DNA from: an uncultured Pelagibacteraceae bacterium
Lineage (GTDB): Bacteria; Pseudomonadota; Alphaproteobacteria; Pelagibacterales; Pelagibacteraceae
Reading direction: 5' to 3'
Assembly (NCBI GenBank): GCA_902558705.1
Contig: CACEEW010000006.1
Coordinates: 1 to 63,082 of the forward strand
Length of the DNA stretch: 63,082 nt
Position 1 is the stretch's first letter, and each line of letters opens with the position of its first letter. This document shows positions 1 through 63,082 of this stretch, piece by piece. The notes below the pieces were generated by a model, which saw only the letters and a list, made by a program, of their open reading frames with translations, searched no databases and was not told the origin of the DNA. The position numbers were made by a program, and so were the translations under genes.

Positions 1-746
1 TCACTAAACTCTAGTTTAGAATATTTAATTCCTCTACCGAATAAATCTTTATTATCTCTGACTCTTTCCTTAATTGCGTCTAAATCATTATTTTCATTTG
101 TATCTAATTCTGAATGTGTCCAAGATTTTATCTTCTTCTGAATATCCTTTTCAGACATCAAGTATGAAAAATGCCATCCACCTTGTTTAATTACTTTTAT
201 TTTCTTAAATTTATCAAATCTAAAAAATGAATATTTAAGATTTTTTTTTGCAATGGACCTTAACCAACTGAAAGATCTTAAATTTTTATATTTAACAACA
301 CGACTGCCTTCCCAATCATTATTATACTGATCTGATAATAAATTTAATTTATAATAAAAACAATATTGTTCACAAATTCCAACATTATTTTCTATGTTTG
401 TGAAACTTTTTAAAATTAATGGATTAATAATTTCATCTGCATCTGAGTAAATGATTAAATCATCAGGTTTGGTATTTTTAAGGCCATTTTTTAAAAAATC
501 TCTTTGATAATCTTGTCTTTTCCAAATACCAAGGTTTTCCGGAAATTCATCAATTTGGACGTAAATAATTTTATCACTAAATTTTTTAAACTTATTTAGA
601 TCGAACAAATAGCCCTTTTTATTTCCTCTATGATCATAATAAGACTCACAAACTACAAAGTAATCAACAAATTTATCTAAAATATTAAATCTTATTTCTG
701 TAAGTAAATTTTCATTAAAAAAAATGAAACAATCGTAAATTTTCAT
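1..746 (-). CDS. GT17-like glycosyltransferase, C-terminus cut by window edge
   Basis: The reading frame is open from an ATG at 746 to the left edge, giving 248 codons without a stop, so the 3' end is missing. The protein begins [19 protein letters not shown], has a DADE metal-binding type motif at residues 102-105 (context [11 protein letters not shown]) and GWHFSY at 190-195. These resemble family-17 glycosyltransferases (beta-1,4-N-acetylglucosaminyltransferase type), which usually modify cell-surface glycans. Acceptor and sugar are unknown. There is no signal peptide or membrane segment, so it is probably cytoplasmic. Its ATG overlaps the lepA stop in an ATGA arrangement, so translation is probably coupled to lepA. 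It is an accessory-type gene attached to a housekeeping operon. Confidence 0.75.
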
Positions 747-2551
747 TTTGTACCTTTTATTTTTAGTACCCCAATAAATGCTTCTTGGGGTATCTCAACT
801 CTACCAAATTGTTTGGATCTTGCTTTACCCTTTTTTTGTTTTTCTAAAAGTTTTCTTTTTCGATCTGTGGCGCCTCCACCATGTATTTTTGTCAAAACAT
901 CTTTCTTAAAACCCTTAATTGTTTCTCTGGCGATTATTTTACCACCTATTGCTGCTTGGACAGGTATCATAAAGTTATGCCTAGGAATTAAATCCTTTAA
1001 TTTCTCACATACTTCTCTGCCTGTTCTTTGTGCAAAATCTTTATGAATCATCATTGCAAGAGCATCTACTGGTTCAGTATTAACTAAAATCCCTAATTTA
1101 ACTAAATCGCCTTCTCTGTGTTCTAATATTTCATAATCAAAACTTGCATACCCACTTGTCATCGATTTTATTCTATCGTTAAAATCAAAAACAACTTCAT
1201 TCAAAGGAAGCTCATAATTTAAAACTGCTCTATTTCCTGAATATGATAAATTTGTTTGAATTCCTCTTTTATCCTGACACAACTTAATTATTGAACCCAA
1301 ATATTCATCAGGTGTTATTATAGTTGCTTTAATCCAGGGTTCCTCAATTGAACTGATCAAAGTTGGATCAGGAAGTGTTGATGGATTTTGTAAATCCATA
1401 GTTTTTCCATTATTTAAATTTACTTTATAGACCACTCCTGGAGTGGTTGTAAGCAAATTGACATCAAATTCTCGCTCTAATCTCTCTGTGATGATTTCAA
1501 GATGCAATAATCCTAAAAAACCACATCTAAATCCCAAGCCTAGAGCTGAAGATGATTCTGCTTCAAATGAAAAACTTGCATCGTTTAATTGAAGTTTGGC
1601 TAAACCATCTTTTAGTTTTTGATATTCTGAACTATCAACAGGAAATAACCCACAAAAAACCACTGGCTTACTTGGTTTAAATCCTGGTAATGGATCCACT
1701 GAGGGTTTTGAAGCATCACAAATTGTATCTCCAACTTTTGTTTCTGATAAAACTTTTATCCCTGTAGTTATAAAACCTATTTCACCGCTATCAAGTTCAT
1801 TTATATCTTTTGCCTTCGGAGTAAATACCCCCACTTTTTCAACAACATATTCTTGATTAGTTGAAAGCATTTTTATTTTCATGTTTTTGGTTAATTTACC
1901 ATTTATAATTCTAACTAATATTACAACTCCAAGATAAGTATCATACCAACTATCAACTAATAAACATTTCAAATCATTATTAGACTCTCCTTTTGGTCCA
2001 GGTAGTTGACTAATAATCTGCTCTAAAATTTCATTAATACCTTCTCCAGTTTTTCCAGAACAAGGAACTGCATTATCTGTATCAATCCCTATAACATCTT
2101 CAATTTGTTTTTTTGTTCTATCTAAATCTGAAGCTGGTAAGTCTATTTTATTTAAAACAGGAATTATTTCATGGTTAATATCTAAAGCTTGATAAACATT
2201 AGCTAATGTTTGAGCCTCTACACCTTGTGTACTATCTACAATCAATATAGATCCTTCACAGGCATACAAAGATCTACTTACTTCATAACTAAAATCTACA
2301 TGGCCTGGTGTATCAATAATATTTAAAATATAATCTTTTCCATCTTTTGCTTTATAATTTAATTTTACTGTTTGAGCTTTTATAGTTATACCTCTTTCTC
2401 TTTCAATATCCATTGAGTCTAAAACTTGAGCTTTCATTTCTCTCTCAGTTAATCCTCCACACTTGTGAATTATTCTATCAGCTATTGTAGATTTACCATG
2501 ATCAATGTGTGCAATAATTGCAAAGTTTCTTATGTTATCGATAGTGCTCAT
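743..2551 (-). CDS. lepA: Elongation factor 4 (LepA), ribosome back-translocating GTPase
   Basis: A 602-residue protein, the usual length for LepA/EF4. This translational GTPase acts on stalled or mis-translocated ribosomes and helps 30S assembly. The G1 motif AHIDHGKST is at residues 14-22, followed by the switch I region ([11 protein letters not shown]), the G3 motif DTPGH and the G4 motif NKID. The C-terminal half carries EF-G-like domains and the LepA-specific C-terminal domain ending in [15 protein letters not shown]. It starts 8 bp after the pheT stop and its own stop overlaps the next gene's start, so it probably belongs to one long minus-strand transcript. Identity is certain from the motifs and full-length similarity. 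Confidence 0.98.
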
Positions 2552-2559
2552 TTTAATTT

Positions 2560-4965
2560 CTAGGATCTAATTTTAGCACCGGTTTTATTTGTTACTGCTT
2601 CGATAATTAAATTATTAATTTTTTCTAAGTCATTATCATTTAAAGTTTTTTCATTTGACTGAATAGTCACGCTAATTGCTATCGACTTTTGATTATCAGG
2701 GATATTTTCACCCTCATAGACATCAAAGACTTTTACATTGCTAATTAATCTTTGATCAACACTAGAAATGGCATTTATCAAATCTTGTGCTTTAACATCT
2801 CTATTAACTACAAATGCAAAGTCTCTCTCTGATTTTTGAAAATCTGAAGTAGTAAATTTTGATTTCTGATCGTTCAATGTTTTTTTAGAAAAGTTTAAAT
2901 ATTCTAGAAAAATTTCAAAACCTATCAAAACATCAGTTTTTATATCTAACTTTTTTAAGATATTAGGATGTATCTCACCAAAATATGCTGCAACTTTATC
3001 TTTGTCTTTATTTAAGAAAATTCTACCTGACTTACCTGGGTGATAATAATTTGGTGTTTTATCATCTATAAAAAATTTATCAGAATTATAACCTGCTTCA
3101 ATAAGAGTTTGTACTACGTCTCTTTTAATATCGAATACATCTACATTTCTTTCTTTGTCAATCCAAGATAGTCTGGATTTTTTACCTGCTGATAAACCAC
3201 ATACAACTGTTGTTTGTTCGCCTGGACTAGAACCAAAAAAAACAGGACCTATTTCAAATATTGATAAATCTTTAAAACCTCTATCTAGATTTTTACTTAT
3301 ATACATAATTAGATTTGAAAATATTGAGTTTCTTAAAACTCCTAATTCAGAACTAATAGGATTTATAATTTTAATTTCTTTTTTTGTTTGTTTAAAATAA
3401 TTATTGTAATTTGAGTCTGTAAAAGACCACGTTATAGCCTCTAAATAACCTTTTGAGGCAATAGCTCTTTGTAAAAAATGAAACAATTTTTGCGTTTGAG
3501 TTAGAGTAGGTTTAGTTCTTTCTTTGATTGGTGCTATAGTTTTTATTTTATCAAAACCACTTATCCTTACTAATTCTTCAACAATATCTATTTCTTGTGA
3601 TATATCAGGTCTCCATGGTGGAACTGTTAACCTCAAATATTTTTTTTCTTTATTACATTTAAAACCAAGATCTTCTAAAATTTTTATCATTTCTTTGGCA
3701 GAAATTTTAAAACCAGATATTTTTTCAAATAAATTGGTATCAAATTTAACAATTTGAGCTTTATGAGTTTCATTTTTTTGAATATCTATTTTGCTAATTT
3801 CTCCACCACAAATTTCTTTTATCAGTGATGCTGCTTTATTTAAGCCTTGTTCAATAGATGATGGATCAATGCCTCTTTCAAATCTGAACTTTGCATCAGT
3901 ATCAAGATTTAATTTTTTTGATGTATTTCTTATTGATCTTGGTTCAAAATAGGCTGACTCCAACAATATATTTTTAGTATCTAATTCTGTTCCTGATCTA
4001 GTTCCTCCAATAATTCCACCTAACCCTAAAACTCCTTTTTGATCGCTGATCACACACATATCCTTCTCCAATTTATACTCTTTATTGTCTAGGGCAGTAA
4101 ATTTTTCCCCAAAATTTGAATTTCGAACAATTATACTTTTTTCAATCTTATCAGCATCATATGCATGTAATGGACGATTTATATCAAGCATCACATAATT
4201 TGTAATATCAACTATCGCTGATATTGGTTTTTGACCAACTGAAATTAATTTATTTTTTAGCCATTGGGGACTTTCTGTATTTTTTACATTGGTAATTAAA
4301 CAACTTCCAAAAGTAGTACAGCCTTGATTTTTTTCTTTGTTAATTTTAATTTTTAAATTTTGTTTTGTTGTTGGTTTAATTTTTTTTTCTTTTAATTTCA
4401 ATAATTTTCCAAAACCTGATGCAGCAAGGTCTCTGGCTATTCCTCTAACACCAAGACAGTCTGGTCTGTTAGGTGTTATTGACAAATCAATAAGATTTGA
4501 TTTTGATTTTGAAAAAAAATTTTTACCAATACTTTTTTCAAATTTAGTTGATAATTCAGTTATCCCATCACTTTCATCAGACAAATTTAATTCAGATTCT
4601 GAACAAAGCATTCCATAAGAAGTGACACCTCTAATTTTAGCTACTAATAATTTTGTTTTAGTTTTAGGAATAGTTGCACCTGGAGGTGCATAAATAGTAA
4701 TTAGTCCTTCTCTTGCGTTAGCTGCTCCACAAACAACCTTTTTAAATTCTTTTTCTCCAACATCAACATCGCAAACTTTAAGTCGATCTGCATTTGGGTG
4801 TTTTTCAGTTTTGATAATTTTTGCTATTTTAAATAATTCATTATCAGCAGATAGACTACCAACACTCTCCACTTCTAATCCTATATTAGTAAGTTGTTCT
4901 AAAAGATGTTTTTCTTTTAAATTAGTCTTTAAATGATCTTGAAGCCAATCAAATGTAATTTTCAT
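2560..4965 (-). CDS. pheT: Phenylalanine-tRNA ligase beta subunit
   Basis: An 801-residue PheT of normal length for the bacterial heterotetrameric (alpha2beta2) enzyme that charges tRNA-Phe. It starts [12 protein letters not shown]. The EMAP/OB-type tRNA-binding domain is at about residues 40-150, the B3/B4 editing region at about 210-390, the B5 domain at about 400-475 and the ferredoxin-fold anticodon-binding domain at the C-terminus (about 710-801). The start ATG overlaps the pheS stop by 4 bp (ATGA), the usual coupling that keeps subunits stoichiometric. Confidence 0.98.
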
Positions 4966-6029
4966 CTACTAAGGCCTCTATAATTTGTTGGCACATCCAA
5001 GGGATCAAATCCAAAATGATTCAACCATCTATAATCACAATCAAAAAATGCTCTTAAGTCATTGATCCCATATTTTAACATTGCCAATCTGTCAATTCCA
5101 ATACCAAATGCGTACCCTTGAAACTTTATTGGATCAACTTTTACATTTTTCAAAACATTTGGATGAACCATTCCACATCCTAAAATTTCAAGCCATTGAT
5201 CTCCTTCTCCAATTATTATTTTTCCATCTTTCATTTCATAACCGATATCAACTTCAGCTGATGGCTCAGTAAAAGGAAAATGGCTAGGTCTAAATCTCAT
5301 TTTAATTTTATCTACTTCAAAAAACTCTTTGATTAAATAATTTAAACATCCTTTTAAATGACCCATATTTATATTTTTATCTATATGAAGACCTTCAACT
5401 TGATGAAACATAGGAGCATGTGTTTGATCACTGTCCGATCTATAAGTTCTGCCTGGAGCAATAATCTTAAATGGTGGTTTGTCTTTTAACATAGTTCTAA
5501 TTTGAACTGGAGAGGTATGAGTACGTAATAGTTTTTGTTTTTTTTCATCTAAATAAAAAGTATCATGCATATCTCTTGCTGGATGGTTGTCAGGAGTATT
5601 TAGTGCAGTAAAATTATTATATTCATTTTCGACATCAGGACCTTCTTCTACACTAAAACCTATTTCAGAAAATATAGACGATATTTCATCAATTGTTTGT
5701 GAAACTGGGTGAATTTTTCCTCTAACAAAAGGTCTTTCTGGTAAAGTTATATCAATTTTTTCTTTATCTAATTTCTTATTTATTTCTGCATTTTCAACTT
5801 CATCTATTTTCAAATTAATTAGATTTTGTAGCTCATCCTTAATAACATTTAAATCAGATGCAAATTTTTTTCTTTCAGACTCAACTATTGTTCCAATTTT
5901 TTTAAATTGAGAAGAAACCAATCCATTTTTACCAAATAGATCCGATTTTATTTGATTTATTTCCGAGAGATCTAATTTGCTCTTTAGTTTTAAGATAAAT
6001 TCATCTCTTATTTTTTTTAGATCAGACAT
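4962..6029 (-). CDS. pheS: Phenylalanine-tRNA ligase alpha subunit
   Basis: A 355-residue class II aminoacyl-tRNA synthetase catalytic subunit. It has an N-terminal helical arm (about residues 1-95, charged coiled coil) and the catalytic core from about 105 with [31 protein letters not shown] (motif 2 region) and GFGIDRL-like [12 protein letters not shown] (motif 3). It forms the alpha subunit of PheRS and is co-transcribed with pheT (4-bp overlap). It follows rplT after a 43-bp gap, giving the classical infC-rpmI-rplT-pheS-pheT order. Confidence 0.98.
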
Positions 6030-6072
6030 CTTTACAGATTATTTCTTCAGGAAAATAAAACAATAGTGAAGA

Positions 6073-6429
6073 TTAATTTAAAGCAGATTGTGCTTTTTGA
6101 ACTATAGTTTTAAAGGCTTCTGGACTATCATACGCTATCTCAGCTAGAATTTTTCTATCAATTTTAATTCCACACTTATTTAATCCATTAATAAACCTAG
6201 AATAAGTCATACCTTCAGCTCTCACACCTGCGTTAATTCTTTGTATCCAAAGAGATTTAAAATCCCTTTTTTTATTTCTACGGTCTCTGTAAGCATATTG
6301 CATAGCTTTTTCCATAGCTTGCTTTGCAACTCGGATTGTATTTTTTCTTCTTCCCCATTGACCCTTTACAGCTTTTAGGACTTTTTTATGTTTAGCTTTA
6401 CTTGTAACACCTCTTTTAACTCTTGCCAT
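6073..6429 (-). CDS. rplT: 50S ribosomal protein L20
   Basis: A 118-residue basic protein beginning [19 protein letters not shown], with the conserved [20 protein letters not shown] segment in the middle and the C-terminal globular domain. L20 is needed for early 50S assembly and in several bacteria represses its own operon by binding mRNA. Only one base separates it from the rpmI stop, so the two genes are certainly co-transcribed. Length and sequence are ordinary. Confidence 0.98.
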
Positions 6430-6430
6430 T

Positions 6431-6637
6431 TTAACCTCTTAAACTATATGGCATATACGATTTAACAATTTTTCCATCTTGCTTTGACATCGCCGTAGTG
6501 CCTCTTAATTTTCTAATTTGAGAATTTGTTCTTTTAATCATACCATGCCTCTTACCAGCTTGAGCCATCATGACTTTTCCTCTAGCTGATATTTTGAAAC
6601 GTTTTTTTGCTGAGCTTTTTGTTTTTAGTTTTGGCAT
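6431..6637 (-). CDS. rpmI: 50S ribosomal protein L35
   Basis: A 68-residue very basic protein starting [20 protein letters not shown], with the typical KRHGMIKRT and [17 protein letters not shown] segments. It is a small structural protein of the large ribosomal subunit. It sits between infC (53 bp upstream) and rplT (1 bp downstream), the conserved operon arrangement. Confidence 0.97.
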
Positions 6638-6690
6638 AATTGAGCGAGGTTATACAAAGATTAAAGAATATTTACAACCTATATTAAGGC

Positions 6691-7236
6691 TTATAAGGGC
6701 TGAATTACCATTATCATTTGTTTTCCATCAAACTTTGGGTGTAATTCTACTTTACCAATATCTTTCATGTCTTCTTTAATTTTAGTCATAAGCTCATTAC
6801 CCAAATGAGAATGTTGAAGTTCTCGACCTTTAAATCTTATTGTAAATTTTACCTTATCTCCTTTAGCTATAAATTTTTTGGCATTTTTCACTTTAAATTC
6901 ATAATCATGAGTTTCTGTTACAGGTCTCATCTTGATTTCTTTAAGAGCAACAATTTTTTGTTTCTTTTTTGCTAAATTTGCTTTTTTTTGTGCATCATAT
7001 TTAAATTTACCCATATCCATAATTTTACAAACAGGAGGGTTCGCATTTGCAGCTATCTCTATTAAATCTAAGCCTTGATTTTTAGCCATAGAAATTGCCT
7101 CATTTGTATTAATAGTTCCTAAATTTTCACCATCACTTGTAATAACTTGAACCTCTGGTGAAGAGATCCTATTATTAGATCTTGGACCACGATCCTTCGT
7201 TCTTCTTTGAAAATAATTTTGTTTGAAATCTGCCAC
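6691..7236 (-). CDS. infC: Translation initiation factor IF-3, GTG start
   Basis: A 181-residue IF-3. The N-terminal domain covers about residues 20-90 (NRISSPEVQVI, LGTINTNEAI, NPPVCKIMDMGKFKY) and the C-terminal domain about 100-181 (VKFTIRFKGRELQHSHLG, ending QMIMVIQPL). IF-3 keeps 30S and 50S apart and checks the initiation codon. The start codon is GTG (7234-7236) and follows the thrS TAA stop with no spacer. The ORF cannot start further upstream without running into thrS. Non-AUG starts are a known feature of infC in other bacteria, where IF-3 represses its own translation by rejecting the weak start. The same loop is plausible here but is inferred. Confidence 0.97.
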   Translation of the reverse strand: MADFKQNYFQRRTKDRGPRSNNRISSPEVQVITSDGENLGTINTNEAISMAKNQGLDLIEIAANANPPVCKIMDMGKFKYDAQKKANLAKKKQKIVALKEIKMRPVTETHDYEFKVKNAKKFIAKGDKVKFTIRFKGRELQHSHLGNELMTKIKEDMKDIGKVELHPKFDGKQMIMVIQPL

Positions 7237-9156
7237 TTAATTAGAAGATACTTTATTTAAAGCAGAATATCTTTTTAGAAATGTATTTAGTTCCATATTT
7301 TCTTGTTTATTAGAATCCAATCTTCTAATGGTTACAGAATTACTGTCAACTTCTTTTTTACCACAAATTAATAAAACAGGGACTTTTGCAAGAGAATGTT
7401 CTCTAATTTTATAATTCAAGTTATGATTTTTTAAATCTACTAATGAGCTCATACCAGCCAATTTAATTTTTTCAGATACTTTAACTGCATAATTTTCAAA
7501 GTCTTCTGAGATTGGTATTACAACTGTTTGTAATGGTGAAATCCAAAATGGAAATTTTCCAGCATAATTTTCAATTAAAATTCCAATAAATCTTTCAAGA
7601 GACCCAAATAAAGCTCGATGTAACATCACAGGAACTTTTTTTGTTCCATCTTTATCAATGTATGAAGCGTCCAATCTTCCAGGTAAATTAAAATCGACTT
7701 GTAAAGTTCCGCATTGCCAATCTCTACCAATTGCATCTCTTAAAACAAACTCAATTTTTGGACCGTAAAAAGCACCTTCACCTTTATTAATGCTATATTC
7801 TAACTTTGATGCTTTAACTGCTTTTAATAATGAAGCTTCAGCTTTATCCCAAACTTTATCATCACCAACTCTGACTTCTGGTCGATCTGCATATTTAAGA
7901 ACTACATTTTCAAAACCTAAATCTTTATAAATATCTAAGATTAAATTTGTAACAATTAAACATTCACTAGTGATTTGATCCTCGGTGCAAAAAATATGAG
8001 CATCATCTTGAGTAAAGGCTCTTACTCTTAAAAGCCCATGAAGTGCTCCTGATGGCTCATATCGATGAACTTTTCCAAACTCTGTTATCCGTAAAGGTAA
8101 ATCTCTGTAGCTTTTTAAACCTTGATTAAAAACTTGGATATGGCCTGGACAATTCATTGGCTTAATTGCAAAAACTTTTTCATCTGGAGTTTCTGAAGTA
8201 TACATGTTCTCTCCATATTTTTCCCAATGACCAGATTTTTCCCACAACAATCTATCTAATACCTCGGGGGTGTTTACTTCCTTATATCCAGCAGCATCCT
8301 GTCTAGCTCGCATATAATTTATTAATTTCTGAAATAAAGACCAGCCCTTTTCATGCCAAAAGACAGAGCCGGGGCTTTCTTCTCTAAAATGAAATAAATC
8401 CATTTCCTTACCAAGTTTTCTATGATCTCTTTTTTCTGCTTCTTCTATCCTTTTTAAATATTCGTCTAAATCTTTTTGGGATGCCCAGCTAGTACCATAA
8501 ATTCTTTGAAGCATCTCATTATTAGAGTCACCACGCCAGTAAGCTCCCGAAACTTTTGTTAATTTGAAGGCTTTACCAATTTTACTGGAAGAGGTTAGAT
8601 GTGGACCTCTACACAAATCATGCCAAGTATCGCCATGATGATAAATAGAAAGTTCCTCATTTTTTGGAATACTTTCAATTATTTCAGCTTTATATTTTTC
8701 ACCAATTTTTTTAAAATGTTTAATTGCTTTATCTCTTTCCCAAACTTCTCTTCTTGTTTTTACATCTTTATCAATTATCTCTGACATTCTTTTTTCTATT
8801 TTCTTAAGATCATCTTCTGTAAAAGGTTCTTTTCTAGCAAAATCATAAAAAAAACCATTTTCTATTACTGGTCCAATTGTAACTTGAGTGCCTGGGTATA
8901 ATTCTTGAACAGCCATAGCCATAATATGTGCAGTGTCATGTCTTATAACTTCTAATCCTTCAGGATCTTTTGCTGTAAAAATTTTAACTGAGCAATCATT
9001 ATTTATTGAAAAATATAAATCTTTTAACTCTTCATCCACACTCATTATTAATGCTTGTTTTGCTAACGATTTGCTAATTTTTTCAGCTACTTCTATTCCA
9101 GTAACTTTATTTGGAAAATCTAGGCTGTTTCCATCTGGTAGTGTAATAGTTGGCAT
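7237..9156 (-). CDS. thrS: Threonine-tRNA ligase
   Basis: A 639-residue ThrRS of standard length. An N-terminal TGS domain occupies about residues 1-62. The editing domain follows, with [18 protein letters not shown] and the [10 protein letters not shown] zinc/editing motif. The class II catalytic core includes [15 protein letters not shown] and the [21 protein letters not shown] motif 2 region, and the anticodon-binding domain fills the last ~100 residues ([19 protein letters not shown]). It charges tRNA-Thr and edits Ser-tRNA-Thr. Its start follows the upstream glycosyltransferase stop directly, and its own stop touches the infC start. Confidence 0.98.
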
Positions 9157-10311
9157 TTAATTTACTAATCTTTTATACTCTGAATAAGTAGAAAAACACA
9201 TTTTTTCAACATTAAATTTCTTAATAATGTTTTTTCTTCCCTCTTTTCCCATTAATTTTAGTGATGACTCATCCATTGTAATTGCTTGAATAATTTTTTT
9301 ACTTAAGGAATTAATATCTCCGGCTTCAAATAAAAAACCAGTTTTTTCATTTATTATTGTTTCGTTTGAACCTCCTATATTACTCGCAATAATTAATTTT
9401 TCCATAGATTGAGCCTCCACTGCAACCCTCCCAAAAGCCTCTGGCTCTATTGATGGTGATATGACAATATCTGAGACTTTATAGGCTAAAGCCATATCTT
9501 TACATTGATCTATAAATTTTATTTGATTGGTTAAACGATATTGTTCAGTAATACGGATCAATTTTTTTTTATATAAATCTCTTCCTTGATGACTTCCTAA
9601 TATAACAAGATGAAAAGCTTCATAGCCTAATTCGACTTTTGTTAAATTAATTGCTTCAATGAGCATTTCCTGCCCTTTCCAAGAAGTAAGTCTACCAGGT
9701 ACTAAAATAATTTTTTTTTCTTTATTAATCTCCCATTTTGTAAGAAGTTTTTTTTCATCCTCTTCTAATTTCGAAGATGGATCAAAATAATCTACATTTA
9801 TACCTCTAAATATTACAAGAAATTTTTTTTTAAGTGTTAAAAGTTCAGAATAATTTTCTTTAATATGTGAAAAAATAAAATTCGACCCAGCAATTATCAA
9901 ATCAGATCTAACCATGACAGAGTTGTAAAGTTTTTTTAATTTACCACTAAAATTATAAGTACCATGAAATGTGGTTACAAATTTTCTTCTAGTCAATTTT
10001 GTTGCTAAAAGACATGACCATGCTGGTGCACGACTTCTAGCATGAACTATTGTAATATTAAAAAATAAAATTATTCCAATTAGAATTATTGAATTAAAAA
10101 ATATTAGAATAGGATTTTTACTTTGAACTGGTAGCCTAATTAATTTTACTTTTTTTTTATCTATAAATTTAGTTAACTCACCACCGCTAGTAACAATAAA
10201 AGATTTACAATTATTTTCTGGTAGATAATGCGCAATATCATAACAGCCTGTTTCTGCTCCCCCATATCCTAATTTTGGTATTACCTGTAAAACATTTATA
10301 TTAGACGACAT
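9157..10311 (-). CDS. Family 4 glycosyltransferase
   Basis: A 384-residue GT-B fold glycosyltransferase. The N-terminal Rossmann-like half has GYGGAETGCYDIAHYL at residues 15-30, and a hydrophobic stretch at about 67-88 probably lies on or in the membrane. The nucleotide-sugar-binding C-terminal half contains ILVPGRLTSWKGQEMLIEA (202-220) and the EX7E motif at E291/E299 in EPEAFGRVAVE. Such enzymes add a sugar to lipopolysaccharide, capsule or other lipid-linked acceptors, but the substrate cannot be read from sequence. It is the first gene of the thrS-infC run (0-bp gap to thrS), so it may share their promoter. It is an accessory surface gene placed in a core operon. Confidence 0.88.
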   Translation of the reverse strand: MSSNINVLQVIPKLGYGGAETGCYDIAHYLPENNCKSFIVTSGGELTKFIDKKKVKLIRLPVQSKNPILIFFNSIILIGIILFFNITIVHARSRAPAWSCLLATKLTRRKFVTTFHGTYNFSGKLKKLYNSVMVRSDLIIAGSNFIFSHIKENYSELLTLKKKFLVIFRGINVDYFDPSSKLEEDEKKLLTKWEINKEKKIILVPGRLTSWKGQEMLIEAINLTKVELGYEAFHLVILGSHQGRDLYKKKLIRITEQYRLTNQIKFIDQCKDMALAYKVSDIVISPSIEPEAFGRVAVEAQSMEKLIIASNIGGSNETIINEKTGFLFEAGDINSLSKKIIQAITMDESSLKLMGKEGRKNIIKKFNVEKMCFSTYSEYKRLVN

Positions 10312-10353
10312 AAGATAAGATTATATAATAATAGATAAAACTAATAAACTTTA

Positions 10354-11100
10354 ATGACGAAATTTAACTATTATAAATTAAGTAAAGCTAAGAAGATAAG
10401 ATATTTAAAACTGTATCAAAAAAACTGTGACTATATTGTTTTTTTACATGGATTTATGTCTGATTTAAATGGCAAAAAACCAAGATCATTTTTAAAATTT
10501 GCTAAAAAGAATAAATTAGGCTTTTTGGCATTAGAATATTCTGGCCATGGAAAATCATCTGGTAAATTTACAAAAGGTAATATTTCTAAATGGACTAAAG
10601 AAACGAGCATTTTAATTAAAAAAATAGTTAAAACAAATAAAATAATCTTTATTGGTTCTAGTATGGGTGCATGGATTGCATTAAACCAATTCAAAATTTT
10701 TAAAAAACAGATTAAAGGTTTCTTGGGTATTGGTTCAGCACCAGAATTTCTGGAAAATTTAATGTGGAAAAAATTTTCAAAAAAAATGAAAGCTGAGACA
10801 ATAAAAAATAGGATTTATAATTTAAAACATGGAGACTATATTTATCCAATTACCCTTCAATTGATAAAAGATGGAAGAAAAAATAAGGTTGTAAATAAAA
10901 AAATAAATTATAAAATAAATATTACCATGGTCCATGGTCAAAAGGACGAAGTTGTTCCAGTTTCTTACTCAAAAAAAGTATTAAAAATTTTTAAAAATAG
11001 CAGAAAGAAGTTAGTAATTATTAAAAATGGTGATCACAGTCTATCTTCACCTAAACACTTAGTGATGTTAAAAAAAGAATTAAAATTAATTATTAACTAA
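10354..11100 (+). CDS. Alpha/beta hydrolase, serine esterase type
   Basis: A 248-residue cytosolic alpha/beta hydrolase with the oxyanion-hole region FLHGFMSDLNG near residue 30, the nucleophile elbow GSSMG (Ser103), the acid in HGQKDEVVP (Asp198) and the catalytic His in GDHSL (His228). The catalytic triad is complete. Overall shape resembles the ABHD10/YcfP-like esterase group, but the substrate is unknown. Lysine content is very high, as expected from the base composition. It is divergent from the glycosyltransferase (42-bp gap) and its stop overlaps the gltB stop by 8 bp on the opposite strand. Confidence 0.85.
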   Translation: MTKFNYYKLSKAKKIRYLKLYQKNCDYIVFLHGFMSDLNGKKPRSFLKFAKKNKLGFLALEYSGHGKSSGKFTKGNISKWTKETSILIKKIVKTNKIIFIGSSMGAWIALNQFKIFKKQIKGFLGIGSAPEFLENLMWKKFSKKMKAETIKNRIYNLKHGDYIYPITLQLIKDGRKNKVVNKKINYKINITMVHGQKDEVVPVSYSKKVLKIFKNSRKKLVIIKNGDHSLSSPKHLVMLKKELKLIIN

Positions 11101-14100
11101 CTTCTTTTACTTTAGTATTCAAAGTGATTGGATTTTTGAGTTTATCTAACATTTCTTTTGGACAAACTTGAACAAAATTTTTTATTTCATCCTCAAAATT
11201 CGAAATTAAACTTTTTGATAATAAAGACCCAGTTTCATTTGAATGCTCAAGAACCAAATCTTTTAAAAAATTTTTCCAATATGAAGTTTCAACGTTTTGC
11301 CAAACAACTGACTCAGTATTAACTTTTTTTTCAAAATCTTTTTGTTTGTCATAAATAAAAGCCATACCCCCTGTCATACCTGCTGCAAAATTGTCACCAA
11401 CTTGTCCAAGAATTATTACGGCACCTCCAGTCATATATTCACAGCCATTAGAATCACATCCCTCAATGACAGTTATTGCACCAGAATTTCTGACCGCAAA
11501 TCTATCTCCTGCTTGACCAGCAGCAAAAAGTTTGCCTGATGTTGCCCCATAAAGAACTGTATTTCCAATAATTGTGTTTTCATTTGAAACTAAATTACTT
11601 TCATCAGAAAGTTTTATAGAAATAGTGGCCCCTGATAGTCCTTTACCAACATAATCATTTGCGTCCCCTTTAAGGTTAAGTTTTAATCCTTTAGACGAAA
11701 AAGCTCCAAACGATTGTCCTGCGGAACCTTTGAAATTTAATGTTAGAAAATTTTCATTTAATTTTTCATAACCATATTTCTTATAAAGAAGGTGGGAAAT
11801 TCTGGTACCTACAGCTCTATTGGTATTCTTAATAGTAAATTCTTTTTCAATCTTGTCAGAATTATTAAGTGATTTTTCGATTTCAGGCCAAATCTCTTGG
11901 TCTAATGTATCTGGCACTTTATTAATTTCAGGTATTTCACAATATCTTTTATTACTACCAGGATCAGCTTGAACAAATAATGGGTTTAAATCTAGGTCAT
12001 CTAAATTAGGTGAACCTTTATTTACTTGCATTAATAAATCCGTTCTTCCAATAATTTCATTTAATGATTTAAAGCCTAGTTCGGCTAAAATCTCTCTGAC
12101 TTCAGAAGCGATAAATGTAAATAAATTTACTACTTTGTCTGGTGTGCCAGTAAATCTTTCTCTTAATTTTTCATCTTGTGTACACACACCAACTGGGCAA
12201 GTATTTGAGTGACACTGTCTTACCATAATACATCCCATTGCAACTAAAGCTGTTGTTGCAACTCCATATTCTTCAGCTCCCATCATAGCTGCTATAACAA
12301 CATCTCTACCTGTTTTAATTCCACCATCAGTTCTCAAAGTTATTTTGTGCCTTAAGTTGTTTAATGTAAGAACTTGATTGGCCTCTGTTAGACCCATCTC
12401 CCATGGTATACCTACATACTTAACACTAGTTTGGGGTGTTGCACCCGTTCCACCGTTATGCCCTGAAATTAAAATAATATCTGCTTTAGCTTTAGCTACT
12501 CCAGCTGCAATAGTCCCGATGCCTGAAGAGGCAACTAACTTAACACCAACTCTTGCTTTAGGATTTATTTGTTTAAGATCATAAATAAGTTGTGCAAGAT
12601 CCTCTATTGAATAAATATCATGATGTGGTGGAGGTGAAATTAAAGTAACCCCTGGTGTAGAATGTCTTAATTTGGCTATTTCTTCAGTTACTTTAAAACC
12701 TGGTAGTTGTCCTCCTTCTCCTGGCTTTGCACCTTGAGCCATTTTTATTTCTATTTCATTACAATTATTTAAGTAGTTTACAGTTACACCAAATCTTGCA
12801 GATGCGATTTGTTTAACTCTTGAATTCGCACTATCTCCTCCATCCATAACCTTAAATCTCTCTGCATCCTCACCACCTTCTCCACTACAAGAAGCCCCTT
12901 TAATTCTATTCATACCGATAGCTAAGGTTTCATGTGCTTCTTTAGATAAGGCTCCATGAGACATGCTTCCACTTCCAAATCTTTTAAGAATTTTTTCTAT
13001 AGGTTCAACTTCAGATAATTCTATCGAAGGCCCTATTTTCTTTTTTCTGAAATCAATCAAATCCCTCAAATTGATTGGGGGTAAATTATATATTCCTTCA
13101 GCATATTTTTTGTACGCTGAATAAGAATTTGAACCTACAGCACTTTGTAATAAATGTATTAATTTGCCTTGATATTGATGAGTTTCACCATTCTTTCTAT
13201 ATCTATAAATACCTCCAATAGGTAAAACTGTATCTGTACTTTCAAATGCTTCTTTATGAATCTGGCGTATCTTTTTTTCAATTCCTATCAGACCAATCCC
13301 AGAGATTTTAGAAACTACACCAGGAAAATAATCATTAACAATAGTCCTACTCAATCCAACTGTCTCAAAATTACATCCTCCTCTATAGGAACTAAGAACA
13401 GATATACCCATTTTAGACATTATTTTTAAAAGACCTGCATTTATTGATTTTATATATCTATGTACACAATCATCAAAACTGTATTGCCCAAATAACTTTT
13501 TTTCATGTCTTTGATATAAGCTATCAAAAGCTAAATAAGGATTGACCGTTGTTGCTCCTACACCAATCAAGGTTGCAAATGAGTGCGTATCTAGTGCCTC
13601 ACCTGATTGAACATTTATTGACACATATCCTCTTAACTTTTTATCAATAAGAAAAGTATTAATTGCTCCTACACACAGAAGCATTGGCATTGGTATTTTT
13701 TTTGATGATAGATCTTTATCACTTAAGATTATTTGTGATACACCTTGTCTAACAGCAATTTCAGCTTCTTTTTGAATTCTTTTAATAGCAAGTGTTAAAT
13801 TTTCATCATCAGAAAATGTACAATCAATTGATAAGGAGTTTTTTCCAAAATAGTTTATAAATTTATTAAATTGAGAATTTGACAAAATTGGGCTGTTTAA
13901 AACATAAATATTCTCTTTAGTAAGCGTATCAAAATCTAGAATATTTCCTAAGTTTCCAAATCTAGTTTTCAAACTCATAACTTTATTTTCTCTTAAGGAG
14001 TCAATTGGAGGGTTAGTTACTTGACTAAAATTTTGTCTAAAAAAATGATAAAGAGGCCTATATTTGTCTGATAATACTGCTAGTGGTGTGTCGTCTCCCA

Positions 14101-15598
14101 TTGAACCTGTTGCCTCTTTTGCATCTTCTGCCATTGGATGTAAGATTAATTCTAAATCTTCTAAACTTATTCCAAAGGTATGCTGTCTTCTTCTTAAGTC
14201 TTCCCCTGCAAAATTATGCTTCTCTTTTGCAATAAAGATTTTTTCATCTAAATCAATAATTTGTGAGTTAAAATGTTTAAATTCTTTTGCCAAAAAATCT
14301 TTAATTTGATTGTTTGAAAAAACTTTTCCTTTTTCAATTCTTACTCCAATAATTTCGCCCGGTCCTAATCTTCCTTTAGATAATATCTTTTTTTCATTCA
14401 GTTTTATCATCCCAGTTTCTGAGCCAGCAAAAAGTAATTTATCTTTGGTAATTGCATACCTAAGAGGTCTCAGACCATTTCGATCATTTGCAGCTATAAC
14501 CCATTCATTATCAGTGGCTGCGATCGCTGCAGGTCCATCCCAGGGCTCCATAGTACTGTTTAAGAAATTAAATAACTGCTGATGATTTCTTGAGAGTGTT
14601 TTATTTTTTTTTGACCATGCATCTGGAACTAGCATTAATTTAGCTAGAGGAGCTGGTTGACCTGACTTATTTAATAATTCAAAAACGTTATCTAGTGCAG
14701 CTGAATCTGAAACTCCTTGAGAAATTACAGGTTTTAAATTTTCTACATTCTCAAATAAAGGACTACTCATCTCTTCTTCATGGACTTTCATCCAGTTTTT
14801 ATTTCCTTTATAAGTGTTTATCTCTCCATTATGAGCTATTGCCCTAAATGGTTGAGCTAAACTCCAGCTAGGAGCAGTATTTGTAGAAAACCTTTGATGA
14901 AAAATAGCATATCTTGAAATAAATCTTTCATCTTTCAAATCTAAATAGAAATCTGAAATTGCTTCAGCTAAAAACATTCCTTTATAAATTATTGATTTAG
15001 AACTCATAGAACATACATAAAAATTATTTAAAGATAGTCTATAAGCTGAGTTTTCTATTTTTTTTCTAGTTTCATAAATTTTTCTTTCAAGTTCTTTATT
15101 AAGTAAATTTGGATTATTTGACTTAAATAAAACTTGGATAATCTCCGGCATTGTTTGTAAAGCTTTTTCACCTAAAACTTTTGGGTTTACAGGAACTTGT
15201 CTCCATCCATAAATATTAAAATCATTTTTGGTTAATTCACTTTCAACTATAGTTTTAGAGCTTTCTTGAGATGAATAATCATTTTTAGGTAAAAAAATCA
15301 TTCCAACACAAATTTCAGAATTATCATGGTGATGTCCAGTAACTTGAATTTTTTCTATAAAAAAGTCTTTTGGTATCTCTAAATGTATCCCAGCTCCATC
15401 ACCTGTTTTTCCATCTGCATCTACTGCACCACGATGCCAAACAGCTTTAAGAGCCTCGATTCCATGCTCAACAACTGCTCTTGATTTTTTTCCCTCTGTA
15501 GAAGCAATTAGACCTACTCCGCAAGCATCATGTTCCATCTCATGAGAATAAACATGATTTTTAGAGAGTAGTTTCAGATTATTTTTATAATTTTTCAT
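11093..15598 (-). CDS. gltB: Glutamate synthase large (alpha) subunit
   Basis: A 1501-residue NADPH-GOGAT large subunit. The class II glutaminase domain starts at the Cys26 nucleophile (HDACGVGLIAS), so a 25-residue propeptide is probably removed. The central domain and the FMN/Fe-S synthase domain follow (GSGSMSHGALSKEAHETLAIGMN region, then the 3Fe-4S loop CIMVRQCHSNTCPVGVC). The C-terminal part is the beta-helix GXGXG-type domain. With GltD it makes two glutamates from glutamine and 2-oxoglutarate, the second step of ammonium assimilation. It is coupled to gltD by a TAATG overlap. Confidence 0.98.
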   Translation of the reverse strand: MKNYKNNLKLLSKNHVYSHEMEHDACGVGLIASTEGKKSRAVVEHGIEALKAVWHRGAVDADGKTGDGAGIHLEIPKDFFIEKIQVTGHHHDNSEICVGMIFLPKNDYSSQESSKTIVESELTKNDFNIYGWRQVPVNPKVLGEKALQTMPEIIQVLFKSNNPNLLNKELERKIYETRKKIENSAYRLSLNNFYVCSMSSKSIIYKGMFLAEAISDFYLDLKDERFISRYAIFHQRFSTNTAPSWSLAQPFRAIAHNGEINTYKGNKNWMKVHEEEMSSPLFENVENLKPVISQGVSDSAALDNVFELLNKSGQPAPLAKLMLVPDAWSKKNKTLSRNHQQLFNFLNSTMEPWDGPAAIAATDNEWVIAANDRNGLRPLRYAITKDKLLFAGSETGMIKLNEKKILSKGRLGPGEIIGVRIEKGKVFSNNQIKDFLAKEFKHFNSQIIDLDEKIFIAKEKHNFAGEDLRRRQHTFGISLEDLELILHPMAEDAKEATGSMGDDTPLAVLSDKYRPLYHFFRQNFSQVTNPPIDSLRENKVMSLKTRFGNLGNILDFDTLTKENIYVLNSPILSNSQFNKFINYFGKNSLSIDCTFSDDENLTLAIKRIQKEAEIAVRQGVSQIILSDKDLSSKKIPMPMLLCVGAINTFLIDKKLRGYVSINVQSGEALDTHSFATLIGVGATTVNPYLAFDSLYQRHEKKLFGQYSFDDCVHRYIKSINAGLLKIMSKMGISVLSSYRGGCNFETVGLSRTIVNDYFPGVVSKISGIGLIGIEKKIRQIHKEAFESTDTVLPIGGIYRYRKNGETHQYQGKLIHLLQSAVGSNSYSAYKKYAEGIYNLPPINLRDLIDFRKKKIGPSIELSEVEPIEKILKRFGSGSMSHGALSKEAHETLAIGMNRIKGASCSGEGGEDAERFKVMDGGDSANSRVKQIASARFGVTVNYLNNCNEIEIKMAQGAKPGEGGQLPGFKVTEEIAKLRHSTPGVTLISPPPHHDIYSIEDLAQLIYDLKQINPKARVGVKLVASSGIGTIAAGVAKAKADIILISGHNGGTGATPQTSVKYVGIPWEMGLTEANQVLTLNNLRHKITLRTDGGIKTGRDVVIAAMMGAEEYGVATTALVAMGCIMVRQCHSNTCPVGVCTQDEKLRERFTGTPDKVVNLFTFIASEVREILAELGFKSLNEIIGRTDLLMQVNKGSPNLDDLDLNPLFVQADPGSNKRYCEIPEINKVPDTLDQEIWPEIEKSLNNSDKIEKEFTIKNTNRAVGTRISHLLYKKYGYEKLNENFLTLNFKGSAGQSFGAFSSKGLKLNLKGDANDYVGKGLSGATISIKLSDESNLVSNENTIIGNTVLYGATSGKLFAAGQAGDRFAVRNSGAITVIEGCDSNGCEYMTGGAVIILGQVGDNFAAGMTGGMAFIYDKQKDFEKKVNTESVVWQNVETSYWKNFLKDLVLEHSNETGSLLSKSLISNFEDEIKNFVQVCPKEMLDKLKNPITLNTKVKEVS

Positions 15599-17037
15599 TA
15601 AGCTACTTGTGTTTTTTTTATTGCAATATCTTCAAGATATTTTTTCATTGATGAGGCCGCATCTCTTCCATCTTTGATGGCCCAAACAACTAATGATGCT
15701 CCTCGAACTATGTCTCCTGCAGCGAAAACACCATTTAAATTTGTTTCCATAGTATCAAAATCTGTCTTAATTGTTCCCCACTTAGTAACCTGCAATTCTT
15801 GTGCATCAAAGAGTAGTGGTAAATTTTCTGGGTCAAAGCCTAAAGCTTTGATAACCATATCTGCTTTAATTTCAAACTCTGAACCCTCTTTAATTTCTGG
15901 TCTTCTTCTTCCAGAATCGTCTGGCTCACCCAATTTGATTTGATCAACTAATAGTTTTTCAATTTTATTTTTTCCTTGAAATTCTTTAGGACTTGATAAC
16001 CAAACAAATTCAACTCCTTCTTCTTCTGCGTTAGCAACTTCTCTAGCAGATCCTGGCATATTTTCTTTATCTCTTCTATAAAGGCACTTAACAGATTTAG
16101 CTTTCTGTCTTATTGAAGTTCTTACACAATCCATAGCAGTATCTCCGCCACCTATGACTACAACATCTTTACCTTCTGCATTCAATATCCCTTTATCAAA
16201 AAGCTCAACTTCATCACCTAAACCCTTTTTATTTGAAGCTGTCAAAAATTCCATTGCAGGGAAAATATGATCTAAGTCATTTCCTGGCAACTCAACTTCT
16301 CTAGGTTTATAAACTCCAGTTGCAATTAAAATTGCATCATGTTTTTTTCTAAGTTGATCTAAGTTGGCGTCTTTTCCTATTTCAAAATTTTGTACAAATT
16401 CAATACCTCCATCTTTTAATAGTTTTGTTCTTCTTTCAACAACATGTTTCTCTAATTTAAAATTAGGAATTCCATAAATTAGTAATCCCCCTGCACGATC
16501 ATATCGATCATAAACTGTAATTTTATATCCATCTTTTCTCAATTGTTCTGCAGCAGCAAGTCCTGCAGGTCCTGCCCCAATTATACCTACGCTTTGATCT
16601 CTTTCATACTTTACTTCAATAGGTTTGACCCATCCCTGTTCCCAGGCATTATCAGTTATATATTTTTCCATCGAACCAATAGTTACAGTTCCATGGCCTG
16701 ATTGTTCTATAACACAATTACCCTCACATAATCTGTCTTGTGGGCATATTCTTCCGCATACTTCAGGCATATTGTTTGTGCTTTGTGATAACTCATAGGC
16801 CTCTTTTAATCTTCCCTCCGCAGTTAACTTTAACCAATCTGGTATATTATTACTAAGTGGACAGTGGACTTGACAGAATGGTACTCCGCATTGTGAACAT
16901 CTGCTTGATTGCTCTTGGGCCTTTTGATTAATAAATTCGTCATAAATTTCATTGAAATCTTCTTTTCTAGTGCCAACCTCTCTTTTAGGTGGAGTTTGTT
17001 GACCTATTTTCACAAACTTTAGCATTTTATCAGTCAT
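15598..17037 (-). CDS. gltD: Glutamate synthase small (beta) subunit
   Basis: A 479-residue GltD. The N-terminal Fe-S region carries CSQCGVPFCQVHC and CGRICPQDRLCEGNC. An FAD-binding motif (GIIGAGPAGLAAAEQL) and an NADPH-binding motif (VVVIGGGDTAMDCVRT) follow. It passes electrons from NADPH to the large subunit. It is the first gene of the gltD-gltB unit, with TAATG coupling to gltB. A perfect inverted repeat lies 53-83 bp upstream (17090-17120) and may be its operator. Confidence 0.98.
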   Translation of the reverse strand: MTDKMLKFVKIGQQTPPKREVGTRKEDFNEIYDEFINQKAQEQSSRCSQCGVPFCQVHCPLSNNIPDWLKLTAEGRLKEAYELSQSTNNMPEVCGRICPQDRLCEGNCVIEQSGHGTVTIGSMEKYITDNAWEQGWVKPIEVKYERDQSVGIIGAGPAGLAAAEQLRKDGYKITVYDRYDRAGGLLIYGIPNFKLEKHVVERRTKLLKDGGIEFVQNFEIGKDANLDQLRKKHDAILIATGVYKPREVELPGNDLDHIFPAMEFLTASNKKGLGDEVELFDKGILNAEGKDVVVIGGGDTAMDCVRTSIRQKAKSVKCLYRRDKENMPGSAREVANAEEEGVEFVWLSSPKEFQGKNKIEKLLVDQIKLGEPDDSGRRRPEIKEGSEFEIKADMVIKALGFDPENLPLLFDAQELQVTKWGTIKTDFDTMETNLNGVFAAGDIVRGASLVVWAIKDGRDAASSMKKYLEDIAIKKTQVA

Positions 17038-17060
17038 TTTTTTTTATAAATTTAAGGCAA

Positions 17061-17120
17061 AATATACATTGTTTTTGTTAGTAAAAGAATTATTTAGGTC
17101 AGTATATATGACCTAAATAA
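17061..17120 (-). promoter_or_regulatory. Inverted repeat and -10-like box upstream of gltD-gltB
   Basis: Two perfect 11-bp arms, TTATTTAGGTC (17090-17100) and GACCTAAATAA (17110-17120), are separated by 9 bp. On the minus strand a TATATT (17066-17061) lies 24 bp below the palindrome, with only a weak TTCTTT at the -35 position right next to it. The palindrome is thus where an activator or repressor of gltD would bind. No run of T follows either arm, so it is not a typical terminator. The regulator is unknown. Confidence 0.5.
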
Positions 17121-17221
17121 ATGAATTAATAGCCATATATATAAGAATTTTAATTTTTGCATACCTATTATGAGTAAATCGAATTGTTTAAAATCAATAT
17201 TTTTTAAGTTACGACACTTAT

Positions 17222-17989
17222 ATGTTTCAAGAATTTATAGAAATCCTTATTCTATCCGCGGTTCAAGGAATATCTGAATTTTTACCAATTAGTTCCTCTG
17301 CACACTTAATTTTAGTTTCTAATTTCTATGATTTAAAAACTGGATCTTTATTAATAGATATCAGTTTACATTTAGGTTCTTTATTTGCGATTATATTTTA
17401 TTTCAGAAAAGACCTACTAAATTTAAAAAATAATAAAAAACTTTTACAACTCATTTTACTTGGATCTATACCTTTAATCATATTTGGATACTTACTGCAC
17501 TCAACTGAACTTATTTATCTACTCAGAAATTTAAAAGTTATAGCATGGACAACATTGTTTTTTGGAATAGTTTTATTTTTTGCTGATCAGCAAAAGATTG
17601 ATAAAAATATATCTACAAATTTAAATATTAAATCTATAATATTTATTAGTCTATTTCAAATCCTGGCATTAATCCCTGGCGTAAGTAGAGCGGGTATTAC
17701 ATTAACTGCAGCACGATTTTTAAAGTTTAATAGAGTCGACTCAAGTAAGATTTCATTTTTATTATCAATCCCAGCTTTAGCGGGTGCAAGTTTTCTTGGC
17801 CTCAAAAATGCAGCTAATCAACCTCTTGAAATAAATTATCTTATAATACTTTCAATAATTTTTTCATTTTTATTTTCATATGTTACAGTCAAATTTTTTC
17901 TAAGTTATATAAATAGGTTCTCGTTGAATATTTTTATTATTTATAGAATTTTTATTGCATCAATATTATTTTTGATAATATATTCTTAG
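17222..17989 (+). CDS. uppP: Undecaprenyl-diphosphatase
   Basis: A 255-residue integral membrane protein with about 7-8 hydrophobic helices. It has both family signatures: QGISEFLPISSSAHL at residues 15-29 and the second catalytic loop PGVSRAGITLTAARFLKF. UppP (BacA) removes a phosphate from undecaprenyl diphosphate so that the lipid carrier of peptidoglycan and O-antigen precursors is recycled. It stands alone on the plus strand and its TAG stop shares a 4-bp overlap with the stop of the convergent DMT transporter. Confidence 0.97.
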   Translation: MFQEFIEILILSAVQGISEFLPISSSAHLILVSNFYDLKTGSLLIDISLHLGSLFAIIFYFRKDLLNLKNNKKLLQLILLGSIPLIIFGYLLHSTELIYLLRNLKVIAWTTLFFGIVLFFADQQKIDKNISTNLNIKSIIFISLFQILALIPGVSRAGITLTAARFLKFNRVDSSKISFLLSIPALAGASFLGLKNAANQPLEINYLIILSIIFSFLFSYVTVKFFLSYINRFSLNIFIIYRIFIASILFLIIYS

Positions 17990-18876
17990 GCAGTTTTTTT
18001 CATTAAAGGTAAAAGTTGCGATAATAAAACTCCACACAAAATAAAAAAACATCCTAGAATATTATTAATATCCAATATTTGATTAAGCAAAAACCAAGCT
18101 GCAATAGTAGCAAATACTCCTTCTAAAGAAAAAATGATTGCAGCAGGAGCTGGTGCAATTCTTCTTTGAGCATAAATCTGTAGAACAAATGCAAATCCTC
18201 CAGATAAAATTCCAGCATATAGAATAGAGTCGATTTCTTTTAAAATATTGTTTAAAATAAATTCTTCATGAATTAAACCAATTATAAAAGAAAGTACTGC
18301 CACAATTAATGTTTGCAGAGCTCCTATTGTAAGAGGAAGATTATACTTGATAACAATCATGCCAGTAAAAATAATATGAGTACTCCAAAAAAAAGCCCCT
18401 AGTAATACCAGACTATCTCCTAATCTTACAGTTGCGTCATAAAAATTTGTAAGTAAATATCCTCCAATTAAACATAAAACTACTGATGGCCATACACTCC
18501 AATGAATTGATTTTTTTTTAAATAAGAAAACTATAATTGGTACCATGGGAACATAAAAAATTGTGAAGAAAGCTGCATTTGCTACATCTGTATGAAGTAA
18601 AGCAACTTGCTGTAAAGCAGAGCCTAAAAAAAGTGATATTCCAATTAATGCAGAGAGAATAACAAATGTTTTGATATCTAATTTAAATTCAGATTTAAAC
18701 TTTTTTATTTCAAATAAAAATACAAGAGGAAGTATCGCTAAGAAACCAACAAAAAATCTTACAGCATTAAAAGTAAATGGACCAATATCATCCATACCAG
18801 TGTCTTGAGCAATAAAAGTTGTCCCCCAAATAAATGTACACAATAAGGCACTAAGTAAAGATACTGTTTTTGACAT
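17986..18876 (-). CDS. DMT/EamA-family membrane transporter
   Basis: A 296-residue protein with about ten hydrophobic helices arranged as two EamA repeats (first LLCTFIWGTTFIAQDTG, second starting near GDSLVLLGAFFWSTHIIFTG). The family exports or imports small metabolites such as amino acids, and the substrate cannot be predicted. It begins 8 bp after the E2 acetyltransferase stop, so it is probably transcribed with the pyruvate dehydrogenase genes. Its stop is interlocked with the uppP stop. Confidence 0.88.
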   Translation of the reverse strand: MSKTVSLLSALLCTFIWGTTFIAQDTGMDDIGPFTFNAVRFFVGFLAILPLVFLFEIKKFKSEFKLDIKTFVILSALIGISLFLGSALQQVALLHTDVANAAFFTIFYVPMVPIIVFLFKKKSIHWSVWPSVVLCLIGGYLLTNFYDATVRLGDSLVLLGAFFWSTHIIFTGMIVIKYNLPLTIGALQTLIVAVLSFIIGLIHEEFILNNILKEIDSILYAGILSGGFAFVLQIYAQRRIAPAPAAIIFSLEGVFATIAAWFLLNQILDINNILGCFFILCGVLLSQLLPLMKKTA

Positions 18877-18884
18877 AAGTTTAT

Positions 18885-19814
18885 TTAAACAGCTAATTTA
18901 TATGCAAAATTTTTTCCTAAATTTTCCTTTAATTCATTATTAAATCTAGCTGCTTCAGCACCGTCAATTATTCTATGATCGTATGATAGAGATAAAGGTA
19001 ACATTGTACGAGTTTGAAATCTGCCATTTAAATAAATTTGTTTTTTTTGTGATTTCCCAATTCCTAAAATTGCGACTTCAGGATAATTAATAATCGGGGT
19101 AAAAAATGAACCTCCTATTCCACCAAGACTCGTTATGGTCATTGATCCCCCAAAAAGTTCCTTTTTATCAATTTTAAGATTTCTACATTCCTCACTTATC
19201 TTTTTTAATTCATCAGCAATTAAGGAAATATTTTTATTTTCAGCATTTCTCAATTTAGGAACCATTAATCCATGTGGTGTATCTACTGCTATACCAATAT
19301 GGTAATATTTTTTAAATGTCATTTTTCCATTATCAATTTCATCTATTGAAGAATTAAAACTAGGATACTTTTTTAATGATGCGGATAAAGCTTTAACAAT
19401 AAATGCTAAAGGCGTTATTTTCTTTTTTTCCCCTGTATATATATCTGTAAGGGAATTTCTAAATTCTTCCATTTCGGTGATGTCGGCTTCATCATGGTTT
19501 GTAACATGAGGTATTTGTGTCCAGGAATTAACTAAATATTTTGATGAAATTTTTTTTACTCTAGGAATGTCTTTTATTTCAATTTCACCAAATTCTGAAT
19601 GAGCATATTCTAATTTATTTTCTTCATTTTTATTAATATGAACCTTCTCATTTTGACCTGATTTATTAGAAACAAATAATTTAATATCTTTTTCTATTAC
19701 ACGACCATCTCTTTCAGTACCCTGTACTTTATTAATATCTACACCAAGTTCTCTTGCAAATTTTCTTGCTTTTGGTGATGCTGGAACAATTTTTAATAAA
19801 TCATTTTTTGACAT
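18885..19814 (-). CDS. aceF: Pyruvate dehydrogenase E2 acetyltransferase lacking a lipoyl domain
   Basis: Only 309 residues, against roughly 400-630 for usual E2 chains. It opens with the peripheral-subunit-binding domain (residues 10-50: ASPKARKFARELGVDINKVQG, then ERDGRVIEKDI). A short linker and the complete catalytic domain follow, with SYDHRIIDGAEAARF (His280, Asp284). No N-terminal lipoyl domain exists, and the frame begins directly after the E1 stop, so none was missed. The lipoyl domain is instead found at the N-terminus of the neighbouring E1. The catalytic residues are intact, so this is not a decayed gene. It transfers acetyl groups to CoA in the PDH complex. Confidence 0.93.
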   Translation of the reverse strand: MSKNDLLKIVPASPKARKFARELGVDINKVQGTERDGRVIEKDIKLFVSNKSGQNEKVHINKNEENKLEYAHSEFGEIEIKDIPRVKKISSKYLVNSWTQIPHVTNHDEADITEMEEFRNSLTDIYTGEKKKITPLAFIVKALSASLKKYPSFNSSIDEIDNGKMTFKKYYHIGIAVDTPHGLMVPKLRNAENKNISLIADELKKISEECRNLKIDKKELFGGSMTITSLGGIGGSFFTPIINYPEVAILGIGKSQKKQIYLNGRFQTRTMLPLSLSYDHRIIDGAEAARFNNELKENLGKNFAYKLAV

Positions 19815-22800
19815 TTATAATCTAGATGGCATTGGTTTGTTAGGGTCGATTTTATATTTTTTTAAAGCCTCTGAAGCATATTTAGATGGTAAAAGTTGTT
19901 CTTTTGCCAATATACTTAATCCATAAGCAACTATGTGTTCTTTATCTACTTCAAAAAATTTTCTTAAATTTTTTCTAGTATCACTTCTTCCAAACCCGTC
20001 TGTTCCTAAAGAATAAAAGCTTTTATCTATATATGGTCTTATCTGATCAGAATTCATTTTCATATAATCTGAAGCTGCTAATATTGGTCCCTCTGTTTTT
20101 TCTAAACATTTTTCAACGTACGATTTTTTTTGATCTTTATCAGGATTTAAAAGATTATATCTTTCTACCTCTAGTCCATCTTTTCTTAATTCATTAAAAC
20201 TTGTAACACTCCAAACTTCACTATCTATATTATATTCTTTTTGTAACATTTCAGCACCTGCAATCATTTCTCTTAAAATTGTACCAGAGCCTAAAAACTG
20301 AATTTTACTTCTTTTATGTTTATTAAACTCTTTGATTTTGTACATACCTTTGAGAATTCCCTCCTCACAATTTTTATCTTTTGGCATTTCTGGGTGGGAA
20401 TAATTTTCATTCATTGTAGTAATATAATAAAAAATATTTTCATTTTTTTCATGCATCCTTTTTAAACCTTCCCTAAAAATTACTGCTAATTCGTAATGGA
20501 ATGTTGGATCATAAGAAATACAGTTTGGTATTGTTGATGCCATCAAATGACTGTGACCATCTTGATGTTGCAGTCCCTCTCCAGCTAATGTTGTTCTTCC
20601 AGCTGTAGCACCAATTAAAAAACCTCTCGATTGGCTGTCAGCTCCTGCCCAAGCAAAATCTCCAATTCTTTGGAAACCAAACATAGAATAAAATAAATAT
20701 ATGGGTATCATTTCTATATCATGATTTGTGTAGGAAGTTCCTGCAGCTATCCAAGAAGACATGGCTCCTGCTTCAGTAATTCCCTCTTCTAATACTTGAC
20801 CACTTTTTTCTTCTTTGTAAGAACTTAGTTGAGCAGCATCTTCTGGTTCATACTTTTGGCCTTCATGAGCATATATTCCAACCTTTTGAAAAAAACCCTC
20901 CATACCAAATGTTCGAGCTTCATCGGGAATAATTGGAACCAGTCTTGGTGCAACATTTTTATCCCTAAGTAAACTTGTAAGCATTCTTACTAATGCCATT
21001 GTAGTAGACATCTCCTTTTTACCGGTAGATTCTTTCATATTATCAAAAATATTTTTAGGTGGTGCTTTTATAGATTTAGCATAAGTTGTCCTCTCAGGAA
21101 TAAATCCACCAAGTTGAAGTCTTCTTTCTTTTAGATATTTAATCTCAGCTGAACTATTATCAGGTTTATAATATTCAATATTTTTTACTTGATCATCTGT
21201 CAATGGAACATCAAACCTATCTCTATAGTACATTAAATCATCAATATCTAATTTTTTTGTTTGATGCGTAGTGTTAACGCTTTCTCCACTTTTACCCATC
21301 CCATAACCTTTTATTGTTTTGGCGATTACAACTGTTGGGCTTCCAATGTTTTTTGAAGCTTTATCATATGCAGCAAAAACTTTATGGGGATCATGACCAC
21401 CTCTATTTAGTCTCCAAATATCTTTGTCAGATAAACTTGAAACTAATTTTTCTGTCTCTGGATATTTTCCAAAAAATTTTTCTCTAACAAAAGCACCATC
21501 TCTTGCTTTTATCGCTTGGTATTCTCCATCGACTGTTTCATTCATTATCTTAACAAGATGGCCTGACTTATCATTTGCTAATAATGAGTCCCAATAAGAC
21601 CCCCAAATAACTTTAATCACATTCCAACCAGCACCTCTAAAAATTCCTTCTAATTCTTGAATTATTTTTCCATTACCTCTAACTGGACCATCCAATCTTT
21701 GTAAATTACAATTGACTACAAAAATTAAATTATCTAATTTTTCTCTTGATGCTAAACCAATAGCGCCTAAAGACTCCGGTTCATCCATCTCACCATCTCC
21801 TAAAAAAGCCCAAACTTTTCTTCCTTCATCTTTAATAAGGCCCCTGTTGATCAGATACTTCATATATCTAGCTTGGTAGATTGCTAACATTGGACCTAAA
21901 CCCATTGAAACAGTGGGAAATTGCCAAAATTTTGGCATTAACCAAGGATGAGGATAAGAAGATAAACCTCCAGGATTCACTTCTTGCCTAAAACTATCCA
22001 ATTGTTTTTCACTAAGTCTTCCCTCTAAAAAAGCTCTTGCATACATACCTGGAGCACTATGACCTTGAAAATAAACTAAGTCTCCTCCAAATTTATTATT
22101 CTTCGCTCTCCAAAAATGATTCATACCCACATCATAAAGAGTTGCTGCTGAAGCAAATGTACCTATGTGACCACCAAGTTCAGGAAACTTTTTATTAGCT
22201 CTTACTACCATAGCTGCAGCATTCCATCTAATCAAAGATCTAATTCTTCTTTCTATATTTTGATCTCCATTAGATTTTTGTTCCTCACTGACTGGTATAG
22301 TATTTATATAAGGAGTATTTTGCGTATAAGGAATATTTGCGCCTTCTCTATAGGCTTTATTTATTAACTCCTTTATTAGATAATGAGCCCTTTGATTCCC
22401 ATCTTTTTGAATTACTGCAGACAAAGATTCCAACCACTCATTTGTTTCAGTTGGATCAATATCACCTTTGTTAACAACTTGAATATTATCAGTTTTATTT
22501 TCTTCTTTTATTAAAATTTTATTTGTGGTTTTTTGACTTTGAGCTACAGGCTTTTCAATTATTTCTTCTTGAGATTTTTTTAATGAATTTTCAGCTTCTT
22601 TTATTAAATTTTCAGTATTTTTGGGTACGTCTTCTGCTGTTTTTGAAGAAATTTTTGTCCCTGTTGTCGTAAGTAATAAATCACCTTTTGAAACTTTATC
22701 TCCAATTTTTACATTAACTGTTTCTATTTTACCTTCAATAGTTGATGGAATTTCTACACTTGATTTATCACTTTCAATAGTAACTATTGGATCATTTTTT

Positions 22801-22889
22801 TTTATTTCTTGACCTTCTTGAACTAGAATTTCTATTACTTCAACACCTTCAAATTCTCCAATATCAGGAACTAATAATTTTTCAGTCAT
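19815..22889 (-). CDS. aceE: Pyruvate dehydrogenase E1 (homodimeric type) with N-terminal lipoyl domain
   Basis: A 1024-residue fusion. Residues 1-78 are a biotinyl/lipoyl domain with the modification motif IESDKSSVEIPS (Lys42). Residues about 80-140 are a Lys/Glu/Thr-rich flexible linker. From about 142 (DIDPTETNEWLESLSAVI) to the end it aligns in my reading with AceE of the E. coli type, including the thiamine-diphosphate motif GDGEMDEPES and DEARTFGMEGFF. E. coli AceE has 887 residues and no lipoyl domain. E1 decarboxylates pyruvate and acetylates the lipoyl arm, so here the arm is carried by E1 itself. The next gene (E2) lacks a lipoyl domain. No E3 gene is adjacent. Confidence 0.95.
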   Translation of the reverse strand: MTEKLLVPDIGEFEGVEVIEILVQEGQEIKKNDPIVTIESDKSSVEIPSTIEGKIETVNVKIGDKVSKGDLLLTTTGTKISSKTAEDVPKNTENLIKEAENSLKKSQEEIIEKPVAQSQKTTNKILIKEENKTDNIQVVNKGDIDPTETNEWLESLSAVIQKDGNQRAHYLIKELINKAYREGANIPYTQNTPYINTIPVSEEQKSNGDQNIERRIRSLIRWNAAAMVVRANKKFPELGGHIGTFASAATLYDVGMNHFWRAKNNKFGGDLVYFQGHSAPGMYARAFLEGRLSEKQLDSFRQEVNPGGLSSYPHPWLMPKFWQFPTVSMGLGPMLAIYQARYMKYLINRGLIKDEGRKVWAFLGDGEMDEPESLGAIGLASREKLDNLIFVVNCNLQRLDGPVRGNGKIIQELEGIFRGAGWNVIKVIWGSYWDSLLANDKSGHLVKIMNETVDGEYQAIKARDGAFVREKFFGKYPETEKLVSSLSDKDIWRLNRGGHDPHKVFAAYDKASKNIGSPTVVIAKTIKGYGMGKSGESVNTTHQTKKLDIDDLMYYRDRFDVPLTDDQVKNIEYYKPDNSSAEIKYLKERRLQLGGFIPERTTYAKSIKAPPKNIFDNMKESTGKKEMSTTMALVRMLTSLLRDKNVAPRLVPIIPDEARTFGMEGFFQKVGIYAHEGQKYEPEDAAQLSSYKEEKSGQVLEEGITEAGAMSSWIAAGTSYTNHDIEMIPIYLFYSMFGFQRIGDFAWAGADSQSRGFLIGATAGRTTLAGEGLQHQDGHSHLMASTIPNCISYDPTFHYELAVIFREGLKRMHEKNENIFYYITTMNENYSHPEMPKDKNCEEGILKGMYKIKEFNKHKRSKIQFLGSGTILREMIAGAEMLQKEYNIDSEVWSVTSFNELRKDGLEVERYNLLNPDKDQKKSYVEKCLEKTEGPILAASDYMKMNSDQIRPYIDKSFYSLGTDGFGRSDTRKNLRKFFEVDKEHIVAYGLSILAKEQLLPSKYASEALKKYKIDPNKPMPSRL

Positions 22890-22984
22890 TAATTATGTTT
22901 TATACACCATAAATGCTTAGTAAATTGCAAATTTTAACACATTCTGTTCAATTTTTTGACATTCTTTAAGTTCAAATTAATAAA

Positions 22985-23101
22985 ATGATTAAAAAATTAT
23001 TAAATGTACTTATTCAACCAAAAGTTAGCACCTATATAGATGCTAAAACATGGATTCAAAAAATTTTATTAGAGAAGAAATATGGAAAAATTAGTTCCTA
23101 A
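22985..23101 (+). CDS. Possible 38-residue small protein
   Basis: A short frame, MIKKLLNVLIQPKVSTYIDA and 18 more residues ending KYGKISS, lies between the divergent starts/ends of aceE and the thiolase and overlaps the thiolase stop by 3 bp. It is basic with no membrane helix. There is no clear Shine-Dalgarno sequence. A TTGACA at 22956-22961 with a poor -10 would start transcription at or after the ATG, which argues against translation from it. I do not recognise it. It may be chance. Confidence 0.22.
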   Translation: MIKKLLNVLIQPKVSTYIDAKTWIQKILLEKKYGKISS

Positions 23102-24273
23102 TTTCTTTCAACGCATATTGCAATACCCATACCTCCTCCAATACAAAGTGAGGCACATCCTTTTTTTTTATTAAGTTTTTTCATTTGATATATTAGAGAA
23201 ATTAATATTCTTGCTCCTGATGCTCCAATTGGATGACCTAAAGCTATGGCTCCACCATTAATATTCACTTTGCTTATATCAATATTCAGTTCTCTAATAA
23301 CTGCAATAGTTTGTGCTGCAAAAGCTTCATTTATCTCAAATAAATCTATATCCTCTAATTTCCAGTTAGCTTTTTTAACAGCTTCTTTAATTGCTCCAAT
23401 AGGTCCTAATCCCATAAGTGAAGGATCTACTCCAACTGACGCCCAAGATACTATTCTAACTAACGCCTCAAGTGATTTTTTTTCAGACTCTTCTAAACTT
23501 AATAACATTAAAGCGGCTGCTCCATCATTGATGCCTGACGAATTTCCTGCAGTGACTGTTCCATTTTCTTGAAAAACTGTTTTTAATTTTTGTAAATCCT
23601 TTAAGGTTAAATTATTTCTTGGATGTTCATCAAATTTTAAAGTATTTCCGTTAAGATTTACCTCAATTATTTCTTGTTCAAAGTTATTATTTTTCATTGC
23701 TGCTAAAGTTTTTTTTTGAGAATTTAATGCAAATTCGTCCTGTTCTTCTCTCGATATATTGAATTTCTTTGCAATATTTTCAGCTGTTACACCCATATGA
23801 TAATTTTTAAATGCATCAAGCAATCCGTCATTCATCATTACATCTAAAAATTTGTTTTCTGAATTTTTTTTTTCATTTTCTTTAAGAGCTATTTGGGGGG
23901 CGATTGACATGTTTTCTTGTCCGCCAGAAATAACTATTTTTGAGTCTCCCAATTTAATTGATTGAAATCCTGAAATTATAGCTCTTAATCCTGAACCACA
24001 AACTTGATTTACAATATAAGCAGGTTTTGAAACAGGTATTCCTGCATTGATTGCAGCTTGTCTAGCAGGATTCTGACCCATTCCTGCAGTTAAAACCTGA
24101 CCCATAATTATTTCATCTACTTCATCAGGATTTACATTGCTTCTCTTTAAAACCTCATTAATTACTATCGATCCAAGATGATGTGCTCTTATGTCTTTAA
24201 GGGACCCATTATAAGTACCTATAGGAGTTCTTACTGCCTCTACTATAACTACATCTTTTGAATTATCACTCAT
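23098..24273 (-). CDS. Acetyl-CoA acetyltransferase (thiolase)
   Basis: A 391-residue thiolase, the usual length for the biosynthetic/degradative acetoacetyl-CoA thiolase family. The acyl-accepting Cys is in QVCGSGLRAI, the His in NGGAIALGHPIGASGAR and the second catalytic Cys in SLCIGGGMG. I chose the ATG at 24273 (MSDNSKDVVIVEAVRTPIG). A GTG 33 bp upstream extends the frame, but the extra residues do not resemble thiolases. The reaction is reversible condensation of two acetyl-CoA. Whether it serves beta-oxidation, amino-acid breakdown or ketone metabolism cannot be told from the context. Confidence 0.93.
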   Translation of the reverse strand: MSDNSKDVVIVEAVRTPIGTYNGSLKDIRAHHLGSIVINEVLKRSNVNPDEVDEIIMGQVLTAGMGQNPARQAAINAGIPVSKPAYIVNQVCGSGLRAIISGFQSIKLGDSKIVISGGQENMSIAPQIALKENEKKNSENKFLDVMMNDGLLDAFKNYHMGVTAENIAKKFNISREEQDEFALNSQKKTLAAMKNNNFEQEIIEVNLNGNTLKFDEHPRNNLTLKDLQKLKTVFQENGTVTAGNSSGINDGAAALMLLSLEESEKKSLEALVRIVSWASVGVDPSLMGLGPIGAIKEAVKKANWKLEDIDLFEINEAFAAQTIAVIRELNIDISKVNINGGAIALGHPIGASGARILISLIYQMKKLNKKKGCASLCIGGGMGIAICVERN

Positions 24274-24321
24274 GAAATTTAGTTTTCTCTTGTAGTTAAA
24301 ATACACTAAAAATTGTTATAT

Positions 24322-24327
24322 TATAAT
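24322..24327 (+). promoter_or_regulatory. -10 box for tRNA-Arg
   Basis: A perfect TATAAT lies 17 bp upstream of the first base of the tRNA. No good -35 sequence is seen at the expected distance. Weak evidence, mainly from position. Confidence 0.35.
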
Positions 24328-24344
24328 TAAATAAAATTAAAAAT

Positions 24345-24421
24345 GCGCCTGTAGCTCAACTGGATAGAGCGCTTGGCTACGGACCAGGAGGTTCTGGGTT
24401 CGACTCCTAGCAGGCGCACCA
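24345..24421 (+). tRNA. tRNA-Arg (anticodon ACG)
   Basis: A 77-nt cloverleaf with an encoded CCA tail. The acceptor stem GCGCCTG pairs perfectly with CAGGCGC. The D arm is GCTC/GAGC, the anticodon arm CTTGG/CCAGG holds the loop CTACGGA (anticodon ACG), and the T arm is CTGGG/CCTAG (one mismatched pair) around TTCGACT. A34 is normally converted to inosine by TadA so that CGU, CGC and CGA are read. It is the first element of a plus-strand run and its local GC content stands out sharply from the flanks. Confidence 0.97.
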
Positions 24422-24434
24422 AGAAAAGGTAAAT

Positions 24435-24533
24435 ATGTTTGATTGGTTTATAAAATCTTCACTACAAAAATCTGTAATCTATTTTTTTATATTAATTTTT
24501 ATAATTTTATTAATTTTAACTTTTGTATTATAA
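24435..24533 (+). CDS. 32-residue single-pass membrane peptide
   Basis: A short frame of 32 codons begins 13 bp after the tRNA-Arg and ends 6 bp before the thioesterase. It starts MFDWFIKSSLQKS and the remaining 19 residues are a continuous hydrophobic helix ending LTFVL. The ATG is preceded at suitable distance by AAAAGG, a fair ribosome-binding site, which supports translation. I do not recognise a family. It would be a tiny inner-membrane protein with an N-terminal amphipathic segment. AT-rich DNA readily makes hydrophobic frames, so conservation is needed to settle it. Confidence 0.45.
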   Translation: MFDWFIKSSLQKSVIYFFILIFIILLILTFVL

Positions 24534-24539
24534 TAAGTA

Positions 24540-24941
24540 ATGTCTAAAGATTTTGAACAAATTAGCTTAAATCCTGGATTTATGAAACATAATGGAGGTG
24601 TTTTGTTCAGAAATATTTCAGAAAATGAATATGAATTTAAAACTAAAATTACAAAAAATCATTTAAATATGGCTGGTATAACCCACGGCGGGTATCTATC
24701 TGCTTTAATTGATGCTGGTGCTGGTACAGCTGCTCATAGATCTGCTGAGAATACACCATGTGTAACAATTTCGTTGGATTTAAAATTTATAGGGGCATCA
24801 AGAGTTGATGATGAAATAATTGGAAATGTTAAAATACTTAAGAAAACAAAAACTTTGGTTTTTTTGTTCTGCGAATTAAAATGTAATGACAAAATTATTA
24901 CCTCAGCTTCTGGAGTTTGGAAAATTTTAGCTAAAAGATAA
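24540..24941 (+). CDS. Hotdog-fold acyl-CoA thioesterase (PaaI-like)
   Basis: A 133-residue single hotdog domain. The family motif THGGYLSALIDAGAGTAA places the conserved HGG at residues 49-51, with the active-site acid (Asp58) in the following helix. It resembles PaaI/ACOT13-type thioesterases, which hydrolyse medium-chain or aromatic acyl-CoA esters. Substrate is unknown. It begins 6 bp after the small membrane peptide and is followed by 104 bp before the helicase gene. Confidence 0.85.
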   Translation: MSKDFEQISLNPGFMKHNGGVLFRNISENEYEFKTKITKNHLNMAGITHGGYLSALIDAGAGTAAHRSAENTPCVTISLDLKFIGASRVDDEIIGNVKILKKTKTLVFLFCELKCNDKIITSASGVWKILAKR

Positions 24942-25045
24942 ATGAGAACTTTTTATTCTCTGATTCGGTCATGTTTTAGTCTATTTTTGTTCTATACGTC
25001 TAACAAGATCTGGTAGGTAAAAAAAAAAGTATACCAAAAGTAGAA

Positions 25046-27523
25046 ATGACTAAATATAAAATTACTGCTGTTCTAGGTCCAACAAATACAGGAAAAACTC
25101 ATTTAGCAATAGATACTATGTTGTCTTTTGATAGTGGAATGATCGGTTTTCCCTTACGATTATTAGCTCGAGAGGTTTATGACAAAGTCATAAAAAAAAT
25201 TGGTTTGGATAAGGTTGCTTTAATCACTGGAGAAGAAAAAATTATACCCACAAATGCAAAATATTATTTATGTACTGTTGAGTCTATGCCTATAGATAAG
25301 CACTTAGAGTTTGTGGGCGTAGATGAAATACAAATGTGTGCAGATCATGAGCGTGGACATATTTTTACGGATAGACTTCTTAATATAAGAGGAAATAAAT
25401 TAACTATGCTAATGGGTTCAAATACTATTAAAAATATTATTTCAAAGTTAGATGATGATATAGAATTTATTAACAGAAACCGATTATCTAAACTTTCATA
25501 TGCTGGACATAAAAAAATTTCAAGAATACAAAGAAAAACTGCAATTATAGCTTTTTCAGCAGAAGAAGTTTATGCAATTGCAGAATTGATCCGGAGACAA
25601 AAAGGAGGAGCTGCAATAGTGATGGGCTCTCTTAGTCCAAAGACAAGGAATGCTCAAGTTGAATTGTATCAGTCAGGTGATGTAGATTTTCTTGTTGCTA
25701 CTGACGCTATAGGCATGGGAATTAATATGGATCTTAATCAAGTTTATTTTTCAAATTTAAAAAAATTTGATGGTAAAAAACTACGAAAACTTAATCTATC
25801 TGAGATTGGACAGATTGCAGGAAGAGCTGGGAGATATCTTAATGATGGTAATTTTGGTATTACAGGTCAATGTAAAGAGATTAGTGCTGAAGAGGTTAAT
25901 TTATTAGAAAATCATAAATTTGAAGAAATTCAATCATTATTTTGGAGAAACTCTGATTTAAATTTTAATAATCCTTCATCTTTAATAAATTCTTTAGATG
26001 AAAAACCAAAAAAAAAATGGTTAAGAAAAATACATGAATGCGAAGATGAGAAAGCTCTCAAATTTTTTTTGAGAGATGTAAATTTAAAAGATATTGAATT
26101 TAATAGAGAAAAGCTAATTCTTTTGTGGGAATGTTGTCAAATTCCAGATTTTGTAAAAAAAACTTATGGAAATCACTACGATGTAATTGCAAGTGTTTTT
26201 AAATATTTAAACAGTAAAAAAGCTAAAATAAGTGATAATTACATGCGCTTACAACTAATGAAATTGGATAAATTAGATGGAAATGTAGATTCTTTATCAA
26301 ATAGAATTGCAAATGTTAGAACTTGGTCATATGTTTCAAATAAAAAAAATTGGATAGAAAATCAAGATTATTGGATAGAAAAAACAAAATCATTAGAGGA
26401 CAAACTTTCAGATAGACTACATGAGGAGCTTACAAAAACCTTTATTGATAAAAGAGCTAGTATTCTTGCAAGAGGTTTAAAACAGGATATGAAATTTGAT
26501 ACAAAAATTTTAGATAATAATGAGGTTATGATTGATGATCAATTCATTGGTAAAATTAATGGTCTTAAATTAGAGCTAGATTTAAAAAAAGGAGCCCTAG
26601 AAACTGATATTAAATCTCTTAAAAAGGCAGCAAGGCAAACAGTTAATCCAGAACTTGAAAAAAGAATTCAAATTATAATTGAAACAAGTTTAATTAATCT
26701 TGAAAATGATTTTAAAATTTATTGGAATGACTCACCTATCGCAAGATTATTATCAGGAAGAGACTATTTAAATCCAAATATTGAATTAATAGTCGATGAT
26801 ATTTTAGAAAAAAATCAAAGTCAAAAATTACTTGAATTTCTAGAAAATTGGCTAAAAAACAAAATCAATACAATTTTAAAAAGTCTTATTGATTTAAAAA
26901 ATCTAAAAGAAAAAAATTCCTCTATGAAAGCTCTAGCTTATCAACTTTATGAGAATAATGGGGTTCTTAAAAGAGAACAAGTATCTGATTATTTAAAAAA
27001 GTTAGGACAAAACGAAAGAAAGATTTTAAGAGATCTTGGAGTTAAATTTGGAAGATATCATGTCTTTTTACATAGGTTAATAAAACCTGATGCTGTTTCG
27101 TTACGAACCTTACTTTGGAAAAATTATAACCAAACAAATTTCACTCTAAAACCACCTACATTTGGGTTAAATTTTTTAGATAATAATAAAATTAAAGATA
27201 GAAATTTTATGTTACTTTGTGGATTTGAAAAGTTTGAAAATTTTTTTGTAAGAATTGATATTTTAGAAAGACTATTTGTTCAAATCATTAATTCTAGTTC
27301 CGAAAAAGAGAAACAAGTAAAAATGATGCCAGAAATGCTAAATTTATTAGGATGTAATAAAGAAAATTTTAAAAAACTTCTTAAAAGTATGAATTATATT
27401 GTATTAGAAAAAAATGACGAAACTTATTTTAAATATAAACCTAAAAAAATATTTAAAAAAACAGATAAAAAGATAGAAAAGGAAAATCCTTTTGGTGTCT
27501 TAAAAAATTTAAATTTAAACTAA
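25046..27523 (+). CDS. Suv3-like superfamily II RNA/DNA helicase
   Basis: An 825-residue helicase of the group found in Alphaproteobacteria and related to mitochondrial Suv3. Walker A is GPTNTGKTHLA (residues 11-21), the DEAD-box position reads DEIQ (in FVGVDEIQMCADHERG), motif III/IV regions follow, and motif VI is EIGQIAGRAGRY. The C-terminal half (about 450-800) is helical and family-specific, ending in a Lys-rich tail. In mitochondria Suv3 works with PNPase in RNA decay. A similar role here is an inference. It is followed after 3 bp by the TerB-like gene and then fdxA and carD, a common alphaproteobacterial neighbourhood. Confidence 0.88.
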   Translation: MTKYKITAVLGPTNTGKTHLAIDTMLSFDSGMIGFPLRLLAREVYDKVIKKIGLDKVALITGEEKIIPTNAKYYLCTVESMPIDKHLEFVGVDEIQMCADHERGHIFTDRLLNIRGNKLTMLMGSNTIKNIISKLDDDIEFINRNRLSKLSYAGHKKISRIQRKTAIIAFSAEEVYAIAELIRRQKGGAAIVMGSLSPKTRNAQVELYQSGDVDFLVATDAIGMGINMDLNQVYFSNLKKFDGKKLRKLNLSEIGQIAGRAGRYLNDGNFGITGQCKEISAEEVNLLENHKFEEIQSLFWRNSDLNFNNPSSLINSLDEKPKKKWLRKIHECEDEKALKFFLRDVNLKDIEFNREKLILLWECCQIPDFVKKTYGNHYDVIASVFKYLNSKKAKISDNYMRLQLMKLDKLDGNVDSLSNRIANVRTWSYVSNKKNWIENQDYWIEKTKSLEDKLSDRLHEELTKTFIDKRASILARGLKQDMKFDTKILDNNEVMIDDQFIGKINGLKLELDLKKGALETDIKSLKKAARQTVNPELEKRIQIIIETSLINLENDFKIYWNDSPIARLLSGRDYLNPNIELIVDDILEKNQSQKLLEFLENWLKNKINTILKSLIDLKNLKEKNSSMKALAYQLYENNGVLKREQVSDYLKKLGQNERKILRDLGVKFGRYHVFLHRLIKPDAVSLRTLLWKNYNQTNFTLKPPTFGLNFLDNNKIKDRNFMLLCGFEKFENFFVRIDILERLFVQIINSSSEKEKQVKMMPEMLNLLGCNKENFKKLLKSMNYIVLEKNDETYFKYKPKKIFKKTDKKIEKENPFGVLKNLNLN

Positions 27524-27526
27524 ATC

Positions 27527-27940
27527 ATGTTTTTTAAAAAAAAAATAGAGAAACAGAGCAATAACCAATTAATTAAAATAGCGGCTTTAATGATACATGC
27601 TGGTAAAATTGATGAAAATTTTTCAAAACAAGAGGAAATAATAATTAAACAAGCTTTATTAAAAATGGGTGCAAATAAAGAAAATATACAAGAAATGATT
27701 GAGCAAAGTAAAATAATTGAAGAAAATGCAAATCAAATTTTAGATTTTACAAAAGAAGTAAAAGTGATGGATGATAAAAAGAAAATAGAAATTATAGAAA
27801 CTCTATGGAGAATAATATATTCAAATAAGGACGCTGATATTTATGAAACTAATTTGATGCGTAGACTTGCAGGATTAATGTACATCGATAATAAAATAAT
27901 GGGAAGTATCCAAGAGAAGATTAAAAAAGAAATTTCATAA
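27527..27940 (+). CDS. TerB-like helical protein
   Basis: A 137-residue, fully helical acidic/basic protein. The pattern of the first half ([20 protein letters not shown], then KQALLKMG) and of the second ([19 protein letters not shown], then [12 protein letters not shown]) fits the TerB/DjlA N-terminal fold of seven helices with conserved acidic positions that may bind metal. Molecular function is not established for this branch. It lies between the helicase and fdxA, with its TAA overlapping the fdxA ATG (TAATG). Confidence 0.78.
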
Positions 27941-28266
27941 TGACTTATATAGTTAATGATAAATGCATAAAATGTAAATTGATGGATTGTGTTGAAGTTT
28001 GTCCAGTTGATTGCTTTTATGAAGGAAAAAATATGCTTGTAATTAAACCGGATGAGTGTATAGATTGTGGCGTTTGTGAGCCTGAGTGCCCTGTTGATGC
28101 CATTAAAGCTGACACGGAAGAGGGAAGTGAACAGTGGTTAGAGATCAATAAAAAATATTCTGAAATCTGGCCTAATATAACTGAAAAAAAAGATCCCCCA
28201 ATGGATCATGAAAAATATAAAGATGAGCAAAATAAGTTTGAAAAATATTTTAAAGAAAACATTTAA
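27940..28266 (+). CDS. fdxA: 7Fe (3Fe-4S/4Fe-4S) ferredoxin FdxA
   Basis: A 108-residue dicluster ferredoxin. The N-terminal cluster ligands are in [18 protein letters not shown] and the 4Fe-4S motif is [16 protein letters not shown]. The C-terminal extension (ENEAW-like [18 protein letters not shown]) is typical of the Azotobacter-type 7Fe ferredoxins. It is a cytoplasmic low-potential electron carrier. Its last 59 bp overlap the start region of the carD gene in another frame if the first ATG of that gene is used. Confidence 0.95.
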
Positions 28267-29098
28267 TAAGAAAAAACCTAAAAAGACAAAAAAAAAAGTA
28301 ATTCCAAAAAAAGTTACTAAAACTTCAAAAAAAATTACTAAAAAAGTTATTAATCCTAAAATTAAAAAGTCATTAATTAAAAAATCGCTAATTAAAAAAA
28401 ATACTAAAAAAAAAGAAAAAAATACTGAAATAAAAACTGAAAATTTAAGAATTTCTAAAAATAACGAAACAAAGCCAGAAATAAAAAAAGTAAAAAAACA
28501 AGATTCAGAGAAACGAGAGTATAAAATAAAAGATTATATTGTTTATCCTAAACATGGTGTTGGACAAATAAATGAATTTAAAAAAATAAATATAGGTGGG
28601 ATAGATGTTGAAACTTATATAATCAAATTTGAAAAAGATAAAGCTAACGGTATGGTTCCAGTTAACAAGCAATCACACTTGAGACCATTAGCAACAATTA
28701 ATCAAATTAATAAATGTATTTCAATTTTAAAAAGCAAACCTAAAATTAAAAGATCTATGTGGAGTAGAAGGGCTCAAGAATATGAGGCAAAAATCTCCTC
28801 AGGAAAAATTTATGAGCTTGCTGAAGTAGTAAGAGATTTGAATAAAGGTGATGATCTAATGGTTGATCAATCTTATAGTGAAAGACAGTTATTTGAAAAA
28901 GCCTATGAAAGAATATTGACAGAATTTCAAATAATATTAAATCTTTCCTTAGAAGATACTCAAAAAAAATTAGATAAAGCTTTAAAAAGAAATTTAGCAT
29001 CACAACCACAGCCAAATACTGAGACCTCAAAACAAACTACTTCGGAATTACCTGTAGAAGAAGTTGCAAATGAGAATGAAGTTGCTTTAGAGGAATAA
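28208..29098 (+). CDS. CarD-family transcription regulator with lysine-rich N-terminal tail
   Basis: A 296-residue protein (282-291 residues if later starts are used). Residues from about 104 to 265 form a CarD/CdnL unit: the RNA-polymerase-interacting Tudor-like domain ([20 protein letters not shown]) and the helical DNA-binding domain ([28 protein letters not shown]). CarD stabilises open promoter complexes, especially at rRNA promoters. Ahead of it is an extension of about 100 residues made mostly of Lys with Thr, Ser, Ile and Asn, and a Glu/Thr/Gln-rich tail follows. Usual alphaproteobacterial CarD proteins are about 160-180 residues. The first ATG overlaps fdxA by 59 bp. An ATG at 28223 is an alternative, so the start is uncertain but the long Lys tail is present either way. 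Confidence 0.88.
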
Positions 29099-29143
29099 AA
29101 AAAAACGCCTCTCACACGAAATCGTTATGAGAAGCGTTTTTAA
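29099..29143. terminator. Bidirectional rho-independent terminator
   Basis: A hairpin with 13-position arms (29102-29114 and 29128-29140, 12 pairs, one C/A mismatch) is flanked by a run of A on the left and T on the right. It therefore works in both directions, ending carD on the plus strand and the 25-residue basic gene on the minus strand. It is one of only two convincing intrinsic terminators seen in the window. Confidence 0.85.
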
Positions 29144-29160
29144 TAAAGAATACTAAGTTA

Positions 29161-29238
29161 CTATCTTCTTCTTCTTTTCTTAGCTTTTTTCTTAGCTTTT
29201 TTCTTAGCCTTCTTTGCTTTTTTTCTTCTCTTAGGCAT
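29161..29238 (-). CDS. 25-residue ultra-basic Lys/Arg/Ala protein
   Basis: A complete small frame: it begins MPKRRKKAKKAKKK, continues with KKA repeats and ends in four Arg. After Met-Pro it contains only Lys, Arg and Ala (13 Lys, 6 Arg, 4 Ala among 25 residues), close to the lysine-rich tails of histone H1-like bacterial proteins. Translation is well supported: AGGGAG stands 8 bp before the ATG, a strong ribosome-binding site for this AT-rich genome. A promoter-like TTGACA/TAAAAA pair is at 29319-29291, and a bidirectional terminator lies 18 bp after the stop. It is thus its own transcription unit, convergent with carD. A nucleic-acid-binding or polyanion-binding role is inferred from charge only. 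Confidence 0.75.
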   Translation of the reverse strand: MPKRRKKAKKAKKKAKKKAKKRRRR

Positions 29239-29262
29239 CTTTAGCTCCCTTTTTTAGTTAAA

Positions 29263-29279
29263 CGAATCAAAATGATTCG
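29263..29279 (-). promoter_or_regulatory. Short perfect palindrome in the leader of the basic small gene
   Basis: CGAATCA and TGATTCG, separated by AAA, form a 7-bp perfect stem in the region between the predicted promoter (29291-29319) and the ribosome-binding site. It may be an operator, or an RNA hairpin in the leader. Nothing in the window repeats it obviously. Confidence 0.4.
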
Positions 29280-29290
29280 CTGATACCTTA

Positions 29291-29319
29291 TTTTTATTTT
29301 TTTATAAGCGTTATGTCAA
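29291..29319 (-). promoter_or_regulatory. Promoter of the 25-residue basic gene
   Basis: On the minus strand a perfect TTGACA (29319-29314) is followed after 17 bp by TAAAAA (29296-29291), which matches four of six -10 positions. The predicted start would give a leader of roughly 45 nt that includes the palindrome and the AGGGAG site. Confidence 0.5.
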
Positions 29320-29436
29320 TTATTTAATTAAAGATAAAATTTTATAAAAGAATTTAAAATAAAAAAAATATTTTATAATTTTAATGTGTAAAAAAGTTAA
29401 TGTTTATGCGCTTTATAATCAAACAATAAACTTTTA

Positions 29437-31179
29437 TTAATAAAGATTTTCTAAATCTTCTTTATATTTTTCTAAAATTTTTTTTCTTTTTAGTTTTAAT
29501 GTTGGTGTTAACATTCCATTTTCAATTGTAAATTCTTCTTTAATTAGTTTAAATTTTTTAACTTTTTCTACTAAAGACAAAGTTTTATTTAAAGTTTCTA
29601 AATAAAACTCAATTTCTTTTTTATTTTCCTCAGTTTCGCTTATAATTAAAGCTACTAGATAATTTTTTTTATCTCCATAAACAAAACTTTGTTTAATTTT
29701 TTCATTAAGACACAATAAATTTTCAATTTTAGAGGGTGATATGTTATCACCTCCTAAATTTACAATAATTTCTTTTTTTCGGTCAGTTATCTTCAAATTT
29801 CCCTCTTTAGTTATCTCTCCTATATCTCCTGTGTGCAACCAACCATCTTTGATTATGTTCTCTGTTTCCTTTTTCATTTTCCAATAACCAAGCATGACGT
29901 TTTCTCCTTTAACTAAAATTTCACCATCCTCAGCTATTTTTACTTGATTAGTTTTAAAAGGTGGTCCAACTGTCTCAATTCTGATCTCTCCTGGAATATT
30001 ACAACTCACAACTGGTGAGGTCTCTGTTAACCCATACCCTTGTAAAGTCGGTAATCCTATAGAATTTAAAAATTCTCCGACTTTTTGATCTAAGGCACCC
30101 CCTCCTGAAACAAAGGCCTTAAGTTTACCACCAAACTGTTTTTTGATTTTTTTTCTTACTAATTTCTCACAAAAAAAATTGATAAAATTTTGTTTAAAAC
30201 TAAGTGGTTTTTTATTCAATATTTTAGTCCCAAGTAAAATAGTATTAATTATAAGAAATTTCTTTACACCTTTTTGTTTTAAGAAATTTAAAGAAATTTT
30301 AGTATATAAGTTTTGATAAAATCTTGGAACAGCGGTCATGATGGTAGGTTTTGCAATAGCCATATTAGGCAATAATTTTTCTAAACTTTCAGCGTAAAAG
30401 ACTTTTGCTCCAAGTAATATTTGAACATATTGAACAGTATGTTCATATGAGTGAGATAATGGAAGCCAAGTTAGGAAAACTGGAGGATCTTTTTTAGTTA
30501 ATGATTTTAAAATTTCTTGTGCTCCTTCACAGTTTGACAAAATTCCTCCATGACTGAGCATTACTCCCTTTGGGTGTCCTGTGGTTCCAGATGTATAAAT
30601 TATGCAAGCTAAATCATTTCTTCTTAATTCCTTATTGTAAGGATCGGCAGATTTGATTGATTTTTTAAGAATAGCTTTATCTTTTAAAAAAATATTTTCA
30701 AAAAATTCTATTGTTTCATCAAATTCATCGATTGAAATAACAATTGTATTTTTTGCAATATAATTTTTAATTTTCTTAAATTGATCAATATTTGAGACAA
30801 TACATACTTTTGCTTCACAGTCTTTTATAATGTATTCATAATCATTTTTAGAATAAGTCGTAAAAAGTGGGACTGTTACTCCACCTGCATTCATTATTGC
30901 TATATCAGATATTAACCATTCAGGTCGGTTCTCTGATAATAAAATACATCTATCACCTTTTGAAATAATATTATTTAAATAATTTGATAAAATCTTTATT
31001 TTTGTCTCAATATCCCCCCAAGAGAAAGTATACGGTCCAGAATTTGTATCTGGAAATTCTTTGTTTTTAAGAGATGTTAAAAAAATTTCTTCATATTTTT
31101 TTTCAGAAGCATTTGGAAATTTTTCCTCAAATTTCCTAAAAAAAAGCTCAACTAAACTGTTAATCTCTTTTAGTTCCAT
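29437..31179 (-). CDS. Long-chain acyl-CoA synthetase (AMP-forming)
   Basis: A 580-residue ANL-superfamily enzyme. The P-loop-like A3 motif is IIYTSGTTGHPKGVMLSHGG, the A5 region is GYGLTETSPVVSCN and the A7/A8 region is LHTGDIGEITKEGNLKITDRKKEIIVNLGG. The C-terminal lid carries the expected catalytic Lys region (PTLKLKRKKILEKY). It activates fatty acids to acyl-CoA and resembles the bacterial FadD15/ACSBG-type long-chain synthetases. Tiny N-terminal extension, no membrane segment. It is monocistronic, ends toward the basic small gene and follows tRNA-Leu closely. Confidence 0.9.
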   Translation of the reverse strand: MELKEINSLVELFFRKFEEKFPNASEKKYEEIFLTSLKNKEFPDTNSGPYTFSWGDIETKIKILSNYLNNIISKGDRCILLSENRPEWLISDIAIMNAGGVTVPLFTTYSKNDYEYIIKDCEAKVCIVSNIDQFKKIKNYIAKNTIVISIDEFDETIEFFENIFLKDKAILKKSIKSADPYNKELRRNDLACIIYTSGTTGHPKGVMLSHGGILSNCEGAQEILKSLTKKDPPVFLTWLPLSHSYEHTVQYVQILLGAKVFYAESLEKLLPNMAIAKPTIMTAVPRFYQNLYTKISLNFLKQKGVKKFLIINTILLGTKILNKKPLSFKQNFINFFCEKLVRKKIKKQFGGKLKAFVSGGGALDQKVGEFLNSIGLPTLQGYGLTETSPVVSCNIPGEIRIETVGPPFKTNQVKIAEDGEILVKGENVMLGYWKMKKETENIIKDGWLHTGDIGEITKEGNLKITDRKKEIIVNLGGDNISPSKIENLLCLNEKIKQSFVYGDKKNYLVALIISETEENKKEIEFYLETLNKTLSLVEKVKKFKLIKEEFTIENGMLTPTLKLKRKKILEKYKEDLENLY

Positions 31180-31183
31180 AATT

Positions 31184-31268
31184 TGGTGGGCGAAGAGAGA
31201 ATCGAACTCTCACTTCTTGCGAAACACGATTTTGAGTCGTGCGCGTCTACCAGTTCCGCCATTCGCCC
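31184..31268 (-). tRNA. tRNA-Leu (anticodon CAA)
   Basis: An 85-nt class II tRNA with CCA encoded at its 3' end. The acceptor stem GGGCGAA pairs with TTCGCCC. The D arm contains GGCGGAACTGGTAGACGC, typical of bacterial tRNA-Leu. The anticodon stem CACGA/TCGTG holds the loop CTCAAAA (anticodon CAA, reading UUG). The variable arm is TTTCGCAAGAAG, and the T arm is GAGAG/CTCTC around TTCGATT. Its 3' end lies 4 bp from the start codon of the acyl-CoA synthetase, so the two are probably co-transcribed. Confidence 0.96.
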
Positions 31269-31327
31269 TCGATTGTTAAATTATTTATTAAATAGTATAA
31301 GAACTAAAATTATATTAAAACCAAAAA

Positions 31328-31933
31328 ATGTTTAATACTCTTTATAAAAAATGTTTAGATTTAGCAGCTCATAAAAGTTCTAAATATTATTTAGCGATTG
31401 TATCTTTTATTGAAAGCTCATTTTTTCCAATACCACCAGATGTAATGGTTATACCTATGGTTATCTCAAAAAAAGATGATTTTTTAAAGATATTTCTTAT
31501 TACAACAATATTTTCTGTATTAGGTGGTATATTTGGTTATTTCATTGGAGCTTTTTTTTTTGACATAGGAATGCAAGTTATGACCTTTTATGGATATGAA
31601 GATAGATTCATAAGCCTAAAAAATAATTTGATAAATAGTGAAGGATTTTATGCTTGGCTAAGTATACTCTTTTTAGCCGGTTTTACCCCATTACCTTATA
31701 AAGTTTTTACTATAGCTAGTGGTTTAATTGGATTTAATATCTTAATTTTTATAGTAATAAGTTTAATATCTAGGGGATTACGTTTTTTTATTGTTTCTTA
31801 TTTATCTTATAAATTTGGAAATTTATTTACTGAATTTATGGAACAACATGGATCTAAATGGTTTACAATTATTGGAATGTTAATCGTTATAATCGGAATA
31901 ATAATTTATTTACTTTTAAAACTATATGAATAA
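31328..31933 (+). CDS. VTT/DedA-family membrane protein (YqaA-like)
   Basis: A 201-residue protein with a VTT (SNARE-associated) domain. It has hydrophobic helices at about residues 22-45, 55-80, 110-135, 135-160 and 175-198, the re-entrant loop FIESSFFPIPPDVMVIPMV and the paired FLAGFTPLPYKVFTIASGL. DedA-like proteins help lipid (including undecaprenyl phosphate) flipping and membrane homeostasis. The role of this YqaA-like branch is not established. It overlaps dsbB by 8 bp. Confidence 0.88.
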   Translation: MFNTLYKKCLDLAAHKSSKYYLAIVSFIESSFFPIPPDVMVIPMVISKKDDFLKIFLITTIFSVLGGIFGYFIGAFFFDIGMQVMTFYGYEDRFISLKNNLINSEGFYAWLSILFLAGFTPLPYKVFTIASGLIGFNILIFIVISLISRGLRFFIVSYLSYKFGNLFTEFMEQHGSKWFTIIGMLIVIIGIIIYLLLKLYE

Positions 31934-32411
31934 TTTAAAAAATGAGTTTTATCTAAGATTAATTCTTATAATAAGTTTAGTTGCAATTATTTCTGCATAT
32001 TTTATAGAATATGTTCTTGGACACCAGCCTTGTAATCTATGTTTGATAGAAAGAATACCTTATGGATTAAGCATAATCTTAATAACTTTAAATTATTTTT
32101 TCAAAAAAAATGAAAAGTTTATAATTTTATTATTAATACTCACATTCTGCTTCTCTTTTGCTGTTTCGGTCTACCATTCGGGGATAGAACAGGGCCTATT
32201 CGAAGAATCTGCAGTTTGTGGTCTAAAAAATACGAATGGAATTATCTCAAAAGAGGAAATTCTAAAACAATTACAGGAAAAGCCTGTCAGTTGTAAAGAT
32301 GTGACATTTAGAATTTTTGGATTATCTCTGGCAAGTATTAATATACTATTAAGTTTAATATTAATAACATTACTTACAAAAATTTATATTTCATATGAAA
32401 AAAACAAGTAG
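31926..32411 (+). CDS. dsbB: Disulfide bond formation protein DsbB
   Basis: A 161-residue protein with four membrane helices. The first redox pair is CNLC (Cys36/Cys39) in QPCNLCLIERIPYG and the second pair is Cys98 (ESAVCG) and Cys123 (PVSCKD) in the long periplasmic loop. DsbB reoxidises DsbA and passes electrons to ubiquinone. That fits its position just ahead of coq7, a ubiquinone biosynthesis gene, with which it overlaps by 17 bp. No dsbA is visible nearby, although a TlpA-like thioredoxin is encoded 2.5 kb downstream. Confidence 0.92.
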   Translation: MNNLKNEFYLRLILIISLVAIISAYFIEYVLGHQPCNLCLIERIPYGLSIILITLNYFFKKNEKFIILLLILTFCFSFAVSVYHSGIEQGLFEESAVCGLKNTNGIISKEEILKQLQEKPVSCKDVTFRIFGLSLASINILLSLILITLLTKIYISYEKNK

Positions 32412-32925
32412 CAAAGTAGAAGAATTTATAAGAGTTGACCATGCTGGTGAACGTGGTGCAGTAAAAATTTATGAAGGTCAATTGTTAGCACTAAATACTC
32501 TTGTTAAAAATGAAGATTTAAAAAAGACAATTGAGGAAATGAAAGTTCACGAAACAGAGCATTGTCAATTTTTTGAAAAAGAAATTAAAAAAAGAAATAT
32601 TAGACCAACCAAATTTTTACCTCTGTGGGACTTATTAGGTGTGGGACTTGGTTTTGGTTCAACTTTACTTGGAAAAAAAGCAGCAATGCTTTGTACGGCT
32701 TCTGTAGAGGAAGTTATAGATAAGCACTATTTAAGTCAAATTAATCAATTAGGTCCTGATGAAAAAGAATTAAAAAAAAAAATTACTAAATTTAGAGACG
32801 ACGAATTGCACCATAAAGATATTGCTTATGAAGAAGGAGCAACAAAAAAAGGTATCTATTCTATTATGGATAAAATTATTAAAACCGGTTCAAAAATAGC
32901 TATTAATATTTCTGAGAAAGTTTAA
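32395..32925 (+). CDS. coq7: Demethoxyubiquinone hydroxylase Coq7
   Basis: A 176-residue di-iron monooxygenase. Two iron-binding repeats are visible: RVDHAGERGAVKIYEGQ with HETEHCQFFEK, and SVEEVIDKHYLSQI with RDDELHHKDIAYE. It hydroxylates C6 of the quinone ring in ubiquinone synthesis. Its ORF begins within dsbB. The adjacent stop of the HNH gene on the opposite strand is only 2 bp away. Together with ubiE and ubiB 10 kb downstream it shows a complete aerobic quinone pathway in the region. Confidence 0.95.
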   Translation: MKKTSSKVEEFIRVDHAGERGAVKIYEGQLLALNTLVKNEDLKKTIEEMKVHETEHCQFFEKEIKKRNIRPTKFLPLWDLLGVGLGFGSTLLGKKAAMLCTASVEEVIDKHYLSQINQLGPDEKELKKKITKFRDDELHHKDIAYEEGATKKGIYSIMDKIIKTGSKIAINISEKV

Positions 32926-32927
32926 AT

Positions 32928-33497
32928 TCAAGCTTCTAACACTACATCCCAATATAAATAATCCATCCAACTTTTATGAAGATAATTGGGAGGAAAATTT
33001 TTACCATTACGATGTAGATCTTCAGTAGATGGTTGATATGGATATTGATGAAGTTTCATTCCAGACGATTTGAGTAATTTTCCACCTTTTCTAACATTGC
33101 ATGCTGAACAAGCTGTCACGACATTATCCCAGTGGGTTTCTCCACCTTTTGATCTTGGTAATAAATGATCAAATGTAAGTTCCTCACTACTTCCACAATA
33201 CTGACATGAAAATTTATCTCTTAAAAAGACGTTAAATCTTGTAAAACTCGGTTTGGATTGAGGTACAATATAATCTTTAAGTGCAATCACACTTGGTAAC
33301 TTCATGTTAAAAGATGGGCTTCTTACAACCCTATCATAATTACTTACAATAATAACTCTATCTAAGAATACAGACTTAACAGTATCTTGCCATGACCACA
33401 AAGATAAAGGATAATAACTTAAGGGTCTGTAATCTGCATTTAAAACTAATGCTGGACATTTTTCTAATGAGACATCTTGTTCAATAAAATTATTCAT
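32928..33497 (-). CDS. HNH endonuclease domain protein
   Basis: A 189-residue protein in which residues about 88-150 form an HNH nuclease module with zinc-knuckle cysteines: CQYCGSSEELTFDHLLPRSK and WDNVVTACSACNVRKGG. The N-terminal part (CPALVLNADYRPLSYYPLSLWSWQD) is characteristic of a chromosomal HNH group common in Alphaproteobacteria and Cyanobacteria, outside mobile elements. Biological role is unknown. It stands alone, converging with coq7. Confidence 0.85.
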   Translation of the reverse strand: MNNFIEQDVSLEKCPALVLNADYRPLSYYPLSLWSWQDTVKSVFLDRVIIVSNYDRVVRSPSFNMKLPSVIALKDYIVPQSKPSFTRFNVFLRDKFSCQYCGSSEELTFDHLLPRSKGGETHWDNVVTACSACNVRKGGKLLKSSGMKLHQYPYQPSTEDLHRNGKNFPPNYLHKSWMDYLYWDVVLEA

Positions 33498-33543
33498 ACT
33501 TTAAGATTAGCTTAAATAAAAAAAATTTCAATGACAAGGAATA

Positions 33544-34194
33544 TTAAAATTTTTTTAAGATATAATTTAATGCTATACTTGAAGCTTCTATAGGAATGTG
33601 ATGATCGCAACCTTTTATTAGATGTGTTTCAATTTCTATGTCATTTCTGATAAAAAAATCTTTTGCTTCCAATAAAAAATTAGGCATTACTACCTGATCT
33701 GCATCCCCATGAATTAACAATGTTCTTGTTGCGACTTTTTTTCTTAATTTTAAATCTTCTTGATTAATTATTTTACCAGAAAAACCTACAATACAATTAT
33801 ATTCTTTATCAGCCATCAATCCCAAATTTATAGACATCATACATCCCTGGCTAAAACCAGATAAGCAGATTTTATCATTATCTATACTATATTCTTTTTT
33901 AACTTCACCAATGAACTGACTTAATTTTTTTTCGGCTTTTTGAGATTGGGTCAAAATATATTTTGGATCTTCATTTGATAAATCAAACCATTGATACCCA
34001 GATGGATTTATATAACACCTCTCGTGACCATTAGGACAAATAAAAACTGTATTTGGCAAATGTCTTCTCCAATTCAATGATAATGCACTTATATCTTTAC
34101 CATCACCTCCATAACCGTGTAGTAAAATAATAGCATTTTTAATCTCAACATTCTTCTCCGGCTTTATGATTGTTGTATCTAGGCAGAATGTCAT
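33544..34194 (-). CDS. Phospholipase/carboxylesterase-type alpha/beta hydrolase
   Basis: A 216-residue hydrolase of the YpfH/acyl-protein-thioesterase group. The catalytic triad is complete: Ser115 in GFSQG, Asp166 in HGDADQVV, and His198/199 in GCDHHIP. The oxyanion loop is LLHGYGGDGKD. It probably cleaves carboxyl esters or thioesters of small or lipid-like substrates in the cytoplasm, with no further specificity visible. It is divergent from the HIG1-type gene (49-bp gap between start codons). Confidence 0.87.
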   Translation of the reverse strand: MTFCLDTTIIKPEKNVEIKNAIILLHGYGGDGKDISALSLNWRRHLPNTVFICPNGHERCYINPSGYQWFDLSNEDPKYILTQSQKAEKKLSQFIGEVKKEYSIDNDKICLSGFSQGCMMSINLGLMADKEYNCIVGFSGKIINQEDLKLRKKVATRTLLIHGDADQVVMPNFLLEAKDFFIRNDIEIETHLIKGCDHHIPIEASSIALNYILKKF

Positions 34195-34243
34195 ACTTTA
34201 TGAATTATGTTTTTTTATTTTTAAAATACCCTACAATACTATT

Positions 34244-34447
34244 ATGATTTCTGGAACAATTGTAAAAATTTTATCTATAATTTTTTTAATCGCAGTTGGA
34301 GTGGTTTTAATTCTAGGTATTGGCACTTTGTTTAAAGGTGGAGAAACAAGTAAAAAATATTCCAATAAATTAATGCAATTAAGAGTTTTACTACAATTTA
34401 TTGCAGTAATAATTTTAGTTTGTTTTGCTTATTTTTTCAAAAATTAA
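34244..34447 (+). CDS. HIG1-domain twin-transmembrane small protein
   Basis: A 67-residue protein with two membrane helices (about residues 7-29 and 46-64) joined by a loop containing SNKLMQLRVLLQF, the HIG1 signature. In mitochondria and some Alphaproteobacteria HIG1 proteins associate with cytochrome c oxidase or respiratory supercomplexes, so a similar role here is inferred. I start it at ATG 34244 (MISGTIVKILS). The frame is open further upstream to 34166, but those 26 residues lie inside the opposite esterase gene and do not fit the family. Its TAA stop interlocks with the stop of the TlpA-like gene. Confidence 0.8.
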   Translation: MISGTIVKILSIIFLIAVGVVLILGIGTLFKGGETSKKYSNKLMQLRVLLQFIAVIILVCFAYFFKN

Positions 34448-34953
34448 TTATAATTTGCTAACCAATCAATAAACTTTTGATCATTGAAATCTATGGATCC
34501 AACTATTCTAGCAAACTCTAATCCATCTTTATTGAATATAATTGAAGTTGGTATTCCTCTTAAGCCGAATTTTTTAGCCAAAGTTTTAGGTGAGTCAAAA
34601 TAAATTTTTAAATTATTTATTTTTAAATCTTCAAAAAATTTTAATGAATTTTCAAGATTATCTTGTCCGATATTTATTGGAAAAATTTTTAATTTATCTA
34701 GATTTTTTTGTTTTTGTAATAAATCTAAAGAGGGCATTTCTTCTTTACAAGGAGCACACCAAGTAGCCCAAAAATTCAATAAGATCAAATTTCCTTTATA
34801 ATCATTTAAGTCTATTTGATTATTTTGATCATCTAAAAACGTTAAATCTTGGTATTCTTTTAAATCTTTGTTTATAACGAGATTTTTTATATCAGATGCC
34901 TCAATAGCAAATGAATTAGATATTAAAAAAATTAAAAAAATTAAAAATCTCAT
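34444..34953 (-). CDS. TlpA/ResA-like periplasmic thioredoxin
   Basis: A 169-residue exported thiol-disulfide oxidoreductase. A signal peptide occupies residues 1-19 (MRFLIFLIFLISNSFAIEA). The thioredoxin active site WCAPC is at 65-69 (Cys66/Cys69) in LLNFWATWCAPCKEEMPSL, and the cis-Pro is in LRGIPTSIIF. Such proteins reduce cysteines during cytochrome c or cytochrome oxidase maturation. The adjoining HIG1 protein makes an oxidase-related role attractive but unproven. In Alphaproteobacteria a tlpA gene is often divergent from argH, as it is here (24-bp gap). Confidence 0.9.
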   Translation of the reverse strand: MRFLIFLIFLISNSFAIEASDIKNLVINKDLKEYQDLTFLDDQNNQIDLNDYKGNLILLNFWATWCAPCKEEMPSLDLLQKQKNLDKLKIFPINIGQDNLENSLKFFEDLKINNLKIYFDSPKTLAKKFGLRGIPTSIIFNKDGLEFARIVGSIDFNDQKFIDWLANYN

Positions 34954-34977
34954 GTTAAACAGGTATAATTAATTATC

Positions 34978-36372
34978 ATGGCAAAAAATAAAAACAACCA
35001 GGCAATATGGGGTATTAGAATTAAAGACAATACATCTAATCTTTTTCAAAAAATTGGTAGCTCTATAGACATTGATAAAAGACTTTATAAGGAAGATATA
35101 GCTGTATCCATTGCTCATGTAGAGATGTTATTTAAACAAAAAATAATAACCTTTAAAATTAAAAATAAGATTATTTATGGACTTAATAAAATAGAAAAAG
35201 AAATATCAAAAAATAAATTAGAATTTAATAAAAAATACGAGGATATTCATATGAATATTGAAAAAAGACTTTTTCAAATCATTGGTGATGAAGCGGGATA
35301 TGTACACACGGCCCGATCGAGAAATGATCAGGTTATAGCTGACTTTAAAATATGGATTAAATCAGCGAATAAAGAAATAAAATCTAAATTGAATTCATTA
35401 ATTAAAACTTCACTTAAATTAGCTGAAAAAAATATTTACACTATAATGCCAGGTTTTACACATCTCAAAAACGCACAAGCAATTTCTTTTGCACATTATC
35501 TTATGGCGTACATCGAAATGTTTAATCGTGATAAAAAAAGATTTAATAACAATCTAGATAATTTAAATGAAAATCCTTTAGGTGTGGCTGCACTTACTGG
35601 AACATCTTTTAATATTGACAGATACTATACTACAAAAAAATTAGGATTTAATAAACCAACTAACAATTCAATTGACACTGTTTCTGACAGAGATTTCGTT
35701 TTAGATTTTCTTTACAGTGTTTCAGTTTGTTCAATGCATATTTCTAGAATAGCAGAGGAACTTATTATTTGGAATTCTGATGCTTACAACTTAATAAATT
35801 TATCAGACAAAGTTGTTACTGGCTCATCAATAATGCCTCAAAAAAAAAATCCAGATCTTTTAGAATTTCTAAGAGGAAAATCAGGAAGCACTTATGGAAA
35901 TTTATTTTCTATGCTTACAATTTTGAAAGGATTACCTTTATCATATTTTAAAGATCTTCAAGATGATAAAGAAATAGTTTTTAAATCCTACGATACTTTA
36001 ATTGGTTGCTTAAAAATTTTTGAGGAAGTTATAAAAAACTTAAGACCTAACAAAGATCAAATGCTTAAACTTGCAAATAATGGCTACATTACAGCGACAG
36101 ACTTAGCAGATTATCTAGTAAAAAATCACTCCCTGTCTTTTAGAAAAGCTTATCAAAAGACAGTGGGAATTGTAAATTTGGCAGAAAAAAAGAAAAAAAA
36201 TCTTAATGAATTAAGTTTAAATGAAATGAAAAAAATTATACCAGGACTCAAAGGTGATGTTTTAAAAGTGTTTGATTTAAAGAATTCTGTTAATTCTAAA
36301 AGATCTTATGGAGGAACATCTTTTGATAATATTAAAAAAATGATAATGAAGTATAAAAAACTAAATGATTAA
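34978..36372 (+). CDS. argH: Argininosuccinate lyase
   Basis: A 464-residue member of the fumarase/aspartase superfamily. Signature motifs are HTARSRNDQV near residue 106 and GSSIMPQKKNPDLLEFLRGKSG (catalytic Ser loop) near 282. It splits argininosuccinate into arginine and fumarate, the last step of arginine synthesis. It is the first gene of argH-lptM-lysA-plsC. Its stop overlaps the small lipoprotein gene by 8 bp. Confidence 0.97.
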   Translation: MAKNKNNQAIWGIRIKDNTSNLFQKIGSSIDIDKRLYKEDIAVSIAHVEMLFKQKIITFKIKNKIIYGLNKIEKEISKNKLEFNKKYEDIHMNIEKRLFQIIGDEAGYVHTARSRNDQVIADFKIWIKSANKEIKSKLNSLIKTSLKLAEKNIYTIMPGFTHLKNAQAISFAHYLMAYIEMFNRDKKRFNNNLDNLNENPLGVAALTGTSFNIDRYYTTKKLGFNKPTNNSIDTVSDRDFVLDFLYSVSVCSMHISRIAEELIIWNSDAYNLINLSDKVVTGSSIMPQKKNPDLLEFLRGKSGSTYGNLFSMLTILKGLPLSYFKDLQDDKEIVFKSYDTLIGCLKIFEEVIKNLRPNKDQMLKLANNGYITATDLADYLVKNHSLSFRKAYQKTVGIVNLAEKKKKNLNELSLNEMKKIIPGLKGDVLKVFDLKNSVNSKRSYGGTSFDNIKKMIMKYKKLND

Positions 36373-36496
36373 AAAAATTTTTTGCTTTTTAGCTCTAAGT
36401 TGCTTGATAGTTTCGTGTGGAAAAAAAGGGGACCCTATATATAAAGATCCTGAAAAAAAAACTGATCTGCAAACAATCCTTAATAATAAAGCATAA
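36365..36496 (+). CDS. lptM: LptM-like small lipoprotein
   Basis: A 43-residue lipoprotein precursor. The signal MIKKIFCFLALSCLIVSC ends in a clear lipobox I-V-S-C with Cys18 as the modified residue. The mature part starts CGKKGDPIYKDPEKK, matching the CGxKGPL-type start of LptM (YifL), an outer-membrane lipoprotein that assists LptD disulfide maturation in Enterobacteria. The position between argH and lysA is conserved in many Proteobacteria. It overlaps argH by 8 bp and its TAA overlaps the lysA ATG (TAATG), so it is translated in the operon. Confidence 0.85.
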   Translation: MIKKIFCFLALSCLIVSCGKKGDPIYKDPEKKTDLQTILNNKA

Positions 36497-37710
36497 TGAA
36501 ATACATTAATAAAAAGCTTTCAATTGAAAAGGTTGCTATTGAAAATATTGCTAAACAATATAAAACTCCAACTTATTGCTACTCCTATAAACAATTAAAA
36601 AAAAATATTGAAAATTTTAAGAAAAATTTTAAATCCTTTTCTCCATTAATATGTTTTTCAGTCAAATCTAATACAAATATTAATTTGATTAAGGAAATTG
36701 GCAAATTAGGTCTTGGGGCGGATGTTGTATCAATGGGTGAATTAATGATAGCCATTAAAGCAGGTATAAGACCCAAAAAAATTGTTTTTTCTGGAGTGGG
36801 GAAAACATCAAATGAAATAAGCTATGCAGTTGATAAAAATATACTTTTAATAAATGCTGAATCTGTAAGTGAAATTAAAGAAATTGAAAAAATAGCTAAA
36901 TCAAAAAAGAAAAAAGTTCATGTTGGTATAAGGTTAAATCCTAATACAGACGCAAAAACTTTGAAACAAATTTCAACTGGAAAAAAAGAAAATAAATTTG
37001 GTGTTAACGAAAAAACTTTTTGTGAGCTTGTTAAATATTGTAAAGGTTCAAAAAATATAATCCTGAAATGTTTAAGTGTTCATATTGGAAGTCAAATTTT
37101 AGATCATAGACCATATGAAAAAATGCTTAGAATTCTTGGTAAAATTTTAAATAAAGTCAATCATAAATTCGAATTTATAGATCTCGGTGGAGGAATGGGA
37201 ATTTCCTATAATAATAGTGATAAAAAACTTAATTATAAGAGATACAATATTGCTATAAAAAAATTTTTAAAAAATAACAAATCCAAAATTATATTTGAAC
37301 CTGGTAGATCAATCATAGGTGACACTGGTACTCTTGTTTCAAAAGTAATTTATATTAAAAAAAGTGGAAGAAAAAATTTTGTCATTATTAATGCTGCTAT
37401 GAATGATTTCATGAGACCAGCATTATATGGAGCTTCACATAAGATGTTACCTTCTGTCAAAAAAAATACAAATTCAAAAAAAACTTATGAAGTTGTAGGG
37501 CCAATTTGTGAGAGCACTGATAAATTTACTACTTTAAAAAGTTTTCAAGAACTTGAAGAAAATGATTTTATAGTTATCTGTGATGTTGGAGCATACGGAA
37601 TGTCTTTAAGCTCAAATTATAATCTAAGACCAAAACCAATAGAGTTATTAATAAAAGGATCAAAAATTAAAATAATTAGAAAAAGACAAAAGCACAAAGA
37701 CTTGATGTAG
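36496..37710 (+). CDS. lysA: Diaminopimelate decarboxylase
   Basis: A 404-residue fold-type III PLP enzyme. The PLP lysine is Lys57 in CFSVKSNTN. Other family motifs are SVHIGSQI, the glycine-rich phosphate-binding loop DLGGGMGI and EPGRSIIGDTG, and the active-site Cys is in VGPICESTDKF. It makes lysine from meso-diaminopimelate. It is coupled to lptM by TAATG and followed within 15 bp by an acyltransferase. Confidence 0.97.
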   Translation: MKYINKKLSIEKVAIENIAKQYKTPTYCYSYKQLKKNIENFKKNFKSFSPLICFSVKSNTNINLIKEIGKLGLGADVVSMGELMIAIKAGIRPKKIVFSGVGKTSNEISYAVDKNILLINAESVSEIKEIEKIAKSKKKKVHVGIRLNPNTDAKTLKQISTGKKENKFGVNEKTFCELVKYCKGSKNIILKCLSVHIGSQILDHRPYEKMLRILGKILNKVNHKFEFIDLGGGMGISYNNSDKKLNYKRYNIAIKKFLKNNKSKIIFEPGRSIIGDTGTLVSKVIYIKKSGRKNFVIINAAMNDFMRPALYGASHKMLPSVKKNTNSKKTYEVVGPICESTDKFTTLKSFQELEENDFIVICDVGAYGMSLSSNYNLRPKPIELLIKGSKIKIIRKRQKHKDLM

Positions 37711-37722
37711 CTTTTGACAAAA

Positions 37723-38424
37723 ATGATTAGAAATATAATTTTTTCAATTTTCTTTTTCTTAGGAATAATAATTATTTCACTAATTTTTTTACCTGCATTT
37801 TTTTTACCAAAAAAGATAGTGCTAATTGGTGGAAGGTTGATGGGGTATTGGACCGGTTTTTGCTTAAAAGTTTTTTTATCTACTAAGATTACTATTAAAG
37901 GTAAAGAAAATATGATCACGAATGAGAAGTTTTTTATAGCAGCGTCTCATCAATCTATGTTTGAAACTTTTTATTTACAAACTATTTTTAATTCACCAAT
38001 ATTTATTTTGAAAAAGGAATTACTTAATATACCTATATTCGGGTGGTATTTAAAAAAAATTGGATCAATTTCTATTCAAAGAGATAAGATTACTAAAGAT
38101 AATTTAGGATTCTTTGAAGATGTATCAAAAAAAATTTTAAATTCAAATCAACCACTTATAATATTTCCGCAAGGAACAAGAGTTTTACCAGATGAAAGAC
38201 CAACTTTTAAGAAAGGTGCTTCAAGAATTTATGAAGAATTAAAAATTACTTGCCAACCTGTTGCTATTAATTCTGGTTACGTTTGGCCCAAAAAAGGTTT
38301 AAAAAATTCAAACAAAAATATAACTATTTCAATTTTAAAACCTATAGAGCCCAAGTATTCTAAAGAAGAATTTATGAAAATTTTAGAAAATGATATCTAT
38401 TCAGAATTAGATTTGTTGAATTAA
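37723..38424 (+). CDS. 1-acylglycerol-3-phosphate O-acyltransferase (PlsC-like)
   Basis: A 233-residue membrane-bound acyltransferase. A membrane helix lies at about residues 5-30, the catalytic HX4D-type motif reads HQSMFE (aromatic-Glu variant), and the glycerol-phosphate site is in FPQGTRVLPDE. HX4D is normally HxxxxD. Here the sixth position is Glu, which is common in this subfamily. It acylates lysophosphatidate in phospholipid synthesis. I prefer ATG 37723 over a TTG 9 bp upstream because neither has a clear ribosome-binding site and ATG dominates here. Its stop interlocks with the dnaN stop (4-bp overlap). Confidence 0.88.
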   Translation: MIRNIIFSIFFFLGIIIISLIFLPAFFLPKKIVLIGGRLMGYWTGFCLKVFLSTKITIKGKENMITNEKFFIAASHQSMFETFYLQTIFNSPIFILKKELLNIPIFGWYLKKIGSISIQRDKITKDNLGFFEDVSKKILNSNQPLIIFPQGTRVLPDERPTFKKGASRIYEELKITCQPVAINSGYVWPKKGLKNSNKNITISILKPIEPKYSKEEFMKILENDIYSELDLLN

Positions 38425-39533
38425 CCCTTCATAGGCATTACTACAAAAATGCTATCAAAGTCACCTGGATCCTTTATTAATACTGGAGATCCAGTATCAT
38501 TAAAAAGTAACTCTATTTTACTTCCATCAAGTTGAGATGCCACATCTAACAGATACCTTGAATTAAAGCTGATTTGTAACTCGTTATCAAATTGTACAGA
38601 AAGTAACTCTTTTCCATCTCCACTATTGGTATTATTTACAGACAAGTTTAAAGTGTCTTTAGCTAAATTAAATTTTACACCGTCCTTTTTATCAAGCGAT
38701 ACGGATGCAACTCGATCAACAGAGTCTAAAAAAAGCTTAAGGTCTATTTCTAATTTTTTTTGATTATTTTTTGGTATTACCTGAATATAATTTGGAAACT
38801 TTCCATCAATTAATTTTGAAATCAAGATACTATTATTGAATTCAAACTTTATTTTAGATTTTATATTTGAAATTTTTACATCTCCTTCATAATTTTCTAA
38901 TAATGAACATAATTGAAAAATAGTTTTCTTTGGTAATATTATAGGATCAAAGTCTATTTTTTGATCTAATCTTATCTTTGATATAGACATCCTGTGACTG
39001 TCTGTTGCAACAGCTGTGAGATAATTTTTATTCTCAAATTCTGTTTGATGAAAATAGATTCCACTCAAATAATGTCTTGTTTCGTCATTTGAAACAGAAA
39101 ACTTACACTTATTTAATAATTTTAAAAGGCTTTTTGATTTTATTGAGAATTCATTTTGATTAAAGTTTTCATCTGTTAATGGAAATTCTGAAGCACTTAT
39201 ACAGTTAAGGTTAAAGACAGATTTTTCACACTCTAGATGTAATTTACTTATGTCTGTTAAAGTTAAATTTATTTTTTTGCCAGAAGAAAATTTCCTCACA
39301 ATATCGTACATAATTGCTGATGTAGTAGTGATTTTACCTTCTTCTAAAACTTCAACGTTATCTATTTGGTGTATAAAAATTAAATCTAAATCAGTTGCTG
39401 TAATAGTAAGTTTTGATTTTTCTACATTTAATAAAATATTTGACAATATTGGAAGAGTATTTCTTTTTTCTATCACTCCTTGACAGTAATTTAGTGCTTG
39501 TTGTAAATCTTGTTGGTTAAGGTTAAATTTCAT
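38421..39533 (-). CDS. dnaN: DNA polymerase III beta sliding clamp
   Basis: A 370-residue beta clamp made of three similar domains (about 1-120, 128-245, 246-370), ending in the conserved VVMPMKG. It encircles DNA and tethers polymerase III. Its start lies inside the end of dnaA (11-bp overlap), so expression is coupled. The dnaA-dnaN order is ancestral. recF does not follow here, because the next gene on this side is the convergent acyltransferase. Confidence 0.97.
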   Translation of the reverse strand: MKFNLNQQDLQQALNYCQGVIEKRNTLPILSNILLNVEKSKLTITATDLDLIFIHQIDNVEVLEEGKITTTSAIMYDIVRKFSSGKKINLTLTDISKLHLECEKSVFNLNCISASEFPLTDENFNQNEFSIKSKSLLKLLNKCKFSVSNDETRHYLSGIYFHQTEFENKNYLTAVATDSHRMSISKIRLDQKIDFDPIILPKKTIFQLCSLLENYEGDVKISNIKSKIKFEFNNSILISKLIDGKFPNYIQVIPKNNQKKLEIDLKLFLDSVDRVASVSLDKKDGVKFNLAKDTLNLSVNNTNSGDGKELLSVQFDNELQISFNSRYLLDVASQLDGSKIELLFNDTGSPVLIKDPGDFDSIFVVMPMKG

Positions 39534-40941
39534 TTTCTGTAATATTATACAATATTTGATTTTTAAGTTTGTTTATATTGTCAACCATATCTAGATCTTT
39601 AACTTTTAATTTTTCAATAGTTTTAACAGAATGTATTATAGTTGTGTGATCTCTGTTTGAGAACTCTCTACCAATTTCAGGCAAAGATTTTGAAGTTAAG
39701 ATTTTTGTTAAGTATATAGCTGTCTGTCTTGGTCTCACTAAATATCTTGATCTTCTTGAAGATAACATTTCATTTTTACTAATCTTAAAAAATTTACATA
39801 CAACTGTTTGTATTTGATCAATGGTTACCTTATTCTCATATAAATTTAGTAGATCTTTCAGTACTACTTTAGTTTCAGCAAGATTTGGTAATTTTTTATA
39901 AATTCTTGAAAACGATACTACTCGATTAATTGCTCCAACTAGTTCTCTTACACTGCTTGTTATTTCTGAACTAATAAAATCGGTAATTTCTTTGGATATT
40001 TTCAATTGTTCATCGTATAAACTATTCAAATCTTTAATTTTATTTTCAACAATTTTTTTTCTCAGTTCATAATCTGGTTTTTGAATATCAACAACTAATC
40101 CCCCTGAAAATCTAGATTTAATTCGTTCTTGTATTCTTGATAATTTATTTGGAGATCTGTCTGCAGAAACAATAATTTGAGATCCCTTATCTAACAAAGC
40201 ATTAAAAGTATGAAAAAATTCTTCTTGCATTGCTTCTTTACCATTCATAAATTGGATATCATCTATTAATAAAATGTCAGTATTTCTAAAATACTCTTTA
40301 AATTTAACCATATCATTTGATTTAATAGATTTAACAAATTGATACATAAAACGTTCTGCTGAGATAAACATCACTTTATTATCTTTTTTTAATTCTAGGC
40401 CTATTGAATTTAAAAGATGCGTCTTACCCATCCCAACACCACCATAAATATAGAGTGGGTTATAATGAGAAATATTTTCTGAAACTTTTACTGAAGCTTG
40501 ATAAGCAAGATTATTGCTCGATCCAGTAATAAAATTTTCAAATTTTTTATTTGGATCTATACGATTATATTGAAGATATGAGTCTTTTAAAAAAGATACA
40601 TTTTCTTTACTTTCTAAAGGTCTAGTGTTTTGATTATTACTAATATTATCATTGTTTTTTTCAACAATTTTAAACTCAATTCGAATTATATCTTTTTTAT
40701 GATCTTTGATAATTTTTAAAATTTGGTCTAGGTATCTTGAAGTAATCCAATCACGGATAAATCTAGTAGGAACAGATAACAATACATAATTGTTTATTTC
40801 TTCCTCAAAACTTATTTTTTTAAGCCAACTTTCATAAATATCAGCCCCTAGTTTATTTTTCATTTCAGTCTGGACTGTTAACCAATCAAAAGTTGCTACT
40901 TTTGAATTGCTGAAATTTTTATTTGTGTAAGATCTATTCAT
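39523..40941 (-). CDS. dnaA: Chromosomal replication initiator DnaA
   Basis: A 472-residue initiator. Domain I is at about 15-95 (WLTVQTEMKNKLGADIYESWL), a poorly conserved linker follows, the AAA+ domain III has Walker A GGVGMGKTHLL and Walker B ILLIDDIQFM, and the DNA-binding domain IV ends with the helix-turn-helix signature GREFSNRDHTTIIHSVKTIEKL. It binds DnaA boxes and opens the origin. It lies downstream of rpsT, the order found in many Alphaproteobacteria. The 273 bp upstream hold no convincing DnaA box. Confidence 0.98.
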   Translation of the reverse strand: MNRSYTNKNFSNSKVATFDWLTVQTEMKNKLGADIYESWLKKISFEEEINNYVLLSVPTRFIRDWITSRYLDQILKIIKDHKKDIIRIEFKIVEKNNDNISNNQNTRPLESKENVSFLKDSYLQYNRIDPNKKFENFITGSSNNLAYQASVKVSENISHYNPLYIYGGVGMGKTHLLNSIGLELKKDNKVMFISAERFMYQFVKSIKSNDMVKFKEYFRNTDILLIDDIQFMNGKEAMQEEFFHTFNALLDKGSQIIVSADRSPNKLSRIQERIKSRFSGGLVVDIQKPDYELRKKIVENKIKDLNSLYDEQLKISKEITDFISSEITSSVRELVGAINRVVSFSRIYKKLPNLAETKVVLKDLLNLYENKVTIDQIQTVVCKFFKISKNEMLSSRRSRYLVRPRQTAIYLTKILTSKSLPEIGREFSNRDHTTIIHSVKTIEKLKVKDLDMVDNINKLKNQILYNITENEI

Positions 40942-41214
40942 ATTTATTGGGGGACTCCAGTTAGGGCTATAATAAGATTATTGCAACAAATTTTTTAAAA
41001 AAAAATAAAAAAAATAAAATCTATGATTGTGTAATTTTATTTACTAAAAATAAAAAATCACTTGACAGGAAATTTATTTATAATTTTAAGAAATAAAATT
41101 TGTAATTGAATTTATTATATTTAAATATTTACTAAATCTAAATATTGTTTCATCAATCTATCAAAGTATATATGAAGTGTATGCTTAAAGTTGAATCAAC
41201 TTAAAGTTTATAAT
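40942..41214. other. AT-rich dnaA-rpsT intergenic region
   Basis: 273 bp with no credible gene, and very rich in A and T (a near-continuous A tract at about 40995-41025). I looked for DnaA boxes (TTATNCACA or complement) and found none with fewer than three mismatches, so an origin here is not supported. The dnaA promoter must lie in it. A short imperfect palindrome, CTTAAAGTTGA/TCAACTTAAAG (41183-41206), sits just after the rpsT stop and could be a weak terminator without a T run. Confidence 0.5.
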
Positions 41215-41475
41215 TTAAAGTAAAGATATCTTTTTAGAGATTCTCGAAACATTTCTTGATGCGTTCTGTTTTTTAATTATGCCAGATTTTGCAACTTTCA
41301 TTAATTCTGAATTCAACTTAGGTAAGAATTTCACTGCTTCAGATTTATTTTTTTTATCTATTAACAGGTTCATTTTCTTTAAAGCATTTTTGTATCTACT
41401 TTTTCTTGCTTTATTTACAGAAGTTTGTTTAGAAATTCTTCTTATTCTTTTAATTGCAGATTTGGTATTGGCCAT
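41215..41475 (-). CDS. rpsT: 30S ribosomal protein S20
   Basis: An 86-residue basic three-helix protein starting MANTKSAIKRIRRISKQTSVNK and ending in KQNASRNVSRISKKISLL, the usual size. It binds 16S rRNA early in 30S assembly. No Shine-Dalgarno sequence precedes the ATG, and the promoter-like pair at 41485-41513 would place the transcript start only a few bases before it, so the mRNA may be nearly leaderless. Confidence 0.96.
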   Translation of the reverse strand: MANTKSAIKRIRRISKQTSVNKARKSRYKNALKKMNLLIDKKNKSEAVKFLPKLNSELMKVAKSGIIKKQNASRNVSRISKKISLL

Positions 41476-41484
41476 ATGCGCAGG

Positions 41485-41513
41485 GGTATAACTTGAGAAT
41501 TAATATTGGTCAA
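41485..41513 (-). promoter_or_regulatory. Promoter of rpsT
   Basis: On the minus strand TTGACC (41513-41508) and TATACC (41490-41485) are separated by 17 bp, a good sigma70-type pair. Counting about 7 bp beyond the -10 puts the start near 41478, three bases before the rpsT ATG at 41475. Confidence 0.55.
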
Positions 41514-41525
41514 TTAAAAAATTTA

Positions 41526-42389
41526 TTATTTTTGACAAAAATTACAAAAGAAGGTTGATCTATTTGAAATATTTTTTTTTCTAATAATGCCTTTGCATTT
41601 AGATCGTTTGCAATTGAGTCCCTCTCTTTCATAAACATTAAAATTTTTTTGAAAACTGCCCATTTCGCCATCCGTATTCTTAAAATCCTTTATACTTGAG
41701 CCTCCTTTTTTAATCGCATTTGACAGAACTTTTTTACAATTGGTAATTATTTTTTTACAATCTTCTTTTTTTAATAAATGTCCTTTTTTGGTAGGAATGA
41801 TTTTACTCAAAAATAAAATTTCACTTGCATAAATATTACCAATGCCAGATACAAAATTTTGATCTAATAAAAAATTTTTAATATTTTTTTTTTTACCTTT
41901 AAAAAATGAAAGTATATAACTTAAATTAAAATGAGAGGAAAATGGCTCTGGGCCAAGATGTTTAAATCTCTTTTTTAATAAATTCGAGTCACTTATAATT
42001 TGAAAAAAACCAAACCTTCTTGGATCATTATAAATAATCTTTAAATCTGAAAAAATTATTTCTATATGGTTATGCTTTTTTGGTAAAATTGGGGAATTAT
42101 AAAAGCTAGTATTTGTTAAAAAGTTTTTTTTGTTATTGAATACCAAATGTATTGTTCCTGACATACCAAGATGTAATAAACAGAAACTATTGTTTGATAA
42201 AGACAGAATTAAATACTTTGAAAACCTATCTACTTTAGTTATTTCCTGACCTCTTAAAAAATTTTCAAATTTTAAAGGAATCTTAAATCTTAAGTTTCTA
42301 TTTCTTATTATTACATTTTTAATCTTTTTATATTTAATGTTTTTATCTAGTGATTGTCTTACAATTTCTACTTCTGGTAATTCTGGCAT
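41526..42389 (-). CDS. mutM: Formamidopyrimidine-DNA glycosylase (MutM/Fpg)
   Basis: A 287-residue base-excision repair enzyme. The catalytic N-terminus MPELPEVE (Pro2, Glu3) is intact. The H2TH region includes FVSGIGNIYASEILF and the C-terminal zinc finger is CKRSKCKGIIRKKN plus FFCNFCQ. It removes 8-oxoguanine and cuts the abasic site. It lies between rpsT (50 bp downstream) and, divergently, ubiE, an order typical of Alphaproteobacteria. The same region holds katG and irr, but no direct link is implied. Confidence 0.96.
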   Translation of the reverse strand: MPELPEVEIVRQSLDKNIKYKKIKNVIIRNRNLRFKIPLKFENFLRGQEITKVDRFSKYLILSLSNNSFCLLHLGMSGTIHLVFNNKKNFLTNTSFYNSPILPKKHNHIEIIFSDLKIIYNDPRRFGFFQIISDSNLLKKRFKHLGPEPFSSHFNLSYILSFFKGKKKNIKNFLLDQNFVSGIGNIYASEILFLSKIIPTKKGHLLKKEDCKKIITNCKKVLSNAIKKGGSSIKDFKNTDGEMGSFQKNFNVYEREGLNCKRSKCKGIIRKKNISNRSTFFCNFCQK

Positions 42390-42420
42390 TTGATACTATA
42401 TTCAATATATATTAATTATT

Positions 42421-43125
42421 ATGCAACAATATCTACAAAATAAAAAAGGATTAGTGAAAAATGTTTTTGATCAAGTTTATGATCAATACGACCTAATGAA
42501 TGATTTTATGTCGTTAGGAGTTCATAGATTGTGGAAAAAAGATCTATTAAATATGATGAATCCAACATCAAATCAGAAACTAATTGATGTGGCGTGTGGA
42601 ACTGGAGATATAGCTAAACTCTTTCTTAATTATGTAAATAAAAATTCCTATGTAACATGCGTTGACCCAAATATCGGTATGATCAAAAAGGGTAAGGAAA
42701 AACTAAAAAAATTTAACAACTTAAATTGGATTGTGGCTTCAGCAGAAAAACTTCCTATGACTACAAATTCATTTGATTTTTATACTATTAGTTTTGGATT
42801 AAGAAATACAAAAGATCTAAATAAATCTTTAAGTGAAGCATATAGGGTATTGAAACCTGGTGGCCGATATTTATGTCTAGAGTTTTCAAAAATAGAAAAT
42901 TCTGGATTGGACTTTATATATAAAAAATATTCAAAAGTTATTCCCTCAATCGGAAAATTGATTGTTGGTGAAAAAGAACCTTATGAATATCTTGTGAAAA
43001 GTATTGAAAACTTTGTTAACCAAGATGAATTGATTGGTTTAATGAAAAAAAATGGTTTTCAAAATTGTACTTACAGAAACCTATCTGGTGGAATAGTTTC
43101 TATACATAGTGGATGGAAAATTTAA
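42421..43125 (+). CDS. ubiE: Ubiquinone/menaquinone C-methyltransferase UbiE
   Basis: A 234-residue SAM-dependent methyltransferase. The family opening FDQVYDQYDLMNDFMSLGVHRLWKK and the SAM loop DVACGTGDIAKLF are present, followed by SFGLRNTKDLNKSLSEAYRVLKPGGR. It methylates the quinone ring. It is the first gene of the ubiE-ubiB-coaBC-dut run and its TAA overlaps the ATG of ubiB at 43125 (TAATG). Confidence 0.97.
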   Translation: MQQYLQNKKGLVKNVFDQVYDQYDLMNDFMSLGVHRLWKKDLLNMMNPTSNQKLIDVACGTGDIAKLFLNYVNKNSYVTCVDPNIGMIKKGKEKLKKFNNLNWIVASAEKLPMTTNSFDFYTISFGLRNTKDLNKSLSEAYRVLKPGGRYLCLEFSKIENSGLDFIYKKYSKVIPSIGKLIVGEKEPYEYLVKSIENFVNQDELIGLMKKNGFQNCTYRNLSGGIVSIHSGWKI

Positions 43126-44693
43126 TGTTAAAAAAAATAATTACTTTATTTCAACTTGGAAGAAAGATGGCTAAGTCTGATATATTAAGTATAATTTCAA
43201 AATTCCAAGAACCTCCGTTAACTGTAAGGTTTTTGTTTAAGGTTTTATCTTTTTCATTTTTCACCAAAAAGGAAACAAATATTAATCAAGATGAAGGTGA
43301 ACGTTTATCTAGTTCATTAGAATCAATGGGAACAACTTTTATAAAATTAGGTCAATTTCTAGCAACAAGACCAGACATTATTGGAGAAGAGCTTTCGAAA
43401 AAACTAGAAAACCTTCAAGATAAATTGCCACCATTTTCATTAATTCAAGCTAAAGAATTAATAAAAAATGACTTAGGTACTGATACGTATAATTCTATAA
43501 TTGATTTAAGCGAACCAGTGGCGGCAGCTTCTATAGCTCAGGTACATAAAGCTAAAATTAATGATGATGGCACAATAAAGGATGTAGCAATTAAGATTTT
43601 AAGACCAAACATTAAAAAAATATTTAATGAAGAAATAGATGCAATGATGTTGTTCGCTTTCATAGTTGAGTCACTGATTAAAAAAACTAAAAGACTTAAA
43701 TTAGTTGAAGTCGTTTTCTTATTGAAGGAAATAACAAACCTTGAAATGGACCTCAGATTTGAAGCTGCTGCTGCTAATGAATATTCAGAAAATACTAAAA
43801 ATGATATTGGGTTTAGAGTGCCTAAAATTTATTGGAATTTTACAAGTGAAAATGTAATGACGCTTGATTGGGTAGAGGGCATTTCTATAAGAGAGACTGA
43901 GGAACTCAAAAAAAGAGATTTAAATACAAAAAAGATAGCCGAAGATGTTATACAAAATTTTTTAAGACACGCTGTTAGAGATGGTTTTTTTCATGCTGAT
44001 ATGCATCAAGGAAATATATTTATAGATAATAACGGTCATATTGTTCCTATAGATTTTGGAATAATGGGTAGATTAGACAAAATGAGTAAAAGATTTTTGG
44101 CTGAAATATTATTTGGGTTTATTCAAAGAGATTATCGTAAAGTTGCTGAGGTACATTTAGTTGCAGGACTAGTTCCAAAAGGGGTTCCAATTGATGATTT
44201 AGCCCAAGCTTTAAGATCAATAGGTGAACCAATTTTTGGTCAGGCAGTAAAGGATATTTCTGGTGGAAAATTATTAAAACAGCTATTTGATGTTACTGAA
44301 AAATTTAATATGCAAACTCAACCTCAACTTTTAATGTTACAAAAAACAATGGTTGTAGTTGAAGGTGTAGCAAGAAAACTTAACCCTAATACTAATATTT
44401 GGACAACTTCAAAGCCTGTGCTAGAAAGTTGGCTTAAAGAAACAAAAGATCCAATGACAACTATAAATGAAACACTTCAAAATACATCAGAGGTAATTAA
44501 AAGATTACCAGAGTTTCCTGAAATAATGGATAAAGCAAATCAAGCACTTACTTATTTAGCAAGCGGACAAATACCTCAAAGTTCAAATTCTTACACAGCT
44601 TTAAATACTAAAAAAGCTGAAATGATTGCTTTTAGAAATCAATCTATTATTGGATTATTAGCCCTTGTAATTGTAGGTCTATTGGTATTTTAA
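43125..44693 (+). CDS. ubiB: Ubiquinone biosynthesis kinase-like protein UbiB
   Basis: A 522-residue ABC1/ADCK-type atypical kinase. The KxGQ motif appears as TFIKLGQFLATRPD, the Ala-rich loop as EPVAAASIAQVHKA, and the catalytic-loop region as DGFFHADMHQGNIFIDNNGHIVPIDFG. Two hydrophobic helices at the C-terminus (about 500-520 the clearest) anchor it in the membrane. It assists ubiquinone assembly, probably by moving lipid intermediates. I chose ATG 43125, which forms TAATG with ubiE. An ATG 12 bp upstream adds only MENL. Confidence 0.95.
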   Translation: MLKKIITLFQLGRKMAKSDILSIISKFQEPPLTVRFLFKVLSFSFFTKKETNINQDEGERLSSSLESMGTTFIKLGQFLATRPDIIGEELSKKLENLQDKLPPFSLIQAKELIKNDLGTDTYNSIIDLSEPVAAASIAQVHKAKINDDGTIKDVAIKILRPNIKKIFNEEIDAMMLFAFIVESLIKKTKRLKLVEVVFLLKEITNLEMDLRFEAAAANEYSENTKNDIGFRVPKIYWNFTSENVMTLDWVEGISIRETEELKKRDLNTKKIAEDVIQNFLRHAVRDGFFHADMHQGNIFIDNNGHIVPIDFGIMGRLDKMSKRFLAEILFGFIQRDYRKVAEVHLVAGLVPKGVPIDDLAQALRSIGEPIFGQAVKDISGGKLLKQLFDVTEKFNMQTQPQLLMLQKTMVVVEGVARKLNPNTNIWTTSKPVLESWLKETKDPMTTINETLQNTSEVIKRLPEFPEIMDKANQALTYLASGQIPQSSNSYTALNTKKAEMIAFRNQSIIGLLALVIVGLLVF

Positions 44694-44701
44694 TTCAGCC
44701 G

Positions 44702-45907
44702 ATGAAAGATTTAACAACAAAAAAAATTCTATTTGTAATTTGTGGTGGTATTTCTGCTTATAAAAGTCTTGAAACAATTAGATTGTTTAAAAAAAATAAT
44801 GCTGAAATAAAAACTATCTTGACTAAAAGTGCAAAGGAGTTCGTAACACCTTTATCAATAGCATCTTTATCACAAGGTAAAGTTTATGATGATCTATTTA
44901 ATGTGGAAAATGAAACAGAAATGGACCATATTTCTTTATCAAGATGGGCTGATGTAATAGTTATTGCTCCAGCAACTGCAAATACAATTTCAAAACTAAG
45001 TCAAGGTTCTTCTGAAGATTTAGCTTCAACTGTAATTTTGGCGTCTAATAAACAAGTATTTTTAGCTCCAGCAATGAATGTAAGAATGTGGGAACATCCC
45101 TCAACAAAAGACAATTTAAAAATCCTAAAAAGTTTTGGATATAAATTTATAGGTCCTGTAATAGGTGATATGGCATGTGGAGAATATGGTGAAGGGAAAA
45201 TGTCTAATCCATATGATATTTTTAATGAAATTAGCAGTTTTTTATCTTCTCAATTTAAAAATAAAAAAATTAAAGCTTTAGTGACAGCAGGTCCAACTAA
45301 TGAATATATTGATCCAGTTAGATTTATAACAAATAAATCAAGCGGAAAACAAGGTTATGAAATAGCAAAATCTTTATCTAAAAGAGGATTTAATACTACT
45401 TTGATATCAGGGCCTACTAACTTGCAGATTGATGAAAATATTAAATTAATTAAAGTCGAGACCGCCGAGGAAATGTTTAAAGCCACTCAAAAAAATTTAC
45501 CAACAGATATAGCAGTATTTTCTGCTGCAGTGGCTGATTATAAAATAAATCAAAAAAATCATAACAAATTAAAAAAACAACAAAATTTAAATATAAACTT
45601 AGAACAGAATATAGATATATTAAATTATGTTTCTAATCATAATTCTATGAGACCTAAGCTAGTTATAGGTTTTGCAGCAGAGACTAGTAATTTGGATAAA
45701 AATGCAATATCAAAATTAAAAAATAAAAATTGTGACTGGATAGTAGCAAATGATGTATCTAAGAAAAATATAGGTTTTAAGTCTGATTATAATGAAGTAA
45801 CTATACATTATAAAAATACCCCAAATAAAAAAGAAAAACTTTCATTAAAAAAAAAATCAGAAATAGCAGAAGAAATTGTAGATAGAATTGTTAATCAAAT
45901 TAACTAA
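44702..45907 (+). CDS. coaBC: Bifunctional CoaBC (PPCS/PPC decarboxylase)
   Basis: A 401-residue Dfp protein. The N-terminal flavoprotein decarboxylase (CoaC, about 1-185) has GGISAYKSLETIRLF, the HISLSRWADVIVIAPATANT active-site His region, PAMNVRMWEHPST and the Cys loop GDMACGEYGEGKM. The C-terminal synthetase (CoaB, about 190-401) has VTAGPTNEYIDPVRFITN and SSGKQGYEIA. It converts 4'-phosphopantothenate plus cysteine to 4'-phosphopantetheine for coenzyme A. Its stop overlaps the dut start (TAATG). Confidence 0.97.
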   Translation: MKDLTTKKILFVICGGISAYKSLETIRLFKKNNAEIKTILTKSAKEFVTPLSIASLSQGKVYDDLFNVENETEMDHISLSRWADVIVIAPATANTISKLSQGSSEDLASTVILASNKQVFLAPAMNVRMWEHPSTKDNLKILKSFGYKFIGPVIGDMACGEYGEGKMSNPYDIFNEISSFLSSQFKNKKIKALVTAGPTNEYIDPVRFITNKSSGKQGYEIAKSLSKRGFNTTLISGPTNLQIDENIKLIKVETAEEMFKATQKNLPTDIAVFSAAVADYKINQKNHNKLKKQQNLNINLEQNIDILNYVSNHNSMRPKLVIGFAAETSNLDKNAISKLKNKNCDWIVANDVSKKNIGFKSDYNEVTIHYKNTPNKKEKLSLKKKSEIAEEIVDRIVNQIN

Positions 45908-46344
45908 TGGTTAAAGTATTAATAAAGAAGTTAGATCCTACAGTTCAATTACCTGAATATAAAACTAATGAAGCCTCTGGTATGGACCTTGCCGCGTTTA
46001 CTGAAAAACCTATAAACGTTAAGCCAAAAACATCCTCATTAGTTCCTACTGGATTATCAATTGCGTTTCATGAAAATTATGAAATTCAAATTAGGCCTAG
46101 ATCAGGTTTAGCAGCAAAAAGTAATATAACCGTTTTAAACACACCAGGAACTGTAGACAGTGATTATCGAGGAGAAATTAAAGTTATCATCTATAATCAT
46201 GGGGATAATGATTTTGTTATAAATAATGGTGATCGTATAGCTCAGATGGTATTATCTCCAGTTATTAGGATGGAGTTAGAAGAAGTCAAAGATCTACCTA
46301 AAACAATAAGAGGAGAGGGTGGATTTGGTTCAACGGGTAAATGA
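45907..46344 (+). CDS. dut: dUTP diphosphatase
   Basis: A 145-residue trimeric dUTPase with the five family motifs in order: EASGMDLAA, RPRSGLAAK, GTVDSDYRGEI, NNGDRIAQMV and the C-terminal GEGGFGSTG. It removes dUTP and provides dUMP for thymidylate synthesis. It overlaps coaBC by 1 bp and the ThiF-like gene by 4 bp (ATGA). Confidence 0.97.
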   Translation: MVKVLIKKLDPTVQLPEYKTNEASGMDLAAFTEKPINVKPKTSSLVPTGLSIAFHENYEIQIRPRSGLAAKSNITVLNTPGTVDSDYRGEIKVIIYNHGDNDFVINNGDRIAQMVLSPVIRMELEEVKDLPKTIRGEGGFGSTGK

Positions 46345-47087
46345 ATTCAAAATTAGATAAAAATCAAGTTGAGAGATTTTCAAGACAAATAGTCTTAAAA
46401 GACATTGGTGCCTCTGGTCAAAAAAAAATAATCCAATCAAAAGTCTTAATCATTGGTATGGGTGGTTTAGGATGCCCTGTTGCAGAATTTTTAACTAGAG
46501 CTGGAGTTGGGACCTTGGGAATTATTGATTACGACAATGTTGATTTATCAAATATTCATCGTCAAAGTCTTTATAACGTAAGTGATATAAAAAAATCAAA
46601 AGTTTTAGTTGCTAAAAAAAAATTAAAAAAAATCAATTCAAAAACAAACGTTATTATTCACAAAATAAGGATAGATAAAAATAATCTTAAAAAAATTATA
46701 AAAAAATATGATTATATTGTAGATGGCTCAGATAATTTTGAAACTAAATTTTTAATAAATGATACTTGTAAGAAATTTAAGAAATTTTTAGTAACTGGAG
46801 CTATCAGTAAATTTAATGGACATATTTTTACTTTTGATTTTAAAGATATCAAAACTCCTTGCATAAGAAGTTTTTTTCAAGAGAAAAAAATATCAGATGA
46901 CATTTTAAACTGTGAATATGAAGGAGTTTTGGGTACAGTGGCAGGTATCATTGGTACTATTCAAGCTAACGAAATTTTAAAAAAAATCTTAAATATTGGT
47001 GCAAATTTAAATGGTTATATCCTAATTTTAGATTTATTAAATTTGAATTTTAGAAAAGTCAAATTAAACAAATTAAAAAATGTTTAG
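46341..47087 (+). CDS. ThiF/MoeB-family E1-like adenylyltransferase
   Basis: A 248-residue ThiF-fold protein. The nucleotide-binding loop is IIGMGGLGCPVAEFLTRAGVG (residues 37-57) with DNVDLSNIHRQ, the adenylation Asp is in VDGSDNFETKFLIND, and the C-terminal GVLGTVAGIIGTIQANEILK is present. These enzymes adenylate the C-terminal Gly-Gly of a ubiquitin-like sulfur carrier. The zinc-binding cysteines of MoeB are not complete: the PCYRC-type motif reads PCIRS and no later CxxC is present. Which carrier (MoaD, ThiS or other) it serves cannot be decided. Confidence 0.85.
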   Translation: MNSKLDKNQVERFSRQIVLKDIGASGQKKIIQSKVLIIGMGGLGCPVAEFLTRAGVGTLGIIDYDNVDLSNIHRQSLYNVSDIKKSKVLVAKKKLKKINSKTNVIIHKIRIDKNNLKKIIKKYDYIVDGSDNFETKFLINDTCKKFKKFLVTGAISKFNGHIFTFDFKDIKTPCIRSFFQEKKISDDILNCEYEGVLGTVAGIIGTIQANEILKKILNIGANLNGYILILDLLNLNFRKVKLNKLKNV

Positions 47088-47538
47088 AAAAATATTTTTC
47101 ATTAAAATTCTAGTAACTTTTTTTTTATTTTCCTTTTTTTCATTTGTTAGTTCTGAAGAAATTTTTTTGTCACTGAAAAAAAATAAAGTTAATGTAAGAT
47201 ATGGTCCAAGTTTTGAGTCTCCAATTAAATTCATTTATAAAAAAATAAATTTACCAATAAAACAAATAGATAAAAAAGAAAATTGGAGGAGAATTATAGA
47301 CTCTAAAAATAATAGTGGTTGGATACACTGGTCACAATTAAAACCAATAAATTCTGTTATTTTACTAAAGGATGAAATTTTATTTAAAAAACCATCTAAT
47401 TTTTCTAAACCATTAGCAAATATAAAACAAGGTAGAGTTTTAGTTGTTAAAGAATGTGATGGTAACTGGTGTAGAGTCCAGACAGAAAATTTTAAAGGTT
47501 GGGTGAATAATAAAAACCTTTGGGGTAAGTTTAATTAA
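47080..47538 (+). CDS. Secreted SH3-domain protein
   Basis: A 152-residue exported protein. A signal peptide covers about residues 1-25 (hydrophobic run then VSSEE). Two bacterial SH3-like repeats follow: NVRYGPSFESPIKF to SGWIHWSQLKP, and FSKPLANIKQGRVLVV to KGWVNNKNLWG. Such proteins bind cell-wall or other periplasmic ligands. The exact ligand is unknown. It overlaps the ThiF-like gene by 8 bp and ends the operon. A similar gene follows dut/ThiF in other Alphaproteobacteria. Confidence 0.83.
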   Translation: MFRKIFFIKILVTFFLFSFFSFVSSEEIFLSLKKNKVNVRYGPSFESPIKFIYKKINLPIKQIDKKENWRRIIDSKNNSGWIHWSQLKPINSVILLKDEILFKKPSNFSKPLANIKQGRVLVVKECDGNWCRVQTENFKGWVNNKNLWGKFN

Positions 47539-47561
47539 TATTTTTTTTAAATATGTAATTA

Positions 47562-47741
47562 TTATTTTTGCTGTGAACAAACATCTTTAATTACAGGAGA
47601 ATTTGCACAATCATAACATTTAGTTTTTTGTACAATACAACCATCATCAAGAACCTCAACATTGACAACTTTATTACATTTAGAACAAGTTGAAGAGATT
47701 GTAAGACCACACTTTTTACAATTAAAATTTTCGATTTGCAT
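47562..47741 (-). CDS. 59-residue zinc-ribbon-like cysteine-rich protein
   Basis: A small frame beginning MQIENFNCKKCGLTISSTC. Eight cysteines are placed as CxxC (8, 11), CxxC (19, 22), 35, CxxC (42, 45) and 55, enough for one or two zinc sites. No family name is recognised, but the pattern is that of a small zinc ribbon. Two copies of the katG/irr operator-like motif lie 46-95 bp upstream of the ATG, so it probably belongs to the same iron/peroxide response. A longer frame overlapping it (47591-47776) has no cysteine pattern and is a shadow. The gene converges on the SH3 gene with a 23-bp gap. Confidence 0.72.
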   Translation of the reverse strand: MQIENFNCKKCGLTISSTCSKCNKVVNVEVLDDGCIVQKTKCYDCANSPVIKDVCSQQK

Positions 47742-47786
47742 ATTTGTAGATTAAATATGATAAAAAGTTCATTCAAGAAAAATATG

Positions 47787-47801
47787 TGAGAATAATTATC
47801 G
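47787..47801. promoter_or_regulatory. Irr/Fur-type operator-like site, proximal copy
   Basis: TGAGAATAATTATCG (minus strand CGATAATTATTCTCA). It shares the 11-bp core ATAATTATTCT with the irr site and with the second copy 30 bp away. It lies upstream of the zinc-ribbon gene. Confidence 0.5.
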
Positions 47802-47816
47802 TTAGCGTATTTTTTT

Positions 47817-47831
47817 TGAGAATAATTATTA
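47817..47831. promoter_or_regulatory. Irr/Fur-type operator-like site, distal copy
   Basis: TGAGAATAATTATTA (minus strand TAATAATTATTCTCA). It is embedded in a larger palindrome with perfect 7-bp arms TTTGAGA (47815-47821) and TCTCAAA (47833-47839). The copies are exactly 30 bp apart, about three helical turns, so proteins bound to both would face the same side of the DNA. Confidence 0.5.
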
Positions 47832-47871
47832 ATCTCAAATTTTATCCAACAAAAAATAATTAAAGGCTTAA

Positions 47872-48108
47872 TTACTTTGATTTACTTGCCCACCACTTAT
47901 CTAAGATAAAATACCAGACTGAATTAGCGATTGGTTCAACAATTGCATCTGTCAGCGCTATGGAGAAAGACACATCTGCAACCAACATCAAAACTGTAAT
48001 TGCGATAGCAAAATGTCCAATTGTATAAATAATTGTTCTTAGAATTGAACCTTTGTTACTGCTGTAAATATTTCCAGCTGCTTTAAATATGCCGCTAGTT
48101 ACTTCCAT
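47872..48108 (-). CDS. DUF2061-type small membrane protein
   Basis: A 78-residue protein with two hydrophobic segments (about 22-44 and 45-68) and the pattern RTIIYTIGHFAIAITVLMLV, then ALTDAIVEPIANSVWYFILDKWW. This agrees with the DUF2061 family of small inner-membrane proteins of unknown function. It starts immediately after the stop of the 2OG-oxygenase gene (0-bp gap), so it is co-transcribed with it, and through it probably with katG. Confidence 0.75.
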   Translation of the reverse strand: MEVTSGIFKAAGNIYSSNKGSILRTIIYTIGHFAIAITVLMLVADVSFSIALTDAIVEPIANSVWYFILDKWWASKSK

Positions 48109-48705
48109 TTATTTTTTGAAAGGACTTTCTAAAACACATGCTACTAAGTGTATTCTTGCCTGTTCACCACCATTAAAAAAATTATGATATTTAGTATTAT
48201 TTGTTATCCAAACTTTGCCATCAGCTGGAAGATGTTTTGCAACATTCTCTATTACCATAGAACAACCTTTATTAGTTATAATTGGTACATGAAGCCTACA
48301 CTCAGGATCTTTATGCCAACTTAAAGTTGATCTTGGTTCTTTTAACAAAAGTCTAACTCTTCCTAATTTATATTTTTTACTTAATATTTCGAATACTTCC
48401 TTAAAATAAGTTTTTTCAAACTCTGGAACTAATTGTGTATATTTAGACTCGTCTATATCTACATCCCTTGAAACTTCTTTTCCAGTATCGTCAGCAATTG
48501 TCCAGTATTTACCCCTAATATTATTACCTTTAATAGAGTTTTCATCATTTGGAATTTGATTTATTGGTATTGCACCAAAATGTGTAACTCCTGGCGAGTT
48601 AAACTTTTTATTTTTCAGTATTTTATCTAAATCTGACCTTAGTCTTGAAATGTCGAAATTTAGATTAGGTACTTCATAAAAATCCTCAAAAGTAGCTTTT
48701 TCCAT
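48109..48705 (-). CDS. 2-oxoglutarate/Fe(II) oxygenase (Asp/Asn beta-hydroxylase-like)
   Basis: A 198-residue cupin-fold oxygenase. The iron ligands and 2OG contact are visible: HxD in TLSWHKDPECRLHVPII (His131, Asp133), the distal His173 in KYHNFFNGG and Arg183 in EQARIHLVACV. This resembles the aspartyl/asparaginyl beta-hydroxylase family. Substrate is unknown and could be a protein or a small molecule. It lies 20 bp after katG and 0 bp before the DUF2061 gene. An iron- and oxygen-dependent enzyme fits the peroxide/iron theme of the cluster. Confidence 0.85.
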   Translation of the reverse strand: MEKATFEDFYEVPNLNFDISRLRSDLDKILKNKKFNSPGVTHFGAIPINQIPNDENSIKGNNIRGKYWTIADDTGKEVSRDVDIDESKYTQLVPEFEKTYFKEVFEILSKKYKLGRVRLLLKEPRSTLSWHKDPECRLHVPIITNKGCSMVIENVAKHLPADGKVWITNNTKYHNFFNGGEQARIHLVACVLESPFKK

Positions 48706-48725
48706 ATTTTTTCTAGTAATCTATT

Positions 48726-50963
48726 TTAATTAAGTCTTAAATCAAATCTATCAGCATTCATTACTTTTACCCATGCCGCAATAAAATCAGTTACAAACTT
48801 ATCTTGTGAGTCCTCACATGCATAAACTTCAGCTAAAGCTCTTAGTTGTGAATTTGATCCAAAGATAAGATCAACTCTTGTACCTTTCCATTTAGTTTTT
48901 TTTGTCTTTCTATCTATTCCAACAAATGTTTGCTCAGATTTATCAGTTTCTTTCCATGTTGTATTCATGTCTAATAAATTTGTGAAATAATCATTCGTTA
49001 ATACACCAGGTTTTTTTGTGAAAACTCCATGTATTGAATTATCAAAATTGGTATTTAATACTCGCATTCCACCCATTAATACTGTCATTTCTGGAGCAGT
49101 AATGCCCATTAATTGTGCTTTATCAATCAGCTTTTCTTCAGCTGATACAATTGATTTACCACCATTTAGATAATTTCTAAAACCATCTGCTTGGGGTTCT
49201 AATAATCCAAATGAATTCACATCTGTTTGATCTTGTCTTGCATCTCCTCTACCAGGTGAAAAAGGAACTTTTATTTTATGTCCAGCTTTTTTTGCAGCGA
49301 TTTCAACCCCCACTCCTCCGGCTAAGACAATTAAATCAGCCATTGAAACTGTTTTCTTTTTATTATCAAATTGTTTCTTAATTTTTTTTAACGCTGAGAT
49401 AACTTTTGAGAGATTAGAAGGATTATTAACTTTCCAATTTTTTTGTGGTTCTAACATTATTCTCGCACCATTAGCACCACCTCTTTTATCAGAGCCTCTA
49501 AAAGTTGAAGCTGAAGCCCAGGCAGTAGAAACTAAATCAGAAACTGATAGTTTGGATTTTGATATTTTTGATTTTAAATCATTTATATCTTTTGATTTTA
49601 ATTTATATTTTGGTTTATCAATTGGGTCTTGCCAAATTAATTGTTCTTTTGGAACATCGCTACCAAGATAACAAACTCTTGGTCCCATATCTCTATGAGT
49701 TAATTTAAACCACGCCCTAGCAAATGCATCATGAAATTCTTTTGGATTTTTATGAAAATGTTTTGTTATAGGTCCATAACTTGGATCAACCTTCATAGAA
49801 ATATCTGTTGTTTGCATCATTGGAGGATGAAAAACATTTTTATCGTGTGCATCAGGAACCATTTTTATCTTTTGTCCATTTTTCTTTGGTGTCCACTGAT
49901 GAGCACCAGCAGGACTTTTTGTAAGCTCCCATTCGTGATCGTAAAGACAATCTAAATAACCCATATCCCATTGAATTGGATTTTGTGTCCAAGCACCTTC
50001 TATACCGCTACTGATAGTATCAATACCTTTTCCAGATTTATATCCACTATTCCATCCAGTTGACTGATCTTGAATTCTTGAAGCCTCTGGGTCAGGGCCC
50101 TTGTGTGATTCAGGTGCTGCTCCATGTGATTTTCCAAATGTATGTCCACCAGCCACTAATGCTGCTGTTTCATAATCATTCATTGCCATTCTACCAAATG
50201 TTTCTCTAATATCATGTGCTGCAAGTTTTGGATCTGGGTTAGCATCAGGACCTTGTGGATTAACATATATCAAACCCATATGTGAAGCACCAAGTGGTTG
50301 TTCTAAATCTCTTTTTTCAGTATATCTTTCTACTCCTAGCATTTCTTTTTCTGATCCCCAGTAAATATCATCTTCTGGTTCCCAAATATCAGTTCTTCCA
50401 GCTCCAAAACCAAATGTTTTAAATCCCATTGAGTCTAATGCAACATTACCTACTAGGATAAATAAATCTGCCCATGAAATCTTATTTCCATATTTTTTTT
50501 TAATTGGCCAAAGAAGTAACCTTGCCTTATCCAAATTGACGTTATCTGGCCAAGAGTTAAGTGGTGCAAATCTTTGGTTTCCTGTTCCAGCTCCACCTCT
50601 ACCATCACCAGTTCTGTATGTGCCAGCTGCATGCCAAGCTAATCTGATAAACAAAGGTCCATAATGACCGTAATCAGCTGGCCACCACTCTTGGGAATCT
50701 GTCATTAATTTTTTCAAATCTTTTTTAAGAGCTTTATAGTTAAGTTTTTTAAATTCTTTGGAATAATTAAATTTCTTATTCATCGGATTTGATAAATTAG
50801 AATGTTGACTAAGTATTTTAAGATTTAAACTATTTGGCCAAAAATCTCTTACGGATTGACCTCTTCCTGCAGAAAATTTTGCAGGTGTTCCTGCTCCTGT
50901 AAAAGGACATTTGCTTAATTGATCGGCTTTAAAAGATTTATTTTTAAAATTTTCAGTGCTCAT
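48726..50963 (-). CDS. katG: Catalase-peroxidase KatG
   Basis: A 745-residue bifunctional heme catalase-peroxidase. The distal site is [15 protein letters not shown] (Arg107, Trp110, His111). The Tyr of the Met-Tyr-Trp adduct is in [16 protein letters not shown] and the proximal heme His is in [15 protein letters not shown]. The second, heme-free peroxidase-like half covers about residues 430-745. No export signal is obvious, so it is presumably cytoplasmic. It removes hydrogen peroxide. An operator-like site with a TTCTAA half lies 39-53 bp upstream of the ATG, and an Irr-like regulator is encoded just beyond. Confidence 0.98.
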
Positions 50964-51001
50964 TTAGTTCCCCGTTAAAAAATTTTTAAGATTATTGTAG
51001 T

Positions 51002-51016
51002 TTATAATGATTCTAA
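51002..51016. promoter_or_regulatory. Irr/Fur-type operator-like site upstream of katG
   Basis: TTATAATGATTCTAA is an inverted repeat of the 7-1-7 type with one asymmetric position, and differs at a single base from the site in front of irr. TTCTAA half-sites are characteristic of Irr operators in Alphaproteobacteria, while TTATAATNATTATAA is the PerR box of Bacillus. It lies between the katG start and the end of irr. Confidence 0.6.
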
Positions 51017-51060
51017 AAAAGTGTCAATTGGTTTAAAATGACGCTAAATTGATTAATAGA

Positions 51061-51459
51061 TCAGTCTTCAAGCTTTACTAGAACTTCAACTGACTTTATT
51101 TTTTTTCCATTAATTTTTTTTAAAATATTTATTGGTCCCACATCTGAATTATCTAAATCAATCAACTTTTCCTCTTTTAAATCATAAAAATGATGATGAT
51201 CTGTAACGTTTGTATCAAAATATGTTTCACTAGAATTAATAGGAATTTGTTTGAGATATCCTTTTTTTTCAAAAGCGTGGACTGTATTATAAACAGTAGC
51301 TAATGATATTTTGTTATTTGCTTGTTTCTTAATTTTTTGCTCTAATTCATTTATTGTAAAATGAAATGTTTTGTCAGTGTTAAATAAAATCTCACAAATT
51401 TGAAGCCTTTGCTTGGTAGGTCTTAATCCAGAATTTCTGAGTTTTTCAATATATTTCAT
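51061..51459 (-). CDS. irr: Irr-like Fur-family transcription regulator
   Basis: A 132-residue Fur-family protein. The winged helix is at about residues 10-75 (GLRPTKQRLQICEILF, then ISLATVYNTVHAFEKKGYL). The dimerisation part contains TYFDTNVTDHHHFYD, where three His (88-90) form the motif linked to heme binding and degradation in Irr. The CxxC zinc motifs of Fur/PerR are absent, as in Irr. In Rhizobiales Irr controls heme and iron genes and responds to peroxide. A site matching the katG operator stands 20-34 bp upstream of its ATG, which suggests autoregulation. Confidence 0.88.
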   Translation of the reverse strand: MKYIEKLRNSGLRPTKQRLQICEILFNTDKTFHFTINELEQKIKKQANNKISLATVYNTVHAFEKKGYLKQIPINSSETYFDTNVTDHHHFYDLKEEKLIDLDNSDVGPINILKKINGKKIKSVEVLVKLED

Positions 51460-51478
51460 TATTTAACCATATTGTTAG

Positions 51479-51493
51479 TTATAATTATTCTAA
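51479..51493. promoter_or_regulatory. Irr/Fur-type operator-like site between irr and fabA
   Basis: TTATAATTATTCTAA is followed 7 bp later by a related half-site repeat starting TTATAATTATATTAT (51501-51515). It sits in the 94-bp divergent region, so it could affect irr itself and also the fabA-fabB-fabI operon. Confidence 0.6.
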
Positions 51494-51553
51494 ACTAGTA
51501 TTATAATTATATTATATAATCACAAAATCAAGTAAATAAGGGTACTCAATTTT

Positions 51554-52054
51554 ATGAAAAAAAACTCTTACTCATATGATGAGCTAATTAATTGTGGTGA
51601 AGGAAAACTATTTGGTCCAGGTAATGCTAAATTACCACTTCCACCTATGCTCATGTTTGATAGAATTACAGAAATTACTGATGATAAGGGTGCATTTAAT
51701 AAAGGCTCTTTAAAAGCTGAATTGGATATAAAAAAAAACCTTTGGTTTTTTGATTGTCATTTTAAAGAAGATCCTGTTATGCCTGGTTGCCTTGGTCTTG
51801 ATGCTATGTGGCAATTGGTAGGATTCTATTTAGGTTGGATTGGAAATCCAGGAAAAGGAAGGGCCTTAGGAGTTGGGACTGTAAAATTTACTGGTGAAGT
51901 TTTACAAAGTGTAAAAAATGTCAGATATGAGATTGATATGAAAAAAATTATGTCTCCAGGAGGTACGACTGTAGGTCTTGCTAATGGGGTGGTATTAGCA
52001 GATAATAAAAAGATATATTCAGCAGATAGTTTAAAAGTGGGTTTATTTAAATAA
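51554..52054 (+). CDS. fabA: 3-hydroxydecanoyl-ACP dehydratase/isomerase FabA
   Basis: A 166-residue hotdog dehydratase. The active-site His69 is in [24 protein letters not shown] and the Asp83 follows. It dehydrates the C10 hydroxyacyl-ACP and isomerises it to the cis-3 enoyl form, the entry to unsaturated fatty acids. It is the first gene of fabA-fabB-fabI and its TAA overlaps the fabB start (TAATG). irr lies divergently next to it. Confidence 0.97.
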
Positions 52055-53265
52055 TGAGAAGAGTTGTAATTACAGGGTTGGGAGTAGTGTCTTGTTTAGG
52101 TAATAATCAAGAAGAAGTTCATCAGTCTCTATTAAATTCTAAATCTGGGATATCATTTAGTGAAGAATACAAAGAACATAATCTAAAAAGCCATGTTCAC
52201 GGTAAACCAAAAATAAAACTTGAAGACCATATAGATAGAAAAACTATTAGATTTATGGGATCTGGTTCAGCTTATAATTATATTGCAATGAAAGAAGCAA
52301 TTAAAGATTCTGGATTGGAAGAAAATGAAGTTAGTAATTTTAAAACAGGGATCGTTATGGGTTCTGGGGGTCCGTCGATTGAAAACGTTATTTTAGCAGC
52401 TGATAAAACCAGAGCTAAAACTCCAAAATTAATGGGCCCTTTTATTGTTCCAAGAACTATGGCAAGTACTGCTTCTGCAACTCTTGCTGTCCCGTTTAAG
52501 ATTAAAGGGACCAACTATACTATGAGTTCTGCTTGTGCAACAAGTGGACACTGCATTGGTAATTCTATGGAATTAATTCAAATGGGTAAACAAGATATTG
52601 TTTTTGCGGGAGGAAGTGAAGAAATACATTGGGCAATGACAGCAATGTTCGATGCTATGACTGCGTTATCCTCAAAATATAATAATACGCCAGAGACAGC
52701 ATCAAGGGCTTATGATAAAACTAGAGATGGATTTGTTATAGCTGGTGGTGGTGGAGTACTGGTGCTTGAAGAGTATGAACATGCTAAAGCTAGAGGGGCT
52801 AAAATATACGCAGAATTAACCGGTTATGGAGCAACTTCAGATGGATACGATATGGTTGCACCATCAGGAGAAGGGGCTGTAAGATGTATGCAAATGGCAA
52901 TGGCTACTACTAAAAATAAAATTGATTATATTAATACTCATGGAACATCTACGCCTGTTGGAGATATTACTGAATTAAATGCTGTTAAAAATACTTTTGG
53001 TGATAATATTCCTAAAATTAGTTCAACTAAATCTCTATCGGGTCATCCTTTAGGGGCCGCATCAGTCCACGAAGCCATATACTGCTTAATTATGATGAAA
53101 AATAATTTTATAGCTGCTTCAGCAAACATAAATGAAATGGATGAAGAGGCTAAAAAATTTCCAATTATTGCAAAAACAGAAACAGGAGCAACTTTAAATA
53201 CTGTTATGTCTAATAGTTTTGGTTTTGGTGGAACAAATGCTGCTTTAGTTTTTGAGAAAGTATAA
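52054..53265 (+). CDS. fabB: 3-oxoacyl-ACP synthase I
   Basis: A 403-residue condensing enzyme with the catalytic triad Cys161 ([10 protein letters not shown]), His in [11 protein letters not shown] and His in [11 protein letters not shown], ending in [14 protein letters not shown]. It elongates acyl-ACP, including the cis-unsaturated chain made by FabA. It is coupled to fabA by TAATG and followed after 2 bp by fabI. Confidence 0.97.
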
Positions 53266-53267
53266 TT

Positions 53268-54053
53268 ATGAGTTTGATGAAAGGTAAAAAAGGATTAATC
53301 ATGGGAGTTGCTAATGAAAGATCTATTGCCTGGGGTATCTCACAAAAACTTGCAGAAGCTGGGGCAGAACTAGCCTTCACTTACTTGGGAGATGCTTTAA
53401 AAAAAAGAGTTATTCCTTTAGCTCAAAAATTAAATTCCAAGGTTACTTTTAGCTGTGATGTTGAGAAAAAAGAAGATGTAATAAAATTATTTGAAGATAT
53501 TAAATCTCAATGGGGTGAAATTGATTTTATTGTTCATGCGATTGCATTTTCAGATAAGTCAGAATTGTCTGGAGAATATTTAAATACCACAAGAGAAAAT
53601 TTTTTAAGAAGTATGTTAATTTCATGTTTTTCATTTACTGAGGTTGCAAAAGAAGCATCTAAAGTAATGAAAGAAGGTGGAAGCTTAATTACTCTAAGTT
53701 ATGAGGCAAATAAAGCAATCCCAAATTATAATGTAATGGGTGTTTGTAAGGCAGCGTTAGAGTCTAGTGTGAAATATTTGGCGAGAGATTTAGGTGCAAA
53801 AGGTATGAGAGTTAATGCTATAAGTGCTGGACCAATTAAAACTTTAGCAGCTTCTGCAATTGGAGATGCAAAATTCCTATATAAATGGAATGAGGACCAC
53901 TCTTTACTCAAAAGAAACGTAGATATCCATGATGTTGGCAATTCAGCATTATATCTACTAAGTGACCTTGCAAATGGTGTTACTGGTGAAATTCACTACG
54001 TAGATGCTGGATATAACAAGGTTGGAATGCCCGACCCAAAGAATATTACTTAA
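53268..54053 (+). CDS. fabI: Enoyl-ACP reductase (NADH)
   Basis: A 261-residue short-chain dehydrogenase-type enzyme. The nucleotide-binding region is IMGVANERSIAWGISQKL and the catalytic Tyr154 and Lys161 stand in NYNVMGVCKAAL (Tyr-x6-Lys). It reduces the enoyl double bond at the end of each elongation cycle. A second ATG three codons in (53277) is an alternative start. No terminator of normal quality follows, only AT-rich sequence before the convergent FkbM gene. Confidence 0.96.
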   Translation: MSLMKGKKGLIMGVANERSIAWGISQKLAEAGAELAFTYLGDALKKRVIPLAQKLNSKVTFSCDVEKKEDVIKLFEDIKSQWGEIDFIVHAIAFSDKSELSGEYLNTTRENFLRSMLISCFSFTEVAKEASKVMKEGGSLITLSYEANKAIPNYNVMGVCKAALESSVKYLARDLGAKGMRVNAISAGPIKTLAASAIGDAKFLYKWNEDHSLLKRNVDIHDVGNSALYLLSDLANGVTGEIHYVDAGYNKVGMPDPKNIT

Positions 54054-54089
54054 TAAAATTAAAAATAAATTTTATAATTTTAATTTGAA

Positions 54090-54800
54090 CTATTTTTTAA
54101 ATTTAAAAATATTTGCAATACTTAAAAAATTTTTAGAGGGATATATTTTATCAATATAAATTTGATTGAATAAAGTTCTAATTTTATAAAAATTTTTTTT
54201 AATCTTGTTTTTATTAAAAACCATATGATGATATGATAAAATACAATAAAGTTTTTCTTGATTTACTAAATCATATATTTGTTTTTCAAATAAAAATTCA
54301 CCTCCCTCAATATCAATTTTTAAAATTTTAATTTTATTATTTAAATTATTACTTTTAATTTTATCAATCTCATGTGAAAATTTTTTAAGTTCTATTAAAG
54401 TTTTTTTCGTATTTTGCTGATTTTTATAATTTATTAAACCACTCTCTGATTTACCAAAATCATCGGTATTTGAATATAAATAAGCTGTAGAGTCCAATTT
54501 AGATAATCCAAAGTTGAAAATTTCAGGCTTATGTTTAAATCTATTTAATTCTATATTTTTTTTTAATTCTTGAAATGCTACTTTATCAGGCTCAAACGCA
54601 TAAACTTTCATACCCATACTAGCGGCTATAAGGGTATATGGGCCAATCCAAGCTCCTAAATCGATAAATATTTTATCTTGCTCACCATTTTCTGTAATAA
54701 ATTTCAAATCATTTTGTTCCCAATTTAAAAAATTATCCCAAAAACTTTGATAATTTTTTGGTTCAACTAAAAAATTTAATTTTTTAAAATTGATTTCCAT
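54090..54800 (-). CDS. FkbM-family methyltransferase
   Basis: A 236-residue SAM-dependent methyltransferase. Motif I is IFIDLGAWIGPYTLIAASMG, followed by VYAFEPDKVAFQELKKNI and the family-typical ILKIDIEGGEFLF. FkbM-type enzymes O-methylate sugars or other surface and secondary compounds. The acceptor is unknown. It lies 51 bp after pnp in the same direction and is AT-richer than its neighbours, which suggests an accessory surface-modification gene attached to a core operon. Confidence 0.87.
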   Translation of the reverse strand: MEINFKKLNFLVEPKNYQSFWDNFLNWEQNDLKFITENGEQDKIFIDLGAWIGPYTLIAASMGMKVYAFEPDKVAFQELKKNIELNRFKHKPEIFNFGLSKLDSTAYLYSNTDDFGKSESGLINYKNQQNTKKTLIELKKFSHEIDKIKSNNLNNKIKILKIDIEGGEFLFEKQIYDLVNQEKLYCILSYHHMVFNKNKIKKNFYKIRTLFNQIYIDKIYPSKNFLSIANIFKFKK

Positions 54801-54851
54801 GACTTGGATGTTTTAATAGAGTATTAATTTAGATAACACCCATTAAAATGA

Positions 54852-56924
54852 TTAATCATTTGCTTGTTTCATAGAAAGTTTAACTTTACCCCTATCGAAA
54901 CCAATTACTTTAACTTTTACTTCGTCACCTTCTTTGACAACGTCTGTAACTTTAGCAACTCTTTTATCTGCAAGTTCTGAAATATGAACAAGTCCATCTT
55001 GCTTTCCTAAGAAATTGATAAATGCACCAAACTCCATAATCTTCATAACTTTACCAGAATAAATTTTATTCATTTCAGCTTTTGCAGTGATGTCTTTAAT
55101 AAACTGCATAGCAATGTTTCTAGACTCCTCATCTGGAGCAGCAACTGTAACAACCCCCTCATCATTCACATCTACTTTTGCACCTGATTTTTCAACGATC
55201 TCTCTGATCGTTGCACCACCTTTTCCAATCACAGCAGCAATATCTTTTTTATCAACTGTAATCTGTTCCATTTTTGGGGTATGTTTTCCAACGTCATCTC
55301 TTGAAGCTGATAAGGCTTTATTCATTTCACCTAAAATGTGAATTCTTCCATCTTTGGCTTGTTTTAAAGCCTGCTCCATGATTTCAAAAGTAATACCAGT
55401 AATTTTAATATCCATTTGAAGTGAAGTAATTCCATCTTTAGTTCCAGCAACTTTAAAATCCATGTCACCTAAATGATCTTCATCACCTAGAATATCTGAT
55501 AAGACGCTAAAATCATCACCCTCCTTAATTAATCCCATTGCAATACCTGCAACTGGTTCTTTAATTGGAACACCAGCATCCATTAATGCTAGAGATGATC
55601 CACAAACAGTAGCCATTGAAGAAGATCCATTGGACTCTGTAATCTCAGACACAATTCTGAATGTATATGGAAATGACTCTTTTGATGGTAGTGAAGAATT
55701 AATTGCTCTCCAAGCTAGTTTACCATGACCAATTTCACGTCTACCAGTTCCAATTCTTCCAGTCTCACCAACTGAAAAAGGAGGGAAGTTATAGTGTAGC
55801 ATAAATCTTTCTCTATGTTGTCCATCCAAACTTTCTAATCTTTGCTCATCATCAGAAGTTCCTAAAGTAGTAACAACTATTGCTTGAGTTTCACCTCTAG
55901 TAAATAATGCAGAACCATGAGTTCTTGGCAAAACACCAACTTCACATGAAATGGCTCTTACATCAGATAAACCTCTGCCATCAATTCTTTTTTTATTTTT
56001 AAGAATATCAGTTCTTACAATAGATTTTTCTAAACTTTTTAATTGGCTGTTTACATCAAGATCAGTGTAGTTTTCGTCTTCTTCATAAAGTTTTTTGGCT
56101 TTATCTGTGATTTCTGAAATTTGATTTGATCTATCTTGTTTATCTTTGGTTGCAAAAGCTTTTTTAAGATCATCTGTAAATGTTGATTCAAGTTTTTTCT
56201 TAACTTCAGATAAGTCTTTTTTCTCAACATTCCATTCTGGTTTTCTACATTCTTTTGCCAGCTCTTCTATCATTTGAATTACTGGGATAAATCCCTCATG
56301 TCCAAATTTAACTGCATTTAGCATTTCTTCCTCTGATAAACCATTAGCTTCTGACTCAACCATCAGCACAGCATCTTTGGTACCTGCTACAACTAAATCT
56401 AAACTTGAGTTCTCTAATTCAGCTTTTGAGGGATTAAGAATATACTTACCATCAACGAGTCCTACTCTAGATGCTCCTACTGGACCCATAAATGGCATTC
56501 CTGAAATAGCTAATGCTGCTGATGAAGCAGTAATTGCTAGAATGTCAGGTTGGTTTTCTTTATCATATGATATTACAGTTGGTAATAACTGAACTTCATT
56601 TTTAAATTCATCAGGAAACAGAGGTCTTATAGGTCTGTCAATTAATCTAGAGATTAGTGTTTCACTCTCAGTTGGTCTTGCTTCTCTTTTAAAATATCCA
56701 CCTGGGATTTTTCCACCAGCATAATATTTTTCCTGGTAATTTACTGATAAAGGGAAATAATCCATGTCTGGATTTACTTTCTTTGCACCTACCACTGTTG
56801 CTAAAATAACTGTTTCACCAGATGTTGCTATAATTGCTCCGTCTGCTTGTCTTGCTACTTTACCCGTCTCTAAACTTATTTTCTTCCCTGCTACTTCAAT
56901 TTCCTTCTTATATACTTTAAACAT
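54852..56924 (-). CDS. pnp: Polyribonucleotide nucleotidyltransferase (PNPase)
   Basis: A 690-residue PNPase with two RNase PH cores (about 10-215 and 310-535), the linking helical domain, a KH domain near 555-610 ([21 protein letters not shown]) and a C-terminal S1 domain ([26 protein letters not shown]). It degrades RNA 3' to 5' with phosphate. It follows rpsO after a 67-bp gap that contains 9-bp tandem repeats. The Suv3-like helicase in the same window is a possible partner, by analogy to mitochondria. Confidence 0.98.
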
Positions 56925-56937
56925 TTCATTTCCATTT

Positions 56938-56964
56938 CGTTTCGTTCGTTTCGTTCGTTTCGTT
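56938..56964 (-). repeat. 9-bp tandem repeat between rpsO and pnp
   Basis: Three perfect head-to-tail copies of CGTTTCGTT (minus strand AACGAAACG) fill most of the rpsO-pnp gap, with imperfect continuations on both sides (ATTTCATTTCC on the left, CCATTTCGTTC on the right). In the mRNA this is a purine-rich, CGAAA-repeated leader of pnp just upstream of its start codon. The repeat unit is unlike surrounding DNA and could vary in copy number. Confidence 0.85.
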
Positions 56965-56991
56965 CCATTTCGTTCTATCTAACTTAATCTT

Positions 56992-57240
56992 CTATTTTCT
57001 TAAATTCAATTTCGACAGCACATTTTTGTAAGAATCCATTTTGTTTTTTTTTAGGTATTCTAACAACTTCTTTCTTCTATTGACGGCCCTCAACAACCCA
57101 ACAGAAGAATGTTTATCTTTTTTAAACTTCTTAATATGAATTGAAAGAGTTTCAATTTTATCTGTTAGCAAAGCAATCTGAATTTCTGAAGATCCAGTAT
57201 CTTTATCATGAATTGCTAATTCTTGTATTTTTTTGTTCAT
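56992..57240 (-). CDS. rpsO: 30S ribosomal protein S15
   Basis: An 82-residue S15, slightly shorter than the common 88-89. It contains DTGSSEIQIALLTDKIETLSIHIKKFKKDKHSSVGLL, the core RNA-binding helices, and ends NVLSKLNLRK. It binds the 16S rRNA central domain. It lies 11 bp after rbfA. truB, which stands between rbfA and rpsO in many bacteria, is missing here. Confidence 0.97.
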   Translation of the reverse strand: MNKKIQELAIHDKDTGSSEIQIALLTDKIETLSIHIKKFKKDKHSSVGLLRAVNRRKKLLEYLKKNKMDSYKNVLSKLNLRK

Positions 57241-57251
57241 TTTTTATATTC

Positions 57252-57620
57252 CTATTTGTTTGTTTGTTTTATTAAATTTTCGATTTTTTCAGCATATTCA
57301 AATGACTCATCTTTTCGAAAAATCAGCTTTGGTAAAAATTTCATATCAACTTTCTGAGATAAAATTTTTCTTATCATAAATGAATAATCTTTTAAAATTT
57401 GTATAATTTCTTCAGCATTTTTTCCTCCTAAAGGAAGGACATACGCTTTTGCTATTTTTAAATCTTGGCTCATTCTCACCTCAGTAACAGTTATTGTGTT
57501 TGTTTCTAAATTTGGAACCTTAGCCTCATTTCTTATAAAAATCATGCTTAAAGACTGTTTAATCATCTCACCAACTCTAAGCTGTCTCTGTGAAATTGGT
57601 TTTCCTATTCTATCAGCCAT
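57252..57620 (-). CDS. rbfA: Ribosome-binding factor A
   Basis: A 122-residue KH-like protein with SQRQLRVGEMIKQSLSMIF at the start and VRMSQDLKIAKAYVLPLGG and LRIRKILSQKVDMKFLPKLIFRKDES-like C-terminal half. It helps mature the 30S 5' end of 16S rRNA, especially in the cold. Its ATG overlaps the infB stop (TAATG), so it is translated after infB. Confidence 0.94.
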   Translation of the reverse strand: MADRIGKPISQRQLRVGEMIKQSLSMIFIRNEAKVPNLETNTITVTEVRMSQDLKIAKAYVLPLGGKNAEEIIQILKDYSFMIRKILSQKVDMKFLPKLIFRKDESFEYAEKIENLIKQTNK

Positions 57621-59839
57621 TATATTGACCTTTCTGTAGATGTAACACTAAAAGCCTCTATTGTGTCATTTTTTTGAAAATCTATATAATCTTTGACTGT
57701 AATTCCGCACTCTTGTCCATTGCTAACTTGTTTTACTTGACTCTTTTCTCTAAACAAAGTGCCCACCTTACCCGTATAAATTATAGAACCATCCCTAATC
57801 ACTCTAACATCAGAAGTGGTATTAATTTCACCATCAGTAATTTTTGAACCTGCAACTTTACCTGCACCTGAAACTTTAAAAATTTCTAAAATCTGAGCAG
57901 TGCCTGTAATTTTTTCTTGAACATCAGGTGCTAACAATCCAGACATTTTTTGCTTAACATAATCCAGGACCTCATAAATAATATTAAATGAAGAAATTTT
58001 AATTTTTTCATTTTCTGCAAGTTTTTTTGCCTCTTTACTTGGTTTCACATTAAATGCAATTAAAACAGCATTTGAGGCTTTTGCTAAAGTAACATCAGTC
58101 TCAGTTACCATTCCAATATCAGCTAAAATTATTTTTGGTTTTACTTCATCATGTTTTATTTGACTAATGGCGCTTTTAATTGCTTCTGATGATCCGTGTA
58201 CATCAGATTTAATTATCAAATTTAATTCTTCAGAAGATTTATCTGAAAAGGCACTATCTTGTGTAACAATAGTTAAAGGATTTTTTCCATCCTTAATTTC
58301 TTGAGCTCTATTTTCACTTAAAGTTTTAGCCTCTTTCTCATTATCAAGAACAATAAAATCATCTCCTGATTTTGCAGCTCCATTAATTCCTAAGATTTCC
58401 ACTGGTGTTGATGGTGGAGCATCATTAATATTTTTTCCTTTATCATCAATTAATGCCCTAATTTTTCCCCATCTCAATCCGCTTACAAAAAAATCACCTT
58501 TTTTTAGAGTACCAGCTGTTACAATTATAGTTGCTACTGCACCTCTTCCCACATCAATTTTGGACTCTAAAACAATCCCTGTTGCTTTAGACTCAAAATC
58601 TGTTTTTAAATCTAAAATTTCAGCTTGAAGTATTATTGCTTCTACTAATTTATCTAGGTTTAATTTTGTCTTAGCTGAAATTTCAACCATTAAAGTATCT
58701 CCTGATAAATCTTCAGCTATTAATTCATACTCTAATAATTGGTTTTTAATTTTTTGTGGATCTGCCTCAGGTAAATCACATTTATTGATTGCAACTACAA
58801 TTGGAACATTTGCAGCTTTTGCATGTTTAATTGACTCTACAGTTTGAGGTTTTACGCCATCATCAGCAGCTACTACTAAAACTACAATATCAGTAAGTTT
58901 TGAACCCCTAGCTCTCATTTCAGTGAAAGCGGCATGGCCCGGAGTGTCAATAAAAGTCAATTTACTAGACTTATTTTCAATTTGATAAGCGCCAATGTGT
59001 TGAGTGATTCCACCAAATTCACCAGAAACAACATTGGCCTTTCTTAAAACATCAAGAACTGAGGTTTTTCCATGATCAACATGACCCATTACTGTTATTA
59101 TTGGTGGCCTATTTTTTAAATTTTCTGTTCTTGATGCTTTGATCTTCTTAATTATCTCTTCTGTCTTCTCTTCTCTAATAGGGTTATGACCAAATTCTTT
59201 AACTAAAAACTCTGCTGTATCCGCTGCTAAAGTTTGATTAATGGTGACTGTTACACCCATGCCAAACAGATACTTGATCACATTACTGGATTGTTCAGCC
59301 ATTCTATTAGCAAGCTCTCTAACTGTAATTGCTTCTGGAATGTTTATATCTCTTTTAATTGGTTTTAAATTTTCTAGAGCATCATCTTTCGATAAATTTT
59401 TATTCTCTTTTTGTCTTGCCCTTTTTACAGACGCTAAACTTCTTTCTCTTGCCTCTATTTGATCACTTAAAGCTCTAGAAACAGTTAATTTTAGTTCTCT
59501 TTTATTTGTACCTGGTTTTGAATTTTTTTTATTTTTACTTTCGTTTTGTTCTTTAAGTCTTTTTGTGGCCCTTTGTTCAGCTAATTTACGTCTTTCAAAG
59601 TCACTTGCTACCTGTGGGGTTTTTGGAGAAAAGGTTGGTTTTGTTAAAGCCCCTCTGTTAAATGATGTAGTAGATTTTGGCTTATTAAAACTAGACTTTA
59701 ACGATCCGCTTTTATTTGAAAACTTATTAGGTTGCTTTTCTATTATAACTGAATTTTTGCCTTGGGTTTTTGCCTTCTCAATATTCTGTATTGATTTTTT
59801 GGCTATGCCAGATATTTTTAATTTTGTTTTTTTTTCCAT
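57620..59839 (-). CDS. infB: Translation initiation factor IF-2
   Basis: A 739-residue IF-2. The first ~140 residues are charged and low in complexity (Lys, Asn, Thr, Ser). The GTPase domain has [17 protein letters not shown] and NKCDLPEAD, and domains III-IV follow. The C-terminal fMet-tRNA-binding domain is near 610-739. It brings initiator tRNA to the 30S subunit. It is shorter than E. coli IF-2 (890), mainly in the N-terminal region. It starts 10 bp after nusA. Confidence 0.98.
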
Positions 59840-59849
59840 AGCTCATCCC

Positions 59850-61403
59850 TCAATCTTTATAAACAATTTCTCTTGCTGACATAATTAGTCCATCAGCTTC
59901 ATCTTTTGAAAGAGCAAAATCTTCTAAAAAGCCATGAATTTTAACTCTTTCTCCTTTAACAATATCAAGTCCTCCTGTTAGTTCGTCTGATGCTAGATCA
60001 GCAAAATCCTCTAGTGTTAAAATTTTTTGATTTCCAAGTGTAACTAACATTCCTGGTGTCAAACCTTTTAAATTTATTAACGCATCTTCCAAACCTAACT
60101 CTTTTATTCTTTCAGAAATATCTTCTTGATCTTTTTGGTAAAATTCTTTTGCTCTTTCGATAAGAGCTTTAGCTGTATCTTCCTCTATACCTTCAATTTT
60201 ACCTAAAGTTTCTAATGAGCTATCTTTAATATCATCTATTGTAGAGAAACCCTCAGCAACGAGTAATTGTCCAAGTGTTTCATCTAATTCCAAATTTTTA
60301 ACAAAATTTTCAGTTTTTTCTTTAAATTCTAGCTGTCTTCTTTCAGAGTCTTCAGCATCAGTCATTATATTAATCTCATAGTTTAATAGTTTAGTTGCAA
60401 GTCTTACATTTTGACCTCTTCTACCAATTGCTTTACTCAAATTTTCCTCAGTTAGAATTACATCGAGTTTTTTTCTTTCTAAGTCAACATTAACTCTTTG
60501 AACCTCTGCTGGTGACAAAGCGCTTGAAACTAAAATTGCTGGATCTTCAGACCAATTTACAATATCAATTTTTTCTCCTTGTAACTCGTTAACCACAGCC
60601 TGTACTCTAGAGCCTCTCATACCAACACAAGCCCCAACTGGATCAAGTGAAGTATCAACAGCTTTAACACAAATTTTTGCTCTACTTCCTGGATCCCTTG
60701 ACGATGATTTAATCTCAATCAAACCATCATAAATTTCTGGAACCTCTTGAACAAAAAGTTTTTCCATAAACTTTGGATGAGCCCTAGATAAAAATATTTG
60801 TTGTCCACGTGGTTCTCTTCTTACATCATGACAGTATGCTTTTATTCTATCTCCAGCTTTAATGTTTTCTCTTGGAATAATTTCATTTTTTTGAATTATT
60901 GCCTCTGTTCTTCCAAGATCAACAATTATATTTCCAAATTCTAGTCTTTTTACTATCCCACTTAAAATAGTATCCTTTTTATCTATGAAGTCATTAAATT
61001 GTCTTTCTCTCTCGGCCTCTCTTACATTAGAATTAATTACTTGTTTAGCTGTTTGAGCAGCAATTCTTCCAAAATCAAATGACGGCAATGGTTGGAGAAC
61101 TTCATCTCCAACTGTCTTATCTTTATTTGTTTCGTTAAGATTAATTGCGTCTTGTAATTTAATTTCAGTATTTGAATTTTCTGGATTTTCAGAGACAACT
61201 AGCTTTCTAAAAATTCCTATATCACCATTATCTCTATTAATGATTACTTTAATTTCATTATCTTGACCAAATTTAGATTTGGCAGCTTTGGCAATTCCTG
61301 TTTCCATAGAGGATATTATTAATTCTTTATCTATAGATTTTTCCAAAGCTACAGCTTCGGCTATTCTTAGTAATTCAAGTTTATCAGCTCTTTTATTTAG
61401 CAT
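59850..61403 (-). CDS. nusA: Transcription termination/antitermination protein NusA
   Basis: A 517-residue NusA. The N-terminal RNA-polymerase-binding domain is at about 1-130, the S1 domain at about 135-205 (SGIVKRLEFGNIIVDLGRTEAIIQKNEII), two KH domains follow (VGACVGMRGSRVQAVVNELQGEKID and LSKAIGRRGQNVRLA), and C-terminal acidic helical repeats run from about 355 to 517. It controls pausing, termination and rRNA antitermination. Its start codon is preceded by GGAG and, 20 bp upstream, by a strong hairpin-plus-T-run. rimP, which usually precedes nusA, is not there. Confidence 0.98.
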   Translation of the reverse strand: MLNKRADKLELLRIAEAVALEKSIDKELIISSMETGIAKAAKSKFGQDNEIKVIINRDNGDIGIFRKLVVSENPENSNTEIKLQDAINLNETNKDKTVGDEVLQPLPSFDFGRIAAQTAKQVINSNVREAERERQFNDFIDKKDTILSGIVKRLEFGNIIVDLGRTEAIIQKNEIIPRENIKAGDRIKAYCHDVRREPRGQQIFLSRAHPKFMEKLFVQEVPEIYDGLIEIKSSSRDPGSRAKICVKAVDTSLDPVGACVGMRGSRVQAVVNELQGEKIDIVNWSEDPAILVSSALSPAEVQRVNVDLERKKLDVILTEENLSKAIGRRGQNVRLATKLLNYEINIMTDAEDSERRQLEFKEKTENFVKNLELDETLGQLLVAEGFSTIDDIKDSSLETLGKIEGIEEDTAKALIERAKEFYQKDQEDISERIKELGLEDALINLKGLTPGMLVTLGNQKILTLEDFADLASDELTGGLDIVKGERVKIHGFLEDFALSKDEADGLIMSAREIVYKD

Positions 61404-61418
61404 AATTTAATTTGCTCC

Positions 61419-61445
61419 AAAAAAAAATGGGCTTAAGCCCATTTT
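61419..61445 (-). terminator. Intrinsic terminator in front of nusA
   Basis: Read on the minus strand, a perfect stem AAAATGGGC / GCCCATTTT around a TTAA loop (61445-61424) continues into a run of nine T in total. It lies 57 bp after the metK stop and only 16 bp before the nusA ATG. It ends metK transcripts. If nusA starts upstream of it, it is also an attenuator of nusA. Confidence 0.85.
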
Positions 61446-61467
61446 GATATTTCAACAATGTTATGTG

Positions 61468-61495
61468 AATATAGTAATGTTTTTCTTTAATTCAA
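61468..61495 (-). promoter_or_regulatory. Candidate nusA promoter upstream of the hairpin
   Basis: On the minus strand TTGAAT (61495-61490) and TATATT (61473-61468) are separated by 16 bp. Transcripts from here would contain the hairpin at about +15 to +35 and then the nusA ribosome-binding site GGAG. Matches are partial (four and five of six), so this is a prediction. Confidence 0.45.
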
Positions 61496-61501
61496 TAAAA
61501 A

Positions 61502-62671
61502 CTATTTAGAAAAAACGCTTAATTTGTCAGTTTTTTCCCATGAAAATGAACCATTATTTTCTGGTATTCTGCCAAAATGGCCATAAGCAGATGTTTTTTC
61601 ATAAATAGGATTATTTAATTTAAGCATTTCTCTAATTCCTCTTGGACTTAAATCAAAATTTTCTTTAATTTTTTCTACGACAAATTTATTCTTATCCAAA
61701 TCATTATCAAACAAATCAACATAAATTGATAAAGGTTTGGAAACACCTATGGCATAAGCTAATTGAATTAGGCATCTATTACTTATTTTTGAAGCTACTA
61801 TGTTTTTTGCAATATATCTTGCTGCATAAGCCGCTGATCTATCAACTTTAGTCGGATCTTTTCCTGAAAAAGCCCCTCCACCATGCGGAGCAGCTCCACC
61901 ATAAGTATCAACTATTATTTTTCTTCCTGTTAATCCACAATCTCCATCTGGACCACCTATTACAAAATTCCCAGTTGGGTTAACATAAAACTCTTCCTCA
62001 TTAAAACCATAAAGAAAATTTTCTGGTATTGCTTTAATCATATATGGTCTTAATAAATCTTTAACTTGAGCTTGATTTACATCCTTGGAATGTTGAGAAG
62101 ATATAACCACAGACTTAACTTTAAATGGCTTACCATCAATATATTCAAACGTTACCTGGCTTTTAGAATCTGGTTCAATATTTTTAAGTTTACCTGATTT
62201 TCTATCCTCAGCCATTAGTTTTAAAATTTTATGAGAATAATGAATTGGTGCTGGCATTAACACATCAGTTTCATTGCAAGCATATCCAAACATAATTCCT
62301 TGATCACCTGCTCCTTCATCTTTATTTCCTGAAGAATCTACTCCTATAGCAATATCAGCAGATTGAGAATGTAAATGACTTTCAATTTTTGTAGCTTCTT
62401 TCCAAGTAAAGCCCTCTTGATCATAGCCTATGTCTTTTATACATTTTCTAACTTTTTCTATTAACTCATCCTTTTTAATTTCTGGACCTCTTACTTCACC
62501 AGCCAAAACAACTTTATTAGTCGTAGTTAGTGTTTCACATGCTACTCTTGAAAATGGATCTTTTGAAAGAAAGCTATCTACAACCATATCTGAAATTCTA
62601 TCTGAAACTTTATCTGGGTGTCCTTCTGATACAGACTCACTAGTAAAAAGATAATTTTTAAGATTACTCAT
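61502..62671 (-). CDS. metK: S-adenosylmethionine synthetase
   Basis: A 389-residue MetK. Signatures are [21 protein letters not shown] at the start, [16 protein letters not shown], the ATP-binding loop [23 protein letters not shown] and [18 protein letters not shown]. It makes SAM from methionine and ATP. The methyltransferases in the window (ubiE, FkbM type) depend on this product. It overlaps the end of lnt by 8 bp. Confidence 0.98.
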
Positions 62672-63082
62672 TTTTAATTCTAATAAATGAAATTATTAAT
62701 AAAATATACAATAAAGTTAGTAATCCAAAAATTTTATTTCCATATTTGGAAAATATTGTTGGTTGTATTTTTCGCATTTCTTCTAAATCAAGGTAACCTG
62801 ATTCACCAAATTTAACCCTTTGTTCCACAATCCCTATAGGATTAATTATAGCTGCGATACCATTATTAGAAGAGCGAAGGATATATTTACCATTTTCAAT
62901 TGCTCTAAAGATACTATGATTAAAATGTTGCTTTGGCCCTATTGATTTACCAAACCATCCATCCTCAGATATATTAATTATAAAATCATAACTTGAATTT
63001 TTAAATAATCTACCTGAATAAATTATTTCATAACAAATCAAAGGTAACACTTTTAAAGTAAAATTTGCATGTTCTATTCTAA
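62664..63082 (-). CDS. lnt: Apolipoprotein N-acyltransferase Lnt, N-terminus outside window
   Basis: The C-terminal 139 codons of a larger gene that continues through the right edge without a stop. The visible part holds the end of the nitrilase-like domain with the catalytic Cys in [11 protein letters not shown], the region [18 protein letters not shown] and the characteristic [18 protein letters not shown], then a last membrane helix (about [14 protein letters not shown]). A GTG within the fragment is not a true start, because the homology continues upstream of it. Lnt adds the third acyl chain to lipoproteins such as the LptM-like protein in this window. Confidence 0.93.

Follow-up and report, generated by a model that had tools for sequence, protein, structure and literature searches.

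The window analyzed here, a 63,082-nucleotide stretch of DNA from an uncultured Pelagibacteraceae bacterium, contains a 25-codon gene that converges with carD/cdnL and shares an intrinsic terminator with it (Table 1). After Met-Pro, the encoded protein consists of 13 Lys, 6 Arg, and 4 Ala, with 19 of the 25 residues basic, as a sequence-only reading of this DNA had described it. The same reading had assigned to the frame an AGGGAG ribosome-binding site, a leader palindrome CGAATCA/TGATTCG, a TTGACA/TAAAAA promoter with 17-bp spacing, and a bidirectional terminator. The ribosome-binding site (positions 29245–29250), the palindrome (29263–29279), and the terminator hairpin with its T-runs on both strands were recovered; the promoter boxes are present at that spacing as well, with the qualification that TAAAAA is weak and that a promoter scan prefers a variant with an 18-nt spacer. 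The promoter is made convincing by conservation, not by its consensus score: a TTGAC[A/T] −35 box was found in every complete leader compared, and the distance from this box to CGAATC is 33–36 nt in every genus. The implied, putative transcript start lies a few bases 5′ of CGAATC.

Table 1. Features of the small gene and its surroundings (positions counted from the first nucleotide of the window)
Feature	Position	Strand	Remarks
carD/cdnL, convergent neighbor	28208–29098	+	CarD RID and C-terminal domains, Lys-rich N-terminal tail
Bidirectional intrinsic terminator common to the small gene and carD	about 29102–29141	both	Hairpin, T-runs on both strands
25-codon Lys/Arg/Ala protein gene	29161–29238	−	Translation MPKRRKKAKKAKKKAKKKAKKRRRR, stop TAG; conserved frame; synonymous bias
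Shine-Dalgarno and start-proximal spacer AGGGAGCTAAAG	29239–29250	−	Nearly invariant in the genus
5′-end leader stem-loop AGCGAATCA-TTT-TGATTCGTT	29261–29281	−	CGAATC of the 5′ arm identical in all leaders long enough to include it
Promoter	29291–29319	−	−35 TTGACA 29314–29319, 17-nt spacer, −10 TAAAAA 29291–29296

A search for the small frame downstream of carD across Pelagibacterales, the check proposed in that reading, found it conserved in every covered locus. The frame is intact in all 146 loci from the sampled Pelagibacterales genera, belonging to two families, in which the region downstream of carD is covered; this number comprises 145 loci with intact units and one (L071) where the apparent absence is explained by an inserted gene, and the loci do not all represent independent genomes, some genomes having been fetched more than once. 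Nearly all of the 80 named Pelagibacterales loci keep the small frame, and the named relatives of the window's CarD all belong to Pelagibacteraceae, Pelagibacterales, or Candidatus Pelagibacter. Within the window's genus, AGGGAGCTAAAG is present in 118 of 119 units, the remaining one having ATGGAGCTAAAG. Each of 136 genomes of the genus contains a single copy of the motif AGGGAGCTAAAGATG, which joins this leader end to the ATG, and the nine other genera sampled have none. Six near-complete genomes of the genus in which the motif is missing were checked: five of them have no carD match either, likely because of an assembly gap, and the sixth encodes an intact 27-aa frame behind the one-base variant ATGGAGCTAAAG. 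In L071, the other gene separates carD from the terminator, and the small gene is found about 1 kb further on with the terminator still at its side; the insert (about 3180–3960 of that locus) appears by eye to encode a TylF/FkbM-type methyltransferase. A terminator-like fold is present in all 115 unique downstream stretches.

The arrangement is not a chance one, since every Pelagibacterales locus with coverage has the frame together with its ribosome-binding site, promoter, hairpin, and terminator, and the proposal of an independent unit holds. On comparative grounds, conservation establishes the 25-codon frame as a true, separate protein gene with its own promoter, 5′-end leader stem-loop, strong ribosome-binding site, and terminator and, judging from these genomes, it is kept by essentially every SAR11 bacterium examined.

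Selection acts on the encoded protein. Counting within length classes of the window's genus, we found 33 of 49 distinct substitutions to be synonymous, compared with 16.0 expected for the same base changes placed at random, and three of the six classes were individually significant; the synonymous bias sought in the proposed codon-level alignment is thus present. Every indel or length difference keeps the frame, with lengths from 21 to 35 aa within the genus. Codon choice in the small gene is also distinctive (AAG 0.30, GCT 0.79, CCT 1.0, and ACT 0.85), compared with 0.12 for AAG and 0.43 for GCT in the long open reading frames of the window and 0.13 and 0.44, respectively, in 22 S10/spc ribosomal-cluster genes from this genome. 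A codon bias like that of ribosomal protein genes is therefore not supported. The longest A-run averages 7.0, versus 8.7 after shuffling of the Lys codons within each gene. Given that A-runs are also interrupted by T-ending codons in front of Lys, A-tract avoidance is the simplest reading of this choice, and the bias probably reflects avoidance of slippery A-tracts.

At this one syntenic locus, the protein ranges overall from 21 to 91 aa with frames intact. In the other genera of the window's family (f1; genera g5 to g9), lengths span 21–58 aa, namely 21–24 aa in g8 and g9, 31 aa in g6, 36–38 aa in g5, and 34–58 aa in g7. The copy in the sister family (f2) is 80–91 aa long, starts with MEELKVIFAKARKKAKKKAAPKKK, and continues with AAPKKK-type repeats; Pro repeats are added in both the 58-aa and the 80–91-aa orthologs. 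Most copies begin with the conserved M-A/P-K-R/K and are Arg-rich at the C-terminal end. Orthology across the families is argued from synteny, orientation, leader, and composition, low complexity precluding column-by-column proof for proteins of 25 and 85 aa. In 28 loci from other alphaproteobacterial families, the surroundings of carD yielded no convincing H1-like gene, which leaves the length series without an outgroup to polarize it. The earlier suggestion of an H1-like protein, made from charge, gains independent support from the 80–91-aa orthologs with AAPKKK repeats and from the 31–58-aa intermediates.

In the leader, the two arms of the stem behave differently. The 3′ arm is GATTCG in the window's genus and GATTTG, with G-U pairing, in g8 and g9, and g5 to g7 have longer, unrelated stems. 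The 5′ arm CGAATC does not vary, not even in g7, where most of it is unpaired, indicating that a second constraint acts on it. A symmetric DNA operator is a weakened candidate, given that the 3′ arm differs between genera while the 5′ arm stays, and the palindrome is not a widely shared operator, no more than one further GAATCA-N0-8-TGATTC site being present in any of ten genomes. The only other such site in the window's genome (contig C10, positions 10104–10118) falls in or close to the beginning of a purD-like gene. GAATC, a GANTC site of the CcrM type, is found at a fixed distance in every leader reaching that far, but the N is always A, so that what is conserved seems to be CGAATC specifically and not any GANTC. 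SAR11 bacteria have a CcrM homolog (PMC3973325); we detected a CcrM-type RAMA domain in four of four genomes and GcrA in ten of ten. GANTC is depleted in the window as a whole (95 sites versus 180 expected), and despite this depletion, two GANTC sites lie 10 bp apart in the small-gene leader. The leaders of the sister family and of genera g5 and g7 contain a CUCC/CCUC stretch able to pair with the Shine-Dalgarno sequence, which suggests translational control that would be absent in the window's genus.

Searches of Pfam and NCBIfam with the 25-, 58-, and 85/91-aa forms and of PDB chains with the 25-, 58-, and 91-aa forms yielded no match, and no Rfam family reached its gathering score for the small-gene RNA; HMMER performs poorly on sequence of such low complexity, which makes these negatives weak. 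Four other DNA matches examined as potential paralogs proved to be Lys-rich tails of FecR-like proteins and not stand-alone H1 genes; in the window's genus, these are exported proteins with long repetitive Lys-rich C-terminal tails. Carriage by phages was likewise discarded: four pattern matches in IMG/VR are chance occurrences ahead of unrelated frames, and no carD relative was found in that database. In the open-access literature, we found no SAR11 protein described as histone-like or nucleoid-associated. According to Stav et al. 2019 (PMC6429828), strain HIMB5 has three unnamed intergenic sORFs with undefined functions; like the small gene, these are short peptide genes in SAR11 intergenic regions, and they could include it.

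Among characterized proteins, the closest in composition are bacterial H1-like proteins. Hc2 (HctB) of Chlamydia (165–237 aa) and BpH1 of Bordetella (182–206 aa) are Lys/Ala-rich with Pro and Thr, and both vary in length, in frame, by repeat units; the size of Hc2, which binds both DNA and RNA, varies by Lys-rich pentamers (PMC2848022). The SAR11 protein is also Lys/Ala-rich, of low complexity, and variable in length through in-frame gain or loss of short basic repeats; it differs in its smaller size (21–91 aa), in the window copy being a single block without Pro repeats, and in matching no Pfam or NCBIfam model, a comparison weakened by low complexity. It further resembles the Lys-rich C-terminal part of Hc1 (HctA) of Chlamydia, the DNA-binding half of that protein (PMC2848022), but the conserved N-terminal dimerization domain of Hc1 has no counterpart in the 25-aa Lys/Arg/Ala protein, which has no Pfam match.

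Similar composition is also seen directly next door, in the Lys-rich N-terminal tails of alphaproteobacterial CarD/CdnL, and in the HMGA-like domain of Myxococcus CarD (PMC4374960). These are parts of an RNA-polymerase-binding protein, whereas the small gene is free-standing and has its own promoter. In SAR11, the CarD/CdnL tail comprises about 100 aa and is Lys-rich and fast evolving (positions 28208–28500 in the window); in several other alphaproteobacterial families, Lys/Ala/Pro tails of CarD reach 80–200 aa, and others have almost none. The pairing of the small gene with a Lys-rich-tailed CarD is suggestive of a shared theme and is no proof of interaction.

Taken together, these features lead us to favor, by a modest lean, a nucleic-acid-binding, stand-alone polycation resembling an H1 tail, its likeliest role being that of a DNA counter-ion protein of the nucleoid. 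The equivalence to the C-terminal tail of H1 derives from the series of 21–91 aa lengths at a single syntenic locus. The 5′ hairpin would stabilize the mRNA and, together with the Shine-Dalgarno sequence and the codons that break A-runs, would give a stable, efficiently translated message. The product would be an intrinsically disordered polycation of about 25 residues, the counterpart of the histone H1 C-terminal tail, that could bind the phosphate backbone of DNA and thereby compact the nucleoid or neutralize its charge. Nothing evident in a 25-mer carrying 19 charges would make it prefer DNA to RNA or polyphosphate, and RNA binding may contribute, by analogy with chlamydial Hc2 (PMC2848022).

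The main rival is a small basic ribosome- or RNA-binding protein, comparable to the small basic ribosomal proteins of the bTHX or bL36 type, that would bind rRNA and stabilize the ribosome. Tiny basic ribosomal proteins of the bTHX type are very basic and have about 25 residues, like the SAR11 protein, and the core-gene distribution, the strong Shine-Dalgarno sequence, the high basicity, the conserved N-terminus, and the Arg-rich C-terminal end would all suit such a role. However, a protein that is 21 aa long in some genera and 91 aa in the sister family does not look like one adapted to a single rRNA pocket, its codon usage departs from that of the 22 ribosomal-cluster genes (AAG 0.30 vs 0.13; GCT 0.79 vs 0.44), and no PDB chain matches it; we consider this role unlikely. 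What is preserved is chiefly composition and overall charge, with residue order drifting through Lys/Arg exchange and in-frame repeats; this would also fit a general polyanion counter-ion that is not directed at DNA in particular and acts on polyphosphate, on tRNA or mRNA, or as a polyamine substitute, but the neighboring gene encodes a transcription factor, CarD, and such a general role appears improbable.

The remaining alternatives place the function outside the protein. The functional product could be an RNA of about 170–200 nt, small or dual-function, with the peptide secondary: the leader is structured, its CGAATC is invariant even where largely unpaired, and the transcript folds slightly better than shuffled sequences (z = −2.2). 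This appears very improbable in view of the synonymous bias and the exclusively in-frame indels, given also that the leader hairpin and the terminator account for the structure and that Rfam offers no family at gathering score. A short frame of repetitive Lys codons followed by a terminator bears a superficial resemblance to a leader peptide or attenuator acting on a neighboring gene. With the terminator directly 3′ and carD convergent, there is no downstream gene to control, and the unit is unchanged where another gene has been inserted alongside (L071), so that we reject this explanation as having next to no likelihood.

Few cells on Earth are as abundant as those of SAR11 bacteria, whose genomes are pared to a minimum. 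The H1-tail-like reading allows a bolder and decidedly doubtful extension, namely, that a minimal nucleoid protein of about 25 residues, a histone tail and nothing else, is a SAR11 core gene product and may rank with the smallest proteins dedicated to the nucleoid; the invariant CcrM/GcrA-type GAATC at the transcription start would then couple its expression to the cell cycle. A core gene that is too short for many gene callers and has no match in the protein-family libraries searched points, whichever reading holds, to a missing part of DNA or RNA management in SAR11, and the series from 91 down to 21 residues is a natural experiment on how short an H1-like tail can be and still suffice.
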